Positions 1 to 64,000 of a DNA stretch of 64,000 nucleotides are shown here, in pieces; within the stretch, counting starts at the first letter, position 1, and each line of letters begins with the position of its first letter. Both the position numbers and the translations under genes were made by a program. The stretch is from Armatimonadota bacterium. Lineage in GTDB: Bacteria > Armatimonadota > Fimbriimonadia > Fimbriimonadales > Fimbriimonadaceae. Location of the stretch: positions 153,269 through 217,268 of the forward strand of contig JAFDWX010000008.1 in NCBI GenBank assembly GCA_018268255.1, written 5' to 3'. A model generated the notes under the pieces. It was not told the origin of the DNA. It made no database searches and saw only the letters and a list, made by a program, of their open reading frames with translations.

Positions 1-133
1 TGATCTTGGTATGGATCAAATCGAACGTTCGATCTGGCGCATACATGGGTTGTGCGTTGGGAGGATCAAACGGCCCAGCAAGTAAGCTGGAAATCAGGGT
101 TGACGAAATTGCGATACCCAAACCGGATGGCAT
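1..133 (-). CDS. Exported protein, N-terminal fragment (possible M1-family peptidase)
   Basis: A reading frame on the minus strand starts at the ATG at 133 and runs off the left edge. It shows a short hydrophobic, signal-like N-terminus (MPSGLGIAISSTLISSLLAG) followed by a proline-rich stretch and then RTFDLIHTKI. That last segment resembles the opening beta strand of M1-type metallopeptidases, which often reads as YDVLHY plus a hydrophobic strand, but 44 residues are too few to prove it. An in-frame TAA lies just upstream, so this is the only plausible start. The gene is divergent from the Fe-S operon at 179, and the two would share the 45 bp between them as promoter region. Confidence 0.45.
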   Translation of the reverse strand, partial: MPSGLGIAISSTLISSLLAGPFDPPNAQPMYAPDRTFDLIHTKI

Positions 134-148
134 TGCGCTACCATACCC

Positions 149-156
149 TTACGTAA
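149..156. promoter_or_regulatory. Palindrome TTACGTAA between divergent genes
   Basis: A perfect 8-bp palindrome, TTACGTAA, sits within CTTACGTAAAG in the 45-bp divergent spacer upstream of the SufU gene. It could be a regulator site, for example for the Rrf2 protein encoded two genes downstream. I see no second copy upstream of the Rrf2 gene, so the link is speculative. Confidence 0.2.
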
Positions 157-178
157 AGTAAGTTGAAACAGCAATCTC

Positions 179-628
179 ATGGGCGATCTGCAAGAACTTT
201 ATCAAGACCTGATCATCGAGCACGGGAAGGCACCCAGAAATATGGGGCCGCTTCCGCAATCGACGCATGAAGCTGAAGGCTTCAACCCCTTGTGCGGTGA
301 CGAGGTAACTGTTCGACTCTTCGTTGCGGATGGCGTGATCCGCGAGGCGAAATTCGAGGGTGTCGGATGCGCAATCTCAACCGCATCTGCGTCGCTCCTG
401 ACCGAGATGGTGAAAGGGAAGTCGCCTGCTGAAGCGCTCGCCCTATCGAAGAGTTTCCGAGAGCGAATCACTTCCGAGCAAGCATCCGATGCTGTGGACA
501 TCGGTCCGTTGGAAGCCTTGGTAGGGGTACGCGAATATCCCATGCGAGTCAAATGTGCAACTTTGGCGTGGCATGCCTTACGTGAGGCTCTGGAAAACGC
601 TGTTGAGCGGGCGGGGAACGACGGATGA
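179..628 (+). CDS. sufU: SufU-type Fe-S cluster scaffold / sulfur-transfer protein
   Basis: The 149-residue protein has the IscU/SufU fold signatures: LYQDLIIEHGKAPRN at the N-terminus, NPLCGD around Cys39 and Asp41, GVGCAISTASAS around Cys64, and a third cysteine near residue 126 (VKCATL). These are the three Cys and one Asp that bind zinc or the cluster in SufU. The family works with the SufS cysteine desulfurase to pass sulfur to the SufBCD scaffold. No sufBCDS genes are present in this window, so the partner genes must be elsewhere. Its stop overlaps the start of the next gene by four bases (ATGA), which indicates translational coupling. Confidence 0.93.
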   Translation: MGDLQELYQDLIIEHGKAPRNMGPLPQSTHEAEGFNPLCGDEVTVRLFVADGVIREAKFEGVGCAISTASASLLTEMVKGKSPAEALALSKSFRERITSEQASDAVDIGPLEALVGVREYPMRVKCATLAWHALREALENAVERAGNDG

Positions 629-993
629 CCCCTCAGCCTCTCGACCCCCAGGCCCATGCGACACAAGCAACTCTAAATGCGATCCAAAAAACGATCATCG
701 AGAATGACGTCATCGAAGCGATTCGCACCGTCTATGACCCAGAGATCCCTGTCAACATCTACGACTTAGGTCTCATTTACAATATCGAGGTATCCGACGA
801 CCGCAGTGTGAAAGTCCTTATGACTTTGACTTCCCCAGCTTGTCCCGTTGCCGAAATTTTGCCTGGCGAGGTGGAGGCGGCGGTGCGTGCTACCCCAGGT
901 ATTACTGGTGCAAATGTGGAGCTAACATGGGATCCTCCCTTCTCCATCGACATGATTCCCGAGCATATTCGCCTTGATTTAGGTTTGTTGTAA
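625..993 (+). CDS. SufT-like MIP18/DUF59 Fe-S assembly factor
   Basis: The 122-residue protein carries the DUF59/MIP18 signature. DPEIPVNIYDLGLIY lies at residues 38-52, TLTSPACP with the conserved Cys73 follows, and the WDPPFSIDMIP segment is near the end. In bacteria this family (SufT, PaaD-like) helps mature Fe-S proteins. The first 25 residues are an extension before the domain. The start codon lies inside the sufU stop (ATGA), and the adjacent Rrf2 and A-type carrier genes support an Fe-S role. Confidence 0.9.
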   Translation: MTPQPLDPQAHATQATLNAIQKTIIENDVIEAIRTVYDPEIPVNIYDLGLIYNIEVSDDRSVKVLMTLTSPACPVAEILPGEVEAAVRATPGITGANVELTWDPPFSIDMIPEHIRLDLGLL

Positions 994-1025
994 TAAGAAA
1001 TCTATAAATACACGGTCGTTATGCG

Positions 1026-1031
1026 TACAAT
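1026..1031 (+). promoter_or_regulatory. Candidate -10 box (TACAAT) for the Rrf2 gene
   Basis: TACAAT lies 9 nt upstream of the ATG at 1041, inside the 47-nt gap after the SufT-like gene. No good -35 is visible. If used, it would give the regulator and the A-type carrier their own very short-leader transcript in addition to operon read-through. Confidence 0.35.
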
Positions 1032-1040
1032 AAAGTAAAG

Positions 1041-1559
1041 ATGAAGCTCAGCGCGCAAGAAGAATACGGACTCCGGTGTATGGTGGCGATCGGGAAGCTC
1101 GGTCCCGGTGCAGCGCTGACGATCCCCGAAATAGCTGCGGGTGAGGGGATTTCGGAGCCTCATGCAGCAAAACTTATGACCATCTTGCGAAAAGAGGGTT
1201 TCGTCCTGAGTACCCGTGGGCAGGTAGGCGGCTATCGCTTGTCACGTCCGATTGACCAAATCAAGATCGGCGAGTTGCTCGCGGCCCTAGGTGGACGCTT
1301 GTTTGAAGATGATTTCTGCGACCGCCACAGCGGAGTTGAGGAGCAGTGCCCGCACAATGGCCACTGCTCGCTCAATGATTTATGGACTCGAGTCCAGTCA
1401 GCCGTCGACCAGGTTGTTTACCAAATTACATTGCGGGATGTGGTTTCCGGTTCCATCGGTGATGCGCTTTACGCACGCACGGGGGCGCATGCCAACGGTG
1501 TGCCGGTTCACCCGATCCAACTCCAGCCAAGTGATGCAGAAGCCGTCCGATCATTGTGA
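1041..1559 (+). CDS. Rrf2-family regulator, probable Fe-S sensor
   Basis: The 172-residue protein starts with MKLSAQEEYGLRCMVAIG, the standard Rrf2 winged-helix N-terminus, followed by the recognition region SEPHAAKLMTILRKEGFVLSTRG. Three cysteines occur at positions 93, 103 and 109 (FCDRHSGVEEQCPHNGHCS), close to the IscR cluster ligands at 92, 98 and 104 although the first gap is longer. It therefore probably binds a [2Fe-2S] cluster and regulates Fe-S biogenesis. Its stop codon overlaps the GTG start of the A-type carrier, which makes autoregulation of this operon likely. Confidence 0.88.
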   Translation: MKLSAQEEYGLRCMVAIGKLGPGAALTIPEIAAGEGISEPHAAKLMTILRKEGFVLSTRGQVGGYRLSRPIDQIKIGELLAALGGRLFEDDFCDRHSGVEEQCPHNGHCSLNDLWTRVQSAVDQVVYQITLRDVVSGSIGDALYARTGAHANGVPVHPIQLQPSDAEAVRSL

Positions 1560-1909
1560 GGCTTCAGTTGGCTGAGACATTCCCGATCGCCATACCTGCG
1601 GACGCGCTCGCTCAGTTGAAATTGCTTCACAAACGCAAGGCCCAACCCGGCGAATTCGTGCGCGTCGGGGTCAAAGGGGGCGGCTGTTCGGGTTTCGAAT
1701 ACGTGATACGGTTTGACTCCGTGAGACGAGAAACCGATTTGGCGATAGAACTGGACGAGCTTCTGATCGTCTGTGATCCGAAGAGCGCAGAGTTTCTCGA
1801 GAACTCCACGCTGGTGTATACCGGCAATTTGCTGGGGGGCGGATTCAAATTCGAAAACCCAAACGCCGCGCGAAGCTGTGGATGCGGAACCAGCTTTATG
1901 CCCAAGTAA
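1556..1909 (+). CDS. A-type Fe-S carrier (IscA/ErpA/SufA family)
   Basis: The protein has the HesB/IscA core with the three invariant cysteines: Cys44 in KGGGCSGFEY and Cys108/Cys110 in ARSCGCGTSF near the C-terminus. The family carries a cluster or iron from the scaffold to target proteins. The start is GTG at 1556, overlapping the regulator stop as GTGA, which supports this start over internal ones. The gene closes a four-gene Fe-S cassette. Confidence 0.92.
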   Translation: MRLQLAETFPIAIPADALAQLKLLHKRKAQPGEFVRVGVKGGGCSGFEYVIRFDSVRRETDLAIELDELLIVCDPKSAEFLENSTLVYTGNLLGGGFKFENPNAARSCGCGTSFMPK

Positions 1910-2000
1910 GGCTGCTTAAGCGTCTTCCTTGTTAATGAGCCGCCGGTTCTTCGGTATGCTCCGTGGGATGAACGGAAACGCCGGGGCGGCACGGTAAACA

Positions 2001-2345
2001 ATGCGGAGTAGACGAGAACTGCTGGGAGCTTTGGTAGGTATCGCCACGTTTGTGGTGGGCATTGTCTTGTTGCTCATCGTCTTCCAGATGGCTTACACGC
2101 TGTTCACCACACCTGTAGAATCTGCCCTGGGAATCGACCCGAAAAAGCCTGTGGAACTACCCGAAACCGGGAAGCTTGCGGTCGCTTTGCTGGTCCGAGT
2201 CATCATGCTCTTGCTGATGTGCTTTGTGGCTTCTTTGATCGCCAATCGGGGAATCAAACTGTACGCCCAACGGACCGTGCCCGAACCCAAGGACCCTTCC
2301 GGCCCAAAATCGGAAGCTCCTCACGCTAACGCAGAGGCTGTTTGA
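2001..2345 (+). CDS. Small two-pass membrane protein, unknown function
   Basis: The 114-residue protein has two clear membrane helices, at about residues 9-34 and 59-83. An extracytoplasmic loop of about 25 residues lies between them, and the tail is hydrophilic and Pro/Lys-rich. I recognise no motif. It follows the Fe-S operon after a 91-nt gap and precedes tRNA-Pro. It may belong to the operon, but nothing in its sequence suggests an Fe-S function. Confidence 0.7.
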   Translation: MRSRRELLGALVGIATFVVGIVLLLIVFQMAYTLFTTPVESALGIDPKKPVELPETGKLAVALLVRVIMLLLMCFVASLIANRGIKLYAQRTVPEPKDPSGPKSEAPHANAEAV

Positions 2346-2376
2346 CCTTGGGTATCCTCACCAGTGCTTCAGTGCA

Positions 2377-2453
2377 CGGGATGTAGCTCAGCTTGGTAGA
2401 GCGCTGCGTTCGGGACGCAGAGGTCGTGGGTTCGAATCCCGCCATCCCGACCA
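2377..2453 (+). tRNA. tRNA-Pro (anticodon CGG), CCA encoded
   Basis: A full cloverleaf can be drawn. The acceptor stem is CGGGATG/CATCCCG, the D arm GCTC/GAGC, and the anticodon stem CTGCG/CGCAG with loop TTCGGGA giving CGG. The T arm contains GTGGGTTCGAATCCCGC. Discriminator A and the CCA end are encoded in the DNA. Confidence 0.96.
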
Positions 2454-2534
2454 TAATCCCCCTCTTTGCCAATTTTGGTACTAGGTTTTGGTGTCTGGTC
2501 CGCAAAATTGATGTGTATTTTGACCGTTCTGGTG

Positions 2535-2540
2535 TATATA
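2535..2540 (+). promoter_or_regulatory. Candidate -10 box (TATATA) for the 2547 gene
   Basis: TATATA ends 6 nt before the ATG at 2547, so transcription would start at or next to the start codon. The intervening GGAGCG could alternatively be read as a very close ribosome binding site. No convincing -35 is present. Confidence 0.3.
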
Positions 2541-2546
2541 GGAGCG

Positions 2547-5486
2547 ATGCATTCGACGGTCGCTAGAATACGTATTGGGTCTTTGCTGGCATTCCTTTTT
2601 GCAAGTTGTTCTGCAATCGCTGGACCAATATCTCGTGTGGTGTCGGTTGGCTACGGCGAACTGATGGCGACGGATGCAGAACTTCAAGATGTGACGCCCG
2701 ACGGGCGGTTCGTGGTGTTCACAAGCGCTGAAGCTGTGCAAGGTACGGCAACCAATGGCTTTCGTCAGTTTTTTGTGCGAGATCGATTTGCTGGAGTCAC
2801 TCGACCACTCCTGAGGATACTGCTCGATGCGGACGCAGGCAACGCGACAATATCGGACGATGGAGAAGTTGTCGCTTTTGCGACTGCGGCGTCTAACCTC
2901 GTGGCAACCGATACAAACGGAGTTAGCGACATCTTTTTTGCGACGCAGGAGTTCAATCAATTTGGAATCGTGACTTCTGGAGGCAATGGAGCCAGTCGCA
3001 ATCCTCGCATTAGCGGAGACGGCCAGTACATAGTGTTCCAATCCAAAGCTAGCAATCTCGTAAACGGAGATACCCTCGGCAATCAGGATGTCTTTCGGTT
3101 TCAACGTTCCAGCTACACGACTGAAGTTGTTTCCAAAAACCCCATTAGCCAATTCGGCAATGGTGATTCTTCACGGCCCGATACGAATTACGACGGAAGT
3201 ATCGTGGTCTTTCAATCGGTTGCGAACAACCTGACAGAGTTTGATTCAAATGGTGTGGAAGATGCTTTCGTCAAAGACTTCTCAGTTGGGACGATAAAAT
3301 GTCTTAGCCGCAAGGCAGACGGTACCTACGGCAATCAGGCCTCTGCTGGAGCTCGCGTCTCCGGCAATGGTCTCGTAGCATTTTTCGAGACCAGTGCAAC
3401 CAATCTGTTTGCCAACGATCTCAATAATTCCAAGGACATCGCTGCAAACGTTCTAAGCAATGGTTCTATCGCCTGCGTGTCTATTTCGGGAACGTTTGCG
3501 AGAGGCAATGGCGACTCAACGGACGTTGATACCAATTACTACGGCACCCAGATAACTTTTAAGACCCTGGCCACCAATCTCCTATCCAGTGATACGAATA
3601 ATAGTTTTGACTTTGTGTACAAGGACTTGCTTTCTGGTGAAGTCAAGAATTCCTCTATTAGGCACAACGGATTCCAAACAACCATGTCATCCAACGATCG
3701 TGGGGTTGGAGTCATCGATGGGATTGGAGGATGTTTTTCGACGAGTGCAAACCAGGTTGTCCTCGGCGATAACAATAACGCTGTAGATGTCTTTGTGGGT
3801 TTGCCCGATCAAAACACCTGTGAGCTAGTGTCTGCGTCAACCGAAATGAATGGTCCATCGGCGCATCCCAGCATATCTGCTAATGGCAGATACATTGCTT
3901 TTGATTCTGGCGCTACCAACTTGGTGAAAAACGATACCAACAGTGCGCGAGACGTATTTATACGCGATATGCTGACTGGAGAAGTCATCCTGATTTCAAA
4001 GAATCCAACGAGTCAAGCACTAACGAACGATGATGCGCGCAATGCAGACATGACACCCGATGGTCGCTATGTCGTATTTCAGTCAGCCGGAAACAACCTC
4101 GTAGTCGGCGACAGCAACAATGTGTCGGACATCTTCAAGTACGATACTGTGAACCAGACACTCACTCGGGTAAACCTTGGACCTGCAAACACACAGGCAA
4201 ATGACGCGAGTATTAATCCAACCATCTCGGATGATGGGAGATACGTCTCATTCGAATCATTGGCTTCGAATCTCACATCAACGGCGGATACTAATGGCGT
4301 TAAAGATATTTATCTTCGCGATACAGTGAGCAACACGACAACTCGTGTTTCAGTTTCGACTTCGGGAGGGCAAACCAATGGCCCATCCGTTGATGCAGCG
4401 ATCAGTGGGAATGGCCTTTATATCGCATACGAATCCGCTGCCACCAACATTATAGCGACGCCCACCGTAAATCGAGGCATCTTCCGCTACGCGCGAGCTG
4501 GGGCCAACAATATCGAAATTTCACGGAGCTCGGCCAACGCTGAGGCTAACGACGACTGCTTCAATCCGTCCATTTCTGCTTTGGGTGATATCGTGGCATT
4601 TGAGTCAAGAGCCACAAATCTCGCAGGTGGTTATGCGTTTGCGAGCGATATTTTCGTAAAAGACGTTCCCAGCAACACTGTAGCCTTAGCTAGCGTTAAC
4701 GAACTGGGCTCCGTAGCAAACCGGGACTGCTCTCACCCTGCCCTGAGTGAAGATGGAACACGCGTTGCATTTGCAACGGACTCGACCAGCCTGAGCTCCG
4801 AAAATCCGGCTCAGAATCCGGTAACAATGGTGCGGGAGATGTCCTCCGGAAAAATCTATGTTGCCTCGATCACGCCCTTCGGGGGAACTGCTACTGCAGT
4901 TGACACTGATCTGTACAGCGCAATATCGAAAGATAACAAGTGGATTGCTTGTACAGTAAGCTATTTCTATCTATATGCTGCGGAGGACTATCACGACAAT
5001 GTCATCATTGAGACTCCGCTGTACCACTACAATGTTGAAGGCACGTTGTTGCTTCAGGATTACGTCGGTGCGCCGCAACAGGTGTATTTCGAGTTCATCC
5101 AAAATGGCCAGTTTGCAGAAGAGCACTACGTGACAATCGATCCAGCAGATCCAGTCTATTCCATAGAAACAGAGCTGACCGGACCCGTAACGATTTTTGT
5201 ACATGGTTCGCACTGGTTACGACGTCGGAGAGTTGCGGACCTCAGTCTGGGCGTTCCAGTGAACTTCTCTTTAATAAACGGAGATGTTGACGGCGATAAC
5301 TCTGTAACTATTTTCGACTATCTCGTATTATCGGATTACTTTGACCGTAACTCCGGACAGATTGGTTGGAACCATGTGGGTGCAAACGGATTCGCGCCGA
5401 AGGATGCCGACTTGGATGGGGATGAGGCGATCACCATTTTCGACTATCTGATCTTGAGCGATAACTTCGACCTCAATGGTGACTAA
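2547..5486 (+). CDS. Secreted PD40/TolB-like repeat protein with C-terminal dockerin-like module
   Basis: I take the start at the ATG at 2547, which gives a typical signal peptide ending near SCSAIAG. The frame stays open upstream to a TTG at 2466, but that would add about 27 residues before the signal peptide. The body holds 13-14 repeats of about 50-60 residues with the pattern I-S-x-D-G-R-Y-V-x-F-x-S-x-A-S-N-L-V...DTN...DIF-x-R-D, typical of PD40/TolB-type beta-propeller blades. A beta-sandwich-like segment (VEGTLLLQDYVG to VNFSLING) comes next. Two calcium-loop motifs, VDGDNSVTIFDYLVLSDYFD and LDGDEAITIFDYLILSDNFD, form a dockerin-like end. Function is unknown; it is presumably an exported binding or surface protein. 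Confidence 0.85.
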   Translation: MHSTVARIRIGSLLAFLFASCSAIAGPISRVVSVGYGELMATDAELQDVTPDGRFVVFTSAEAVQGTATNGFRQFFVRDRFAGVTRPLLRILLDADAGNATISDDGEVVAFATAASNLVATDTNGVSDIFFATQEFNQFGIVTSGGNGASRNPRISGDGQYIVFQSKASNLVNGDTLGNQDVFRFQRSSYTTEVVSKNPISQFGNGDSSRPDTNYDGSIVVFQSVANNLTEFDSNGVEDAFVKDFSVGTIKCLSRKADGTYGNQASAGARVSGNGLVAFFETSATNLFANDLNNSKDIAANVLSNGSIACVSISGTFARGNGDSTDVDTNYYGTQITFKTLATNLLSSDTNNSFDFVYKDLLSGEVKNSSIRHNGFQTTMSSNDRGVGVIDGIGGCFSTSANQVVLGDNNNAVDVFVGLPDQNTCELVSASTEMNGPSAHPSISANGRYIAFDSGATNLVKNDTNSARDVFIRDMLTGEVILISKNPTSQALTNDDARNADMTPDGRYVVFQSAGNNLVVGDSNNVSDIFKYDTVNQTLTRVNLGPANTQANDASINPTISDDGRYVSFESLASNLTSTADTNGVKDIYLRDTVSNTTTRVSVSTSGGQTNGPSVDAAISGNGLYIAYESAATNIIATPTVNRGIFRYARAGANNIEISRSSANAEANDDCFNPSISALGDIVAFESRATNLAGGYAFASDIFVKDVPSNTVALASVNELGSVANRDCSHPALSEDGTRVAFATDSTSLSSENPAQNPVTMVREMSSGKIYVASITPFGGTATAVDTDLYSAISKDNKWIACTVSYFYLYAAEDYHDNVIIETPLYHYNVEGTLLLQDYVGAPQQVYFEFIQNGQFAEEHYVTIDPADPVYSIETELTGPVTIFVHGSHWLRRRRVADLSLGVPVNFSLINGDVDGDNSVTIFDYLVLSDYFDRNSGQIGWNHVGANGFAPKDADLDGDEAITIFDYLILSDNFDLNGD

Positions 5487-5519
5487 GAAAATTCGGACGG
5501 TGGCATACTGGAAATCGGT

Positions 5520-8294
5520 ATGTCTATCGCCCACTTAGTCCTTTGTGCGTGTCTATTTTGTATCGCATCTGCTGCCATAGCGGAAAAAACAAATATCGAT
5601 AGCGGCTGGAGGTTTGCTTTGGGCCACGCCGGAGACCCAGAAAAGGACTTCAGCTTCTCGCCCGGCTCATTCAGCGCGTTTGCCAAGGCGGGAACCGATG
5701 CTGGACCTATCAGCACCGGATTTTCTGATTCGTCTTGGCGTGTAGTGGATCTACCTCATGACTGGGTGGTCGAACTGCCCTTCGATGAGACCTCCGACAT
5801 GATGCACGGATACAAACCGGTGGGTCGCAAGTTTCCGCAGAACTCGGTGGGGTGGTACAGGAAGGCTCTGATCATTCCGGAATCCGACAAGGGAAAACGG
5901 ATTCGCATTACGTTCGATGGAGTTTTTCGAGATAGCAAAGTCTGGATCAATGGACACTGGGTAGGGCAAAACGCCAGTGGCTACGTGGGCAAGACTTACG
6001 ACCTGACTGACTACGTCCGTTTTGGCCAAAAAAACGTGATTGCCGTGAGGGTCGATGCGTCGTTCATGGAAGGCTGGTTCTACGAAGGCGCGGGCATCTA
6101 TCGGCACGTCTGGCTCGAGAAATCGCCGCAAGTCTGCTTTGAGCAGGACGGCGTGTATTTTGATGCCCGCGTGGAACCAAATCCGATCGTTCGCACCATG
6201 GCAGAGGTCAGAAATTACACGGACACTCCAGTGGAACGTGAGCTTTCGGTCGAAATCGTCGCGCCCGATGGGAAGCGTTTTGCCGCGAAGAGCCCGCCAG
6301 TTACGATCCCAGCGCGCGGTCAAGAAACGCTGGTGGTGGAATGCGCGGTAGCTCATCCGTTGCTCTGGTCGCCAGAGCAGCCCAACCTATATCAAGCCAC
6401 TGCAAAGATCGAGGGTGATTTCTACTCCCACCCGATTGGATTTCGGACGATCCGATTTGACAATGATAAGGGCTTTTTCCTTAACGGCAAGCACTACCTG
6501 ATACAAGGCACTTGCAACCACCAAGATCACGCGGGGGTGGGTGCTGCGGTGCCGAACTCGGTGAACGAGTGGCGAATCAAACGGTTGCAGGAGTTCGGAT
6601 GCAATTTCTATCGATCGAGCCACAACCCTCCGACACCGGAACTACTCGATGCATGTGATCGGCTCGGCATGATGGTCTTGGATGAAACACGCCAATTCGG
6701 TTCTGTGGGGGAACCCGCGGACGAGCTAAGGCGGTTCATTCGCCGAGACCGAAATCATCCCAGCGTCATTTATTGGTCCATCGGCAACGAGGAGTGGGGA
6801 ACGCAAAACTCGGACGAATCGGCGCGCATTGCAAGGGAGATGATGAAGCAGATTCATGAACTGGATACCAGTCGCCTCATCACCTTTGGAGCCAACAATG
6901 GCGGGACCTTAACCGGAATCAACTCCGTGGTCGACGTCCGCGGGTTCAACTACGTTCTTGATTCGGTGGCGAAGTACCACCAGGATCGCCCCGAGCAGCC
7001 ACTCCACGGATCGGAGCTCGCCAGCACGACCACCACCAGGGGCGAATACGCCGAAGACCCAAAGCGAGGATATTGCAGAGCATATGACCACGGAGGCGTT
7101 GGATGGGGAACCAGCGCGGAAGGTTGGTGGACCTTCACGCTTGATCATCCGTACTTCGCCGGAGGGTTTGTGTGGACTGGGTTTGACTATCGAGGCGAAC
7201 CGACCCCCTACGACTGGCCCAATATCAACAGCCACTTCGGCATCGTGGATACCTGCGGGTTTTTCAAGGACGTCGCATATTATTACCAAACCTGGTGGAC
7301 CACAAAGCCAACGCTCCATATCCTTCCGCACTGGAACTGGGCCGGAGATGAAGGCAAAGTCAAGGATGTTTGGGTCTTCTCAAACCATGAGGAGGTCGAG
7401 CTGTTCCTTAACGAAAATAGCCTTGGCCGCCAGAAAGTGCAACGGGCGGGCCACTTGGAATGGAAGGTGCCCTACGCTCCAGGAAGACTGACTGCGAAGG
7501 GATACCGCGCAGGAAAGGTTGTCCAGGAGTCCATCGTGGAAACCACGGCACCTGCCAGCCAGCTTCACCTCGAATTGGCCGCCAAACCTGGCCTCGATGG
7601 CGTGGCGATTGTCAACGTGGCTGGATTGGATTCTGCTGGTCGACTGGATCCACTGGCTTCGAACTTGGTGACTTTCAAGCTCGAAGGCGAGGGGCAAATC
7701 CTGGGCGTGGGTAATGGTGATCCAAGCTGCCACGAGCCCGATGTCCTGGTGGGTGAAATCCCTTACCAGAACCTCGATGGGTGGAAGCTGAAGAGGTTCG
7801 AAGGGTCCCCTATGAATCGACCGGAAGTGCAGCCAGACACTGAAATCGCTGCGTGGGAGCCCACGAAGTTGGACGGCAATCAATTCCCAAAGGCTGGAGA
7901 TCAGGGTGTCTTTGCGCTGGACTTCCTTGTGGCCAATCCAGAGACTTGGGAGACGCTCGAAGTTGGATCGATCGATGATGAGGCATGGATCTATTTGAAT
8001 GGCAAGTTGCTCGGCCAAAGCACGGACTGGAATGTCACCCACGAATACAAAATTGCCGGGCAGCTAGTTCAAGGAAGAAACCGGCTGGCTGTGGTTGCTG
8101 TGAACCACGGAGGGATCGGCGGGTTCAAAGGGAAATCCGCGCTGGGTGGTCGATACACTCAGCCCCGACCGTATCAACGGAGCCTTTTCCACGGCTTAGC
8201 GCAGGTCATCGTAAAGGTGAGACCCGGGTCTGGTCCTGTGAAGCTGGTCGCCACTGCCAGTGGTCTGAAAAGCAGCGTGGAGACCCTAAAATAG
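5520..8294 (+). CDS. Exported GH2-family beta-glycosidase (beta-galactosidase-like)
   Basis: The 924-residue protein begins with a signal peptide ending near SAAIAEK. The jelly-roll sugar-binding domain carries SWRVVDLPHDW, FDGVFRDSKVWINGHWVG and GAGIYRHVWLE. An Ig-like domain and the (beta/alpha)8 barrel with FYRSSHNPP follow. The acid/base glutamate is in WSIGNEE (Glu424) and the nucleophile is probably Glu499 in HGSELAS. The last 300 residues are extra beta-sandwich domains, one with GSIDDEAWIYLNGKLLGQ. GH2 enzymes remove beta-linked galactose, glucuronate or mannose; the exact substrate cannot be read from the sequence. The gene follows the dockerin protein by 33 bp. A nested hairpin element begins 8 bp after its stop. 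Confidence 0.92.
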   Translation: MSIAHLVLCACLFCIASAAIAEKTNIDSGWRFALGHAGDPEKDFSFSPGSFSAFAKAGTDAGPISTGFSDSSWRVVDLPHDWVVELPFDETSDMMHGYKPVGRKFPQNSVGWYRKALIIPESDKGKRIRITFDGVFRDSKVWINGHWVGQNASGYVGKTYDLTDYVRFGQKNVIAVRVDASFMEGWFYEGAGIYRHVWLEKSPQVCFEQDGVYFDARVEPNPIVRTMAEVRNYTDTPVERELSVEIVAPDGKRFAAKSPPVTIPARGQETLVVECAVAHPLLWSPEQPNLYQATAKIEGDFYSHPIGFRTIRFDNDKGFFLNGKHYLIQGTCNHQDHAGVGAAVPNSVNEWRIKRLQEFGCNFYRSSHNPPTPELLDACDRLGMMVLDETRQFGSVGEPADELRRFIRRDRNHPSVIYWSIGNEEWGTQNSDESARIAREMMKQIHELDTSRLITFGANNGGTLTGINSVVDVRGFNYVLDSVAKYHQDRPEQPLHGSELASTTTTRGEYAEDPKRGYCRAYDHGGVGWGTSAEGWWTFTLDHPYFAGGFVWTGFDYRGEPTPYDWPNINSHFGIVDTCGFFKDVAYYYQTWWTTKPTLHILPHWNWAGDEGKVKDVWVFSNHEEVELFLNENSLGRQKVQRAGHLEWKVPYAPGRLTAKGYRAGKVVQESIVETTAPASQLHLELAAKPGLDGVAIVNVAGLDSAGRLDPLASNLVTFKLEGEGQILGVGNGDPSCHEPDVLVGEIPYQNLDGWKLKRFEGSPMNRPEVQPDTEIAAWEPTKLDGNQFPKAGDQGVFALDFLVANPETWETLEVGSIDDEAWIYLNGKLLGQSTDWNVTHEYKIAGQLVQGRNRLAVVAVNHGGIGGFKGKSALGGRYTQPRPYQRSLFHGLAQVIVKVRPGSGPVKLVATASGLKSSVETLK

Positions 8295-8301
8295 TCGCAT
8301 C

Positions 8302-8369
8302 GTCGCCGCTTGGGCCCGGAGCCACGCCCGATGCTGGGCGCGCCCAGCATCTCGCCCCCAAGCGGCGAC
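8302..8369. repeat. Nested-hairpin intergenic element, copy 1
   Basis: Outer arms at 8302-8314 and 8357-8369 pair perfectly over 13 bp (GTCGCCGCTTGGG with CCCAAGCGGCGAC). Inside lies a perfect 22-bp palindrome at 8330-8351. The linkers (CCCGGAGCCACGCCC, TCGCC) resemble those of the elements near 32022 and 52533, while the stem sequences differ. It follows the GH2 gene and could end transcription, although no T tract follows. Confidence 0.7.
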
Positions 8370-8480
8370 CCGCACCAATGTGTTAACGATTTGGCTTTCC
8401 AACGTAAACTTTCACAAACCTCCGGGTAACCTCCGATGCTCTTAAGTCGGCTCAATTGCCAGACTCAAGGAGAACACCCG

Positions 8481-8972
8481 ATGGAAACAACAACCCTCAA
8501 AATCGTTGAAGAAGCGAAAGCCGAGTATGGTCGAGCAGTCGACCGTCTCAAATTGGCTCTGTCCACGACTCCCGATGACAGGATCAACTGGTCCCCATCT
8601 TCGGACGCCCGAACTCCTCTGTCCCTAGCCGCCCACTGCGGGATGGCCACCGAGGGAATGCAGAAGTGGTTCGAGGGAGTTCCGATGGACTTTTCAGACA
8701 TGAAGGCCGTCGATGCTGGCTGGCGTGCCGCTGAGCGAGCATACACGTCCCGCGAACAAGTTCTTGCCAAGATCGACGAGACCACCTCTGCGTACATGAA
8801 TTACCTAGGTGGTCTTTCAGAGGAACAGCTCAACGGCATGTTCGACACTGGCTTTGGCCAATTTCCGATGGCCTCTGTCATCACTTGGCCCGCAGACCAC
8901 CTCCGAAGTCACGCTTCCCAGATCGACTACATTCAAACCTGTTACGGCGATCTTGACTGGCATATGGGCTAA
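8481..8972 (+). CDS. DinB-like four-helix-bundle protein
   Basis: The start is the ATG at 8481, preceded by a good AAGGAG site at 8467; the frame is open to an earlier ATG at 8436 without such a site. The protein has 163 residues. It contains His52 in LAAHCGM and a His pair in PADHLRSHASQID, matching the metal-binding triad of the DinB/YfiT superfamily. Members often act as thiol-dependent transferases or hydrolases, and many are uncharacterised. It stands alone and converges on the GH51 gene. Confidence 0.85.
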   Translation: METTTLKIVEEAKAEYGRAVDRLKLALSTTPDDRINWSPSSDARTPLSLAAHCGMATEGMQKWFEGVPMDFSDMKAVDAGWRAAERAYTSREQVLAKIDETTSAYMNYLGGLSEEQLNGMFDTGFGQFPMASVITWPADHLRSHASQIDYIQTCYGDLDWHMG

Positions 8973-8983
8973 GACGCCACGGT

Positions 8984-9018
8984 GGTTCCTCTCTTGCATC
9001 GGATGCAAGAGAGGAACC
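8984..9018. terminator. Perfect 17-bp inverted repeat between convergent genes
   Basis: GGTTCCTCTCTTGCATC at 8984-9000 is followed by one G and its exact complement at 9002-9018. It lies between the stops of the DinB gene and the GH51 gene and most likely serves as a shared bidirectional terminator. No T run is present on either side. Confidence 0.6.
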
Positions 9019-9044
9019 AGGAATCCCTCCACGACTGTTCCTGG

Positions 9045-10532
9045 TTAGCTAGTGCCGAAGTGGAGCATCACAACCGATTTGCTCGGCAAAGTCAGTTTGA
9101 GATGCCGTCCCGCCAGTTGATGCTCTGCAAACTCACGGGGGATTACCGCTTCAGGATTGTCGAACGTGTTGTGCGCTCGCATATCTGGTGCAGTGAGCAG
9201 CCTCCCGCCGACTGGGACCACATCCCGATCAAAGGTTACTTCCACTGAGGCTTCACGCTGGGGATCGAGATTTGCCAAACTGAGGTCGAGGTGAGTTTGG
9301 TCATCTCGAACGGTGGCCGAAGCTGACACCATGGGTACCTGGTGATTCTCAAACGCGTAGGTTTGAGTTTCAACCTGGACCGGCACCACTTGTCCTCCTT
9401 GGTGGTGTTGGAACATGTGGAACACCCAGTAGGTTGGAGTTCGGAGCATCTTGGGACCATCGGTGAGGATCATAGCCTGAAGCACATTGACTGTTTGGGC
9501 AATGTTGGCCATGACCACTCGGTCAGCGTGGCGGTGAAAGATGTGGAAGTGGATTGCGGCGACCAACGCATCGCGGAGCGAGTTCTGCTGGCGCAAAAAT
9601 CCAGGATTGGTCCCCGGGTCGGCCGGATACCAGGTGCCCCACTCGTCCACAATCAGGCCCACTTTCCGGTCCGGATCAACTTGGTCCATGATCTTGGAAT
9701 GCTCTGCAATCAGGCCATCCATTGCCGATGCGGCTTCCAGGATGCTGATCCACTCCGATTCATCAAAATCGGTGCTGGATCCGCTCGGGGGCCACGATTT
9801 GTTGAGAAGCGTGTAGTTGTGGAGTGAAAGACCGTTCATATGGTCTCGGGCGCGATCCATCAAGACCTTGGTCCAGTTCAGGTCGCGCGAATTGGCTCCG
9901 CACGCGATGCGATAGACGTGCTTTCCGCCATAGCTCTTGACGAAGGTGTTGAAACGCCGATATTCATCGGCATAGTATTCGGGGCGCATGTTTCCACCGC
10001 AGCCCCAACTTTCATTGCCGACCCCAAAAAACGGAAGGTGCCAAGGCTCGTCTCGGCCGTTTTTCCGGCGCAAGTCCGCCATGGGTGATTGGTGCGGTGC
10101 GGTGATGTACTCCACCCATTCCATCATTTCCTGAGGAGTTCCGCTCCCAACGTTTCCACAGACGTAGGGTGCGGTGCCCAACTGCTCGCACAGGTCGAAG
10201 AATTCATGGGTGCCAAAGTGGTTATTCTCGACAACTCCGCCCCAGTGGGTATTGATCATCGCCGGACGTTCTTTGCGCGGCCCAATGCCGTCTTTCCAAT
10301 GATATTCGTCGGCAAAGCAGCCTCCGGGCCACCGCAACACCGGAATATTAAGTTCCTTGAGTGCTGAAACAACATCGTTTCGAATTCCCCGCGTATTGGG
10401 AATGCCAGAATCTTCGCCCACCCAAATGCCTTCGTAGATGCACTTTCCCAGGTGTTCGGCAAAGTGGCCGTAAATATTCTTGTTGACGATTGGCGCGTCG
10501 GGCGATCCCTGAAGTTGGACTGTGGTCCTCAT
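9045..10532 (-). CDS. abfA: GH51 alpha-L-arabinofuranosidase
   Basis: The 495-residue protein has the GH51 fold: [20 protein letters not shown] near the N-terminus and [20 protein letters not shown]. The acid/base is Glu174 in [13 protein letters not shown] and the nucleophile is Glu297 in [11 protein letters not shown]-terminal beta domain follows HMFQHHQGG. It has no signal peptide, so it is probably cytoplasmic, releasing arabinose from imported arabino-oligosaccharides. With the GH2 enzyme and xylulokinase in the window it fits hemicellulose use. It is transcribed divergently from the gene at 10620. Confidence 0.95.
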
Positions 10533-10602
10533 GTTGGTGTATGGAACGAGGCTTCGCTACCTCTGCCTTAAGTTTGTCCGATTTGGGCTTTTGGAGAAGG
10601 TC

Positions 10603-10608
10603 TACAAT
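10603..10608 (+). promoter_or_regulatory. Candidate -10 box (TACAAT) for the 10620 operon
   Basis: TACAAT lies 11 nt before the ATG at 10620 in the 87-bp divergent spacer. The -35 region is not clear. Confidence 0.3.
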
Positions 10609-10619
10609 AGCGAGAGCCG

Positions 10620-11381
10620 ATGTACATTCAGCCTTACTTTCCCGAGCCGGAAGTGGTACCGGGAAATATAGCCGACGAACTTTACGACGTTCGCCTGAAG
10701 TTCATCCGCCGCGTGGTCGGGCTGCATTGGCTGACAATCGTCCTGTTCTGGGTCTGTTCCAATGTGCAATCCAGTGTGCTGTCCACAAAAGTCTCCTATT
10801 GGGGGTTTTTTGGCGGGCTGGTTCTGCTAACTGCCTCACGAAGGTTGGCCGAGCGCAGCAAGAAAGCCGCTTCGATCCCGGTGGAAAAGCGAGGCGGAAT
10901 ACGTGGACCTTGGCCACCGGCTCTTAAGATTCCGTGGACGTTTTGGGGTTCGATCGACTGGTTTGCGGCATGGGTGGTTTTCCCCTTGACTGTTGCCGCT
11001 GGCGGCCAAATTTTCGCGGGAAGCACCGCCTGGAACCACATCGCCACCGTAATCGCGCTCAGCTCCACGCTGGGCTCTCTCTATGTAATGCTGTGCGGTC
11101 GAGATCTGAGTTTTACAGGGATGTTCACCATGGCCTGGGCAGCCAGCCTGGTTTCGATTGTGGTCCTCTACGAATCGTTGCACACCATCCGCACAGTGTG
11201 GATCGCGGCCATCGTCGCCACGATCTATTTGTTCTATTTTGTCTATGACCTTGCCAGCTTGCTTTCCAGGCGGAGGCAAAGAGAAGAATGGCTTGCGGTC
11301 GTGGACCTCTATCGGGATCTCCTGAATTTCATCACGTACGGATTTCGCGTTATCCATCATTGGAGGACTTTTAAAATATGA
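10620..11381 (+). CDS. Multi-pass membrane protein, divergent Bax-inhibitor-1-like
   Basis: The 253-residue protein has about six hydrophobic helices. Two stretches recall the BI-1/YccA family: CGRDLSFTGMFTMAWAASLVSIVVL, like the RDLS-loop helix, and a tail with VYDLASLL ... VDLYRDLLNFITYGFRVI, like the conserved YDxxxI ... LYLDFINLFLFLLR end. The match is by eye and distant. BI-1 relatives are membrane channels or protease modulators. The gene overlaps the PII gene by four bases (ATGA), so the two products are made together and may interact. Confidence 0.5.
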   Translation: MYIQPYFPEPEVVPGNIADELYDVRLKFIRRVVGLHWLTIVLFWVCSNVQSSVLSTKVSYWGFFGGLVLLTASRRLAERSKKAASIPVEKRGGIRGPWPPALKIPWTFWGSIDWFAAWVVFPLTVAAGGQIFAGSTAWNHIATVIALSSTLGSLYVMLCGRDLSFTGMFTMAWAASLVSIVVLYESLHTIRTVWIAAIVATIYLFYFVYDLASLLSRRRQREEWLAVVDLYRDLLNFITYGFRVIHHWRTFKI

Positions 11382-11710
11382 AGCGCATCACCTGCGTGAT
11401 TCGACCGCATAAATTGGAAGAGGTAAAGACGGCCATCGCCGATTTAGGCGTGGGCGGAATGACGGTTAACGACGTTCGGGGTTGCGGCAGCGGGGAGGAG
11501 GTGAACTCGAGGCTCGGTGGGATGGTGATCCCGCTACCGATAAAATCCAAGCTGATGGTGGTGGTCGACGATGATCTTTGCGACGAGGTCGTCGTGGCAA
11601 TTTTGGAGCATGCGCATACGGGGCATCCCGGAGACGGTAAGGTATTTATTGAACCAATCGTTGATTCAGTTCGAGTTCGTACAGGAGAACGGGGAACAGC
11701 CGCGCTTTAG
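11378..11710 (+). CDS. PII-family signalling protein with altered T-loop
   Basis: The 110-residue protein aligns over its full length with GlnB/GlnK. It has KRITCVIRPHKLEEVK at the start and the C-terminal signature TGHPGDGKVFIEPI, where GDGK binds nucleotide phosphate. The T-loop region CGSGEEVNSRLGGMVIPL is about two residues shorter than in E. coli GlnB and lacks the uridylylated Tyr51 and Gln39, which helps bind 2-oxoglutarate. It may therefore sense adenylates without covalent control. No amt or glnA gene is nearby. It is coupled to the upstream membrane protein, as GlnK is to AmtB elsewhere. Confidence 0.85.
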   Translation: MKRITCVIRPHKLEEVKTAIADLGVGGMTVNDVRGCGSGEEVNSRLGGMVIPLPIKSKLMVVVDDDLCDEVVVAILEHAHTGHPGDGKVFIEPIVDSVRVRTGERGTAAL

Positions 11711-11760
11711 CCCGTATGAACCCCTGAGATACAATAATCGTCAATCACTTCGCGGAACTC

Positions 11761-13581
11761 ATGATTATGCTGCGCCGAATTATTCTTCCTTTGTTTCTCC
11801 TGCCGGTGATTGCGCTGGCCGCTCCTAAACCGATCAAAGTAACGAGTTCGATCAAAACTGGTTCCACCATCAGCGGCGACGCGAATTTTGAAATCATCGT
11901 CCAGTCGGAGGACCTGGTCACCGGTGTCGAGTTTTATGTAGGGAAAGACCTGCGCCTTAAAGACGACAGCACACCCTATGAATACACCCTGGATACCATT
12001 CGAGAGCCAGAAGGGCCGATCGACATCAAGGTGATCGTTCTAACCGAGGCTGGCGACCAAAAGGAACTCGACCTCAAGTACATCATCGACAACGAACTCG
12101 GCAAGGGAGCTGACTACTGGGTCGATGAGGCGAATAAGTCCATCACGGAAAGCAAGTGGGATGACGCCATTCTGAGCGGTCGCAAGGCGCTCAAGGCCAA
12201 GAAGGGCTATAACAAAGCCCGTACCGTTTTAGCTGTCGCCTATTACCGAAAAGGTGTTTTGGACTCTGCCCAAAGGTACGCCGAGGATATTCTCGCCACC
12301 GAGCCTGAGAATGTTCTCGCACTCGATATTCTCAGCTCGATCAACCTACGAAACGCCTTCAAAGGGGGGACGGGTTCCGATACCGAAGCTCAGCTCAAGG
12401 CTATTCGCTCTGCGCTGACCCAAGCTGCTTCCAATCGCGAGAAAGCCAACACGGTGACGATGAATGGCGTCGGTGCCGCAACAGACGAAAATCGGTTGCG
12501 CTACGCCGAGACTGCATTGAGAACCCACCGATATTCGCTCGCGATCCAGGCCCTTGAACCGCTTTATCGGGCGAATCTGGACAACAATCCTGCGGTCAAC
12601 GCGCTGCTGTACGCTCAGATGCGAGCTGGACGGTGGACCGACGCAGTGGCAACGGCGGTGAACTACGGTGATCGGGGCAAGCCCGATGCAGAAGGTTTTG
12701 CGCTTCTGTCGTTGGTCTACAACCATGCCAATGAACCGGAGAAGGCTGCTTCCTTCGAGCGGCAGGCTGCGCTGAACGACGCCACAAGCGTCGCCGTCCG
12801 CCTTGCGCAAGCTCAACGAGCGTGGGCCAACGGTGATTTTGGAAACTTCGCCAAGGTGACGAGCGGTCTCCAGAATGACTACGCCGCTGGCAACCTGGTG
12901 AACTCCCAGGTGCCTATCCAGTTGCTGCTTTCGCGAGCTATGTACAGGACGGGTGAGTACGAATTGGGACGAGACACGATCTTTGAGGCGGTTCTCGCGG
13001 CACCCGACCAGTACGACCTATACATTCAGCAAGGCATCCAGATTTTGGGTCAGAGCTTCGAAACGAACGTAGTGGACACGACCAAAACCTATCAGCGCAA
13101 GCTGGCGCGGATTTACTTCGATGCGGCGATCGCCGCCAAGCCAGACAGCTTTGAGGCTCTTACAGCTTTGGCTTTGATGAACCTGGTTGAGAAAAACAAC
13201 GCGGACGCTCTGCGAAACTATCGCACGGCGACCAAGGCTGGGCCGGAATACGCCGGCGCCTACTATGTCGGTTCGATCGCGCTTCAGCGCGAGCAGAAGC
13301 GCCTTTCGGATGCCCAGACCGAGCTGAAAACTCAAATCTCCACGGCCCGCGGAAACAACCTTTCCCAGGAAGCAGAGAAGCTTGAGAAGACGCTCGCAGA
13401 CGTTCAAACAGCGCTTACCGCGACCACCAAGGAACTTGAGACCGCAACGGAGATGTACGCCAAGTACGACAAGAAGAATCTGCTCGGTACGGAAGTTCCC
13501 ACCGAGATTCAAGCACTGGGTTATTTGGTCCGTGCGGGCCAGACGCCTCTCCTGACCTTGACCTCGCTTATGGGCGAGTAG
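11761..13581 (+). CDS. Exported TPR-repeat protein
   Basis: The 606-residue protein starts with a signal peptide (MLRRIILPLFLLPVIALA, true start ATG 11761 or 11767). A roughly 90-residue Ig-like segment with EIIVQSEDLVTGVEFYVG follows, then helical TPR-like repeats from about residue 110, for example ARTVLAVAYYRKGVLDSAQRYAEDILATEP. A coiled coil lies at about residues 500-560. A TACAAT -10 box at 11731 is upstream. Such proteins usually act as scaffolds in the periplasm; no specific role can be read. Confidence 0.8.
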   Translation: MIMLRRIILPLFLLPVIALAAPKPIKVTSSIKTGSTISGDANFEIIVQSEDLVTGVEFYVGKDLRLKDDSTPYEYTLDTIREPEGPIDIKVIVLTEAGDQKELDLKYIIDNELGKGADYWVDEANKSITESKWDDAILSGRKALKAKKGYNKARTVLAVAYYRKGVLDSAQRYAEDILATEPENVLALDILSSINLRNAFKGGTGSDTEAQLKAIRSALTQAASNREKANTVTMNGVGAATDENRLRYAETALRTHRYSLAIQALEPLYRANLDNNPAVNALLYAQMRAGRWTDAVATAVNYGDRGKPDAEGFALLSLVYNHANEPEKAASFERQAALNDATSVAVRLAQAQRAWANGDFGNFAKVTSGLQNDYAAGNLVNSQVPIQLLLSRAMYRTGEYELGRDTIFEAVLAAPDQYDLYIQQGIQILGQSFETNVVDTTKTYQRKLARIYFDAAIAAKPDSFEALTALALMNLVEKNNADALRNYRTATKAGPEYAGAYYVGSIALQREQKRLSDAQTELKTQISTARGNNLSQEAEKLEKTLADVQTALTATTKELETATEMYAKYDKKNLLGTEVPTEIQALGYLVRAGQTPLLTLTSLMGE

Positions 13582-13597
13582 ATGACTTCAGAAAAAA

Positions 13598-13636
13598 GCC
13601 CCTGGACTCCGATGGATTCCAGGGGCACTTTTGTTT
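13598..13636. terminator. Bidirectional Rho-independent terminator
   Basis: The 9-bp stem GCCCCTGGA/TCCAGGGGC is followed by ACTTTTGTTT on the plus strand and preceded by GAAAAAA, which reads as a T run on the minus strand. It serves the TPR gene (plus) and tRNA-Trp (minus). Confidence 0.88.
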
Positions 13637-13641
13637 GAAAA

Positions 13642-13717
13642 TGGCAGGGGCAGCAGGGATCGAACCCGCGACCTACGGTTTTGGAGACCGTCGCTCTACC
13701 AACTGAGCTATACCCCT
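13642..13717 (-). tRNA. tRNA-Trp (anticodon CCA), CCA end encoded
   Basis: The minus strand gives acceptor stem AGGGGTA/TGCCCCT, D arm GCTC/GAGC, and anticodon stem ACGGT/ACCGT with loop CTCCAAA, so the anticodon is CCA. The T arm has GCGGGTTCGATCCCTGC, followed by discriminator G and CCA. Confidence 0.96.
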
Positions 13718-13737
13718 AATCGAAGGCAAAGAATACC

Positions 13738-14166
13738 TCAAGACGGCTCGGCTGCCTCGATGAGAGTCAGCGACTCGCCGCCTAGAATATCTTCGGACCC
13801 CCCATCCCTTCTCACGACTACATCGAACCGATATCGCCCGGGAGCGTCGAACCGGACATCCCGGCCCCATGGCAGATTGAGGGTGAAGAAAGTCCTGCGA
13901 GTGTCCGCTTCGCCGGATTCTGGAAGTTCCAGGAGACCATCCCAATTAGCTAGAGGTCTTCCGTCCTCGTCGATCAGGCGGATATCCAGGGATACCACCT
14001 GATCGACTTCGGTCGGGTCGCTCTCAATCTCCACAGCCAAATAGCAGGGGTCAAGGCGCGCCGGAAAGGTACTGCACTCAATCCGACTGAACAGGCCGAC
14101 GAGGATCGGATTCCCCTCTTGGAGTCGGCCTGCGTATTGGCAGAGACGACACAGCGCAAGCCGCAT
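13738..14166 (-). CDS. DUF6941-like protein, unknown function
   Basis: The 142-residue protein has the layout of a small beta-sandwich: VGLFSRIECSTFPARLDPCYLAVEIES, LDIRLIDEDGRPL and APGRYRFDVVVRRDG. This matches my memory of the DUF6941 family, in which a protein opens with a core like INIIGIFDRI and has the DEDG turn. It has no signal peptide. It lies between tRNA-Trp and the beta-helix gene on the same strand. The function is not known. Confidence 0.6.
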   Translation of the reverse strand: MRLALCRLCQYAGRLQEGNPILVGLFSRIECSTFPARLDPCYLAVEIESDPTEVDQVVSLDIRLIDEDGRPLANWDGLLELPESGEADTRRTFFTLNLPWGRDVRFDAPGRYRFDVVVRRDGGSEDILGGESLTLIEAAEPS

Positions 14167-14208
14167 GCCTAACAGTTTGACGAATCGGGTGGAAGCGTTG
14201 CTTGGTTA

Positions 14209-16689
14209 CTATTTACCGACATAGCGCGGCGATCCCACTCCTCCGACCACTCTCTCCTCGTCCTCTGCTGCCCCGTCGTTTCTATTCGCCGTTGTCTTGG
14301 AAATGTATCCATAGAAGAATTCACCTCCTCTAAACGCCGGATTATAGTAGACGTCGGACGCGTTTGCCGCGGGAATAAAGTCGTTGGAATCCCAAACAAA
14401 GATATTCTGCTTGTTTGCAATGGCCGCGTATCCCGGCGGAACTGACATGAACGGGACCGGTTTGAATCCCACGACCCAAGCCTTAACCCCGATGGTGTAG
14501 AAGTCTCTTTGGAGCGCGCCAAAGGGAGTTTCCCCGGATTGGGGCTCCACTGAGAAGAGCGTCGGGCATGCCTCCCACATCTCATCGCTCATGTAGCTCC
14601 TCAGATTCTTGAGGTCATTGACCGCAACGCCGTTGTTATACGAACTGTTGAAACAGCCGAAGGACTCCATCTTTTTCCACCCCAGAGGATTACTGAAACT
14701 GGTCTCGCCGTAAATTTCGGCCAAGATCAGTTTTCTTGCTTCTTGGTAATGGAACTCGATTTGGGCAACAGTTTGCGGATTTGTGATCGAGTTGACACAG
14801 ATGTAGTAGGGTCTTAACGCTCTTGATCCATTAACGAACTGGTTGTGGAGAAAGAGGTTGTAGCGTCCACCGTTGCAGACAATTCCGTATTGGCAATTGT
14901 CAAATGAATTGTAGGCTATGCTGGTGCCTGCCATAAAGTCGTCCAACATCACGCCTCCAACATCAATGGCATAAGTTTGCCCTGGCTGGTAGTTGCCCCG
15001 GTTCGGATCCTTGTTATTGATATTCTGCAATAGGCAGTTGGAAACAGTATTTCCACTCTGGATCCAAGACCGTCCGAAGTAAACAGACGACGCATCAGTC
15101 GAATAGCGAACGCAATTCTTGATGGTCGTGTTATTCACGGTGTTTTGCGATCCGGAAACACTGATTGCCGTCGCGGTCGTATTGAGAAACTGGCAGGACT
15201 CGACTTTTACACCGATGGGGTAGTTGTCGAGTAGCAGGGCAACGACAGACGGGTAGAGCAATCCGCCTCCAACAAAGGTGCATCGATTCAGCGAGATATT
15301 CGAACTGATTCCCGAGATGTATCGGTTCCCGAGCGTGAGGTTGCTTTGGCCTCCTGCATAGTCTCCTTCACCACCAATCCCAATAAAACCACGATAACCA
15401 TCCTTGAAAATACAGTCGTTGATGGAGATATTGGATCCGCCAATCAGATGGAGTGCGCCCTGGCCCATCGCCTGAAAATCGCAGCTATCAATGGAGAAGT
15501 CCGTGCAGTTGTCGATCCTCAGAAACTCGCTTTGGCTCGCCGAGAAGCGGATATTCTTGATCCCAGCATTTTTGCATTGGTTGAAGCTGAAAGTGTCTTG
15601 ATTGATCTCCGAGGAGTTCTGGACGTCCGCCACTCCGAGGTAGATCGAATTCAGATCTCCTCCATTGGAGGTCGTCGGCGGAATGAACACAATCATCTCC
15701 GAACCGGGTTCGGTTATGAGGACCATTTCGCCAGGTTCATCAAGAAACTCAAGTGCATTGAATATGCAGAAACGCTGGTGTTTATTGTAAGCCTTTGGAC
15801 TTGCGGAGTAGATGTCAAAAGGTGATGCTGTCAGTTCAACAACCGGGCGGCGCTTTAGATCCAGATCGATTGTTTCAATGATCCGATAGACTCCGCAGTT
15901 AACTTCTTTAAAGTCAGCGGCGTTGTATACAGAACATCGTACATCGGATAGTGGCCCACGTGACGTTTGAAAGGTTAGGGCAGATCCGGTGAAGAGCTTT
16001 TGGTTGCCTAAGAGTCCGTTCGGTAGTGGATACTCGTACTTAAAGGCGATTTGTTCATAACCGCCTGTTCCTCCGACAGATCCTGCATGATTGAAGTAGT
16101 AGCGATTTTCTTCTCCAACAATGTCACGGTCGATTGGTTCCGAGGCAAATCGCAACGTCGTGTCGCCGATCATGGCGGTAATCGGCTGATTCACTTCGTG
16201 AGTTGATATTGAAATCCCAACATGGGCATCGTTTCCGCCGTTGCCTAGGGGCCAAGACCCGAAATGATCGACCTGAGTCTTATCGAGGAAATACGCCTTG
16301 CTCAACGTGTTGAGTGGCAACCTTGCTTGGACACTTAGGGGAAGCAGACTCGCCGGCTTCCAACTTGCTTTGTCAACAACATCACCTGCGACTAATGTAA
16401 CTGGACTGGAAGGGCTAGGGCCTTCCAATACAAAATCCTTATCGGGCAATTGGTAGGGGGAATTGGGCTCGAAATCCAGTCTTGTTGTAACGCGGTAGTT
16501 ATCTGTCAGTAAGATCCGAACTCTTCCAAGAGCATCACGATCGGCAGGGTCATTGGAGGACTTCTTCAGGTTGTACTGATTCTTGATCTCGGTACGAAGT
16601 TGCTGGTATGTTTTCCATTGATCTGCTTTGGTGACCTGAGTGGCAAAAATTAACGAAATAAGTGGCAGGTAAAGGCACTTGCCTTTCAT
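14209..16689 (-). CDS. Exported right-handed parallel beta-helix protein
   Basis: The 826-residue protein begins with a signal peptide (MKGKCLYLPLISLIFATQVTKA). The middle (about residues 340-640) contains repeated short strands ending in Asn/Cys ladders, for example FSIDSCDFQAMGQGALHL, ISINDCIFKDGYRGF, ISLNRCTFVGGG and TIKNCVRYS, typical of pectate-lyase-like beta helices. Many such proteins are polysaccharide lyases or hydrolases, but no catalytic set can be assigned here. It lacks the dockerin-like end found in the neighbours and has a slightly more AT-rich sequence. Confidence 0.75.
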   Translation of the reverse strand: MKGKCLYLPLISLIFATQVTKADQWKTYQQLRTEIKNQYNLKKSSNDPADRDALGRVRILLTDNYRVTTRLDFEPNSPYQLPDKDFVLEGPSPSSPVTLVAGDVVDKASWKPASLLPLSVQARLPLNTLSKAYFLDKTQVDHFGSWPLGNGGNDAHVGISISTHEVNQPITAMIGDTTLRFASEPIDRDIVGEENRYYFNHAGSVGGTGGYEQIAFKYEYPLPNGLLGNQKLFTGSALTFQTSRGPLSDVRCSVYNAADFKEVNCGVYRIIETIDLDLKRRPVVELTASPFDIYSASPKAYNKHQRFCIFNALEFLDEPGEMVLITEPGSEMIVFIPPTTSNGGDLNSIYLGVADVQNSSEINQDTFSFNQCKNAGIKNIRFSASQSEFLRIDNCTDFSIDSCDFQAMGQGALHLIGGSNISINDCIFKDGYRGFIGIGGEGDYAGGQSNLTLGNRYISGISSNISLNRCTFVGGGLLYPSVVALLLDNYPIGVKVESCQFLNTTATAISVSGSQNTVNNTTIKNCVRYSTDASSVYFGRSWIQSGNTVSNCLLQNINNKDPNRGNYQPGQTYAIDVGGVMLDDFMAGTSIAYNSFDNCQYGIVCNGGRYNLFLHNQFVNGSRALRPYYICVNSITNPQTVAQIEFHYQEARKLILAEIYGETSFSNPLGWKKMESFGCFNSSYNNGVAVNDLKNLRSYMSDEMWEACPTLFSVEPQSGETPFGALQRDFYTIGVKAWVVGFKPVPFMSVPPGYAAIANKQNIFVWDSNDFIPAANASDVYYNPAFRGGEFFYGYISKTTANRNDGAAEDEERVVGGVGSPRYVGK

Positions 16690-16974
16690 GTGATTTTAGA
16701 TCTCCTAGAAAATTAACAGTTATTCCAGTGCCGAAACCACTCGCGTGCGCCCTTATTTATTGCAGGGGCCTCCGCCTTGGAGTTTTGATTTTGGCATAAG
16801 AAAAGCGAAAGAATGGGGGACACTTATAAGAAAGATTGCTAATTATCGCTGCGGTTTAGAAATGAACTACATATGAATTCCCTCTTTGGAATTCCCGTGC
16901 ATCCGCAAGTTGATGGGTTTTTCGCCCGGGATTTGTGAGGCAACCAAGGGGACCTTTGGGCCAAAATAGGGTCC
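16690..16974. other. Intergenic region between divergent genes
   Basis: This 285-bp spacer separates the beta-helix gene (minus) from the BtuF-like gene (plus). It holds an AGGAG about 12-17 nt before the beta-helix ATG and an inverted repeat GAATTCC/GGAATTC around 16873-16893. CAAAAT at 16962-16967 lies 7 nt before the ATG at 16975 and could be a weak -10 box. I looked for a cobalamin riboswitch, given the next gene, and see no B12-box-like sequence. Confidence 0.4.
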
Positions 16975-17841
16975 ATGGCACGATATGCATCGCTCTTCCT
17001 CGCATTGCTGGCGGTCGTTTTGGCTGGTTGCGAGAATGTACAGACAGCCGGGGGCGTGCCGAACCAAAAGCCTGCACTCAATGTCATCAGCCTAAGTCCT
17101 TCCACAACTGAAATCGCGATGGCCAATTACGAGGTCGGATTAAAAGGGGTCACCGCCAGTTGCGATTACCCGAACACAGTGAAGACCCTTCCGGTGGTTG
17201 GCGACGTCAAGCCGAACTACGAAAAAATCGCCGAGATTAAGCCTGACTTGATCGTCTATGACGCCAGCCTCTATTCCCAGCAAGATATCGAGAAGCTCAA
17301 GTCAACCGTGCCTAGTTCTCGCCTTCTGCCGTTCGAGGCCACGACCGTAGATGGACTTATCGATTACCTCGCGCGCTACGGTTCCCTTACTTTGGGCGAG
17401 ACGATTATGTCCGAGTATGCGGACAAGATCACATCGGCACGAAACCAGGCGAAAGCCGCGAACATCCAGCCAAAACCCAAGGTCGCGGTAATCATGGGCG
17501 GAAAGAGCGGAGACCCGATGATGGTGTGTGGAAAGAAGTCCTTTTTGGCAAACGTACTCGACGACTGCCATTTCGAAATGCTTGGGCCGGATTCAGCGAA
17601 ATTCGAGCCGATCAGTTTTGAGCAGATCGTCACTGAAAATCCAGACGTCATCGTTACGCCAGAATCAAGAGACGTGTTCCTGAAGGACCCAAGATTCGCG
17701 GCCACAACGGCCGTTAAGAAGGGGCTGGTCTTTAATGCCGATCCCGGCGTACTGCTTCGAGCAGGAGCAAGGGTGGACAAGCTGTACACCGCAATGTCAG
17801 CAGTGGCACTCGAAGCCTCGTCCAAGCTCAGTGGCCAGTAA
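16975..17841 (+). CDS. BtuF-like periplasmic-binding lipoprotein
   Basis: The 288-residue protein has a lipobox (LAVVLAGC, Cys19), so it is anchored as a lipoprotein. The domain starts with VISLSPSTTEIAMA and has VVGDVKPNYEKIAEIKPDLIVYDASLY and FEPISFEQIVTENPDVIVTPE. These are hallmarks of the helical-backbone class III binding proteins for cobalamin, haem or siderophores (BtuF/FhuD type). No btuCD permease or ATPase is adjacent. The ligand is most likely a corrinoid, by general similarity only. Confidence 0.85.
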   Translation: MARYASLFLALLAVVLAGCENVQTAGGVPNQKPALNVISLSPSTTEIAMANYEVGLKGVTASCDYPNTVKTLPVVGDVKPNYEKIAEIKPDLIVYDASLYSQQDIEKLKSTVPSSRLLPFEATTVDGLIDYLARYGSLTLGETIMSEYADKITSARNQAKAANIQPKPKVAVIMGGKSGDPMMVCGKKSFLANVLDDCHFEMLGPDSAKFEPISFEQIVTENPDVIVTPESRDVFLKDPRFAATTAVKKGLVFNADPGVLLRAGARVDKLYTAMSAVALEASSKLSGQ

Positions 17842-17865
17842 ATCAGCCACCATACCGATTCAGAC

Positions 17866-18711
17866 ATGAAAGAATATCAACACGCTGAAATTGGCGTTTT
17901 TGGAGGCTCGGGCTTTTACAGCCTTCTTCAGAACGTGAAAGAAGTCAAAATCGACACTCCCTATGGGCCTCCGAGCGACGCCATCATGTGCGCGGAGGTT
18001 GCAGGGCGCAAAGTTGCCTTTTTGCCCCGCCATGGTCGTCACCATACGATCCCCCCACACAAGATCAACTATCGCGCCAACGTGTGGGCCATGCGACGCC
18101 TCGGATGCAAAGCGATCATCAGTCCTTGCGCGGCCGGATCCCTCCAACTTCACGTAAAGCCAGGAGATTTTGTCGTCTGCGATCAGTTTGTCGATCAGAC
18201 CAAGGGTCGCTTGGACACATTTTTTGACGGGCCGATCGTCACCCACGTTTCTCCTGCAGATACGTATAGCGAAGGGTTGCGAAACCTTGCCATCGAGGTC
18301 ATAAAAGAAAACGGAATCCCGTGCCACGACAAGGGAACCGTTGTGGTGGTTCCAGGGCCACGGTTCTGCACCAAGGCTGAGAGCAAGTGGTTCACGAGTG
18401 CAGGTTGGGAAGTAATCAACATGACTCAGTATCCCGAAGCGTATCTCTGTCGCGAGATGGGAATGGCGGTCGTGAATATTTCTCTGATTACTGACTATGA
18501 CTGCGGTTTGGTGGCTGGTGTGGAGGCCGTCAACGCAGAGAGCGTCTTGGAAGTCTTCAGTAAAAACAGCGAGCGGATTCGCAACGTCGTTCTGGGAATG
18601 ATCAGTAAGATGCCCCAAGATCTCGATTCTCTCGGTGGAATGGATGCGCTCCAATTCAGCCGTGGCGACAGCCATGCTGCAACGGAGCTCGATATCCGTC
18701 TATTTGAATAG
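17866..18711 (+). CDS. mtnP: S-methyl-5'-thioadenosine phosphorylase
   Basis: The 281-residue protein shows the full MTAP pattern. It starts with AEIGVFGGSGFY, then LPRHGRHHTIPPHKINYRANVWA (phosphate- and base-binding), SPCAAGSL, VVPGPRFCTKAES and INMTQYPEAYLCREMGMAVVNISLITDYD, with the Asp that contacts the purine. The enzyme splits methylthioadenosine to adenine and methylthioribose-1-phosphate in methionine salvage. No other salvage gene is next to it. It begins 24 bp after the BtuF-like gene. Confidence 0.95.
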   Translation: MKEYQHAEIGVFGGSGFYSLLQNVKEVKIDTPYGPPSDAIMCAEVAGRKVAFLPRHGRHHTIPPHKINYRANVWAMRRLGCKAIISPCAAGSLQLHVKPGDFVVCDQFVDQTKGRLDTFFDGPIVTHVSPADTYSEGLRNLAIEVIKENGIPCHDKGTVVVVPGPRFCTKAESKWFTSAGWEVINMTQYPEAYLCREMGMAVVNISLITDYDCGLVAGVEAVNAESVLEVFSKNSERIRNVVLGMISKMPQDLDSLGGMDALQFSRGDSHAATELDIRLFE

Positions 18712-18714
18712 TCC

Positions 18715-21555
18715 GTGAAATCACTCATCGTCCGGCTTGGTATCTTTCTCGCTGCGGCCTGCGCTTCTTCAGGGGCGTGGGCACAGCGAGTCTCTGTAGG
18801 CTCTGTCAAGCTGGGCGAATTCGACGTGGACGTATCATTTCCCCAGGCTGGAATTGACAAACCCACTATCCCAGGAGTCGAGTGGGGTGGGCAGCTTTAT
18901 CCAGTGCAAGGAGATCAACTTGCTCGTCCACGCCGAGCGGATGGAGGCTGGGGTGAGTTCTTAGCCGGATATCAGGCTGCAGTCGCGAGCCCACCTCCGC
19001 AACAAGTGGTTTGGCGCCAGAAGCTGTGGATCTTTAGGCGGTCGGATCTGCTCTCTCGGCGCGACGATGGCGTGTTTCAGTTTCGCCGGTCCGAACTGTT
19101 TCGCGACGAATTTCGCGATGTCCTCAACGCGGCTGCTCGATTCCAAGCCATGGTCTTGGGGACCACTGGAGGCAAGGTCAAAGTTCAACTCGACCTTGAA
19201 GTCGAAGAGGAAACCATTCGTGCTGAGCTTGGACCCGGAATGACCGGCGCGTTCGATCACGCATTCGTTGAAAACGTCCTTGGGCCCCGAACGAACTCGT
19301 ATAACTTCGAAACGGATGATCCGACATACCGTGGACCGTACCATGGGATTTTTGTCGTGCATCCGGGATTGGTGGATCCCGTTGCATTGGACCAAGTCCA
19401 CGAAATTCCCGTCAGCCTAATCAGTTACTTCACGCGATCAACACTTGCTGACTCGGATCGACTTGCGCTGTCATTGTTCGCATCTTGGGTTCGCCAAGTT
19501 TCGTGGGCCGCGCAGCGCGCCGGGTACCGGACACCAGTACTCAAACATCCTTTTGACAACCCGTTCCTCATTCAGGCCAATCAAATCCTAGCGGATTCGC
19601 TCTGGAACTCGATAAGTTTTGTCGAGCCCAGTACAGGACCTTGGAGCGAGAGGCGTTTTCGACCGGAAGGTCCGCAACCGACTCCGTGGTCAGCTGGGAA
19701 CCCCTGGACAAGCCTTCCCCAAATTTCTCGCTCCAGAGCGCACGAGATGTTCACGAATCTGGTCGACGCCTCGTTGGACGGCAATAGCGATTTGAGCATT
19801 TTTTCAAGCAGCGGGTTGCAGATCGCCGTACCAGCTTGGAAGGCCGAGGTGGTGCTCTCCAAATCGCTCCCGAAGTACGCTCCCGCGGCGCTGGGTTTCG
19901 TGGAGGGGACCTTTACCAACCTCATCGTTTTTCAGTTGTTACAAGCGCCTTCCGAACAGCAGGAGATCGAACTCTTTGGTATGAAACCTGTCAAACAGGT
20001 TTCTCAACAGGAGAACCCTATTCAGTTGGAGACTTTTCCAACTCAGGAGAGATTCAAAGCCGTTGTTGAGCAAGAAGGACGCCTAGATGTGGCTCAGGTC
20101 GCAGACCCGGACGTTGGCAACGTTATAGAAGTTACTGAGAGAGGGGCGTACCGGTCTGGATTGGTGGATATCCTCGATGGCGGTCAAGGCGGCGTCGACC
20201 TGGCAACGACCCCTCAAATTGAATTCAAATACAAAACTACGGGCCGGGACCCGTTTGCACTCCGCTTCGATTTTGTAACCAACAAAAGGGGCTACCTGGT
20301 GTTAGGACCTCGAGCGACGGCACCGTACGGAAGCTTGGATCGCAAAGAACCTGCGATCGGAATTCCTGTTTCAACCCTCAATCAATGGATCACGGTATCC
20401 GCCAACCTTGCGGAACTCTTTAAGGCAGCGGGAACTTCCAAAGTCTGGAGTGTCTCAATTGTCCCAGAACCTTATTACGAGTACTTTGAACGACAAGAGA
20501 CCAAAGCGACGATTGCGGATTTCACCGTTCCGCAGTTTGGACCAGCCAAAGCGGGTGAAGAAGCGACACCTCCGCAGGCGAGTAGAGGCGAGTTTTTCGC
20601 TCGCTTAAGGCAGGCGGCCGCTGCAACAACTGCCGATGAGGAAACCGTAGATCTCCTAAAATCGATGCTGAACGAGTCGAACCGATTGGTACGACTTCAA
20701 GCAATTGAGGCTCTAACCAGGATTAAGGTCCCGAGCTTGGTACGCAATCTCGCCGAGGAGATGAAGTCTGGGACAAGTTGGAACGCATTCTATGCTGCAA
20801 AAGCGCTGATCTTTCAAGGCACCGACGAGGCAAAGCTCGCGCTGAGAGAGCCGTTCGAGATTGGTCCCTATGATCACAATCGCTGGGCAGCGGCCAAGGC
20901 GGTCACAACCCTGTCCACGGATGAGTTCGCAGGTTCTGTCAGTCTCTTATATGCCGCACGTGGATGGAGTGTCCGTAAAGCGGCGGTTGAGAGCCTCGCC
21001 TCGATGCCTGGCCGCGAGCCAGCACTGATCCTGGTCACCTTTCTTAGGGAGGTGGAATCGATCGTTCGGCTCGCCGTTGTCAAGAACGCAGATCCGCAAT
21101 ACGAACTCGTGTCCAGACGACTTCTCTATGCAAGCGTCAACGACCCGAGTGAGGAAATCCGAGCTCTGGCGACCGAGAAGCTGATTCGTCGAGCTGGTGC
21201 GGATGTGCAAATTGAAGCCGCCAAGAACTTGAAGGATGAGAGCCCCTGGGTTCGGAGGACGCTACTTCAAAGTCTGGCGAAAGACCCGGTTCTCAGCATG
21301 AGGCAACCGATCGTGGCCGCGCTCAAGGACAGCGTCGCTTCGGTGCAAAGTGAAGCGATTCGAGCCCTATGCGCTATGACTCAGCCGATAACAGCCGAAG
21401 AGTTGGTACCTGTATTGAAATCAATCGATCCGAGGGTTCATTCGGCCCTGCTATCGTTGGTGACTGGTAAGAAGCTTGCCGTGTCGCCTGAAATCAAACA
21501 GGTGCTCCTGAACAGCGCCGATCCAGCCGTTCGGGCGGAGGCTCAAAAATGGTGA
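18715..21555 (+). CDS. Exported HEAT-repeat protein
   Basis: The start is GTG at 18715, three bases after the mtnP stop. It gives a signal peptide ending in SSGAWAQ. Residues 20-600 contain no domain I recognise, although a beta-rich segment around 480-610 (IEFKYKTTGRDPFALRFDF) resembles a carbohydrate-binding sandwich. Residues about 620-946 are HEAT-type helical pairs, for example LLKSMLNESNRLVRLQAIEALTRI and RQPIVAALKDSVASVQSEAIRALC. The stop overlaps the start of rpiB by seven bases. Confidence 0.75.
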   Translation: MKSLIVRLGIFLAAACASSGAWAQRVSVGSVKLGEFDVDVSFPQAGIDKPTIPGVEWGGQLYPVQGDQLARPRRADGGWGEFLAGYQAAVASPPPQQVVWRQKLWIFRRSDLLSRRDDGVFQFRRSELFRDEFRDVLNAAARFQAMVLGTTGGKVKVQLDLEVEEETIRAELGPGMTGAFDHAFVENVLGPRTNSYNFETDDPTYRGPYHGIFVVHPGLVDPVALDQVHEIPVSLISYFTRSTLADSDRLALSLFASWVRQVSWAAQRAGYRTPVLKHPFDNPFLIQANQILADSLWNSISFVEPSTGPWSERRFRPEGPQPTPWSAGNPWTSLPQISRSRAHEMFTNLVDASLDGNSDLSIFSSSGLQIAVPAWKAEVVLSKSLPKYAPAALGFVEGTFTNLIVFQLLQAPSEQQEIELFGMKPVKQVSQQENPIQLETFPTQERFKAVVEQEGRLDVAQVADPDVGNVIEVTERGAYRSGLVDILDGGQGGVDLATTPQIEFKYKTTGRDPFALRFDFVTNKRGYLVLGPRATAPYGSLDRKEPAIGIPVSTLNQWITVSANLAELFKAAGTSKVWSVSIVPEPYYEYFERQETKATIADFTVPQFGPAKAGEEATPPQASRGEFFARLRQAAAATTADEETVDLLKSMLNESNRLVRLQAIEALTRIKVPSLVRNLAEEMKSGTSWNAFYAAKALIFQGTDEAKLALREPFEIGPYDHNRWAAAKAVTTLSTDEFAGSVSLLYAARGWSVRKAAVESLASMPGREPALILVTFLREVESIVRLAVVKNADPQYELVSRRLLYASVNDPSEEIRALATEKLIRRAGADVQIEAAKNLKDESPWVRRTLLQSLAKDPVLSMRQPIVAALKDSVASVQSEAIRALCAMTQPITAEELVPVLKSIDPRVHSALLSLVTGKKLAVSPEIKQVLLNSADPAVRAEAQKW

Positions 21556-21983
21556 AGAAGCTTATTTTCGCGTCTGACCACGCCGGTTTTAACCTCCGAA
21601 GTCACCTGGCTCGCTATGCGGAATCCAAAGGCATCGAGGTTTTGGAAGTTGGCGCGAGTGGGCCAGACCCGTACGATTACCCGTTAGCGGCCGATGTGCT
21701 TGTGCCGAGAATCCTCACAGGAGAGTTCGAACTCGGGGTTCTTGTCTGTGGCTCAGGGATCGGTGTTTCCATCAGGGCTAACCGGTATCCCGGAATTCGA
21801 GCTGCGGAATGCTGGAACGAGCAGGTTGCCCGGCTTGCACGGAACCATAACCACGCGAACGTGTTATGTATGGGTGAGCGGCTGATCTCCGCTGAGACTG
21901 GCGAGGGCATCTTGGACGCTTTTCTTGACGAACAGCCCGCAGAAGAAGACCGTCATCGACGTAGAGTATCGATGTTGGGCTAA
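21549..21983 (+). CDS. rpiB: Ribose-5-phosphate isomerase B
   Basis: The 144-residue protein carries the RpiB/LacAB motifs: FASDHAGFNLRSHL (Asp, His for substrate), DYPLAADVL, VCGSGIGVSIRANRYPGIRAA with the catalytic Cys, and ARNHNHANVLCMGER. It interconverts ribose-5-phosphate and ribulose-5-phosphate in the pentose phosphate pathway. The length is normal. The start overlaps the upstream HEAT gene by seven bases. Confidence 0.95.
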   Translation: MVKKLIFASDHAGFNLRSHLARYAESKGIEVLEVGASGPDPYDYPLAADVLVPRILTGEFELGVLVCGSGIGVSIRANRYPGIRAAECWNEQVARLARNHNHANVLCMGERLISAETGEGILDAFLDEQPAEEDRHRRRVSMLG

Positions 21984-22019
21984 TTATTTGTTACAATAAG
22001 CGATCCGCACCAAGCGACC

Positions 22020-23294
22020 ATGAATCCAAAAAAGAGCAAGTTCTTTCCGTTTTTCGCGACCTCCAGTTTGCTTGCGGCAGTCATTGGAGGGGCTTTTGTG
22101 CGCCATCACTTGGAGTACGGCACCGAAACCAAGATGCTGGCTAGTTTGGATCGGGACACGCTGCTAGCCTCAGCAGACTCGCAGGCACAAATTCCGGAGA
22201 CAGACTACTACACACAAGTCGTCGATCGACTGAAAAACACTTATGTCGAGCACGTAGCCGACGAGCAAGCTCTGGCAATCGGCGCTGTTCGAGGAATGGT
22301 GGATTATCTTGATGATCCCCTTGCCAACTACATGAGTAAGGAGCAGTTCAAAGCCTTTGCGGCGAGCCAAAGCGGGACCTTCGAGGGCATTGGCGTAGAG
22401 CTTCGCTTCCAATTCAACAAAGTTCGCGAGCGAAAGAAGATTGAAAACTCGGGCGAGGGAACAGCCGAACCCACCGACATCGCCGACTTTATTCCCAACC
22501 TCGTTGTTTCTGGGGTTGCTCCGGGTAGCCCTGCGGCAAAGGCGGGCATTCTCCCGGGCGACAGAATTGACTCTGTCGCGGGGAAGTGGCTGCTCTCTAC
22601 GGAGGAAATTAAGACTTATCGCGATGAGAACAAGAAAGTTCGCGAAAGCAAACTCACCGATGAAGAGATGGACAAGAAGCTTCGCGCATTGCGGGACAAG
22701 GCTGAGAATGCACTGATGCCCGCAAAGGCGAGGGATCTCCTGACCCTGGGAACCACCGGCAACATTGCGGTGGGCTGGAAACGCGGGGGCAGGTCGATGA
22801 GCGCGGAAATCAGTAAGGCGACAACGCAGTGGAAAGCGGTCGAACGGGAAGGCGATGCCATCAACATCAAACTTTTCGATGGCGCGGCCGATCAACTCAA
22901 GCCTTTGATCAAGGAAGGAAGTTCGCTCACCATTGATCTCAGGAATTCCACTTTAGGCAACTTCCCCGAGATGAAGCGCGTGTTCAACCTTCTCGCCCCG
23001 AAGGGCGAATACGGGGCGTTTGTTGCCGAAACGACCAAGCGACCCGTACCGTTGTTGAGCCAGGGAACCGGACCCAAGCTTGCTTCCATTACGCTTTTGG
23101 TTGACTCGACGACGCGAGGTGCGGCAGAGGTGATGGCAAAAGCACTGACCGATCACGGCTTGGCGAAATTGAAAGGATCGGACATGGCCGGTGAGAATGC
23201 TGAGATCAAAGTAGTGGCCTTGGCCGATGGCAGTGGATACACCCTTCCGACCGGCTATTACAAAAAAGATTTGCCTTTGGAGGCGAAAAAGTGA
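22020..23294 (+). CDS. S41 C-terminal-processing protease homologue, apparently inactive
   Basis: The 424-residue protein has an N-terminal membrane or signal helix, the Ctp helical region (DRLKNTYVEHVADEQALAIGAVRGMVDYLDDPLANYM), a PDZ domain (FEGIGVELRF ... VVSGVAPGSPAAKAGILPGDRI) with a charged insertion, and a degraded S41 domain. Where active enzymes read SASASEI, this one reads TTRGAAEV, so the nucleophile Ser is Gly. The downstream catalytic Lys segment is also lost. A TACAAT -10 box lies about 21 nt upstream. It overlaps the active paralogue that follows, which suggests a regulatory or adaptor partner. Confidence 0.85.
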   Translation: MNPKKSKFFPFFATSSLLAAVIGGAFVRHHLEYGTETKMLASLDRDTLLASADSQAQIPETDYYTQVVDRLKNTYVEHVADEQALAIGAVRGMVDYLDDPLANYMSKEQFKAFAASQSGTFEGIGVELRFQFNKVRERKKIENSGEGTAEPTDIADFIPNLVVSGVAPGSPAAKAGILPGDRIDSVAGKWLLSTEEIKTYRDENKKVRESKLTDEEMDKKLRALRDKAENALMPAKARDLLTLGTTGNIAVGWKRGGRSMSAEISKATTQWKAVEREGDAINIKLFDGAADQLKPLIKEGSSLTIDLRNSTLGNFPEMKRVFNLLAPKGEYGAFVAETTKRPVPLLSQGTGPKLASITLLVDSTTRGAAEVMAKALTDHGLAKLKGSDMAGENAEIKVVALADGSGYTLPTGYYKKDLPLEAKK

Positions 23295-24550
23295 GCTTTA
23301 TTGGAAAGAGTTTGACCTGGGTGATTCTGGTTGGTGCCGGAATGACCGGCGGATACTTTGGAAAGGATTTCACTAAAGGCGACTTTAGCCTGGAAGGAAG
23401 CAAATACCTCGCCAACGCTGGTCCGACCGCACCCAAATCAACGCCGGCAGAGACTTTTACGCACAGTTTTCAGGCGATTATTCAGGATTATCCTCAGCCG
23501 GTGGATGCCAAGGAACTGAAGTATGCGGCGATGCAGGGGCTAACGTCCGCGCTGGGTGATCCACACACCGTTTTCATGTATCCAGAGGTGGCCGAGAGCT
23601 TTACCAAGGAGACCCGTGGTCAAAACGAGTTTGTGGGTGTCGGAGCAAGGCTTCAACCGGACCCGCAAGGCGCGAAACTCATGACCGTTTTTCGCAATGC
23701 CCCGGCAGAAAAAGCTGGCCTGAAACCTGGTGACATCGTGGTGGAAGTCGACGGCAAGAACGTCGGCGGCACCCCTGTCGAACAAATAATCAAGAAGATT
23801 CGCGGGACCGCCGGAACCAAGGTCACGCTGGGGATTTCTCGAGCAGGCAGTGCCTCCACGCTCAGGTTCGATATCAAGCGAGCAGCAGTCGCGGCACCCA
23901 CGGCAGACGGTTTCTTGCTCGATGGGCCAGGGGCGGGGCTTGGCTATGCGGCCGTATACCAGTTTTCTCAGAATACGCCAGAGCAGTTTGACCAACTCCT
24001 CAGCACTTTTGATGCAAAAGGCATCAAGGGCCTCGTGATCGATCTTCGCGGCAATCCGGGAGGATTGCTAGAAGCTGCCAACCTGATGCTCTCTCGATTC
24101 ATCAGTAACAAACTGGTGGTCACCATGAAACGGCGCGACGGCGAGGAGCAAACCGTGAAGTCCTACATCGATATGAAGGGCGAACGTCAGTATCCGATCG
24201 CGATCTTGGTCAATTCAGATTCTGCGAGCGCATCCGAGATTTTCTCAGGGGTTATGCGAGATTATCGAATTGCGACTCTGGTGGGAGAGCACACCTACGG
24301 CAAGGCGTCGGTGCAAAACATGTACCCGCTGCCGGACGGTTCCAGCGTCAAAATCACCATCGCGAAGTATTTCCTGCCGAGCGGCAAAGACATTATGCGC
24401 AAGGTGAACGAATACGGCGAGTACGTATCCGGCGGCATCCAACCGGATGTGGAAATTCCGCTGAATCTGGGGCCCAAAACCCAAATGGGCGATATTTTGC
24501 ACGACAATCAGTTGCAACGCGCTGTGGAAATCATTAAGAGCAAACTCTAA
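23291..24550 (+). CDS. ctpA: Active C-terminal-processing protease (S41, CtpA type)
   Basis: The 419-residue protein begins with a single N-terminal membrane segment. It has the helical Ctp region (LTSALGDPHTVFM), a PDZ domain at about residues 115-195 (GVGARL ... APAEKAGLKPGDIVVEVDG), and the S41 core with DLRGNPGGLL. The catalytic Ser313 lies in VNSDSASASEIFSG and Lys338 in GEHTYGKASVQ, with the expected spacing of 25. It cleaves proteins from their C-termini in the periplasm. The start is GTG inside the stop of the inactive paralogue (GTGA). It converges on the dppC-like gene with a 4-bp overlap of the two stops. Confidence 0.95.
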   Translation: MSFIGKSLTWVILVGAGMTGGYFGKDFTKGDFSLEGSKYLANAGPTAPKSTPAETFTHSFQAIIQDYPQPVDAKELKYAAMQGLTSALGDPHTVFMYPEVAESFTKETRGQNEFVGVGARLQPDPQGAKLMTVFRNAPAEKAGLKPGDIVVEVDGKNVGGTPVEQIIKKIRGTAGTKVTLGISRAGSASTLRFDIKRAAVAAPTADGFLLDGPGAGLGYAAVYQFSQNTPEQFDQLLSTFDAKGIKGLVIDLRGNPGGLLEAANLMLSRFISNKLVVTMKRRDGEEQTVKSYIDMKGERQYPIAILVNSDSASASEIFSGVMRDYRIATLVGEHTYGKASVQNMYPLPDGSSVKITIAKYFLPSGKDIMRKVNEYGEYVSGGIQPDVEIPLNLGPKTQMGDILHDNQLQRAVEIIKSKL

Positions 24551-25371
24551 GATCGTCCCTGGCTTTTTGGATCGGAAAGCGCACGCAACCCGTCGCCCAA
24601 AAAGTTGAGCGAGAAGATGGTAAGGCTCAGGACAAGACACGGCCATACCAGGTTCACGGGGTGCGAGGCCATGTCGAGGCGGGCTTGGTTGATCATGCTC
24701 CCCCAACTTGGGATGGGTGGCTGAACGCCTATTCCGAGAAAGCTGAGAGCACTTTCCGCTAGGATGATCCCTGCCAAATCAACCATGCTCACCGCCAAGA
24801 TGATGCCCCCCAAGTGAGGCAGCACATGTCGGGTGACCGAGTAGAAGGTAGAAGCTCCTAATGCCTGCGAGGCCAAAACGAATTCGCGGTCTTTGTAGGT
24901 CGCAACCTGGGCGCGGACCAAGCGCACCACGGAGGGCCACGCCGTAATCGCTAGGGAAGCGATGACCGCCAAAATGCTCTGCGCCTGATTGGTCGTGCTC
25001 CAGACGCCGATGATCAGAATCGCAAGAAGGACATCTGGAAACGCAAACATGGCGTCGGTGAATCGGAGGATGGGCACACGAATCCAGTTCGGGCCATAAA
25101 CTCCCAGGGTGCCGAGGGTAATGCCGACGACCAACGCCAAAGCTTGCACCGTTAGCCCGATGCCCAGCGATATCCGTGCGCCGTAAGCTAGTCTTGCAAA
25201 AATATCTCGGCCCTGCTCATCGGTCCCCAACCAAAACTGGGAGCCAGTCGGGGCAAACGGAGTTCCCACTTTTTCGAATGGTGAGTGCGTGACAGCAGGG
25301 CCGATCAACGCCACAAGCACCACGACCGCCAGGAAAGATATCCCGAACCAGAACATCGCCCCTCGCTTCAA
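24547..25371 (-). CDS. Peptide/nickel-type ABC transporter permease (DppC-like)
   Basis: The 274-residue protein has an N-terminal helix followed by PFAPTGSQFWLGTDEQGRDIFARLAYGARISL, the typical OppC/DppC entry motif. About five more helices follow, with a coupling loop VLASQALGASTFYSVTRHVLPHL. It forms the membrane channel with the DppB-like protein encoded just upstream; their genes overlap by four bases. No binding protein or ATPase gene of this system lies in the window. Confidence 0.93.
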   Translation of the reverse strand: MKRGAMFWFGISFLAVVVLVALIGPAVTHSPFEKVGTPFAPTGSQFWLGTDEQGRDIFARLAYGARISLGIGLTVQALALVVGITLGTLGVYGPNWIRVPILRFTDAMFAFPDVLLAILIIGVWSTTNQAQSILAVIASLAITAWPSVVRLVRAQVATYKDREFVLASQALGASTFYSVTRHVLPHLGGIILAVSMVDLAGIILAESALSFLGIGVQPPIPSWGSMINQARLDMASHPVNLVWPCLVLSLTIFSLNFLGDGLRALSDPKSQGRS

Positions 25372-26360
25372 ACCTGCGACTCCCTGATCCGTGGGTCAAG
25401 GATCGGCTGAAAGATATCCACGAGCAGATTGACGAGAATAAAGAGCACACCCGCGACCAGGGTCGTGGCTTGGATGGTTGGAATATCCCGCTTTTGGATG
25501 GACTCGATGGCAAGGCGCCCGATCCCGGGCAGGGCGAATGCCGTTTCAACGATAAACGAGCCGGTCAGAAGAAACCCAAAACTGGTACCGATCGCAGTAA
25601 CCACTGGCAGAATCGAATTGCGCAGTCCATGCCTAAGATAAAGGCGAACCGGCGGCACTCCTTTGGCTTGTGCCAGGCGGATGAACTCTTGGTGGAGCGT
25701 GTCGATCATACTCGCACGAGCCAGTCGGGTTAACGTTGCCATCGGTCTGAGCGATAGAATCACGACCGGCAGAACGAGGTAGTAAAAGTCGCTTGCCACG
25801 CGATTCTCCTCCCATGTGGTGGGAAGGCGGTCCAGTTGAAGGGCAAAAATCAGGACCAGGATGGGCGCGAGCACAAAATTTGGAATCGTAACCCCCAGGG
25901 TACTGAGCCCAAGGACCCATTTGTCGATCCACCGGTTTTCCCAGATCGCTGCGAGTGTTCCCAGCGTGATCCCGATGCTTGCTGCGAGGAGCATGGCCCA
26001 AAATGCAACCCGCATGGTCATGGGCAGTGTGCGCATGATGCTGTCTTTGACGGGTTCTTTGGTTCCGACGTAGCTTTTGCCGAAGTCCAGTTGTGTGGCT
26101 CCCACCAGAAACTCGCCGTATCGGGTGTACCAAGGCCTATCGAGTCCCATATCGTGCCGGATTCGGGCTTTGGTCTCCACAGTCGCCTTTTCGCCCGCGA
26201 TCAGATCGACCACGTCTCCCGGAGCGAGTTCTGAGGCAAGGAACGTAACGAAGGATACAAAGATCAGGCTGAGAACGCCATAGGCAAGTCGTATGGAGAT
26301 CGCGCGAAACAGCCTCAAAGCATCGGGGATGTTACCTAGGATCGACACTCGCGGAGCCAC
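25368..26360 (-). CDS. Peptide/nickel-type ABC transporter permease (DppB-like)
   Basis: The 330-residue protein has the OppB/DppB pattern: an N-terminal helix, LAPGDVVDLIAGEKATVE, IRHDMGLDRPWYTRYGEFLVGATQLDFGKSY, six helices, and the coupling loop FIRLAQAKGVPPVRLYLRHGLRNSILPVV. The start is uncertain. The open frame begins with GTG at 26360, and another GTG at 26348 is possible; neither has a clear ribosome binding site. Together with the DppC-like protein it forms a heterodimeric channel for peptides or similar solutes. Confidence 0.92.
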   Translation of the reverse strand: MAPRVSILGNIPDALRLFRAISIRLAYGVLSLIFVSFVTFLASELAPGDVVDLIAGEKATVETKARIRHDMGLDRPWYTRYGEFLVGATQLDFGKSYVGTKEPVKDSIMRTLPMTMRVAFWAMLLAASIGITLGTLAAIWENRWIDKWVLGLSTLGVTIPNFVLAPILVLIFALQLDRLPTTWEENRVASDFYYLVLPVVILSLRPMATLTRLARASMIDTLHQEFIRLAQAKGVPPVRLYLRHGLRNSILPVVTAIGTSFGFLLTGSFIVETAFALPGIGRLAIESIQKRDIPTIQATTLVAGVLFILVNLLVDIFQPILDPRIRESQV

Positions 26361-26754
26361 CTGGTTCGCGGAGAGCTTTCAGCGACCCGGAGGTCAATTC
26401 CATCAACAATCGACCATTGATCTAGCCGATTTGACATTAGGAGTTTTGTATCCAAATCACTATTGAGGGAATCTCTCGCTTATCTTCTAAGCCCGGCGAA
26501 TGAAATTTCAAAGCATGGACGGCATTCCACATTGCCGGGTCGTTTCGGTTACCGAATCTAGCGGGTGCAAGCACATTGTGGTATCTGAGAAAAATATTGG
26601 CTTTTCAGCAAATGTGCAGTAAGATGACTGAAAAATTGCTGAAGTCCGTCATGGGCCGCTCGCCTGATGCATAAGCAAGAGGGGTTTTTTGCTTCCCCGG
26701 CCGAGTTGCCTACTCGTGGAATTGTGATTTTTCTAGCAACATGAGGGTAAATGA
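26361..26754. other. Intergenic region, possible structured leader
   Basis: These 394 bp lie between the divergent DppB-like gene and the dockerin protein at 26755. A nested hairpin can be drawn at about 26654-26702: outer arms GGCCG/CGGCC, inner arms AAGCAA/TTGCTT with a T6 run in the loop. No known riboswitch pattern is evident. GAGGG at 26743-26747 is the likely ribosome binding site for the next gene. Confidence 0.35.
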
Positions 26755-28353
26755 ATGAATAATACACGCAGAGTTACAGCCACTTTATCGATGTCGTTTG
26801 TAGCGACGCTCTCGTGGGGGCAGATCCATGTGTCGCCCTGCGGCGACGATGCTACTGGCACCGGTGCGAACTGGCAGAGTGCCTACGCCAGTATCCAGAA
26901 GGCAACCTCGGTCGCTAGCGCCGGAAACAAGATATGGGTTGCTCGTGGAACTTACCAGGGCACCGTTGTGGTGCCAAGTGGCGTGACCCTGATCGGTGGA
27001 TTCAAAGGCACGGAAACTGCGCTGAGCCAGCGAATTCCGCATCGATATCCCACGATTATCGATGGTGGCAATACGACTCGATGCGTCGATCTAGTTGGCG
27101 GAACGCTTGGCCAGCGGACAACCCTTGTGGATTTCATTGTTCAGAACGGTTCGGGAATTCCAGCCGGATTGAGAACTCTCAGTTCAAGCGTAGTGGAGAT
27201 TAGGGATTGCGTCTTCCTGAACAATACGGCCCAAAGTCCGGGAGCAAGTTTCATACAAGCTGGCGGAATTGGCGCCCAGGGCGGTACAGACAGTCGCATT
27301 ATTCAGAATTATTTCGATACCAATGTTGTTGTAGCCAAGAGCGGACAATCGGCGGTGGGTGGAGCGATCAGCACGCAGGGTGGAGCTCACTATATTGAAG
27401 GGAACGTGTTCTATAAAAATGCCCTCACTAACACTGGCACAGGTGTTATCGGGGATGGCGGCGCGATACGGTTCGGAGCTGGAGCCAGCCCTGGGATCGC
27501 CACGGTAACAGCCAACACATTTATGTTCAATTCGGCAAGCGTGGGTGGGTGTATCTCGTTGCCAGCCCAAACCGTGGCAGCAATCGACATGGATAATAAC
27601 ATTTACCTTCAGAATTCTTCAGGGGTCTATACACCAGGAAACATCAATTCTCTTACATCGATCCGGGAGGTGGCTTGGAATACGGGAATAGCCTTTACCG
27701 GCTTCACCAGCAATACCCCGATTGTGAGCGATCCCTTTATAGTGAATGCGAACTCTGGGGACTTCCACCTCGGTCGCAACACGCCCCTTTTTGGTGCATC
27801 AAACGCGACATACTGCCAATCGAATGTTGACTATGACCAAGATCCGAGATTTGTTGGATTTGGCTGGGAACGTGGTGCAGACGAGATGCCGTTGACCTCA
27901 CTAACGGGCATTAAGTTCATCCAGGGAGTGGTAACAATCCCTGGCTTTACCGGCAGCCTTCGCGGGTATCCGGTCACCGTAACAAACTTGTCGACTTCGA
28001 CGGTTCACAACGTGAATCTGGATCACAGAGGCAACTTCCTAGTCTACGATTTCGGCGGGCCGGTGACGTTCAACATTTCCATCAAAGGCTACAACACCCT
28101 GAGCCACGTCATAACTAATTTAACGATTCCAACGAATGGCGCTACTCAGGTAACTGCAAGTTTGTGTTCTGGAGATATCGATGGCGACGACACGGTTTCA
28201 ATTTTTGACTATGCTGAGCTTTCAACATCTTTTGGCAAGTTGGTTTGTGATCCCACTTGCAATGACGCGGCGGATCTTGATGGAGACGGGGAGGTAACGA
28301 TTTTCGATTACTTGATCCTCAGCACCAACTTTGACATGCAGGGACCCTGCTGA
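26755..28353 (+). CDS. Secreted beta-helix protein with dockerin-like C-terminus
   Basis: The 532-residue protein starts with a signal peptide (to about Gln23). It has a DUF1565-like opening, WQSAYASIQKATSVASAGNKIWVARGTYQGTVVVPSGVTLIGGF. Beta-helix rungs rich in Asn follow (IIQNYFDTNVVV, IEGNVFYKNAL, VTANTFMFNSA), then a beta-sandwich segment (IKFIQGVVTIPGFTG to LTIPTNGATQVTASL). The end carries two Ca-loops, IDGDDTVSIFDYAELSTSFG and LDGDGEVTIFDYLILSTNFD. The Cys-containing linker between the loops (VCDPTC) is unlike the other dockerin proteins here. The ATG at 26751 runs into a stop, so 26755 is the start. Confidence 0.85.
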   Translation: MNNTRRVTATLSMSFVATLSWGQIHVSPCGDDATGTGANWQSAYASIQKATSVASAGNKIWVARGTYQGTVVVPSGVTLIGGFKGTETALSQRIPHRYPTIIDGGNTTRCVDLVGGTLGQRTTLVDFIVQNGSGIPAGLRTLSSSVVEIRDCVFLNNTAQSPGASFIQAGGIGAQGGTDSRIIQNYFDTNVVVAKSGQSAVGGAISTQGGAHYIEGNVFYKNALTNTGTGVIGDGGAIRFGAGASPGIATVTANTFMFNSASVGGCISLPAQTVAAIDMDNNIYLQNSSGVYTPGNINSLTSIREVAWNTGIAFTGFTSNTPIVSDPFIVNANSGDFHLGRNTPLFGASNATYCQSNVDYDQDPRFVGFGWERGADEMPLTSLTGIKFIQGVVTIPGFTGSLRGYPVTVTNLSTSTVHNVNLDHRGNFLVYDFGGPVTFNISIKGYNTLSHVITNLTIPTNGATQVTASLCSGDIDGDDTVSIFDYAELSTSFGKLVCDPTCNDAADLDGDGEVTIFDYLILSTNFDMQGPC

Positions 28354-28724
28354 AGTCTGATGGACTGACCTTTTTTTCTCGTTTGGTGTTTGGAAAAAAG
28401 CTTGGCGGGGATCCGGGTTGGATCCCTCCGCGAGTTCTTACTTTCTTTGGCCAAGAAGGAATGCACCCAAGGCCTAGAAAGTTGATCGTGGCAGATACCT
28501 GGGGGGACTGAATAGTATTCAACTCGCTGACACCAGCAAAGGGTGAAATTGACTATCGCCAGAACCCTTCTCATCTGGCTGATGGTCTGACACTTCTCCT
28601 TCGCTCGCAGTACTCACCCAGAATCTCCATCAGCTTTGCAAGCACTCCAACCGATACTCGTGGGTTGGGAGTCCCACGTGCCATCTTTTCCTAACGAAAT
28701 CAGGATGACAAAGTCGGAAAGTTG
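28354..28724. other. Intergenic region before the lectin-dockerin gene
   Basis: The stretch contains a T7 run at about 28370-28377 just after the 26755 gene, without a strong stem. It also holds the inverted repeat GGGATCC/GGATCCC within outer GCGG/CCGC arms around 28405-28433. A 37-codon minus-strand frame is listed separately. Nothing else is recognisable. Confidence 0.3.
28571..28684 (-). CDS. Possible small protein (37 aa), unsupported function
   Basis: An ATG at 28684, preceded by AGGAAAAG, opens a 37-codon frame ending at a TGA at 28571. It encodes MARGTPNPRVSVGVLAKLME, a potential helix, and a basic tail. It lies alone in the roughly 400-bp gap, opposite in strand to its neighbours. 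It could be a small gene, a remnant of a larger one, or chance. Confidence 0.2.
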   Translation of the reverse strand: MARGTPNPRVSVGVLAKLMEILGEYCERRRSVRPSAR

Positions 28725-28753
28725 TTGGAGAATTTGCCCTGAGCATATATAAT
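28725..28753 (+). promoter_or_regulatory. Promoter TTGGAG-17-TATAAT, leaderless for 28761
   Basis: TATAAT at 28748-28753 is a perfect -10 hexamer, with TTGGAG at 28725-28730 at 17-bp spacing. Seven nucleotides later a GTG at 28761 is in frame with the downstream protein. The ATG at 28752 lies inside the hexamer itself and would not be transcribed. Confidence 0.6.
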
Positions 28754-28760
28754 GGGCGGA

Positions 28761-30677
28761 GTGCGCAACGGTTTTTTTGTCAAATGGCTGTCTGTAAGTG
28801 TGGCTGTAACGTGTGCTGTGACGGCCCATTGCCAATTCCAAGTTATTGATCTGTCCTCGGCATACAACGAGTCGTACCTTGTTTGTGCAGACCGTGGATA
28901 TCAAGGTGGCACTGTTGTGGCTACATCCTCAAGTCCTTACAACCGGGCTTCTTTGTGGCATGGCAGTGCCGCAAGCAGGGTCGACTTAAACCCTTCTGGG
29001 TACACCTCGTGTGGCGTACACGATATCGGCTCGGGAACTCAGGTTGGGTTCGGCTACACTTCGGAGAATGGGCCGGTTCATGCCATGCTATGGGCCGGAT
29101 CGGCGGCTAGCGCAGTTGACTTAAATCCCTCTAACGCCCCTGGCAGTTCCGCCTATTGCGTGGATGGCAGCACCCAAGGCGGTTTCTACTATTTACCCAG
29201 TGGAGAGTTTCATGCAGTCATTTGGCACGGCAGTGCTGGAAGCGCAATAGATCTTAACCCAGCAGGCATCACCCAAAGTCTCGTCAATACGGCGGCTGAT
29301 GGATTTCAATTTGGTTACGGATCGGGGCCAGTGACAAGCAATTACTTGCACGCCCTGATGTGGAGAGGAACTGCGAAGTCCGCGACGGACCTCCACCCAA
29401 ATGGTTACCTCATGAGCGAAGTTCAAGGTGCAAGTCATGGCGTTCAAGTGGGATATGCCTTATCTGGAAACCAATATCGTGCGATGCTTTGGCGTGGATC
29501 AAAGTCGTCATATGTGGATCTCAATCCCATAGGGATCACCTCAAGCTTTGCGACCGACTGTTCCGCCAACCTTCAAGTGGGCTACGGATATGGGCCTGCA
29601 ACAGGCAACATTACTCATGCGTTTTTTTGGCGAGGTACGGCTGCTTCTGCGTTCGACCTTCACTCTCTATTGCCGCCGCAGTATGTGACAAGTTCAGCCA
29701 TTGGTTGCGATGACCAAGGCAATATCGTGGGAAGGGCAACCGACTCTACCGGCAGTTCCCATGCAGTTATCTGGAAGCCGATCCTGACGTACTATGGCAT
29801 TACGCAAAAGTGGTTCCAACCCGTGAGATTTCCCGCGGGTATTTATTGGCAAGAATCCCAAAACTATGCGGTTTTGCAGGGAGGCTACTTAGCTTGCCCC
29901 AGTAACGCGTTGGAGAATGAGGCAGTTTACAACCTCGTGGCCGATCTTTCTTTTTGGAGCGACCCTGGCGTCGGAGACCTTCGCATCGGTCCGTGGTTGG
30001 GTGGATACCATGACTATAACCAACCTTGGAAATGGGTAAATGGCAGTACGTTTGGTTACACCAATTGGTATCCCGGTCAACCGGATTACTATTTGGGCGC
30101 CTACCAAAAGCTTGGATACTATGACGGCGCCCAGTGGGAAGATCTCCCGGGCACGCCACTCACAAGCTACGGTCCTCCCAAGGGTTTTGTCATCGAATAT
30201 GATCGCGCCCCGGTGACGGGTGTCGTCAATCTGGAGGACCTCGTCGGTGATTCAGACGGGCACAAGATGACCGTAGAGACGATCCAAAATGGATCCGTCG
30301 TTGGAACGCAACAGGTTACTATTCAGTCTGGTGGCTACTATCGATTTACTCCCCCGATTAGCGGCCAAGTCACCTTTAGGCTTAAACCGAAGCATTGGCT
30401 GGGTCGGTTGTCTGCTCCGATGACGGTGGGAACCACTCCTGTTTACGATGTGGATTCCACTTTCTTAAATGGAGACTTGGACGGTGACAATTCCGTTACA
30501 GTGTTCGATTATCTGGTCCTAAGTGACTATTTCGATGCAGCAGAGGGTGACTTGAACTGGGGATCCGTGGGATCAAACGGCTTTGCTCCAAAGGATGCCG
30601 ATTTGGACGATGATGGATCAGTGACCGTGTTCGACTACCTGATCATCAGCAAGAATTTCGACTTGTTTGGGGAGTAG
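28761..30677 (+). CDS. Secreted repeat protein with C-type-lectin-like and dockerin-like domains
   Basis: I choose GTG 28761 as start because the only upstream ATG (28752) is inside the -10 box. The signal peptide ends near TAHCQF. About six repeats of roughly 50 residues with the pattern A-x-LW-x-GSAAS-A-x-DLNPSG...VGYG follow (HAF-like repeats). From about residue 360 a C-type-lectin-like domain appears: WQESQNYAVLQGGYLACP, ENEAVYNLV, LRIGPWLGGY, GYTNWYPGQPDY and QWEDL. Then come the beta-sandwich linker and two Ca-loops with VTVFDYL. It is probably an extracellular glycan-binding protein. Confidence 0.82.
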   Translation: MRNGFFVKWLSVSVAVTCAVTAHCQFQVIDLSSAYNESYLVCADRGYQGGTVVATSSSPYNRASLWHGSAASRVDLNPSGYTSCGVHDIGSGTQVGFGYTSENGPVHAMLWAGSAASAVDLNPSNAPGSSAYCVDGSTQGGFYYLPSGEFHAVIWHGSAGSAIDLNPAGITQSLVNTAADGFQFGYGSGPVTSNYLHALMWRGTAKSATDLHPNGYLMSEVQGASHGVQVGYALSGNQYRAMLWRGSKSSYVDLNPIGITSSFATDCSANLQVGYGYGPATGNITHAFFWRGTAASAFDLHSLLPPQYVTSSAIGCDDQGNIVGRATDSTGSSHAVIWKPILTYYGITQKWFQPVRFPAGIYWQESQNYAVLQGGYLACPSNALENEAVYNLVADLSFWSDPGVGDLRIGPWLGGYHDYNQPWKWVNGSTFGYTNWYPGQPDYYLGAYQKLGYYDGAQWEDLPGTPLTSYGPPKGFVIEYDRAPVTGVVNLEDLVGDSDGHKMTVETIQNGSVVGTQQVTIQSGGYYRFTPPISGQVTFRLKPKHWLGRLSAPMTVGTTPVYDVDSTFLNGDLDGDNSVTVFDYLVLSDYFDAAEGDLNWGSVGSNGFAPKDADLDDDGSVTVFDYLIISKNFDLFGE

Positions 30678-30745
30678 ACAAGCCAAGTATCCGTAAGGAC
30701 CCTTACTTCGGGGGATTGTCTCTCGATACAAGGAGTGGTCGTCCC

Positions 30746-31312
30746 TCAGTCAACAACCGAGACTTTGGTAACCCGGTCGCCGAGTTTGATCTTGTCCAAG
30801 ACATCCAAACCCTCGGTGACCTGGCCAAATACGGTGTAAGTTCCGTCCAGAAATCCGTGGTCGGCTAGCATGATGTAGAACTGACTGTCGCCCGAGTTCT
30901 TATCATCCGGCAGGTGGGCCAATCCCACAGCCCCGCGCCGGTGTTTGAATCCAGAATCCTCGTACGGGACCTTGGTGCCGCTTCCACCCTTGCCCATTTC
31001 CGGGTCGTCCAGTTTCCCATTCCGGCTATTAGGATCACCGACTTGAACGAGGAACGGACGGGGCTCGCGGACGACGCGGAAAAACTTCTGCCCATCATAA
31101 AAACCCTTCGCTGCAAGATCCGCAATGTGACCCGAGGCCTTGGGAGCCTCTTTGGTGTGCAGCTCGATAACAATGCGCCCACGCCCTTCAATATCCACGA
31201 CGATGCGCTTCGAATCTGCTTCGGAACGGGCAAACACGACCGGTGCCACTAGGGACAAAGCCAGCCCACAGGTGATGCCTATCTTCAATAGTCGTGTGCG
31301 CATGATGTTCAC
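30746..31312 (-). CDS. Exported cyclophilin-type peptidyl-prolyl isomerase
   Basis: The protein has a signal peptide (MRTRLLKIGITCGLALSLVAPVVFA) and a cyclophilin domain: GRIVIELHTKEAPKASGHIADLAAKGFYDGQKFFRVV, then VGLAHLPDDKNSGDSQFYIML, DHGFLDGTYTVFGQV. It would assist folding of exported proteins. The open frame begins at GTG 31312. The ATG at 31303 is a better start, because TAAAGT at 31311-31316 on the same strand would be a -10 box seven nucleotides before it. Confidence 0.93.
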   Translation of the reverse strand: MNIMRTRLLKIGITCGLALSLVAPVVFARSEADSKRIVVDIEGRGRIVIELHTKEAPKASGHIADLAAKGFYDGQKFFRVVREPRPFLVQVGDPNSRNGKLDDPEMGKGGSGTKVPYEDSGFKHRRGAVGLAHLPDDKNSGDSQFYIMLADHGFLDGTYTVFGQVTEGLDVLDKIKLGDRVTKVSVVD

Positions 31313-31369
31313 TTTATTTCTTGACGAAGGTCGGGTGCAATCGTCACGGTCTATTATCGGCTGGTGAAA

Positions 31370-31924
31370 TTAATCTGGTAATGCTCGCCCGAATCCATCG
31401 ATTCGAGTCGTGCCACACAAGATGGCGATGCCGTCGATGAGCGACCAAATATAGCCAATACCGCACATCAGAACAAGGACCAACTGTAGAAACCCGATCC
31501 CGTAGTATCCCAAGTAAATTCGTCCGATTCCCGGCACAAGCAACTGAAGAATGCCACCCGCAATTCGGCTTCGGTCGCTTCTCGGCAAGTACTGAAGCGC
31601 ATACATCTGCGGATTCGCCATGAGGGGGCGGTTCAAATGAGGCGCGGGCATCATCGGAGAAGGCGTGGGTGGAGATACCATTGGTGGGGGAGACTGCCCA
31701 GGCAAGGGAGGCGGCAAAAGGTCTTGCGAGAGGCCCGAGAAGGACGGAGCGAGCTCCGGCGCGTTTCGAGCCATAACCCACGTGCTGAACGTGGATTTCC
31801 AGACGTAAGTCTCGGGCTCCACCACTCGATCGCGGACCAGTTCTTGAATTTGATCCAGCGTCAGCGGCCCAAGTTGGCCGTAAGTGCCAACGTAGAACCA
31901 TTCCGCTTGCTTATGCTGGTCCAT
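31370..31924 (-). CDS. GYF_2 (DUF4339) and TM2-domain membrane protein
   Basis: Residues 8-55 form a GYF_2/DUF4339 module (WFYVGTYGQLGPLTLDQIQELVRDRVV ... VWKSTFSTWVMA). Residues about 60-110 are a Pro-rich linker. Residues about 120-175 are a TM2 domain with two helices (GILQLLVPGIGRIYLGYYGIGFLQLVLVLMCGIGYIWSLIDGIAIL). GYF_2 modules bind proline-rich peptides. The linker could be an internal or shared ligand. Function is unknown. Confidence 0.85.
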   Translation of the reverse strand: MDQHKQAEWFYVGTYGQLGPLTLDQIQELVRDRVVEPETYVWKSTFSTWVMARNAPELAPSFSGLSQDLLPPPLPGQSPPPMVSPPTPSPMMPAPHLNRPLMANPQMYALQYLPRSDRSRIAGGILQLLVPGIGRIYLGYYGIGFLQLVLVLMCGIGYIWSLIDGIAILCGTTRIDGFGRALPD

Positions 31925-32021
31925 GAAATCTTCCCCTAGAGTCTAACGCAGTGCATATTCGCACTAGGACTGTAGTCCCGTGCAAATAATACGGTATTCA
32001 ACAAGAATTCGGTTGACAAAG

Positions 32022-32093
32022 ATGCGGGGCCTGGGCCCAATGCCTATCCCTCGCTCCTCGCTTCGCAAGGAGCTCTGCCCCCAGACCCCGCAT
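32022..32093. repeat. Nested-hairpin intergenic element, copy 2
   Basis: Outer arms ATGCGGGGCCTGGG (32022-32035) and CCCAGACCCCGCAT (32080-32093) pair over 14 positions with one mismatch. The inner stem GCTCCT/AGGAGC spans 32053-32073. The linkers CCCAATGCCTATCCCTC and TCTGCCC match those of the copies at 8302 and 52533 far better than the stems do. It lies between two divergent genes, so it cannot be only a terminator. Confidence 0.7.
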
Positions 32094-32116
32094 TGGGGCG
32101 ACGGTAACATGCACCC

Positions 32117-32647
32117 ATGATCGACGATTTGGACATTTTGCCGAGCCTGGATCCCCAAATTGCCGTACTTAGGGGAGCACTCATCGACAGCACGCGTGAA
32201 TGGCGACAAAATCTGGGCCGCGTGAGTCAAGATGCCGTGGTATGGCAGTGCTTTCCTGATGGCCCTTCGATCGGAGGTCTTTTGTTGCACCTGATCGATG
32301 TGGAGCAATGGTGGATTCAAGAGGTGGCCGCGGGGAAGGAACTCGACGCTGAACACGCGGCGACCGTCTTCAACAACGGACTGAACCAGTACAAACCATT
32401 TTGGCCCGCTCCGCCGAAAAAGCCGTTGAGCTGGTTTCTCCAGTTGCACGACGAGACGCGGGTACGGGTACTGGCTTTGATTGAATCGGAGATCGATGCC
32501 TCGCGCATGGTGCAACGCCGTCGGATGGGCCAGTTCAGCCACCGGTGGATCCTGTCGCACGTCGTCCAGCACGATAGCTACACTGGCGGGCAGGCTGTCT
32601 TGCTCAACGAAATGTACAAGAGGCTGCGTCGCGGATCGAAGCCGTGA
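32117..32647 (+). CDS. DinB-family protein (DUF664-like)
   Basis: The 176-residue protein contains SIGGLLLHLIDVEQWW with the first metal His, and HVVQHDSYTGGQAVLLNEMY with a His pair, the typical DinB_2/DUF664 helix ends. These four-helix proteins bind a divalent metal and often use a thiol cofactor; the substrate is unknown. TAACAT at 32105-32110, 6 nt upstream of the ATG, is a possible -10 box. It is unlike the DinB protein at 8481 in detail. Confidence 0.83.
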   Translation: MIDDLDILPSLDPQIAVLRGALIDSTREWRQNLGRVSQDAVVWQCFPDGPSIGGLLLHLIDVEQWWIQEVAAGKELDAEHAATVFNNGLNQYKPFWPAPPKKPLSWFLQLHDETRVRVLALIESEIDASRMVQRRRMGQFSHRWILSHVVQHDSYTGGQAVLLNEMYKRLRRGSKP

Positions 32648-32687
32648 GGTAACCAACCGAGATCGGCTTCGCCGGTATAAAGAGAGC

Positions 32688-34133
32688 ATGGGAAGCATCA
32701 CCGTGGGCCTTGATATTGGCACCTCATCCGTCAAGGGCGTCTTGCGCGATAACGATCTCGGAGTGGTCCTTGCCGAGGCGCAGTCGCCGGCCGACCGGGA
32801 ACTTCCCATCGACTCTCCACTGCAGGGTTGGGCCGAGCAAGATCCGTGGATGTGGTGGGATCACACGCTTAATGTGTTGGCCCTGCTCAAAACTCTTGCA
32901 CCAGATGCATTCGCTGCTGTCAGTGGGATTGGAATTGCCTACCAGATGCATGGGCTCTGCCTTCTGGACGAAGACCTGTCCCCGGTGCGGCCGGCCATCA
33001 TCTGGTGCGATAGCCGCGCCGTTGGATCGGGCGAGAAGATGGCCCAAGAACTCGGGACCGAGCACTGCACCAAACACCTAGGTACCTTGCCAGGGAACTT
33101 CACCGCAGCCAAACTCAGGTGGGTGGCCGATCACGAATCGGAGGTGCTTCGCAACGCGAAACATGCGGTGCTTCCCGGAGACTTCGTTGCAGCGCAACTC
33201 ACCGGGCTGGCACAAACTAGCGAAACAGGGCTCAGCGAAATGGCTCTGTGGGATTTCGCCAATTCGGATCTCGATCACTTGGCTTGGGAGCGGACACTCG
33301 CACCCGTAACCCTCAAACCCCAGCATCAAAACTGCTTTGCGTCGACGCCGATTTCCCCGGAGCTGGCTGAAGAAATGGGACTTCCCAAAGGCTGCACAGT
33401 GTGTTATCGCGCGGGTGACCAGCCCAATAACGCTCTCGCGATGGGCGCCCTTGCTCCTGGTGACGTAGCAGCTACGGCAGGGACATCGGGCGTTCTTTAT
33501 CAGATCTCCAACGGGCTTGCACCGACAATACCGTCAGGATACAACCAGTTTTTACACGTTAACGGTCTTGTGGGTCTACTGCTCTGCATCAATGGAACGG
33601 GCTCTGCCTATCGATGGATCCGAGAACTTGTGGGTGATTCGATATCCAATGAAGAATTGAACGGGCTAGCCGTTAGCGGTAACTCGAACGGTGTTCGATT
33701 CTATCCTTGGGGAAACGGCGCGGAACGCCTCCTTAATAACAGGAATCCTGGGGCGAGCCTCGTCGGTCTAGATTTTGCGCGTCATTCCAAAGCCGATGTC
33801 GTAAGAGCCGTTGTAGAAGGCATCATCTTTGCTTTCAAACTCGGCCAGGAGCAGATGGGAGCTGTTGGTCGGATTCGAGCAGGAAACGCGAACATGTTTA
33901 AGAGCGAACTTTTCTGCAAACTGGTCGCCTCGACCCTCGGAGCAACCGTAGACCTCATCGAAAGTTCAGGAGCGGTCGGTGCGGCAATCGGAGCAGCGTA
34001 TGGCACAGATCAATCCAGATCATTGGAGGAATACTGTGGAACTCTGGAAATTACGAAGACTTTCACGCCCGAAATGTCGCTCGCACGCGAAATGGAAGCG
34101 CATTATGTCCATTGGAAATCAGGTTTGCCCTAA
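32688..34133 (+). CDS. xylB: FGGY-family sugar kinase, probable xylulokinase
   Basis: I place the start at the ATG at 32688 (MGSITVGLDIGTSSVKGVL); the open frame extends further upstream through unrelated sequence. Motifs include the phosphate-1 loop DIGTSSVKG, GIAYQMHGLCLLD, PAIIWCDSRA, the catalytic Asp in YRAGDQPNNALAMGAL, and TAGTSGV. The protein has 481 residues, the usual length for xylulokinase, which phosphorylates D-xylulose. A related pentulose kinase specificity cannot be excluded. TATAAA at 32676-32681 lies six bases before the ATG. Confidence 0.88.
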   Translation: MGSITVGLDIGTSSVKGVLRDNDLGVVLAEAQSPADRELPIDSPLQGWAEQDPWMWWDHTLNVLALLKTLAPDAFAAVSGIGIAYQMHGLCLLDEDLSPVRPAIIWCDSRAVGSGEKMAQELGTEHCTKHLGTLPGNFTAAKLRWVADHESEVLRNAKHAVLPGDFVAAQLTGLAQTSETGLSEMALWDFANSDLDHLAWERTLAPVTLKPQHQNCFASTPISPELAEEMGLPKGCTVCYRAGDQPNNALAMGALAPGDVAATAGTSGVLYQISNGLAPTIPSGYNQFLHVNGLVGLLLCINGTGSAYRWIRELVGDSISNEELNGLAVSGNSNGVRFYPWGNGAERLLNNRNPGASLVGLDFARHSKADVVRAVVEGIIFAFKLGQEQMGAVGRIRAGNANMFKSELFCKLVASTLGATVDLIESSGAVGAAIGAAYGTDQSRSLEEYCGTLEITKTFTPEMSLAREMEAHYVHWKSGLP

Positions 34134-36730
34134 CCAGTGCTCTGCATGCCAGATGCGATTCCCAGTAAAGTCTGCAATTTTGCCTCTTTGTACTCGTTAT
34201 CTGGCAAGCGGTGAAGCGCTACTTGCAGTTGATTAAGCGGAAATACAAGGGGATTGCGGAATGCGATTGTTTTGTGGACGACTTTTGAGCTACTCAGTAG
34301 ATCTGACTCGCCTGTAACCGCTAAGATACTTTTAAGAGTGAGCGAATACTCTTCTTCAATGATGGCATGGAACTTCTTCCCCAAATCGGCAGATTGGCTC
34401 GCATAAAGCCACGCCGTTCGCATGTCTGTACGAGCCAATTCCAACTCAGCATTTTCAAGCACGGTGCGAAAGAACCGCCATTCGCGTGCCATCTTTTGGA
34501 GCAATTCTAGATCTTTGAATGCCGACAGTGCGGTACCCAGCCCGAACCACCCTGGTACGCCATATCGGCTTTGGACCCATGCAAAGTTCCAGGGTATCGC
34601 GCGGAGTTGTTCGATGCCAGAAGAGCCTTGGTCCGGACGTAAAACCGGACGACTCGCAATCGAGAGTCCGGCAACATCCTGGAAGGGCAGTGTTTCGCTG
34701 AAGAACGACCAGAAATCAGGGTCATCATAGACAAGCGCACGATACTTGTTGCGACCAACCTCGGCTAGGTCAGCCATCGCGGCGTGCCATTCCGGCGGAG
34801 AGCTTACTTGCTCCATGAGCGATGCAACGAGTGTGGCTGAGACAATCTGTTCCAAGTGACGATGAGCGATCGGGCTAAGGCTGTACCGAAAGCTGATCAC
34901 TTCGCCTTGTTCGGTAAACCGAATCTGGCCGTGGAACGAGCCTGGTGGCTGACTAAGAATCGCCTTGCTGGCACGTCCTCCACCACGGCCGACGGTGCCT
35001 CCTCTTCCGTGGAAAAATCGGATCTCGACTCCCGCAGCCTTGGCGATTTCGGCCAATTCGCCTTGAGCGCGGTACGTTCCCCAATTTGAAGCCAGATAGC
35101 CTCCGTCCTTGCTGCTGTCGCTGTAGCCCAGCATGATCTCCTGAAGGTTGCCGGTCGACTCCAGGTAATCGCGATAGAGTTTGGAATTCAGGAGTTCTCG
35201 GAGAAGTTGAGGCCCCCTGAGCAAATCATCGATCGTTTCCAGCAAAGGGACGACGTCCAGGCTACCCACCAAGCGGTCGTTTTCCATCCGAACCACGCCC
35301 GCGTCTTTGGCCAGGAGCAGCACTTCCAGGATATTACTGACACCTGTGGTCATGGAGATGATGTAGGTTTCGATGGTGCCTTCACCAAGCTCGCACTGGG
35401 CAGTTTTGATCATGCGGAATGTCTTGCGAACTTCCTCGACATCCGGGTTTCCGACCCAATCCGAATGAACGAGCGGCCTAGGATTGGTCAGTTCAGATAG
35501 AAGCACGTTAACCCGCTGGCTTTCCTCCATTTCCGAATAGTTTTCGCAGGTTCCAGCAGCATTCAGGAGCTGCGCGACAGCTTCGATGTGGCGGCGCGAG
35601 TGCTGGCGAATATCGAGAGGGACCAATCCGTGTCGAAACACATCCAGTTGGCGCTCTAGCCTTGCAATGGGGCCCGTATGGGCGCTGAGCTCTGCGCCTG
35701 AGGCGACGAGCGAGTCGATGAGCTTGTTCAGTGCCGCGTGAATCGTTTCGGGAGGATCGTTCTCACTGAGACTCTCCGCAAGATCGTGAAGGGACACCTC
35801 CGAGCCGGCCCATTGAGCAGTGCCCTCCATGTATGTGGACGACTTGATTTCCCGCAGCGCAGCGACCACCACGTCGCGAAAGAGTTTCTCGTGCTGATCC
35901 ACGGTCCAGCGGCTCAGATCCGCTGTGACATTCGGATTGCCATCTCGATCTCCACCGACCCAGGAGCGGTACTGGAGCCGAACTCTGGGAGGTGGGCCAT
36001 CGTTGGGAAAATGCTTCGCCCACGCTCGCTCAATATCCCGTTGGAGCCAACTGACCACATCAACAATGGAGTGCTCAAAGTAAAAAAGGGCATTCTGAAC
36101 CTCCTCCTGAACGCTCATTGAATCCGCGCGCATGTCATCCGTTAGCCAAAGAGCTTCCAGATGCCTTCTCAAGCTGGTTTCGGGGATGAAATCAAAATCG
36201 AGCGGCTCCCGGAGGCCGGGGTCGGGTTGATTGAGCAGCCCAATGGTTTGCGCGATGGCGTTGAGACGGTCAAGGACGGGGCGTCTTCTGGCCTCCGTCG
36301 GATGGGCCGTGAGGGTGGGGCAAATCCAAATGCGCTCGAATGCCGAGTGGATCAAATCCGCAGAAACGCCTTGAGCTTTAAGTTCGTCTAGAGTTCGCTC
36401 GATCGATTCTGGCCGAGGATGTCTTGCTCGATTGACACGCACGATTTCCTTTTGCTCGCAAGCATTGATGAGCTGAAAGAGCAGCGTGAGAACCCGAGCG
36501 GCCTTCTGTGCCATTTGTGGCTGGGCTAAAGCTGGGACAACTTCAAGAATCTTCCCTGGATCGGTTTCTGCGGCTACCTTCACCCACTGTCGTACCGTCG
36601 CTCCAAGCTCGGGACCTTCCAATCGCTCAATTGTTTCTCCAAGCAATCGGTCGATGAGTGCGATATCGTGCGAGAGCGATTCGGATAGCCCATATTGAGC
36701 GGCGTTTAGATCGAGCAGTGGGCCAGCCAT
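34130..36730 (-). CDS. ppc: Phosphoenolpyruvate carboxylase
   Basis: The protein has the standard PEPC motifs: LTAHPTEARRRPVLDRL with the catalytic His, YRSWVGGDRDGNPNVT, MLGYSDSSKDGGYLASNW, FFHGRGGTVGRGGG (the mobile loop) and the C-terminal tail ending MQSTG. It fixes bicarbonate onto PEP to make oxaloacetate. The frame is open to 36748, but MAGPLLDLNAAQ at 36730 is the more natural start. Its stop overlaps the end of the convergent kinase gene by four bases. Confidence 0.95.
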   Translation of the reverse strand: MAGPLLDLNAAQYGLSESLSHDIALIDRLLGETIERLEGPELGATVRQWVKVAAETDPGKILEVVPALAQPQMAQKAARVLTLLFQLINACEQKEIVRVNRARHPRPESIERTLDELKAQGVSADLIHSAFERIWICPTLTAHPTEARRRPVLDRLNAIAQTIGLLNQPDPGLREPLDFDFIPETSLRRHLEALWLTDDMRADSMSVQEEVQNALFYFEHSIVDVVSWLQRDIERAWAKHFPNDGPPPRVRLQYRSWVGGDRDGNPNVTADLSRWTVDQHEKLFRDVVVAALREIKSSTYMEGTAQWAGSEVSLHDLAESLSENDPPETIHAALNKLIDSLVASGAELSAHTGPIARLERQLDVFRHGLVPLDIRQHSRRHIEAVAQLLNAAGTCENYSEMEESQRVNVLLSELTNPRPLVHSDWVGNPDVEEVRKTFRMIKTAQCELGEGTIETYIISMTTGVSNILEVLLLAKDAGVVRMENDRLVGSLDVVPLLETIDDLLRGPQLLRELLNSKLYRDYLESTGNLQEIMLGYSDSSKDGGYLASNWGTYRAQGELAEIAKAAGVEIRFFHGRGGTVGRGGGRASKAILSQPPGSFHGQIRFTEQGEVISFRYSLSPIAHRHLEQIVSATLVASLMEQVSSPPEWHAAMADLAEVGRNKYRALVYDDPDFWSFFSETLPFQDVAGLSIASRPVLRPDQGSSGIEQLRAIPWNFAWVQSRYGVPGWFGLGTALSAFKDLELLQKMAREWRFFRTVLENAELELARTDMRTAWLYASQSADLGKKFHAIIEEEYSLTLKSILAVTGESDLLSSSKVVHKTIAFRNPLVFPLNQLQVALHRLPDNEYKEAKLQTLLGIASGMQSTG

Positions 36731-36870
36731 AGGAATCCAGCATACCAACTGGGATTGTATCGTATGCTAAGTGACAGCGGCCAAATTGTCACGCATCCCG
36801 CTGGAATTGCATTCTATTGCGTAATTCGTCGTATCGTTTTGGTTCTCGGATGAGATAAAACAGATTCAAG

Positions 36871-39315
36871 ATGAAAGCGATTTGGGTGCTGCTCGCAATG
36901 GCGCTAGTGGCGGTATGTCCTGCAAAGTCGATCCGGTTTTGGGCCGTCACGGGGAGCAGCGACGACATCGATCTCTATCGAAAACTTGCCGTCAACTTCG
37001 AAAAGCAATCCGGCATCCGTGTGGAAGTCACGCCACTTGCGTGGGGCAATTTCGAGTCGAAGTACTTTACGGCAATGGCTGCCGGAGAGCCACCCGATGC
37101 CGGTGCGACCAACCTAGGTGGGCCATTTAACTATGGAACGGTCGGAGGGTTGGTCGATTTGAAGAACGATTACCCCGATTTGTGGAAACAAGTTGAGCCG
37201 CTTTACAGCCCCAAACTTTTTCCGATGTTTTCTGTTGGGGACAAGGTTTACGGCGTGCCGTCCGATATCGGTGCGTTGGTCCTGATGTACCGAAAGGACA
37301 TCTTTTCGCGTCTGGGAATCAAGCCGCCTGAGACCTGGTCGGAACTGGATCGCGCAATTCAGCAGCTTGAAGCGAATCATTACCGCTATTACTTTGGTTG
37401 GACTCTCGGAGCGCAGTGGTCGCTCGGCATGTATACGATGCCATTTGGCCAGCCAGGGATTTCCACCGACAGCAGCGGCAAAGTCCAAATCAGCTGGGAT
37501 AACCCTGATTACCAGAAGGGAGTCTTGAAAGCCCTCGACCTGTGGTACTGCCATGATTCGCCTGGACGTGATCTTGGCTCCCGCACAGTCGGGATGTTCG
37601 GATCTGACGAACCAGGCTTGGGGATTCCCCTCCTCATCGATCTCCATTCTACTGCTGGCCAAATTCGCCACCTTGCTCCGAAGTTAGCGGGAAAGTGGGA
37701 TGTTCTTCCATGGCCAACCGCAGACACTGGAAAACCTTATCACGTCATGGGTGGCATAACCTTTGTCATTTTTCGTAAGAGCGATCGACACCGAGAAAGT
37801 TACCAATGGATTAAGTACCTGTCCTCGTTGGAAGCGCAAAAGCTGATGTTCGCGGAGCGATTCAAGAGACCTACTGACCCGCAGTTCACGATTTCGGGTG
37901 TTAAGTCCATGTGGCAGGAGGAGTCGGACGACTTTTGGAAGCAGCCCCAATTTGCCGAAGCTGTGCCGATGCGAGAAGTATTGAAGAAGGTCTATTTTTC
38001 ATTGGGGACCCTTCCCATGGTTCAGGGAACGGCAGATATCTCCCGATTGGAGAGCAACATGCTCGACCAGATGAAGTCGTGGATTGATGATCGATTGCTG
38101 GTCATTTCCAGAAATCACGGCCTCACGAGAGCCGAACTCGTTGCTGCGTTTGGCAGCGGCAAGTATCAGAACGAGAGAGCAGAATTTTATCAGAAGTTAT
38201 CCGACAAGGTTCGAGATGAATATGCGAGGATTCTCCCAGAGGCGAAGGTGCTTTCAGCAAAGGCAGAGGAAATCCAAGTCCGACGAACCGATACAATCCT
38301 GAAGCACTTACCCGAGTATGAAAAATCACGAAACGTTCTCGATGTGCTCAAACTCTTTATGGGATTGGCGATCGCGGTAGGAGTGGCCTCAGTCTGTTTC
38401 CATCCCAAGTTGAAGCGACATCGATTGTCGTATTTCTACATCGCAACACCATTGGTTCTCGCGATGGTATTCGTGTTCATCCCGGCACTCACCGCACTAT
38501 ACGTGAGCTTTACCGAATATCACCCGGTCCTGCCTTTATCTACCGCAACCTGGACGGGGATGAGCAACTATCAGCAGGCACTCACCTCGCCAGAGTTGTT
38601 GGGAGCGTTGACGAGAACGATCAAGTACGTAGTCATGACGCTTCCTGTGGGAATATGCCTCTCGCTATGTTGCGCCATGCTCCTTAACTCAAAGCCGAAA
38701 GGTGACAGCATCTGGAGATTCCTGTATTTATCTCCTTTGGTCACCAGTGCCGTCAGTATTGCCCTCATTTTCACGCAACTCTTTATGAGTAGCCGTCAAG
38801 GTTGGATGAATTCGATTCTGATGGGTCTTAATCTCACGCGCGAACCTCTTCCATTCCTGACTTCCGAGCGAACCTTCCTTGACTGCGTCATTGTCCTTGC
38901 TATTTGGCACGGAATTGCGTTTACAACCATTGTTTTTCTGGCTGGCCTCCAACAGATTCCGGCGCAGCTATTTGAAGCGGCGGTGATTGATGGCGCAAAA
39001 CCAGTGACTCGGCTGTGGCATGTGGTGCTACCCGGGATTCGGCCGCAAATGTTCTTCATTTCTGTATTGGGTGTGATTGGTGCGTTTCAGGTATTTGAGA
39101 CTGTATTTCTCATGGCGAACAAATCCGGAGATGCAGCCGCGAGATTCGGCCCGAACGATTCGGGCCTCACAATGGTGCCTTTGATATATAACAAAGGTTT
39201 CGAAACGATGCAAATGGGTTTGTCCAGTGCAATTGCCTATATTTTGTTTGTGGCTGTTCTGGCTCTTACGGCAATTCAGTTTCGGGTCTTCAATCGCAAG
39301 GAGGTGTCGGCATGA
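36871..39315 (+). CDS. Sugar ABC importer: substrate-binding protein fused to MalF-like permease
   Basis: The 814-residue protein starts with a signal peptide (MKAIWVLLAMALVAVCPAKS). Residues about 20-400 form a family-1 extracellular solute-binding domain (IRFWAVTGSSDDIDLYRKLAVNFEKQSGIRVEVTPLAWG, FSVGDKVYGVPSDIGALVLMYRKDIF). A helical linker (about 400-480) leads to one membrane helix. Residues about 515-810 are a six-helix permease of the MalF/UgpA type with the EAA loop LFEAAVIDGAKPVTRLWHVVLPGIRP. No stop or frameshift separates the parts. The ATG of the next permease gene overlaps its stop (ATGA). No ATPase gene is nearby. Confidence 0.9.
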   Translation: MKAIWVLLAMALVAVCPAKSIRFWAVTGSSDDIDLYRKLAVNFEKQSGIRVEVTPLAWGNFESKYFTAMAAGEPPDAGATNLGGPFNYGTVGGLVDLKNDYPDLWKQVEPLYSPKLFPMFSVGDKVYGVPSDIGALVLMYRKDIFSRLGIKPPETWSELDRAIQQLEANHYRYYFGWTLGAQWSLGMYTMPFGQPGISTDSSGKVQISWDNPDYQKGVLKALDLWYCHDSPGRDLGSRTVGMFGSDEPGLGIPLLIDLHSTAGQIRHLAPKLAGKWDVLPWPTADTGKPYHVMGGITFVIFRKSDRHRESYQWIKYLSSLEAQKLMFAERFKRPTDPQFTISGVKSMWQEESDDFWKQPQFAEAVPMREVLKKVYFSLGTLPMVQGTADISRLESNMLDQMKSWIDDRLLVISRNHGLTRAELVAAFGSGKYQNERAEFYQKLSDKVRDEYARILPEAKVLSAKAEEIQVRRTDTILKHLPEYEKSRNVLDVLKLFMGLAIAVGVASVCFHPKLKRHRLSYFYIATPLVLAMVFVFIPALTALYVSFTEYHPVLPLSTATWTGMSNYQQALTSPELLGALTRTIKYVVMTLPVGICLSLCCAMLLNSKPKGDSIWRFLYLSPLVTSAVSIALIFTQLFMSSRQGWMNSILMGLNLTREPLPFLTSERTFLDCVIVLAIWHGIAFTTIVFLAGLQQIPAQLFEAAVIDGAKPVTRLWHVVLPGIRPQMFFISVLGVIGAFQVFETVFLMANKSGDAAARFGPNDSGLTMVPLIYNKGFETMQMGLSSAIAYILFVAVLALTAIQFRVFNRKEVSA

Positions 39316-40139
39316 CATCGCGAAAAGTGGAGCGTTTTCTCGTTTATATTCTCCTCGCATTGGGCTCGTTAGTGTTGGCGATGCCGTTTTATTACATGTT
39401 CGTAACTTCGCTCCGGTCGAATGATGATCTTGCAAAGCCAACGTTGCAGCTTACGATGAGTAATCCGACCTTACAGCCGTACAGGGACCTTCTGCAAGGA
39501 GGGTCTGTTGTTCAGGCAACAATGAATAGTTTGTTTGTCGGATTGACAACTACATTGGCGACACTTTTCTTTTGCACGCTGGCGGGGTATGCCTTTGCAA
39601 AGCATCGGTTTCCGGGTCGAGACTTGCTATTTACAGTTTTGCTCTCCACCATGATGATTCCGGGAGCCGTGTTGTTGGTTCCTGGATTTCTCCTACTGAG
39701 AGACTTTGGATGGCTTAATACTTTCTTGCCACTTATTGTGCCCGGTATGGCGGGAGCGTTCGGTGTCTTTCTTTCTCGGCAATTCATCTCCGCGATTCCG
39801 GAGAGTTATCTCGAAAGTGCACGGATCGAGGGTGCTCATGATTTCCGCGTTTATCGATCGATCATCTTGCCCTTAAGTAAGCCGCTCTTGGCGACATTGG
39901 GCATTCTAACATTCCTTGGGAGCTGGAATAGTTTCATTGGTCCACTTATTGTGTTGCTTGATGAGCGGAAGTACACGTTGCCATTGGTTATTGCAATGCT
40001 CCAAGGTAGGTTTCCAGGAAAAGAGAATATCCAGATGGCAGGAGCAATGGTAAGTATCGCACCGGTCATCATTCTCTTTATGCTCTTTCAGAAACTCATC
40101 ATTCAGAGTTTATCGAGTAGTGGTCTCAAAGAAGGGTAG
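39312..40139 (+). CDS. Carbohydrate ABC transporter permease (MalG/UgpE-like)
   Basis: The 275-residue protein has six predicted helices and the EAA coupling loop ESARIEGAHDFRVYRSIILPLSKPLLATLG. These place it in the MalG/UgpE class, the second half-channel of a family-1 sugar importer. It pairs with the permease half of the upstream fusion protein, to which it is translationally coupled. A shared ATPase (MsmX/UgpC type) encoded elsewhere would be needed. Confidence 0.93.
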   Translation: MTSRKVERFLVYILLALGSLVLAMPFYYMFVTSLRSNDDLAKPTLQLTMSNPTLQPYRDLLQGGSVVQATMNSLFVGLTTTLATLFFCTLAGYAFAKHRFPGRDLLFTVLLSTMMIPGAVLLVPGFLLLRDFGWLNTFLPLIVPGMAGAFGVFLSRQFISAIPESYLESARIEGAHDFRVYRSIILPLSKPLLATLGILTFLGSWNSFIGPLIVLLDERKYTLPLVIAMLQGRFPGKENIQMAGAMVSIAPVIILFMLFQKLIIQSLSSSGLKEG

Positions 40140-40189
40140 GTAATGGTGTTTCTGGTAACGTTGTTCGTTCTGGGCAAGAGATGAGAATG

Positions 40190-41866
40190 CTAGAGAGTTA
40201 CGGCGCCGGTGCACGCAGGCCCAACGTTTTTGGCATATCGTCCTAGAACTCCCTTCTCGACCAAAGATTTTGGTCTCCACGCAGTTTTCCGTTCGGCCAA
40301 TTCCTCGTCCGAAAGAGCCACGCTCAGCACAAAGTTGTCTGCATCCACAGTCACCACGTCACCATCTCTCAGCAATGCGATCGGGCCTCCCACGGCGGAT
40401 TCAGGTCCAACATGGCCCACCATCAGCCCGCGAGTAGCTCCGCTGAAGCGCCCATCGGTGATCAGCGCCACGGAATACCCTAGACCTTGGCCAACCAGAG
40501 CCGAGGTTACGCCAAGCATCTCGCGCATTCCTGGACCTCCCTTGGGACCCTCGTTGCGGATCACCACAACGTCTCCGGCGACCACCTTTCGGGCTTGAAC
40601 GGCGGACATCGCATCCTCCTCACACTCGAATATTCTCGCTGGGCCGGTATGCACTAATTTCTGAACTCCCGTGGTCTTTACAACCCCACCTTCCGGTGCG
40701 AGATTGCCACGGACAACCACCAATCCTCCAGTGGGTGCAAATGCGCGATCTGCCGAGTGAACGACATCCTGGTTCTCTGGCACCACTACATCGGCCAGGC
40801 ATTCGGCCATGGTCTTTCCGGACACCGTCAAGCAATCCCCGTTCAAACAGCCTGCATCCAGCAGCGCTTTCATAACGACCGGGACACCTCCGATCTGATG
40901 AAGGTCGAGCATCACATATTTGCCCCCTGGTCGCAAGTTCGCCAAGGTCGGCGTGCGTTGGCTGACCCGGTGAACGTCGTCAAGGGTGATTTCGAGACCG
41001 ATCTCGTGGGCCAGTGCCGGTAAATGGAGTGCCACGTTCGTGCTGCCGCCGGTGGCGGCGGCCACAGCAATGGCGTTTTCAAAAGCCTCTTTGGTCAGGA
41101 TGTCGCGAGGTAAGAGGCCTCCCTGTAGAGCGTCGATGACAGCCGCTCCGATGAGGTCGAGCCAGTCGAGCCGTTCCAAAGCTTCGGCAGGTGGCGATGT
41201 GGAGCCCACCAGCGCCATGCCCAAAGCCTCTGCGACGCAAGCCATCGTATTGGCCGTATATTGTCCGCCGCATGCGCCGGCGCCGGGGCAAACCGCACAC
41301 TCCACCGCATGTAGTTCGGTGGCGTCGATCGACCCATTGGCGTAAGCTCCGGCCGCCTCAAACGCATCTTGGATCGTAACGTCTCGGTTTCCATGCCGAC
41401 CTGGCATGATAGTTCCGCCGTAAACAAATACGCTCGGAACGTTTAGCCTCGCCATGGCCATGAGCATTCCGGGAAGGCTCTTGTCGCAGCCCGCGAGCCC
41501 AACCAACGCGTCGTAGCAATGACCGCGCATCATCAGCTCAACCGAGTCTGCAATGATTTCGCGAGAGACAAGGGAGCATTTCATTCCCTCGTGGCCCATC
41601 GCAATCCCATCGCTTACGGAGATGGTGTTAAATCGGCGGCTCGTTCCGCCATGGCGATTTACCGATTGTGCAATGCGCGCTGCTTGGACGTCCAGGTTCA
41701 CATTGCAGGGCGTCGCTTCACTCCAAACTGAGGCGACTCCAACCCAAGGTTGGGCGATCTCCTTGTCACCCAGCCCCATGGCCCGAAGCATGGCTCGATT
41801 AGCGGTTTTATCCGGACCCTCACTGATCGTCCGGGAACGGTGTTTTACGTCGAAGACTGTGTTCAT
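40190..41866 (-). CDS. ilvD: Dihydroxy-acid dehydratase
   Basis: The protein shows the IlvD/Edd pattern: [65 protein letters not shown] (Fe-S ligands), [19 protein letters not shown] and [20 protein letters not shown]. It makes 2-keto acids in the third step of valine and isoleucine synthesis. I use the ATG at 41866; the frame opens with TTG 12 bases earlier. It is the last gene of the ilvBNCD operon, about 95 bp after ilvC. Confidence 0.96.
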
Positions 41867-41961
41867 AGCAAAATTCAAGCAAGAAATGGCAGTGCCGAGA
41901 CACTTCCGAGAGTTTGCCCGGATCCATTAAATAGGAGCCCAACGTGCGGAAATACAGCACC

Positions 41962-42975
41962 TTAGCTGCCTTCTGGAACTTCCTTTGTCTCCATAAATGG
42001 CATCATCCCTCGAAGTTTCTTACCCACTTCCTCAATCTGATGAGCCCGACCTTTCTTCCGATTGGCAGCCATATTCGGACGCCCATTTTCGTCCTCCGCA
42101 ATCCAGTCTTGGGCAAACTTACCGGACTGGATCTCCTCCAGGATGGCTTTCATGGCAGCACGGCTCTCTGGTCCGATGACCTTTTTGCCAGCGGTGTAAT
42201 CGCCCCACTCCGCGGTGTCGCTAATGCTGTATCGCATGTAGCTCAGACCTCCGACGTACAGCAGGTCCGTGATGAGCTTCACTTCATGGAGGCACTCGAA
42301 GTAGGCAGCTTCGGGCTGATAACCCGCTTCCACAAGCGTTTCAAATCCCGCTGTGATCAGTTCGCTGAGGCCGCCACAGAGCACGGCCTGCTCCCCGAAG
42401 AGGTCGGTTTCAGTTTCCTCCTTGAACGTCGTTTCCAGAACTCCAGCTTTGAGACAGCCGATCCCCCAGGCGTAGCCGAGGGCTCGTTCCAAGGCTGACC
42501 CTGTCGCATTTTGATGGACAGCGACAAGGGCTGGCATCCCGGCTCCGGCAACATATTCCGCCCGAAGTCGATGTCCCGGACCCTTGGGAGCGATCATCGC
42601 GACGTCCACGTTGGCGGGCGGGTCAATCAGGCCGTAGTGAATGTTGAACCCGTGGGCGAACAATATGAGCTGTCCTGCTCGCAAATTTGGAGCGACGTCT
42701 TGGGCGTAGATTTTCCGCATCGGCACGTCAGGCGTACAGAACATCATCACGTCGGCCCATTTGGCGGCTTCCGCTGTCGGCATTACGGTTAGCCCAAATT
42801 CCTCGGCTCGACAAACGCTCTTGCTGCCAGCAGCGAGGCCGACGCAAACGTCTACGCCATTGTCTTTGAGATTGAGCGCATGCGCGTGACCCTGGCTGCC
42901 GAAGCCTATGACCGCCACCTTTTGGGTGCTGAATTCGGATGGATTTACTGAGTCTTGATAGTAGATTTTTGCCAT
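41962..42975 (-). CDS. ilvC: Ketol-acid reductoisomerase, class I
   Basis: The 337-residue protein has the Rossmann motif [27 protein letters not shown], the cofactor-specificity loop [18 protein letters not shown], the metal ligands in [19 protein letters not shown], and [14 protein letters not shown]. The size marks the short class I form. It converts acetolactate and acetohydroxybutyrate to dihydroxy acids. Its ATG follows the ilvN stop directly (TAAATG). Confidence 0.96.
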
Positions 42976-43470
42976 TTATGCGTTTTCCAGTGGGAGGGCG
43001 ATCACGCCGGTGCGGGCAACTCGCCTGATGCCGTAGCCTTCGAGCTTGGAGAGAAGTTCGTCCATGTGATACGGATGGGCGGCAATCTCAAGTGTGATCG
43101 ATTCAGTCGTCTCTTGAGCGACCCGAACGTGGTGAATTTCCGAAATCGGAAAGATTGGAAAGAGATCCGAGGGAGATTGCTTCAGTTCGACTAGTGCCAG
43201 TTCTCGTGCGACGTTCTTTCCTCCGCCCGAGAACGTGCACCAGACCACACACACTAGCTTTTCGATCTGGCGGACGCACCGGGTGATGATGGCTTCGTCG
43301 CCGCGAATCGAAGCTGTCAGCCTTGCGTAACCTGGCTCTTCCGCACTCGCAGCCGAGAAGCTGTCAAGAGTCACGCGATTTCGTCTGAGCACGCTGAGCA
43401 TTCGGTTCAAGGTGCCGTCCTCGTCGTGCACGTAGGCGACAAGCGTGTAGTGGTGGACCTCCGGATTCAT
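42976..43470 (-). CDS. ilvN: Acetolactate synthase small (regulatory) subunit
   Basis: The 164-residue protein has an N-terminal ACT domain (YTLVAYVHDEDGTLNRMLSVLRRNRVTLDSFSAA) and a second alpha-beta domain (ARELALVELK ... SITLEIAAHPYHMDELLSKLEGYGIRRVARTGVIAL). It confers valine feedback on the large subunit. The usual ISVLVENxPGVLxRV opening is diverged (HDEDGTLNRM). Its ATG overlaps the ilvB stop by four bases. Confidence 0.92.
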   Translation of the reverse strand: MNPEVHHYTLVAYVHDEDGTLNRMLSVLRRNRVTLDSFSAASAEEPGYARLTASIRGDEAIITRCVRQIEKLVCVVWCTFSGGGKNVARELALVELKQSPSDLFPIFPISEIHHVRVAQETTESITLEIAAHPYHMDELLSKLEGYGIRRVARTGVIALPLENA

Positions 43471-45167
43471 GCTGGTACCTCGGACTTGCGGTTAAGCGGA
43501 TCAGCAAGGATATGATCGTTGGTCGCGCCAGCAGCCACCATCGGAAAGACATTTTCCTCCATCTCCACGATGAACTCGCATAGCACAGGACCCGGCGCTC
43601 TTCGGGCTGCCTCGATGGTATCGGCCAGAGCGTCGTTGGTGCTGCACTGGATGTAGTGAACGCCGTAGGCTTCGGCCAGCTTGCCGTAATCTGGCGAACC
43701 CATCACAACGTGGCTGTACCGGTTGTCGTAAAACATCTCTTGCCATTGGCGCACCATCCCCAAATACCCATTGTTGACGAGGCAGATCTTGACGTCAAGG
43801 TTGTGTTCGACAGCAGTAATGAGTTCTTGCATGGTCATCTGGAAGCCACCATCACCCACCACCGCCCACACCTCTTTGCCGGGGTTGGCGAAAGCAGCAC
43901 CTATGGCGGCAGGAAATCCGAAACCCATGGTTCCCAACCCCCCGCTCGATAGCCACTGGTACGGTCGCTTGAATTGGTACAGTTGGGCGGTCCACATCTG
44001 GTGCTGGCCCACATCGGTGCTGATAATCGCCTCGCTTTGCGTTGCTCGGTCGAGTTCTGCGATAACGTGGCGTGCCAAAAGCCGATCCTTGGGTGGAACA
44101 ACGATTGGAAATTCGGCCTGCCACTGTCGAATCTGGCTCCACCAGCTACCATGGCTCTTCTGCGGTGCGCGTTTGAGAAATGCTCCGAGACTCTGAGCCA
44201 AATCCCCTCGGACGGGGATGTGGGCAGCGATACATTTGGAAAATTCACTGGCGTCTGTGTCGAAGTGGACCACCGTGGCATTTGGAGCGAAACCGCTCGT
44301 CTTGCCTGTGAGCCTGTCGTCAAATCGAATACCAATTGCCAGGACCAAGTCTGCATTTTGAACAGCGGTTGTTGCAGCCTGTTCGCCGTGCATTCCCATC
44401 ATGCCCAGAGAACGAGGATCATTCCGTGGGAAAACGCCTAAGCCTAGGAGCGAGTTGATAACAGGGAGGTCGCACTTGTCGGCAAGGGCAATGAGCTCCT
44501 GACTTGAATTGCTCCACAAGACGCCTGCTCCGGCTATCACGACCGGACGTTCGGCAGCAGCCAACGCCTGCTCGGCTTCCCCAAGAGCCAACAAGTCAAC
44601 CGGAACCTGCGCAGTATAGCCCCGTCGTTCCACGCGTTCCGGAAACGGGATATCAGAGGTTTTGAGAAAGGCGTCTTTGGTTATATCGACCAGGACAGGG
44701 CCCTTGCGACCGGTGGACGCTAGGAAGAACGCTTCCTCAAGCACCCCGGGCAGGTCATCCGCCTCTGTAACCACATAGTTATGCTTGGTGATGGGAATGG
44801 TGATTCCCTGGACATCGGTCTCTTGGAATGCATCGGTGCCCAAAGCCCATGAATTCACGTTGCCTGTGATCGCGACCATGGGAACGCTGTCGAGCAGTGC
44901 ATTGGCGATTCCCGTGACAAGGTTGGTCGCACCGGGACCGCTCGTCGCCAAACACACTCCGACCTTTCCCGTGGATCTTGCGTACCCGTCCGCGGCGTGA
45001 GCCGCGCATTGTTCGTGGCGCACCAGCACGTGTTTCACCTGGGGCCAGTTCAGCATTTCGTCGTACAGTGGCAGCACCACTCCGCCGGGGTACCCAAAGA
45101 TGGTGTTTACTCCTTGGCGTACCAGGGCCTCCATGACTATTTTTGCTCCGGTTCGTTTCGTCGTCAT
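43467..45167 (-). CDS. ilvB: Acetolactate synthase large (catalytic) subunit
   Basis: The 566-residue protein has the ThDP-enzyme layout. The catalytic Glu is in VLVRHEQCAAHAADGYARSTG, with TSGPGATNLVTGIANA beside it. A central FAD-type domain follows. The ThDP-binding motif is GDGGFQMTMQELITAVEHNLDVKICLVNN. It catalyses the first common step of branched-chain amino acid synthesis. GAGGTGA ends six bases before the ATG, a good ribosome binding site. The gene follows a leader peptide and hairpin. Confidence 0.96.
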   Translation of the reverse strand: MTTKRTGAKIVMEALVRQGVNTIFGYPGGVVLPLYDEMLNWPQVKHVLVRHEQCAAHAADGYARSTGKVGVCLATSGPGATNLVTGIANALLDSVPMVAITGNVNSWALGTDAFQETDVQGITIPITKHNYVVTEADDLPGVLEEAFFLASTGRKGPVLVDITKDAFLKTSDIPFPERVERRGYTAQVPVDLLALGEAEQALAAAERPVVIAGAGVLWSNSSQELIALADKCDLPVINSLLGLGVFPRNDPRSLGMMGMHGEQAATTAVQNADLVLAIGIRFDDRLTGKTSGFAPNATVVHFDTDASEFSKCIAAHIPVRGDLAQSLGAFLKRAPQKSHGSWWSQIRQWQAEFPIVVPPKDRLLARHVIAELDRATQSEAIISTDVGQHQMWTAQLYQFKRPYQWLSSGGLGTMGFGFPAAIGAAFANPGKEVWAVVGDGGFQMTMQELITAVEHNLDVKICLVNNGYLGMVRQWQEMFYDNRYSHVVMGSPDYGKLAEAYGVHYIQCSTNDALADTIEAARRAPGPVLCEFIVEMEENVFPMVAAGATNDHILADPLNRKSEVPA

Positions 45168-45261
45168 ATTCGTTCACCTCGACTCCGGACACGGAGCCAT
45201 GCTTTCCGAACCGACGACCTTGTCGGCATCGCAAGAGGGATCATCCCGCTCTTCTTAAGTA

Positions 45262-45295
45262 GAGAAGCCCTCCCGGTTGACCGGGAGGGCTTCTC
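45262..45295 (-). terminator. Strong hairpin in the ilv leader, candidate attenuator
   Basis: GAGAAGCCCTCCCGGT and its exact complement form a 16-bp stem with a 2-nt loop. It lies 29 nt after the leader peptide stop and about 95 nt before ilvB. No T run follows on the minus strand (TACTTAAG). A CCGGG just after the leader stop could pair with the CCCGG of the first arm, offering an alternative fold. Confidence 0.65.
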
Positions 45296-45324
45296 AAATT
45301 TCATTCTGGAGGCTCACCCGGCGC

Positions 45325-45456
45325 TTACTGATGCCCAGTAATAATTAGGCTAATTAGGACGCTAAGGAGCCCGACGAGGACGCACTCAGAGACGACAACC
45401 GAGGTGTTCACTTCAATCACCTTGGCTTTCACACTCGCTCCTACTCGACCTGTCAT
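45325..45456 (-). CDS. ilv leader peptide, 43 aa, rich in Val/Leu/Ile
   Basis: An ATG at 45456 opens a 43-codon frame ending at a TAA at 45325. 19 of 43 residues are branched-chain: 10 Val, 5 Leu and 4 Ile. They include a VVV run at 20-22 and a dense block, VLVGLLSVLISLII, at residues 26-39. Placed upstream of the strong hairpin and ilvB, it matches the design of ribosome-mediated attenuation leaders such as ilvL and ivbL of enterics, whose sequences differ. An alternative reading is a tiny membrane protein, since the block could span a membrane. A promoter lies just upstream. Confidence 0.7.
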   Translation of the reverse strand: MTGRVGASVKAKVIEVNTSVVVSECVLVGLLSVLISLIITGHQ

Positions 45457-45464
45457 TGGGTACT

Positions 45465-45493
45465 AGCATACACACAAAAGCCCAGATATCCAA
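45465..45493 (-). promoter_or_regulatory. Promoter of the ilv operon (TTGGAT-17-TATGCT)
   Basis: On the minus strand, TTGGAT (45488-45493) and TATGCT (45465-45470) are separated by 17 bp. The leader peptide ATG begins 8 nt after the -10 box, so the leader mRNA would have almost no 5' untranslated region. Confidence 0.5.
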
Positions 45494-45589
45494 GCACTTT
45501 TCGCACATTGCCACAGCAATTTTCTGCAGACTCCGTTCTTTTGCCAGGTTCATAGCAAAATCCAAAAATTGCGGCAAGTATTTGTACTG

Positions 45590-45616
45590 GGTTTTGGCGG
45601 TTTTGCGACCAAAACC
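45590..45616. promoter_or_regulatory. Inverted repeat GGTTTTGG-N11-CCAAAACC
   Basis: Perfect 8-bp arms with an 11-bp spacer lie between the divergent ilv and 45717 promoters, ending 13 bp before the -10-like TAGATT at 45630. It could be a second regulator site or a hairpin. Confidence 0.35.
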
Positions 45617-45629
45617 TGAAGTACCGTGT

Positions 45630-45635
45630 TAGATT
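45630..45635 (+). promoter_or_regulatory. Candidate -10 box (TAGATT) of the 45717 gene
   Basis: TAGATT lies 11 bp upstream of the LacI-type operator at 45647, so a bound repressor would cover the start of transcription. The -35 is unclear. Confidence 0.35.
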
Positions 45636-45646
45636 ATTAGAGGAGT

Positions 45647-45664
45647 TGCTGAAACGGTTCAGCA
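45647..45664. promoter_or_regulatory. LacI-type operator O1, TGCTGAAACGGTTCAGCA
   Basis: This 18-bp dyad has 7-bp arms around a central CG, the usual LacI/GalR operator design. Near-identical sites occur at 52816 and 52952, the latter directly before the LacI gene. It is placed to repress the gene at 45717 and perhaps the genes after it. Confidence 0.8.
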
Positions 45665-45716
45665 AGGTCCCCAGAAAGGGTCTGAGGACCAGTAAGGTTA
45701 AGGAGAATTAACGAAG

Positions 45717-46919
45717 ATGAAGCGATCAATGTGGATCCCGCTTGCTATGGTTGCAGCATGTGGCGCTTGGGCTGATGTTACGACTGTAAATAGCGCGGTT
45801 ATTCAACCACGGTTCTTTAATGACATTCCGTCGTCGACCTTTACGTCGACAAACAACTTCCCAGCAAGCGTTATGCTGCGCGATCAAAATGTTGGCGGCG
45901 AAACAGGCTGGGCAAACCGACACGTCTTCTGGACTTCCGCGGATGGAGCGACGCCATTCGGTTCCGAAGGTGGCGACGACACGTTCGAATACACGTTCAC
46001 CGGAAAATTGGAAACGGCTGCAATCAGCCCCCGAACGGAAGCTGGTCCGCACTTCTTGGTTCCGATCGTCCTCGGTTGGTGGAACGACACAAAGATGTAC
46101 ATCACCAGCGATGGCGAAGTAGCTTGCGACGGAGCACCAGTTCCGTACTACAACTTCACGATCAATCAGGGCGCCGTTTACACAGTCGGCACCGAAGTGA
46201 AGATGGGTGCACGATACTTCAAGGATCCTGTTGACAATCTTTACAAGTGGATTTGGTTCTTCGGCGATCTGCAAAGCCCAGCTTTGCAACTTGAGCACTT
46301 GTCTAATTCGAGCGAAGGCTGGGACTACGACTTCTCGGTAATCGGTCTTCACACGGTTGACTGGAACAGCGAGCATCGACAGGTTCGAATCGGTGGCTAT
46401 ATCCAGGTCCAACGACCGCAGACAGACTCCAAGTTCACTGCCTCCAACATCAAGCTCAACCCGTTCCCATACGTCGAAATTCCTTTGACGCTTACTGAAA
46501 CGGGTAATAACGGCGTCGGCGATGCTGTGACGATCGAGGTCCACAACGGAACCAGCGTTGTTCAGACAGTGAACACGTGGCAACGCCCAGATGGCACCGT
46601 GGCTTTCAAGCCATCAGTGGCCGCAGGCACCTACAAAATCCGAGTCAAGGGTGCGACCCACCTGGCGAAGATCATCAACAATGTGAACATCACCAATACC
46701 GGCGACAAACTCGCTGCGCAATCGCTCGTCAACGGCGACTGCGATGGTGATAACTCCATTACGATCTTCGACTACGTCGACCTGTCCAATTCCTTCGACC
46801 TTTCAGTTGGCGACACCAATTACAATGCTGCCGCTGATTTGGATCGAGACGGAACGGTCACGATCTTCGACTACTTGATCCTCAGCAACAACTTCGATAA
46901 GTTCGGCGCTGAATTCTAA
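45717..46919 (+). CDS. Secreted protein with dockerin-like C-terminus, first gene of LacI regulon
   Basis: The 400-residue protein has a signal peptide (MKRSMWIPLAMVAACGAWA). A beta-rich domain of about 240 residues is not one I recognise (VGGETGWANRHVFWTSADG, RTEAGPHFLVPIVLGWWNDTKMYI); it may be a lectin or carbohydrate-binding fold. A beta-sandwich linker (IPLTLTETGNNGVGDAVTIEVHNG) and the dockerin-like pair CDGDNSITIFDYVDLSNSFD and LDRDGTVTIFDYLILSNNFD complete it. Strong AAGGAG lies upstream. Its position after operator O1 and before two glycoside-active genes suggests a role in capturing the locus substrate. Confidence 0.8.
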   Translation: MKRSMWIPLAMVAACGAWADVTTVNSAVIQPRFFNDIPSSTFTSTNNFPASVMLRDQNVGGETGWANRHVFWTSADGATPFGSEGGDDTFEYTFTGKLETAAISPRTEAGPHFLVPIVLGWWNDTKMYITSDGEVACDGAPVPYYNFTINQGAVYTVGTEVKMGARYFKDPVDNLYKWIWFFGDLQSPALQLEHLSNSSEGWDYDFSVIGLHTVDWNSEHRQVRIGGYIQVQRPQTDSKFTASNIKLNPFPYVEIPLTLTETGNNGVGDAVTIEVHNGTSVVQTVNTWQRPDGTVAFKPSVAAGTYKIRVKGATHLAKIINNVNITNTGDKLAAQSLVNGDCDGDNSITIFDYVDLSNSFDLSVGDTNYNAAADLDRDGTVTIFDYLILSNNFDKFGAEF

Positions 46920-46927
46920 ACGTCCGT

Positions 46928-46960
46928 AGGGTGCACGGTCCGGGAGAGGTCCGGCACCCT
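46928..46960 (+). terminator. Hairpin after the 45717 gene
   Basis: The stem AGGGTGC/GCACCCT, extended by CGG/CCG, lies 9 bp after the stop. It has no T run and is followed by a second, typical terminator at 46983. Confidence 0.5.
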
Positions 46961-46982
46961 GATCTCCTCAACGAGTCAACGT

Positions 46983-47014
46983 GGGCTCGTCCGTCCGCGG
47001 TCGAGCCCCTTTTT
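46983..47014 (+). terminator. Rho-independent terminator upstream of 47029
   Basis: The stem GGGCTCG/CGAGCCC is followed by CTTTTT. It separates the dockerin gene from the glycosidase-like gene. It would make the first gene more abundant than the distal ones if leaky, and it supports starting the next protein at 47029. Confidence 0.75.
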
Positions 47015-47028
47015 GTGTCCGAACTTCA

Positions 47029-50000
47029 ATGTGGATCCCTCTGGTTTTGGCAGCTGCGCATCTTGCTCCGACACTCTTCAACGAGGACTTTGAATCCCTA
47101 GATCCGTGGAAAGCGGTCGAGTCAACCGGTGTTTCACTCACGATCACCGCAGACTCGGGGCGAACTGGCAAGGGGATGCGGTTGGACTACGACTACAACA
47201 ATCGTGGCGGCTACGTTTTGGCTCAAAGGACACTTGGCAAGACTTTGCCAGAGAATTTTGAGATCAGCTTTTGGATTAAGGCTGACAGTCCACGCAACAA
47301 TTTTGAGTTCAAACTGATGGACCCGACCGGCGAAAACGTCTGGTGGTCCAATAAGGTCGCCTACGTGTGGCCGAAACAATGGACGAGAGTATCTTTCCGG
47401 AGACGCAACCTCCCATTCGCTTGGGGGCCGAAGCCCGGAGCCTTCACGGATATCGGTGATTTTCAAATTGGTATCGCTGCGAACGAAGGAGGCAAGGGAA
47501 CGGTCTGGGTAGACGATTTTGAAATCCATGAGCTCCCGCCGATAGGTAAATGGACCAAAACGCTGCAGGTCGACCAGTACGGCAAAACGGCTGATCTAAC
47601 CAAAGTTGTGGAAGGCAAAGCCGAATACGACTTCGGCCTGGGCGGTCCATCTGCTACGTTCGATTTGGGGAACGTTGTTGAATACGGTGGTCTCCACCTT
47701 CGGTGGCCCCAGGCTCGCCCCATCCTCAAAATCGAGTCCAGTTCAGATGGTGCGACATGGCGGCTCGATGGCCAATATTCCGCTACATCCAAGCCACTCG
47801 ACCAATTCATCTGGCTTCCAGATTCGCAAGCTCGGTATCTGCGCCTTAGCTTCGTGGCGTTCCGAGGGCACGCAGTCCTTGGAAAGTTTGATTTGATTCC
47901 CATCCAGTCGGGAGATTCCGCGACAACATTTCTTGAGGCGTGCGCCGAGCGGCAACCGAGCGCATTGGTACCTGCGACTATGCGTGGGGAACAGGTCTTT
48001 TGGACTGTAGTGGGCGCGCCAGAAGGCAGATTCGAGACGCTGGTCAATACCGACGGCTGCATGGAGCTTGGCAAAGCCGCTCCGATGCTCCAACCCATCG
48101 TCAATGGAATGTTCCCCAAAGGGTCCAGCCTCAATCGGTCTGAATGCACACTGGAAGACAAGTTTCTGCCATTGCCGATTGTCCGGCAACGCGTGGGAAA
48201 CGTCGACTTCACGACGAAGGTCTTCCACGATCCCGACTCTGACCACCAGGTTATCGTCGAATACACGCTTTCCAATCGAGGCAAGAGGGCTGAAGCCGTG
48301 GACTTCCGGGTGCTGATGCATCCGTTTCAGGTCAATCCGCCGTGGCAATTCCTTAACTCGCCCGGAGGTTTTGCGCCAATCTACAAATTGACGGCAACTC
48401 CCGATGGAGCGACTGTTAACGGGGTTCGTCGCGTTGCCTGGACGCACCCAGCCGAAAAATCCGGCGCACGTTCATGGGAAAGGGGGGAGGTCGGCTTTGC
48501 CCCAGATGACTTTCCGACCACTCCTTCCGCGGAAGACTCCAACGGACTTGCTTCCGGATCATGGCGATGGTCTTTGAACCTCAAGCCCGGGGTTCCTGTC
48601 ACCCTTTCAGGCACAGTTTCTCTCACCGATCTGGATGTGAAGCCGGTGGGGAGCCCCTACGAAATCGGTGTGAAGCACCAGGCAGCTGTGGCTCAGTGGC
48701 GGAAGCTCACGGACGGATTCGATGTGACCCTGCCGGAAGAAGGTGCCAAGCTCATCGAACTCACCAAGGCCAATTTGGGCTATGTCCTGGTCAACAAGGA
48801 TGGGCCTTCCATCCAGCCTGGAAGCCGGAGTTACGAACGAACATGGATCCGGGATGGGTCGATGACGTCTGCAGCGTTGTTGCGACTGGGACGATTCGAA
48901 GCAGCCAAGGCCATGGTGGAGTGGTACAGCCACTACATTGGGGAAGATGGCTGGGTTCCGTGCGTGGTAGATCGCCGAGGCGCTGATCCGGTCCCCGAGC
49001 ACGACAGCCACGGCGAATACCTCTATCTCTTGGCCGAAACAGTTCGATTCACCAAAGACTTGGAGCTGGCGAAGCGATACTATCCGCTGGCCCAAAAGGT
49101 GGTTGAGAATATCGAGCGACTGCGTGCTACCCGAAAGGTCGGTGCTTACCTAACCGGAACGCCGATTGAACGCGCATGCTACGGACTGATGCCAGAGTCC
49201 ATCAGCCATGAGGGCTACTCGGATAAACCTCGCCACAGTTTGTGGGACGATTTCTTCACCCTGCGAGGTCTCAAAGATGCTGTGTACCTTGCCGAGCTGT
49301 TGGGCCACGCGGAAGATGGACAGCGCTACCGATCCATGCTCACAGAGATGCGTGGGGACGTTCGAACCGCAATCGAACGCGCCCAGAAAATCCACAACAT
49401 CAGCTTTGTTCCAGGATGCATCGAGCTCGGTGATGGCGATACGACATCGACTTCGATTGCGTTCTATCCCGTGCAAGAAGACCACATTGTTCCTTCAGGA
49501 TCGCTCGAAGCATCCTTTGAGCAGTATTGGAAGTTCTTTGAAGGACGGCGATCGGGGAAAGACAAGTGGGACGGCTACACCCCGTACGAAATCAGAAATG
49601 TCGAGTCGTTCCTCATGCTGGGTCAACGGGAGCGAGCGCATCAGCTTTTGGACTGGTTCCGCCAGCACAGCTATCCCAAAGGATGGAATCACTGGGCCGA
49701 AATCGTGTTCAGCAATCCGGAGAAGGGTCGCTGGATCGGCGACATGCCCCATACCTGGGTTGGTTCCGAGCTCATTCGTGCAGTGAGAAACATGATCGTT
49801 TTGGAAAAAGATGTTGATAGTTCGCTCGTAATTGGGGCGGGAATCCGAGAATCTTGGCTCAAGCCAGGTGCGACGATTGAAGGGAAGCAGCTAACGACTG
49901 CGTACGGGAAACTTGATTGGAAGATGACTCCGAACGCTTCTGGAGTTGTTGTCGATTACGCACTAGTGGGTCAGGTCCCACCTGGAGGAGTCGTTGTCGC

Positions 50001-50139
50001 TTGGGCATACGATGCCTCCAGAGAGTTTTCCGGACCCGATGGTGCTGAACCTACGGACATTGGTGTCAGACTCAATTTGACAAAAGGCAGGATAATAATG
50101 AAGCGGTCCCCAGTCAAAGTTACAGGGGGTTCCCGATGA
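47029..50139 (+). CDS. Secreted multidomain (alpha/alpha)6-barrel glycosidase-like protein with binding domains
   Basis: I start the protein at the ATG at 47029 (MWIPLVLAAAHLAPTLFNEDF), because an earlier GTG at 46981 lies inside the terminator. Residues about 15-160 resemble a CBM11/CIA30-type beta-sandwich (FEDFESLDPWK-like opening, SFWIKADSPRNNFEFKLMDP). Residues about 165-290 resemble an F5/8-type C domain. Residues about 310-560 are a beta-rich supersandwich. From about 570 a six-hairpin helical barrel follows (SRSYERTWIRDGSMTSAALLRLGRF, YSHYIGEDGWVPCVV, DSHGEYLYLLAETVRF). It recalls GH15/GH94/debranching-type barrels; the family cannot be assigned. The stop overlaps the GH94 start (ATGA). 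Confidence 0.72.
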   Translation: MWIPLVLAAAHLAPTLFNEDFESLDPWKAVESTGVSLTITADSGRTGKGMRLDYDYNNRGGYVLAQRTLGKTLPENFEISFWIKADSPRNNFEFKLMDPTGENVWWSNKVAYVWPKQWTRVSFRRRNLPFAWGPKPGAFTDIGDFQIGIAANEGGKGTVWVDDFEIHELPPIGKWTKTLQVDQYGKTADLTKVVEGKAEYDFGLGGPSATFDLGNVVEYGGLHLRWPQARPILKIESSSDGATWRLDGQYSATSKPLDQFIWLPDSQARYLRLSFVAFRGHAVLGKFDLIPIQSGDSATTFLEACAERQPSALVPATMRGEQVFWTVVGAPEGRFETLVNTDGCMELGKAAPMLQPIVNGMFPKGSSLNRSECTLEDKFLPLPIVRQRVGNVDFTTKVFHDPDSDHQVIVEYTLSNRGKRAEAVDFRVLMHPFQVNPPWQFLNSPGGFAPIYKLTATPDGATVNGVRRVAWTHPAEKSGARSWERGEVGFAPDDFPTTPSAEDSNGLASGSWRWSLNLKPGVPVTLSGTVSLTDLDVKPVGSPYEIGVKHQAAVAQWRKLTDGFDVTLPEEGAKLIELTKANLGYVLVNKDGPSIQPGSRSYERTWIRDGSMTSAALLRLGRFEAAKAMVEWYSHYIGEDGWVPCVVDRRGADPVPEHDSHGEYLYLLAETVRFTKDLELAKRYYPLAQKVVENIERLRATRKVGAYLTGTPIERACYGLMPESISHEGYSDKPRHSLWDDFFTLRGLKDAVYLAELLGHAEDGQRYRSMLTEMRGDVRTAIERAQKIHNISFVPGCIELGDGDTTSTSIAFYPVQEDHIVPSGSLEASFEQYWKFFEGRRSGKDKWDGYTPYEIRNVESFLMLGQRERAHQLLDWFRQHSYPKGWNHWAEIVFSNPEKGRWIGDMPHTWVGSELIRAVRNMIVLEKDVDSSLVIGAGIRESWLKPGATIEGKQLTTAYGKLDWKMTPNASGVVVDYALVGQVPPGGVVVAWAYDASREFSGPDGAEPTDIGVRLNLTKGRIIMKRSPVKVTGGSR

Positions 50140-52532
50140 GCATGGCAGTGATTGAGCATTCAGGCGAGCAGTTGGATCATTTCGGGCATTTTTCCGCCGA
50201 CGGTCGGGAATATATCATCACCAATATCCACACTCCACGGCCTTGGGTGAACGTCATGTCGAACGGGAAGTATGGATTGGTCGTCAGCCAATCCGGCGGT
50301 GGTTTCAGTTGGTACGACAACTGCCAGCTCCAGCGGCTGACCCGATGGGACCAAGATCTGGCTCTGGATGCGGCAGGGCGTTACGTGTACATCCAGGACC
50401 TGGATGAACCTAATTCGATTTGGTCCACCACGTTCCAACCCACGTTTGTGGATGCGGAGAACGAAACGGTGACCTACGGTTGTGGATACGCGCGATACAG
50501 CCGGACCGTACATGGCATTCGGACAACCCAGACGGTGTTCGTCGATCCTGAGATCGATCGCGAATTCTGGATCGTCGAGATCCAAAATATGCGGAAATCC
50601 GCAGCAAAACTGAGGCTTGCGAGCGCATTCGATTGGCATCTGGGCGGCCAGGGTGATTGGCACCGTGAATTCCACCGCCTGTTCATGGAGTCGGAGCGAA
50701 TCGAGAACGGATTCCTGGCTTGGAAGCATCCGGGGCTCAAGGAAAACGAGCGCGAGAAAGAAGTTCAGCCGTACGTCGCCTATCACATGCTTTGTGGCGC
50801 AGTCGGCTCCGAGTTTCCCGGTGATAAGGCAGCCTTTTATGGGTCGCCAGCAGATACTCGCAGACCGGAGGCGATGGTAGAGGGAGGAACGCGGGTCCCC
50901 TCTGGGCGCTGGGACGATCCGATCAGCTCGATTTGGACTGAACTTGAGCTTGCGGAGGGCGCATCGAAGACCGTTGCTTATTGTCTCGGTGCCGAACCAA
51001 CCCGCGAACAGGCACTGTTGATGTCACGCTCGATGAGTCTTGATGAGATCTGGGAGCGGCTGGATTCCGCACGAAATACCTGGCTCGATCGGCTGGAGAA
51101 CACAGTTTCTGTGGAGACTCCTGACTCTGATTTTAATGCTCTCACCAATACTTGGTTCAAGTACCAAACCTGGGCGGGGCGCATGGATGCTCGATGCGCC
51201 TTCTATCAACAAGGTGGAGCATTCGGATATCGCGATCAACTGCAGGATAGTTTGCTAAGCCTGCAAGGCGAGCCCGATGTCACGCTGAAACAGCTTGGTC
51301 GGCACGCTGAAGCGATGTACGAAGACGGGGGAGTTCGTCACTGGTGGCATCCAGGATTTCCCATATTTGTTCGGTCCCACCACAGCGACACTTGTACGTG
51401 GCTATCCTACGGCACGCTGGCTTATCTGGATGAAACCAATGATCTAGCCGCGTTGGATCGAAGCCTTGGGTATCTGAACCGTGAGACCGAGGCATTGGGG
51501 ACTTCCGCCACTCTGCTGGATCATTGCATCAAAGGGTTGGATCGCGCTCTTGACCGTCGTTCCTCTCGAGGTTTGCCGCTGATTCAGGCGGGGGATTGGA
51601 ATGATGGGTTGTCCCACGCTGGGTTGGATGGGAAAGGTGAGTCGGTCTGGCTTGCGATGTTCCTTTTTGACAACCTAACTCGCTGGGCACCGATTTTGGC
51701 GGAACTAGGAGCGAACGACATCGCTCAGCGGTTTCGTTCGGAGGCGGAAAATCTGCGTCAAGCAGTGGAGACGCACGCATGGGATGGCGATTGGTACCAG
51801 GCGGGGACTCGCGACGATGGCCGCGCGTTTGGCAGCAAGTCGGAATCCTCCGGGCAGATCTTCCTTAACACTCAAACGTGGGCAGTGATCACAGGGATCG
51901 CTGACCCACAAAGAGCTCGACGCGCAATCCAGAGCGCCGAAGTGAGGCTATTCAAACCTTACGGAGCTCTGTTGCTGAATCCTGCATTTTCAGTCGTTGA
52001 TCCAACGATCGGCTATATCACTCGCTATGCTCCGGGACTGCGCGAAAACGGCGGCGTCTACTCGCACGCTTCCACTTGGGCCGTGTGGGCACTTGCCAAG
52101 CTGGGACGACATGACGATGCGCTCCGGCTTTGGCAGGCGATGTCACCGGCGAAGTCGTCCGATCAAGCTGCTGGCTACTCCGCTGAACCCTACGTGATGC
52201 CAGGAAATGTCGACGGTCCGGATTCACCGTACGAAGGCCGAGCAGGATGGACCTGGTACACGGGTTCGAGCGCATGGATGGTTCGAGTTGCGATCGACTG
52301 GGTGCTGGGTGTTCGGGCAAGCCGACCGGGGCTCATCGTGGATGGTGGTGGTCCGGTTCAAACCTGGTCCGAATACAAAGTTCGGCGGCCGTTCCGCGGC
52401 GATGTGTTCGACATCGAGGTTCGAAAAGGGACTGACAGGCAGGTTCTTGTCAACGGCGAGGCCATGAGCGGCCCGCTTACGAGTGGAAACTCGCGAAAAG
52501 TCCACTCAGTCCAGGTGAACCTGAAAGACTGA
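50136..52532 (+). CDS. GH94-family oligosaccharide phosphorylase
   Basis: The 798-residue protein has no signal peptide. It begins with the GH94 beta-supersandwich (YIITNIHTPRPWVNVMSNGKYGLVVSQSGGGFSWYDN). The (alpha/alpha)6 barrel has AFGYRDQLQDSL, HWWHPGF, the catalytic Asp in LIQAGDWNDGLSHAG, and EPYVMPGNVDGP ... GRAGWTWYTGSSAWM. GH94 enzymes split beta-linked disaccharides or oligosaccharides with phosphate to give a sugar-1-phosphate. Length fits cellobiose or chitobiose phosphorylases better than the longer 1,2-beta-oligoglucan phosphorylases. The substrate is unresolved. Confidence 0.92.
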   Translation: MSMAVIEHSGEQLDHFGHFSADGREYIITNIHTPRPWVNVMSNGKYGLVVSQSGGGFSWYDNCQLQRLTRWDQDLALDAAGRYVYIQDLDEPNSIWSTTFQPTFVDAENETVTYGCGYARYSRTVHGIRTTQTVFVDPEIDREFWIVEIQNMRKSAAKLRLASAFDWHLGGQGDWHREFHRLFMESERIENGFLAWKHPGLKENEREKEVQPYVAYHMLCGAVGSEFPGDKAAFYGSPADTRRPEAMVEGGTRVPSGRWDDPISSIWTELELAEGASKTVAYCLGAEPTREQALLMSRSMSLDEIWERLDSARNTWLDRLENTVSVETPDSDFNALTNTWFKYQTWAGRMDARCAFYQQGGAFGYRDQLQDSLLSLQGEPDVTLKQLGRHAEAMYEDGGVRHWWHPGFPIFVRSHHSDTCTWLSYGTLAYLDETNDLAALDRSLGYLNRETEALGTSATLLDHCIKGLDRALDRRSSRGLPLIQAGDWNDGLSHAGLDGKGESVWLAMFLFDNLTRWAPILAELGANDIAQRFRSEAENLRQAVETHAWDGDWYQAGTRDDGRAFGSKSESSGQIFLNTQTWAVITGIADPQRARRAIQSAEVRLFKPYGALLLNPAFSVVDPTIGYITRYAPGLRENGGVYSHASTWAVWALAKLGRHDDALRLWQAMSPAKSSDQAAGYSAEPYVMPGNVDGPDSPYEGRAGWTWYTGSSAWMVRVAIDWVLGVRASRPGLIVDGGGPVQTWSEYKVRRPFRGDVFDIEVRKGTDRQVLVNGEAMSGPLTSGNSRKVHSVQVNLKD

Positions 52533-52602
52533 CGCCGCCGCTGGCGCCCGATGCCGCGCCCTCGATCCGGCTACGCCGGATCTCCGCCCGCCAACGGCGG
52601 CG
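52533..52602. repeat. Nested-hairpin intergenic element, copy 3
   Basis: Outer arms CGCCGCCGCTGGCG (52533-52546) and CGCCAACGGCGGCG (52589-52602) pair with one mismatch. The inner stem GATCCGGC/GCCGGATC spans 52564-52582. The linkers CCCGATGCCGCGCCCTC and TCCGCCC resemble copies 1 and 2. It starts at the base after the GH94 stop and lies between convergent genes. Confidence 0.7.
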
Positions 52603-52617
52603 ACATTCTGTCGGACT

Positions 52618-52806
52618 TTATTTGTTGCCTGGACCTTGCGTGGGGTCCACGTCGGACACCCCGCCGCCGGGTTTAGCGGGCATACCGAGCCCTGCGTCCC
52701 GCGGGTTTTCAGGCGTGGGCCTAGGAACAAAGAAAATAGCGCCAACGATCAATACCAAGACTGCGATGACGCCGATTACGATCGGCATGGGAAGCTCTTT
52801 TTTCAT
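52618..52806 (-). CDS. Small single-pass membrane protein
   Basis: The ATG at 52806 gives a 62-residue protein: a short basic start (MKKELPM), one membrane helix (IVIGVIAVLVLIVGAIFFV), and a Pro/Gly-rich tail. The frame also opens with a TTG two codons earlier. Operator O2 lies 10 bp upstream of the ATG, so it is probably under the same LacI repressor. Function is unknown. Confidence 0.65.
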   Translation of the reverse strand: MKKELPMPIVIGVIAVLVLIVGAIFFVPRPTPENPRDAGLGMPAKPGGGVSDVDPTQGPGNK

Positions 52807-52815
52807 TTGCAACGT

Positions 52816-52833
52816 TGCTGAATCGGTTCAGCA
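52816..52833. promoter_or_regulatory. LacI-type operator O2, TGCTGAATCGGTTCAGCA
   Basis: It differs from O1 at one base. It lies directly upstream of the small membrane protein gene (minus strand) and 137 bp before the LacI gene. O2 and O3 are 136 bp apart, a distance that could allow DNA looping. Confidence 0.8.
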
Positions 52834-52945
52834 TCCCTCGTAATTTCAGTGTACACCAGGAAGCTGTCTGGCGCAAGGGTCCAAATCCAGAATCAAATTT
52901 GAACCTGAAGCACTCAAAATCAACCCATCTCGGAAAAAGCTGTGA

Positions 52946-52951
52946 TAGAAT
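52946..52951 (+). promoter_or_regulatory. Candidate -10 box (TAGAAT) of the LacI gene
   Basis: TAGAAT ends immediately before operator O3, so bound repressor would block initiation. The -35 is weak. Confidence 0.4.
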
Positions 52952-52969
52952 AACTGAAACGGTTCAGCA
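52952..52969. promoter_or_regulatory. LacI-type operator O3, AACTGAAACGGTTCAGCA
   Basis: It shares CTGAAACGGTTCAGCA with O1 and ends at the base before the LacI start codon. Autorepression is the simplest reading. Confidence 0.8.
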
Positions 52970-53995
52970 ATGCAAAGCCGCATCACGATTCAAGACGTAG
53001 CGAACAAGGCCAAGGTCAGCAAAGTGACCGTGAGCTATGTCCTGAATGGGCGCGATGAAGACGCCAGAATCAGCCAGGAAACCAAAAAGCGCGTCTTGGA
53101 TGTGGCCCGAGAATTGGGCTATAGACCCAATGCCATCGCCCGGATGCTGGTCAAGCGAAAGTCCGGAACGATCGCGGTGATCTTTCAATACGCGCAGTAC
53201 TTCAGCCGCTGGTCGCAATTCACGAATGACGTCATGCACGGCGTCTGCACAGCATCGGTCGAAAACGACTACGATTTGATGCTCCACACCAGGGCGAGCG
53301 ATTCGCCTGAGCACGAATTGGACCAAATCACGGACGGACGTGCCGATGGGGCTCTCGTTCTCCGCGACGCGGACGATCCAGTCGTCGAGGGATTATTCCA
53401 GCGCAATTTTCCGACCGTTCTGTTTTTCACTCGCTCCTATCATCCGGACGCTGCTTTTGTAGATGCCGATAACTACGCAGGTGGTCGGATCGCAACCCAG
53501 CACTTGGTAGAGCTCGGCCACAAGCGGATCGCGATGGTGCGGGGAAGTATTCACTCCGTTTCATCGAACGACCGTTACAACGGTTATCGAGACGCGATCG
53601 AGACGGCTCGCCTCAAAATCGACCCAGATTACGTCAAGACCGTCGCAACGCCGGATTCGGACACGTGCGAAATCCAGGAGATGATGGCGCGTCCGGATCG
53701 TCCGACAGCGATCTTTGTCTGGTCCGACGATGTTGCCTACGCGGTGATGGCAGTGTGCAAAAAGCTGGGCTTGAGACTCCCCGAGGATGTCTCAATCGTT
53801 GGGTTTGACTCACTTGAAAATTCGAGCCTGTGCGTTCCCCAACTCACCAGTGTCCGGCAACCCATCGCTGAGATGGCGCGGGAAGCAACCGAAATGCTGG
53901 TGGCGAAACTCGAAGATCGACCATTGCGTCGACAGCAACAGATTTTTCCGTTAACGCTCGATGTGAGAGCGTCAACGGCACCTTTTCGTCCATGA
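52970..53995 (+). CDS. LacI-family transcriptional regulator
   Basis: The 341-residue protein has the LacI helix-turn-helix and hinge (ITIQDVANKAKVSKVTVSYVLNGR ... ISQETKKRVLDVARELGYRPNAIARML). The periplasmic-binding-like sugar sensor follows (VDADNYAGGRIATQHLVELGHKRIAMVRG, PTAIFVWSDDVAYAVMAVCKKLGLRLPEDVSIVGFD). Three matching operators, one at its own start, strongly suggest that it controls this locus. The inducer is probably a sugar released by the local enzymes. Confidence 0.95.
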   Translation: MQSRITIQDVANKAKVSKVTVSYVLNGRDEDARISQETKKRVLDVARELGYRPNAIARMLVKRKSGTIAVIFQYAQYFSRWSQFTNDVMHGVCTASVENDYDLMLHTRASDSPEHELDQITDGRADGALVLRDADDPVVEGLFQRNFPTVLFFTRSYHPDAAFVDADNYAGGRIATQHLVELGHKRIAMVRGSIHSVSSNDRYNGYRDAIETARLKIDPDYVKTVATPDSDTCEIQEMMARPDRPTAIFVWSDDVAYAVMAVCKKLGLRLPEDVSIVGFDSLENSSLCVPQLTSVRQPIAEMAREATEMLVAKLEDRPLRRQQQIFPLTLDVRASTAPFRP

Positions 53996-54018
53996 AGTAA
54001 TCAACGGAGATCCTTACA

Positions 54019-54807
54019 ATGAAGCCCATTAGAAAAGCGTTCACACTTATCGAGTTGCTCGTAGTGATCGCGATTATCGCAATCCTAGCTGCAATTCTGT
54101 TTCCTGTCTTCGCCCAAGCCAAGCAGGCTGCCAAGAACACTCAGTCCATCTCGGGCATGAAGCAGATTGGTCTTGGTCTGTATATGTATCTGAATGACAA
54201 TGAAGACAAGTTCCCGCTGATCCGCATCCGCGATGGAAGGAACTGGAAGCATGTCATCTATCCATACATTAAGAACGATGCGATTTTCAAAGATTCGGTG
54301 AACCCCGCGTCAAAGTTTTTCGACGATGGTGCTTTTACCAATCAGTGGAACCTGGGCAATATTCCGCAACCCAAGATGCCCCGTGGATATTTCTACTATA
54401 GGGCGTTTCATAAAACAGGTGCCTGGCAAGCTGCCGCTGGCGACACGACCGTTTCGGACTATTCTGTCTCTCAGATCAACGAACCTTCTCGAGCGCTGAT
54501 CATCAGCGAGAATAAGGACTTGTATCCCGACTACGGCCCATGGATGGAGTATTTGTGGAAGGGCCAGAACGGTTGGACCCAACCAAACTGGGGTGGCGGA
54601 AAGTTGGACGATCGGCAGATGGTGGTCATCTTTGCAGACACCCACGCCAAGATGACTCCGCTCATCGCGACATGTACTGCAGCGGCCGGATCGGAGAATA
54701 TGTGGCAATACGATCCCACGAATCTGCACTTTACGATTAACGGCAAAGACGAAAATCTTACGTGGATGGATACGTTCTGCACCACGTACAGACAGAAGCG
54801 ACCGTGA
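54019..54807 (+). CDS. Pseudopilin-like protein (prepilin N-terminus, DUF1559-like)
   Basis: The 262-residue protein opens with [33 protein letters not shown], the class III/prepilin cleavage site and helix. A soluble domain follows ([53 protein letters not shown]). It would be processed by a prepilin peptidase and exported through a type II/IV-like system. Such genes often pair with LacI and glycosidase genes in this phylum, but their role is not known to me. The stop overlaps the next start (GTGA). Confidence 0.88.
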
Positions 54808-56081
54808 CGATTATTCCCGCGCTTGTGCTAGTCGCGACTCAGTCGGGGGGCCTGCAGGGGCAGGCTCTCCTCGACGATATGTCGCAAAAGGCAGTTCGCT
54901 TCTTTTGGGAGCAGGCCCATCCGGTGACGGGCTTTACCAAAGACCGAGCAGCGAACCTTACCAGTTCCGACACCTATACGGTGGCGAGCGTAGCCTCAAC
55001 GGGTTTCGCGCTTGCGGCAACCGCAATCGGTGCCGAACGGGGCTGGCTGGACCAAACCGCTGCCAAGAACCGAGCTCGGGTCACCGTGAACTTCTTGCTC
55101 ACCCGAGCGGCCAAGGATCACGGCTGGTTCTATCACTTTATTGATTGGAACACCGGTGCCCGACAGTGGAACTGCGAAGTCTCGTCGATCGACACGAGCA
55201 TTCTGCTTGCCGGTGCGCTCGTCGCGGAGCGGTACTTCAAAGACCCCGATCTCTCGGCGAAGCTCAACACGATCATCAAGAACATCGATTGGAAGTGGAT
55301 GCTCACGGATGGTGGAGCCAAACCGGCTTCGCTGACCTTTAGCATGGGTTATCACCCGGAGACAGGATTCATCAATAGTCGTTGGGACAGTTTCAACGAG
55401 CTCATGATGCTGTACATCCAGGCTCTGGGCGCGAATCCTCGACTTCCCAGGGAAGTTTGGACCGATTGGAAGCGCCCCATCATCCGCTACGCGGGTATGG
55501 ATCTGTTGGTCGGTGGGCCGCTGTTTATGCACCAGATGTCCCAGAGCTTTTTAAGCTTTGAAGACAAGCGGGATCCACTAGGATTCGACTATTGGGTGGA
55601 GACTCGGCACGCGACCGCGGCAAACCGCATCTACTGTGTAACCAATCCGAACCACTATGCGCACTACAGCAGCGTGTTTTGGGGTCTCACTGCCTGCGAT
55701 ACGCCGACGGGCTATGGCGGCAACGGTGCACCCGGCTATATTCAGGACGACGGCACTGTTGCACCAACATGTGTTGCGGCCTCAGTGGAATACATGCCGA
55801 CCGAGTGCATGGCGACACTTGACAATATATATAGTCTGTATCCAGAGGCTTACGGACGGTACGGGTTTAGTAATGGGCTGAATCCTGCCAAGAGCTGGAT
55901 CGGACCGGATGTTATCGGCATCGATCTCGGAATGGCGATGTGCGCCATTGAAAATCGACGCGATGGGCTGGTCCACCGGATGAGCATCAGCCACGGAATC
56001 AACAAGCAGGGCTTCCGCCTTGCAGGCTTCGTTAAGTCGAAGGTCCCGAGCAAGCAGAGTACGACTTTACAGGAAAGATAA
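54804..56081 (+). CDS. Exported GH144-like (glycoamylase-domain) glucanase
   Basis: I start at GTG 54804, which overlaps the pseudopilin stop and gives a short signal peptide ([16 protein letters not shown]). The domain matches the PF10091 glycoamylase-like family: [103 protein letters not shown] and [12 protein letters not shown]. Known members characterised as GH144 are endo-beta-1,2-glucanases. Substrate here is inferred only. The gene ends the LacI-linked locus and is followed by a strong terminator. Confidence 0.85.
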
Positions 56082-56108
56082 CTGCAAGACTCATCACTCA
56101 TTGTCTTT

Positions 56109-56148
56109 GGCCCCGGTAATGCCAGTGACCCGGGGCCATTTTTTTTTG
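56109..56148 (+). terminator. Rho-independent terminator after the GH144-like gene
   Basis: The stem GGCCCCGG/CCGGGGCC (56109-56116 and 56130-56137) is followed by ATTTTTTTTT. Confidence 0.92.
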
Positions 56149-56456
56149 CATAGGCAAGTTGTTTTGGACACTGTTTGCGGAGGTTTGCGAGAAGAGACTA
56201 GGCCATTTCGCGGGCACAATTACCAGGGTCTTCGCCTCGCAAAATTACTGTAAAAAGGTCAAGCAACCCCCTTGTTTTGAACCTGTACCATTGAGAATTG
56301 CTAGTATTTTCCAAAACCCGTGTCACAAATCGTTGTTCACGCTGGAAACATCTGATACAATAGTCCTTGGATTTAGGCCCAAGACGCCCCAGGACGAGAT
56401 GACCAGGACGCCAGAAGGCACTAGACATGTAATTCAATTACAGAGGTAGAGGTGGT
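56149..56456. other. Intergenic leader region of the first PEP-CTERM gene
   Basis: The roughly 308-bp stretch contains GATACAAT around 56354, a likely -10, about 95 nt before the ATG. The transcribed part holds two small hairpins, CTTGG/CCAAG around 56367-56385 and the palindrome TGTAATTCAATTACA around 56428-56443. AGAGGTAGAGGTGG precedes the start. The same ribosome binding region recurs before the gene at 57614. Confidence 0.4.
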
Positions 56457-57269
56457 ATGAAATTGAACACGCGAACACTCGCTTTTGCTGTCGCTCTCGG
56501 AGCGGTCGCTGCTGCTAACGCAGCTGACGTGCGATTCTGGCTCGGATACGGCGATAACGCTTTCGCTGCTCTGAACGGCGCATCCGTCGGTTCCGAACTC
56601 AAGGCAACTTCGGTTGTCCCTGCAGTTGGTAGCACATTCACAGTTTCGATCTTCGCAACGTCGACGTTGACGACTGATGCCAAGTACGGCGCAGGCGCTC
56701 TCTTCGTCGGCTTCGACACAGCTAGCACCAACGGTACGGGCAACTACGCTGATGCAGCAGCTGCAGAAGCTGCTGGCGGAAGCAAGATGCTCAGCCTGGC
56801 CAATGCTTTCAGCAACAAGGCTACTGGCCAAGACGGATTCCTCGGTGCAAGCCAGGATGCCGGTACGGTCGACTACACCCAGACAGGCGCAGAGAAGTTC
56901 TCTGGCGTTTCCGGTACGGGCACGTCGATGCGATCGATCGGTCTCTGGCAGGCATTCGGTTGGGGCACCGGTAACAACGTTGCTCTCAAGGCTGGCGCAA
57001 CTCTCCGACTTGCTGACCTCGTGGTCACCAACAAGGGCATCACCGCAGGCACGACCTACGGCGACAGCTCCGGCGAGAATGGCTTGACCCTGAACTCGGT
57101 TGCTAACGCAACCAGCCGATCCACCTTCTTCGCAACCAACCCGCGAACCGGTGGTAACCCAGGAACCGACGTCAAGTACGCGTTGACCAACGCTGTACCT
57201 GAGCCGGGCACCATGATTGCTCTCGTTTCGGGTCTCGCAGCTGTCGCAGCTCGACGCCGACGCAAGTAA
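56457..57269 (+). CDS. PEP-CTERM secreted protein, paralogue 1
   Basis: The 270-residue protein has a signal peptide (MKLNTRTLAFAVALGAVAAANA). A beta-rich body with ADVRFWLGYGDNAFAALNGASVGSELKATSVVP and VGFDTASTNGTGNY follows, and the PEP-CTERM tail VPEPGTMIALVSGLAAVAARRRRK ends it. The tail is a sorting signal for an exosortase, which would anchor or release the protein at the cell surface; no exosortase gene is present here. Codon use is uniform and the ribosome binding site strong, suggesting high expression. Confidence 0.88.
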   Translation: MKLNTRTLAFAVALGAVAAANAADVRFWLGYGDNAFAALNGASVGSELKATSVVPAVGSTFTVSIFATSTLTTDAKYGAGALFVGFDTASTNGTGNYADAAAAEAAGGSKMLSLANAFSNKATGQDGFLGASQDAGTVDYTQTGAEKFSGVSGTGTSMRSIGLWQAFGWGTGNNVALKAGATLRLADLVVTNKGITAGTTYGDSSGENGLTLNSVANATSRSTFFATNPRTGGNPGTDVKYALTNAVPEPGTMIALVSGLAAVAARRRRK

Positions 57270-57298
57270 TCTAAGATCGAGCGTCTAAAAGCAAACTT

Positions 57299-57330
57299 AC
57301 GCCCCTCAGCCACTGGCTGGGGGGCGTTTT
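57299..57330 (+). terminator. Rho-independent terminator after PEP-CTERM gene 1
   Basis: ACGCCCC and CAGCC pair with GGCTG and GGGGCGT across a 3-nt loop with one mismatch, followed by TTTT. Confidence 0.88.
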
Positions 57331-57337
57331 CGTTGTT

Positions 57338-57431
57338 GGGGACCATATGCAGTGGGCCCTTCAAGTTCTAAGAACAATGGCATGCTAGCCTCGCGAGTCA
57401 GCAAGGCTAGAGGACAGCGAACCGTGTCCCC
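57338..57431 (+). other. Hairpin-rich intergenic segment, possible RNA
   Basis: GGGGAC at 57338-57343 could pair with GTCCCC at 57426-57431. The segment between them holds GTTC/GAAC, CTAGCCT/AGGCTAG and GGACA/TGTCC hairpins. It lies after the terminator of the preceding gene and well before the next promoter, with no open frame. It may be a small RNA, or just repeats. Confidence 0.25.
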
Positions 57432-57518
57432 GGTAAATCTACGTGAAAAGGCTTTTTTGGGTGAAAATCTGGAAAGAGGTATCACATTTCTTGTCTCAAT
57501 CAACAATATAGGATGAGC

Positions 57519-57579
57519 GTCCATGGCCCGTGGGGCCCGAGAGCTATTAGGGCTTAGCTAATAGCACCTCGACATGGAC
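57519..57579 (+). ncRNA. Three-way-junction element in the 5' leader of PEP-CTERM gene 2
   Basis: P1 is GTCCATG/CATGGAC (57519-57525 with 57573-57579). P2 is GCCC/GGGC with a 3-nt loop (57526-57536). P3 is CGAG/CTCG plus GCTATTAG/CTAATAGC with a 7-nt loop GGCTTAG (57538-57571). All helices are perfectly complementary and there is almost no unpaired sequence at the junction. The element ends 34 nt before the ATG. It may be a cis-regulatory or mRNA-stabilising structure; no known riboswitch class is recognised. Confidence 0.5.
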
Positions 57580-57613
57580 ATCTTTATTTACGAAAAGAAG
57601 AGGTAGAGGTGGA

Positions 57614-58423
57614 ATGAAACTTAATTCGCGAACACTCGCATTTGCTCTCGCTTTTGGCGCTGTTGCAGCCGCAAACGCTGCTGACGTGCGATTCTATCTG
57701 GGTTATGGCAACGCCGCTTTTGCAGCCGCTAATGGCGCTGTTGTTGGCCAGGAACTCAACGCAAAGTCGATCGTCCCATCGGTCGGCGGTACCTTCACTG
57801 TTTCGCTGTTCGCAGCTTCGACCATCACGACTGATGCCAAGTACGGCGGCGGCGCGATGTTCATCGGCTTCGACTCTGCAAGCACCAACGGTACTTCTAA
57901 CTATGCAAGCGCAGCCGCTGCAGAAGCAGCTGGCACGTCCAAGAAACTGAAGCTCTCGACCCCGGGTAACTTGGCCACTGGCCTTGCAGGCTTCGTCGGT
58001 TCGACACAGGATGCAGGTCTGGTTGACTTTACTCTCCAAGGCGCCGCTGCATACGCGGGCCGATTCGGCAGTGGCACCTCGGTTCGACCGATCGGCGTTT
58101 GGAGCGCTTTCCAGTTCGGAACATCCAACACGGTTGCTCTCGGCGCCGGCGTCGCGCTCCGCCTCGCTGACTTTACGGTCACCAACGCAGGCATCGCTCA
58201 GGGCGAGACGTTTGGCGACGACTCTGGCGAGAACGGTCTCTCGATCGAATCGGTTGCTAACTCGACCAGCCGCGCAACGTTCTTCACGACGACTCCCGAT
58301 CGAACCAAGGGTAACCCTGGTCAGAGCGTGAGATATCAGCTCCAGGTCGTTCCGGAGCCCGCAACGATGATCGCTCTCGCGACCGGTCTCGTGGCAGTCG
58401 CTCGACGACGACGTAGCAAGTAA
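57614..58423 (+). CDS. PEP-CTERM secreted protein, paralogue 2
   Basis: The 269-residue protein is closely similar to the one at 56457 over its whole length: signal peptide MKLNSRTLAFALAFGAVAAANA, VRFYLGYGNAAFAAANG, TTDAKYGGGAMFIGFDSASTNGT, and tail VPEPATMIALATGLVAVARRRRSK. It arose by tandem duplication. The ribosome binding site is shared, but the 5' leader is different and highly structured. Confidence 0.88.
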   Translation: MKLNSRTLAFALAFGAVAAANAADVRFYLGYGNAAFAAANGAVVGQELNAKSIVPSVGGTFTVSLFAASTITTDAKYGGGAMFIGFDSASTNGTSNYASAAAAEAAGTSKKLKLSTPGNLATGLAGFVGSTQDAGLVDFTLQGAAAYAGRFGSGTSVRPIGVWSAFQFGTSNTVALGAGVALRLADFTVTNAGIAQGETFGDDSGENGLSIESVANSTSRATFFTTTPDRTKGNPGQSVRYQLQVVPEPATMIALATGLVAVARRRRSK

Positions 58424-58446
58424 TCTCTTACAAAGGGAATTACTCA

Positions 58447-58487
58447 AAGAGCGCCGCTTCCAGTAGGAAGCGGTGCTCTTCTGCTTT
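58447..58487 (+). terminator. Rho-independent terminator after PEP-CTERM gene 2
   Basis: A 15-bp stem with one G-T wobble (AAGAGCGCCGCTTCC with GGAAGCGGTGCTCTT, loop AGTA) is followed by CTGCTTTT. Confidence 0.88.
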
Positions 58488-58644
58488 TGTGAACGGTTTG
58501 AGACACTGTCATAAATACTGTATTCACCCAGATCCTTCCCCGCACCATTGCTGAGAGAGCCTGACTGCGATAAGCTGTATATGATATGTAATTGTGCAGG
58601 GATTTTGGCCCGCCATTTTCGATCATACGGGGAAGAGGAAACAA

Positions 58645-59457
58645 ATGAATAGAGATAGAGTTTTTGGACTCTCACTGGCGTTATCGCTTGTCATGCTGTC
58701 GCAAACGGCGCACGCAGGCGACGTTCGGTACTACCTTACTTTCGCAGACCAGGCGACTGCCTCCCGCAATAATGCGAATGTCGGCGATGCAGCCTATTCG
58801 ACGATTGCAATTGGAGCCATCGGCGCAAAGAGCCGGTTCTCGCTCAATGTCAAATCCACTGCAGCTACCACGCAATACACGGCGACATCTGTTTTTGTGG
58901 GCTTCGACCAAGGCAACGCTCCAGCAGGATTGAACTTTGCGACACGGACTGATGCGATCAACGCTGGGCTCTCTAAGGCGATCTCGTTGGGAGAAGTCTT
59001 CGAGAATCTCGGTACAGGTTATTCAGGCTTGGTGGGTCAATCCCATACCGAGGGGCAAGTGAATCTTGAGCCAATTGCCTCTGCCGCATTTTCTGGTGTC
59101 GATTCCAATACCGATGTCGTTCGGTCCATCGGTCTTTGGCAAGGCTTCGGTTTTGGTGTCGGCAACAACTTGATGCTGGCTAACAGCAGTTCGATTCGAC
59201 TCCTGGATTTTGAAATCGAAAACAAGTCAGTTGCGGGCGACGAGGTATTTGGAGACATAGCATCGGAGAACGGACTCACAATCAACGCGGTCTATGATGC
59301 TAAGGCCCGCACAAGCCGGTTTGCCTATGGCAACACCCGTTCAGGGCAGCCCGACGGCACAGTCAAGTATAGGCTAACTTCTGCCGTTCCCGAACCTGCC
59401 ACTTTCGTGGCCGTTGCAACGGGAATGCTGACCTTGCTCAAGCGCAGACGCAAATAA
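58645..59457 (+). CDS. PEP-CTERM secreted protein, divergent paralogue 3
   Basis: I start at the ATG at 58645, preceded by GAGGAAAC. The protein has 270 residues with a signal peptide ending TAHAGDV. It keeps the paralogue frame (VRYYLTFADQATASRNNANVG, SVFVGFDQG, VRSIGLWQGFGFGVGNN, FGDIASENGLTIN) at low identity. The tail is VPEPATFVAVATGMLTLLKRRRK. Codon use is less biased than in the first two copies, suggesting an older duplicate or lower expression. Confidence 0.85.
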   Translation: MNRDRVFGLSLALSLVMLSQTAHAGDVRYYLTFADQATASRNNANVGDAAYSTIAIGAIGAKSRFSLNVKSTAATTQYTATSVFVGFDQGNAPAGLNFATRTDAINAGLSKAISLGEVFENLGTGYSGLVGQSHTEGQVNLEPIASAAFSGVDSNTDVVRSIGLWQGFGFGVGNNLMLANSSSIRLLDFEIENKSVAGDEVFGDIASENGLTINAVYDAKARTSRFAYGNTRSGQPDGTVKYRLTSAVPEPATFVAVATGMLTLLKRRRK

Positions 59458-59470
59458 TCGTTCGCAACCG

Positions 59471-59504
59471 ATTGCCCTACCGTGCTTAGCGGTAGGGCAA
59501 TTTT
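59471..59504 (+). terminator. Rho-independent terminator after PEP-CTERM gene 3
   Basis: The 12-bp perfect stem ATTGCCCTACCG/CGGTAGGGCAAT with a 7-nt loop is followed by TTTC. Confidence 0.88.
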
Positions 59505-59523
59505 CGGGTAAGTTCCCGTTCAG

Positions 59524-60009
59524 ATGCACCGAAAGGCTATCTATCCCGGGTCTTTTGATCCTCCCACACTCGGTCATTTGGACGTCGTCGAACGCGCGGC
59601 CAAGATCTTCGACGAAGTGATCGTCGCCGTTGGGATCAATTCGGCCAAGGTGCCATTCTTGCCCGTTGAGGATCGGGTCCAAGGTCTGCAAGCCATGGTG
59701 AGTCACCTACCCAACGTCTCCGTCATGTCCTTCAGCGGGTTGTTGGTGGACTTTGCGACGAGCCAGTCTGCCCAGGTTCTTGTGCGCGGCCTCCGTCTTA
59801 CAGGGGATTTTGATTACGAGTTCCAGACAGCTCTCGCCAACCGTCGGCTGAATCCTGCCATCGAGACGATTTTTCTCATGACGAAATGGGAACACAGTTA
59901 CCTGAGTAGCAGCGTAGTAAGAGAGGTTGCAAGTTTGGGCGGGGATTACTCCGGATTTGTTGTGCCAGCGGTTGCCGAAATTATCCGTAACCGAATCACC
60001 AGCCGTTAA
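59524..60009 (+). CDS. coaD: Pantetheine-phosphate adenylyltransferase
   Basis: The 161-residue protein has the full CoaD pattern. AIYPGSFDPPTLGHLDVVERAAKIFDEV contains the TxGH nucleotide-binding motif, LVRGLRLTGDFDYEFQTALANRRL follows, and HSYLSSSVVREVASLGGDYSGFV matches the SSSxVRE motif. It makes dephospho-CoA from phosphopantetheine and ATP. Length is standard. Confidence 0.96.
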   Translation: MHRKAIYPGSFDPPTLGHLDVVERAAKIFDEVIVAVGINSAKVPFLPVEDRVQGLQAMVSHLPNVSVMSFSGLLVDFATSQSAQVLVRGLRLTGDFDYEFQTALANRRLNPAIETIFLMTKWEHSYLSSSVVREVASLGGDYSGFVVPAVAEIIRNRITSR

Positions 60010-60085
60010 TCTTACGGGTCATGTGGAAAACTCAGGGATGCCAAAATGATCCCAACGCCGTCTTAATTTTGACCGGAGGTATTTG

Positions 60086-60643
60086 TTGGACATTTTACGA
60101 ATGCTAGAGCAGCTGCATCAAATTGCAGTCGAGCACCCGAAGCACGTCGGGCCCATATATTGGCGAATCAACACAGACGAGATCGCCATGCAGATCGCCA
60201 AGGTGCGTGCATCGCTTCCCCAAGAGGTGAAGCAGGCCGCAAGCGTTACTCGCGAATCGGAGCGAATTGTTGAATCGGCTCGAGAGGACGCACAGCTTGT
60301 CATGGATAACGCCAAAAAGGAAGCGGAGAACATCGTTATTCAGGCGCGCAAGGATGCCGAACTCTTGGTGGAGCAGGCAAAACTCGAGCAGCAACGATTG
60401 GTTGCCGAAAGCGAGATCCTCAAGCTCTCGAAATCCCAGGCTGAGCAGATTCGCAACGACGCCGAACGGGAAGCCACCCAGATGAGGCGCGGAGCAGAGG
60501 ATTACAGCTACAAGCTGCTGACCCATATCGAAAATGTAATTCACAAATCTCTGGCCGCGGTGGAAAAAGGTAAGGATGAACTGCAACAGCCAGAGCCAAC
60601 TCCGGTCGCCATAGCAGAAATTCGGGAGAAAGTCAGAGTTTGA
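60086..60643 (+). CDS. Coiled-coil protein downstream of coaD (ATP-synthase-b/DivIVA-like)
   Basis: GGAGGT at 60075-60080 best fits the TTG at 60086; a TTG one codon earlier is also possible. The 185-residue protein has a roughly 50-residue head (LRMLEQLHQIAVEHPKHVG ... WRINTDEIAMQIAKVRASLP) and a long charged coiled coil (about residues 55-140, ESAREDAQLVMDNAKKEAENIVIQARKDAELL). Similar proteins follow coaD in several phyla and are labelled ATP synthase subunit B-like or DivIVA-like. The function is unknown. Confidence 0.75.
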   Translation: MDILRMLEQLHQIAVEHPKHVGPIYWRINTDEIAMQIAKVRASLPQEVKQAASVTRESERIVESAREDAQLVMDNAKKEAENIVIQARKDAELLVEQAKLEQQRLVAESEILKLSKSQAEQIRNDAEREATQMRRGAEDYSYKLLTHIENVIHKSLAAVEKGKDELQQPEPTPVAIAEIREKVRV

Positions 60644-60679
60644 CCCTAGCCCCGAATCTTTGCCGGGTGGGTCATAATC

Positions 60680-60715
60680 AAAGGAGTTTTGGTACGCCCA
60701 AAACTCCTTTCTTTC
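60680..60715 (+). terminator. Hairpin immediately before the Wzz-like gene
   Basis: AAAGGAGTTTTGG and CCAAAACTCCTTT form a perfect 13-bp stem with a 5-nt loop, followed by CTTTC. It ends 6 nt before the ATG at 60717. It may terminate the upstream transcript or limit ribosome access to the next gene. Confidence 0.7.
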
Positions 60716-60716
60716 A

Positions 60717-62105
60717 ATGAGGTCGATACGCGTTCCCGTTCGAATCCTCCTCGTCTCCCTCGCGGTGGGCTTGGTGGCATATCTCGTGAGCTTTCTGCTT
60801 CCGAAAGCGTATAGTGCGACCACATCGCTGTATTTTCCGTCTTCCCAGTCGAAAGCTCCCACTGGGTTGGAGGCGCTCACAGGAGCCACAGGCCAATCGC
60901 CCGACGGAGGAACGATTTCCATGGCGCAAGGCTCTATTGTCTCCCCAGTTGTGGGTTCGGGAGCCCAGACGACCACAGGAATTCTGACGAGTCGCACCTG
61001 CTTTCTCAATGTTGTCGAGAAACTCGGCCTTACGAAGCGCTGGGGAATCAGCAAGTGGCAGGCATTCGACCGGCTCAAGCGCGGCGTGGATGTCAAGACA
61101 GAAAAGACAGGATTCCTCACGATCAATGCCACCTTGGACGACCCCGAGCTTTGCAAATCTGTTTGCGACACGCTTCTTGCTTTTCTCGCCAAACGGAGCG
61201 ATGAACTGACCGTAAATGTGAGCAAGCAGAATCGCAAGCAGATGGAGAAGCTGGTCAAAGAAGCTCAGCAAGAAGTCGCAGATGCAAAGGTACACCTCGA
61301 TCAGGCAAGGGCGTCAAAGAACTTCATTGATGCCACCCAATCCACTGCAGCCTACGTGGATGCTCGCAAGGGCTTGGAGTCGGCGAAAATTAACCTCACA
61401 GCTGCGAAGTCTCGGTTTGGCGAGTTGAAATCTCTGTACGCGAAGCTCCTAGACCCAAATGCTCGCTATCCGCTCAACGTCACCGCCCTCAATCTGGTCG
61501 TCTCGAATCCGGGAGAAGCGGCGACTGCGATGAAGGAGGCGTCCTCAGCGCTTGTTAACGAGATCCAATCCAGGCGCCTGGCTCTTGCCGATACAGCCAA
61601 GAAGTACACCAAAACCAGCCAGGAGTATCGTGAAGCGGAGCGTCGATTAGGCACGGCGGAAACAGAAGCCAAGAAGATCATTGCCGTTCAACAAACCCAG
61701 TCCGACAAAGGTCTCCGGCCCGAAATGCTCCCTGTCCAACTGGAAATCTACGCGCTGCAACAATCAATCCAAGCCTACAACGAACTTGTCCAAAAGTACG
61801 AGGACAAAGCCAAACGGGCACCGAGCGCACTTTCCAGCGCTGCACTGCTTGAGGCCGATTTTGAAGCCGCCAAGATGAAATACTCCAAGTATGCCTACGA
61901 ATTGGGCATGGCAAGGATGGCTGAAGAGAGAGATCCGGCTCGGTACGAAGTCGTTGATGCTCCCATCGTGGAGCCCAGCCCGGTTGCGCCTCGAAAGGGG
62001 ATCATCGCTCTCATCGCCGTGCTATTAGCCATCGCGGTACAGGTGGCTCCGTATCTGATGAAAAACGACGATCAGAGGCAGCTAACCGAGCAGTCGGAAG
62101 CGTGA
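60717..62105 (+). CDS. Wzz/GNVR-type polysaccharide chain-length protein
   Basis: The 462-residue protein has an N-terminal helix (ILLVSLAVGLVAYLVSFLLP), a Wzz-type periplasmic start (KAYSATTSLYFPS), long helices with coiled-coil character (about residues 175-400), a C-terminal helix (GIIALIAVLLAIAVQVAPYL) and a short cytoplasmic tail without a Walker kinase. Such proteins set chain length of exported polysaccharides or partner with an exporter. No polymerase or kinase gene is adjacent. The 3' end overlaps the convergent proteasome-like gene by 24 bp. Confidence 0.85.
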   Translation: MRSIRVPVRILLVSLAVGLVAYLVSFLLPKAYSATTSLYFPSSQSKAPTGLEALTGATGQSPDGGTISMAQGSIVSPVVGSGAQTTTGILTSRTCFLNVVEKLGLTKRWGISKWQAFDRLKRGVDVKTEKTGFLTINATLDDPELCKSVCDTLLAFLAKRSDELTVNVSKQNRKQMEKLVKEAQQEVADAKVHLDQARASKNFIDATQSTAAYVDARKGLESAKINLTAAKSRFGELKSLYAKLLDPNARYPLNVTALNLVVSNPGEAATAMKEASSALVNEIQSRRLALADTAKKYTKTSQEYREAERRLGTAETEAKKIIAVQQTQSDKGLRPEMLPVQLEIYALQQSIQAYNELVQKYEDKAKRAPSALSSAALLEADFEAAKMKYSKYAYELGMARMAEERDPARYEVVDAPIVEPSPVAPRKGIIALIAVLLAIAVQVAPYLMKNDDQRQLTEQSEA

Positions 62106-62762
62106 AGCTTTCCGTGGATCACGACTGAGCAGGGCAAGTTCCGGGCTAAGGTCCTTTGTGAGTTCAGCGAAGCTCTCGCCGTCAGTTGTTTCCGAAAGCG
62201 ACACCCAGACCTCCTCAAGAAGTTTTTGCCCGGATTTCAGGTTCACGGGCTTTTCCGCCGCGCCGTGGAGCTTGCCACGAGCATCCTCTGAGAACTCGAC
62301 ATCGCCCGAAAGAACAGCCCATTTGGTCCTGGTCGTATAGTCTCCGTCAAAGTCCAGCAGATAGTACAAATCGTCTTGGGGAGCATCGCCAACTTGAGCG
62401 AACAACGCTCTGACGATAAACGGCGCGCTGTTCAGATCCCCAAAGGCCCGCTTAAGGGGTGTGCTGAGGGCAGAGATAACCCTTTGGACCGTCACGTCAT
62501 CTTCGCTTCGCTGATATCCCTCTTGATGCGTAAAATCAATGGCGGCAACTCTCAACGACTCAATGTCGCTTTGGAGACCAAGACCGGCAAAAGCCAGTCG
62601 ATCGTAGATCTCATAGATTTTGCGGGTCTGGCGCCGCACCGTCAGCAAGAGAATGCCCTCTTCCACGGAAAGCGCCAAGGCAGGTGAGCCTCCCGCCAGC
62701 CGATTTTCAACATAGGAAGTTCGGTGGCCTACGGCCTCCTGCCAGTCATAGGGAGTCATCAT
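62082..62762 (-). CDS. prcA: 20S proteasome alpha-subunit-like protein
   Basis: The 226-residue protein follows the actinobacterial PrcA pattern: MTPYDWQEAVGHRTSYVENRLAGGSPALALSVEEGILLLTV, KIYEIYDRLAFAGLGLQSDIESLRVAAIDFTHQEGY, RSEDDVTVQRVISALSTPLKRAF, then VRALFAQVG and LYYLLDFDGDYTTRTKWAVLSG. Alpha subunits form the outer rings that gate the chamber and have no catalytic threonine. No prcB, Pup or ATPase gene is adjacent. TAGAAT (62775-62780, minus strand), 12 nt upstream of the ATG, suggests its own promoter. Confidence 0.75.
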   Translation of the reverse strand: MMTPYDWQEAVGHRTSYVENRLAGGSPALALSVEEGILLLTVRRQTRKIYEIYDRLAFAGLGLQSDIESLRVAAIDFTHQEGYQRSEDDVTVQRVISALSTPLKRAFGDLNSAPFIVRALFAQVGDAPQDDLYYLLDFDGDYTTRTKWAVLSGDVEFSEDARGKLHGAAEKPVNLKSGQKLLEEVWVSLSETTDGESFAELTKDLSPELALLSRDPRKASRFRLLG

Positions 62763-62795
62763 GCTGCTAGCACGATTCTACGCCACGACGATGGG

Positions 62796-63365
62796 TTACG
62801 GCACAGATTTCCACCGGGGAGCCGAATCAACAGCCGCTTTGCCGCTCAATATCTGCTCCAAGGTCACGCCAGAAACAGTTTTGGTGATCTGGTTCTTATC
62901 CCAGACCTTAAAATAGCCGAGTCCGCCACGAGCCAGGGTCATGGGCATGGCTACCGTGTAATCCTTATTTTCGTCGAGCTTTTGGCCCGCGACGGCTATG
63001 GACTTAACTCGCTTGTCTGGGTCGCCCGACTTGCTGAAACTCACTTCAGCATTGGAAATTTGAAGAAAGCAGTCGGTGGGCGAGGGGAACAAAGCGACAC
63101 TTCGCTCAAATGCCGCGCGAACCTGGCTGCCTTTGAGTTTGACAACGGCAAGTTCATCGGACGGATAGCGCATGAGCGTGGCCAGATCCTTTGCGTCGAA
63201 GTTTGAGCGAACAAGTCCCGCGGCCAAGAACGCCATATCCGTTCCGGCAGCTTCACGAAACAGGTCTGCCGCCGTCTGAGACGGCGCGTGGGACTCAAGG
63301 TCGGGTGCGGCAAGCAAGCCAGCACTCAAGCCGACCAAAAAGACTGCCATCACGATTTTTTTCAT
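62796..63365 (-). CDS. Exported stand-alone 5'-nucleotidase C-terminal domain
   Basis: The 189-residue protein has a signal peptide (MKKIVMAVFLVGLSAGLLAA). A single domain matches the C-terminal, substrate-binding half of 5'-nucleotidases (UshA-type): TAADLFREAAGTDMAFLAAGLVRS, YPSDELAVVKLKGSQVRAAFERSV, FLQISNAEVSFS, SIAVAGQKLDENKDYTVAMPMTLARGGLGYF. The metallophosphatase half that does the chemistry is absent, and no companion gene for it is nearby. It may bind nucleotides or sugars, or be a decayed enzyme. Confidence 0.75.
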   Translation of the reverse strand: MKKIVMAVFLVGLSAGLLAAPDLESHAPSQTAADLFREAAGTDMAFLAAGLVRSNFDAKDLATLMRYPSDELAVVKLKGSQVRAAFERSVALFPSPTDCFLQISNAEVSFSKSGDPDKRVKSIAVAGQKLDENKDYTVAMPMTLARGGLGYFKVWDKNQITKTVSGVTLEQILSGKAAVDSAPRWKSVP

Positions 63366-63438
63366 TTACGTTGTCGCCCAGTGTTAGACGTAGATTTGCC
63401 GACCTTGTTTCAATACTATCTGCTGCCAAAAAGCAAAA

Positions 63439-63471
63439 CGGGCCGAAGGACAAAGAGGTTCCGTCGGCCCG
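63439..63471 (-). terminator. Rho-independent terminator after rplK
   Basis: On the minus strand CGGGCCGA and TCGGCCCG pair, extended by GGA/TCC with a mismatch, and are followed by TTTTGCTTTTT. Confidence 0.88.
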
Positions 63472-63494
63472 ATTCCACGCTGAAACGGGTTATC

Positions 63495-63920
63495 TCAGTC
63501 TTCGACTCGAATGCCCATCGAACGAGCAGAACCCGCGACAATTCGCATCGCCATTTCCTCGTCTTCGGTATTGAAGTCCTTCATCTTGGCTTTCGCCACT
63601 TCCCGCAACTTGTCCTTTGAAAGAACGCCCACCTTGTCTTTGAGTGGGTTGCTTGCGCCTTTTTCTACGCCTGCGGCTCGCTTGATGAGATCGCTCACCA
63701 GCGGCTGCTTGACGATAAATCCATAGGAGCGATCTTCGAAAACTGTAATCTCCACGGGAAGTACATAACCCATCTGAGGAGCAGTCTGCTCATTGAATTT
63801 CTTGAGAAATTCCATCATGTTGATGCCGGCCTGACCGAGGGCGGGACCAACAGGAGGTGCCGGAGTGCCTTTTCCGGCTGGAATATTGAGCTTAATGACA
63901 CCGGTAATTTTCTTTGCCAT
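63495..63920 (-). CDS. rplK: 50S ribosomal protein L11
   Basis: The 141-residue protein is canonical L11: [46 protein letters not shown], the N-terminal proline-rich helix that contacts elongation factors, then the RNA-binding C-terminal domain ending [19 protein letters not shown]. It binds the GTPase-centre 23S rRNA. In many bacteria it lies between nusG and rplA. Here a terminator follows, so L1 is not directly downstream. Confidence 0.97.
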
Positions 63921-63959
63921 GTTTTTGCCTGGTCAATCTGTATTCGAGCCGATGGTGGC

Positions 63960-63998
63960 TCATCCGAACTCCGGGTCAGAGGGAAGCTTGCCCACGAA
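63960..63998 (-). CDS. C-terminal fragment of an upstream gene (possibly nusG)
   Basis: One minus-strand frame enters from the right edge and ends FVGKLPSDPEFG before a TGA at 63960-63962, 39 bp upstream of rplK. By position this would be nusG, but 12 residues cannot show it. A second frame with no stop before rplK also exists. Confidence 0.25.
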   Translation of the reverse strand, partial: FVGKLPSDPEFG

Positions 63999-64000
63999 GC

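Follow-up and report, generated by a model that had tools for sequence, protein, structure and literature searches.

Layout of the ilvBNCD locus

The ilvBNCD genes lie on the minus strand of the window, the 64-kb stretch of Armatimonadota DNA analysed here. The gene ilvB (43467–45167) encodes the acetolactate synthase large subunit, with TPP_enzyme_N, TPP_enzyme_M and TPP_enzyme_C domains, ilvN (42976–43470) the small subunit (ALS_ss_C, ACT_5), ilvC (41962–42975) ketol-acid reductoisomerase (KARI_N, KARI_C) and ilvD (40190–41878) dihydroxy-acid dehydratase (ILVD_EDD_N, ILV_EDD_C). Upstream of ilvB, which would be the first gene controlled, there follow on the same strand a promoter-like element, a short open reading frame rich in Val, Leu and Ile codons, a segment able to act as half of an antiterminator, a terminator hairpin with a split U-rich tail, and two small tandem hairpins; all coordinates below are for features on the minus strand. 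The leader RNA (45258–45465) folds far better than its dinucleotide shuffles (z = −4.65; 0 of 200 shuffles as good).

The region was compared across 29 ilvB loci of the same family with readable upstream DNA, a further locus, L004, being left out because it lies at a contig end. The same layout is found upstream of ilvB in every one of the 29: in 5′ to 3′ order, an apparently leaderless frame of 31–47 codons rich in Val, Leu and Ile; next to its stop codon, a segment complementary to the 5′ arm of the terminator; a strong hairpin with a U-rich tail; and ilvB. When the layout was defined strictly, as a Val/Leu/Ile-rich frame with a stem of 9 bp or more beginning 5–45 nt after its end, an automatic test was positive for 26 of the 29 ilvB loci of the family, compared with 3 of 65 in other lineages. 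The same test, applied to 772 overlapping pieces of the window, was positive for a single piece, namely the ilvB leader site. L011 is the only close ilvB that turned up elsewhere in the order, in a different family, and no such leader is seen there within the 420 nt examined; model R1 gave matches at chance level only among ilvB loci outside the family.

Three loci, L105, L109 and L152, from Thermomicrobium and Litorilinea (both Chloroflexota) and one uncultured bacterium, have a branched-chain-rich frame upstream of ilvB followed by a terminator-like hairpin, and are possible further attenuators. Within the family itself a close ilvB occurs in just 30 of 85 genomes, with a distribution that is patchy both between and within genera, and many members are therefore probably branched-chain auxotrophs.

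The leader frame and its start

A preliminary description of this DNA had reported a 43-codon frame with 19 Val, Leu or Ile residues, including a VVV run and the block VLVGLLSVLISLII. This frame is confirmed at 45325–45456; it begins with ATG and has the sequence MTGRVGASVKAKVIEVNTSVVVSECVLVGLLSVLISLIITGHQ, in which the putative control codons for Val, Leu and Ile (10, 5 and 4, respectively) account for 44% of the residues. Across the 29 family leaders the share of these residues is 32–55%, and the leaders differ from IlvB in their content of Leu (22.5 vs 8.3%), Val (12.1 vs 9.1%) and Ile (8.9 vs 5.2%). Codon choice is also distinctive, with U-ending Leu and Ile codons (CTT and ATT) in the leaders where ilvB has CTC or CTG and ATC; CTT makes up 0.49 of Leu codons in the leaders and 0.16 in ilvB, and ATT 0.76 and 0.27 of Ile codons, respectively.

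The frame could in principle encode a real small membrane protein that lies upstream of ilvB by chance. Its hydrophobic block does resemble a transmembrane helix, and dN/dS between close pairs of leaders, at 0.19–0.64, is below 1 in all pairs, although the values for ilvB in the same pairs are 0.02–0.14. Set against this reading are the wide variation of leader sequences and N-termini among genera, the free exchange of Val, Leu and Ile for one another, and the lack of any match of the leader peptide to a Pfam family. Moreover, protein function does not explain the unusual choice of Leu and Ile codons, and the frame is in every case closely followed by an antiterminator/terminator pair and then by ilvB. 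A membrane protein is thus very improbable. In close pairs of leaders, 67–86% of the Val/Leu/Ile columns remain Val, Leu or Ile, and this retention, together with the dN/dS values and the special codon use, fits a leader selected for its codons and composition rather than for its protein sequence. A comparison of the region upstream of ilvB among relatives, which had been put forward as a check on attenuation, agrees with that proposal in that the Val/Leu/Ile composition is kept, the peptide sequence is poorly conserved and the hairpin is retained in all 29 loci.

The promoter-like element described 8 nt upstream of the frame, TTGGAT-17 nt-TATGCT, is present at 45465–45493, and transcription is predicted to start approximately 0–2 nt before the leader ATG. 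A TANNNT hexamer is located 5–13 nt upstream of the leader start in 28 of the 29 loci (shuffles: mean 5.6, maximum 15), and a Shine-Dalgarno-like motif is found at 3 of 29 leader starts compared with 26 of 29 ilvB starts. By these sequence criteria the leader start appears to be leaderless, and the nearly leaderless start proposed earlier is not only borne out in the window but conserved, in 28 of 29 relatives. An in-frame GTG at 45432, preceded by TAGGAG, may serve as a second start. As the main start, which would leave a frame of 35 codons, it was rejected in favour of the ATG at 45456, because the starts in the relatives fall 5–13 nt after the −10 element and mostly lack a Shine-Dalgarno sequence.

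Alternative pairings of the leader RNA and termination

The segment that adjoins the stop codon, segment 2 (GCGCCGGGTGAGCCTCC, 45308–45324), is the antiterminator half, with the 5′ arm of the terminator as its predicted partner. An equivalent segment follows the stop codon in 29 of 29 family loci, and had been overlooked in the preliminary description. Its consensus, approximately CCGGGAAG, recurs in the 3′ arm of the terminator, which makes pairing with the 5′ arm, segment 3, possible. In 25 of the 29 loci the segment 2:3 duplex has a better energy than shuffles (p<0.05), and the partner sequences drift together, as in L002 (GGGAAGACC/GGTCTTCCC/GGGAAGACC) and L038 (CCCCAGGAAG/CTTCCTGGGG). True partners have a mean energy of −18.9 kcal/mol compared with −15.2 kcal/mol for permuted partners, and 0 of 20,000 permutations were as good, a count that, like the one given below for segments 1 and 2, overstates the significance because the 29 loci are related by descent and not independent. 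Control pairings had no such advantage over permuted partners. Pairing between segments 1 and 2, the anti-antiterminator or protector, is weak and beats shuffles at p<0.05 in 5 of 29 loci, with 44 of 20,000 in the partner permutation.

The outcome of folding depends on where the ribosome is placed. Nascent RNA was folded with the ribosome footprint masked, and the antiterminator was scored at 6 bp or more. With the ribosome placed late in the frame, on branched-chain codons, the antiterminator forms in silico in all 29 loci; with the ribosome on the stop codon, it does so in one. In the folded window RNA, a ribosome stalled on Leu30, Leu34 or Leu37 leaves an antiterminator of 12 bp (−17.7 to −24.0 kcal/mol), and a ribosome at the stop codon one of 3 bp (−2.7 kcal/mol). 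It is the energy of the stalled state that distinguishes these loci, with a mean of −18.7 kcal/mol compared with −12.4 kcal/mol for segment shuffles and −13.8 kcal/mol for the best shuffled set; the number of pairs alone barely beats shuffles, since shuffled sequences reach 9 bp too, in an average of 15 of the 29 loci. In L010 the stalled-state energy is not better than that of shuffles.

The terminator itself is formed by segment 3 (45281–45295), which doubles as an antiterminator arm, and segment 4 (45262–45276), its 3′ arm. The perfect 16-bp hairpin of the preliminary description proves to be a perfect stem (45262–45295) of 15 bp, closed by a TCAA loop (45277–45280); the gap of 29 nt reported between frame and hairpin is present. 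A terminator stem is found in all 29 family loci. In the window its GC-rich core CCGGGAGGGC is followed by the tail TTCTCTACTTAA (45255–45266), which is split (TTCTCTACTT), has a first part that also closes the stem, and is among the weaker tails in the family. The lack of a T tract noted earlier holds in that the longest T run in this tail is 2, but the tail is still U-rich, with 6 T in 12 positions. Across the family the post-core tail has a mean of 7.2 T in 12, nearly all tails are U-rich, and a run of at least five T (5–8) is present in 15 of the 29. The presence or absence of a T tract is a point on which members of the family differ.

On these grounds, a clear T run in 15 of 29 relatives and a U-rich tail in nearly all, intrinsic termination is the best reading and the likely mode of the family. 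The strength of termination in the window is uncertain, because no T run in its tail exceeds 2, and the terminator here may be weaker, or dependent on a factor such as NusA or NusG. The preliminary description had instead suggested Rho, or the hiding of a start region, which would make frame and hairpin regulatory through Rho termination or through translational control of ilvB. The poor tail of the window (TTCTCTACTTAA) would suit such a mechanism, as would the 14 of 29 loci without a T run of five or more, but the runs of 5–8 T stand directly after the stem in the other 15 loci, the remaining tails are mostly U-rich, and the ilvB start, 94 nt downstream of the hairpin, is outside the terminator; we consider this explanation unlikely. 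Least credible of all is a simple terminator hairpin, which might serve antisense transcripts, next to a peptide that is there by chance. On the plus strand the stem is followed by AAATTTCATT and does score as a terminator, but it is the sense direction that is conserved in 29 of 29 loci, where the U-rich tail comes after the stem, and such a reading accounts neither for the covariation of the antiterminator nor for the occurrence of the layout in one of 772 window pieces.

We conclude that ilvBNCD is very probably controlled by ribosome-mediated transcription attenuation through a leaderless, multivalent leader, a reading that rests on sequence comparison and folding models and that had been proposed from the layout at the outset; frame, hairpin and antiterminator, kept in 29 of 29 loci, support it. 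Transcription would begin at the leader ATG or 1–2 nt upstream of it. A ribosome would load on to the leaderless 5′ end and follow RNA polymerase, translating the peptide as it goes. Under a shortage of charged tRNA for Val, Leu or Ile, it would stall in the VLVGLLSVLISLII block, leaving segment 2 free to pair with segment 3 as the antiterminator; the terminator would then not form and ilvBNCD would be transcribed. When the amino acids are plentiful, the ribosome would reach the stop codon and cover segment 2, segments 3 and 4 would form the terminator, and the transcript would end at approximately 45255–45262.

The E. coli ilvGMEDA and ilvBN operons have multivalent Val/Leu/Ile leaders with alternative hairpins and a ribosome-binding site. 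The switch logic is the same in the present family, where, in contrast, the leader appears to be leaderless. The Corynebacterium ilvBNC attenuator, or ilvB-II motif, likewise has a branched-chain-rich leader and an antiterminator/terminator pair before ilvB (PMC11857589, PMC10272879), and the C. glutamicum ilvBNC leader has been discussed as a leaderless mRNA (PMC11857589). It belongs to a different phylum, however, and has a leader of 15 codons, compared with 31–47 here, with no evident similarity in peptide or RNA; the Armatimonadota loci also have segment 2 after the stop codon and extra tandem hairpins before ilvB. In M. tuberculosis ilvB1NC, as described in the accessible part of the report (PMC13236596), a short frame with the branched-chain block LVVI is likewise followed by a Rho-independent terminator, and a ribosome at the stop codon masks the antiterminator. 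That system too is from a different phylum; the control block is much longer here, and tandem hairpins do not appear in the same part of that report. Branched-chain-codon-rich frames before ilvB are also a feature of the ilvB-OMG and Leptospira ilvB motifs, which the available text of their description presents as proposed attenuators; an Armatimonadota member is possible among the 41 members given there for ilvB-OMG (PMC10272879).

A survey from 2010 placed leader peptides in Proteobacteria, Actinobacteria and, newly, Firmicutes only (PMC2965389). As the preliminary description had surmised for an ilv attenuator, no published case of a leader-peptide attenuator in Armatimonadota was found, in a literature search of incomplete coverage. 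A scan of ten family loci against Rfam 15 gave no family at the gathering threshold, ilv-related leaders, T-box and the ykkC/ppGpp riboswitch included. The present locus would thus place leader-peptide attenuation of branched-chain synthesis in Armatimonadota and, with the cases in Actinobacteria, fits a repeated origin of such attenuators. Having diverged in nature across 29 loci, the switch lends itself to comparing what leaderless starts, codon choice and terminator strength contribute.

Tandem hairpins before ilvB, and leuA

Between the terminator and ilvB (45172–45226) lie two hairpins in tandem, each with a loop of six bases (CCGAC-AAGGTC-GTCGG and GCTCC-GTGTCC-GGAGT), which are supported by covariation. 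One or two such hairpins are present in nearly all family ilvB loci (most of L002–L049), with the consensus CCGAC-ANNGYC-GTCGG and AGYCC-RNNGNN-GGRCT; their closing pairs are invariant, and position 4 of the loop is usually G. Of the cells in 21 loci, 94.8% are paired, and covariation scores higher than in any shuffle or slid control; these loci were picked for having the hairpins, so that the pairing percentage is biased upward, the two-sided changes less so. Searched with a covariance model, the window genome has its best match at ilvB, as do most genomes of a sister genus, and the element is known from this position only.

Several identities were considered for this element. A known riboswitch was rejected, since the tandem hairpins match no Rfam family. 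A general 5′ UTR element was also rejected, as the covariance model matches other sites in the genomes weakly, and most of those checked fall within frames. A DNA palindrome or operator is less likely than an RNA, because G-U pairs are frequent. We suggest, tentatively and as something short of the probable, that the tandem hairpins are a second, independent regulatory RNA unique to the ilvB mRNA of this family, whether a site for a protein or ligand or an element of translation or stability. If so, ilvBNCD would be under two stacked RNA controls; this element is the more novel part of the finding, and a concrete new RNA candidate.

The leuA loci of the family showed no attenuators, their 5′ UTR being very short or absent. 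The product, 2-isopropylmalate synthase, is short in most of the family (L167–L184), with open frames of ∼380–460 residues in which the C-terminal regulatory domain is missing. That of the window genome (L176; G000:C4:50942-52081) has no LeuA_dimer match, and among the family genomes searched a full-length LeuA is found in G010 only. The missing regulatory domain suggests that leucine feedback on LeuA has been lost. In the leuA upstream regions (L168–L184) a TATAAT-like element is often very near the start codon; the leuA mRNA is probably leaderless or nearly so, and leaderless starts may be common in the family.
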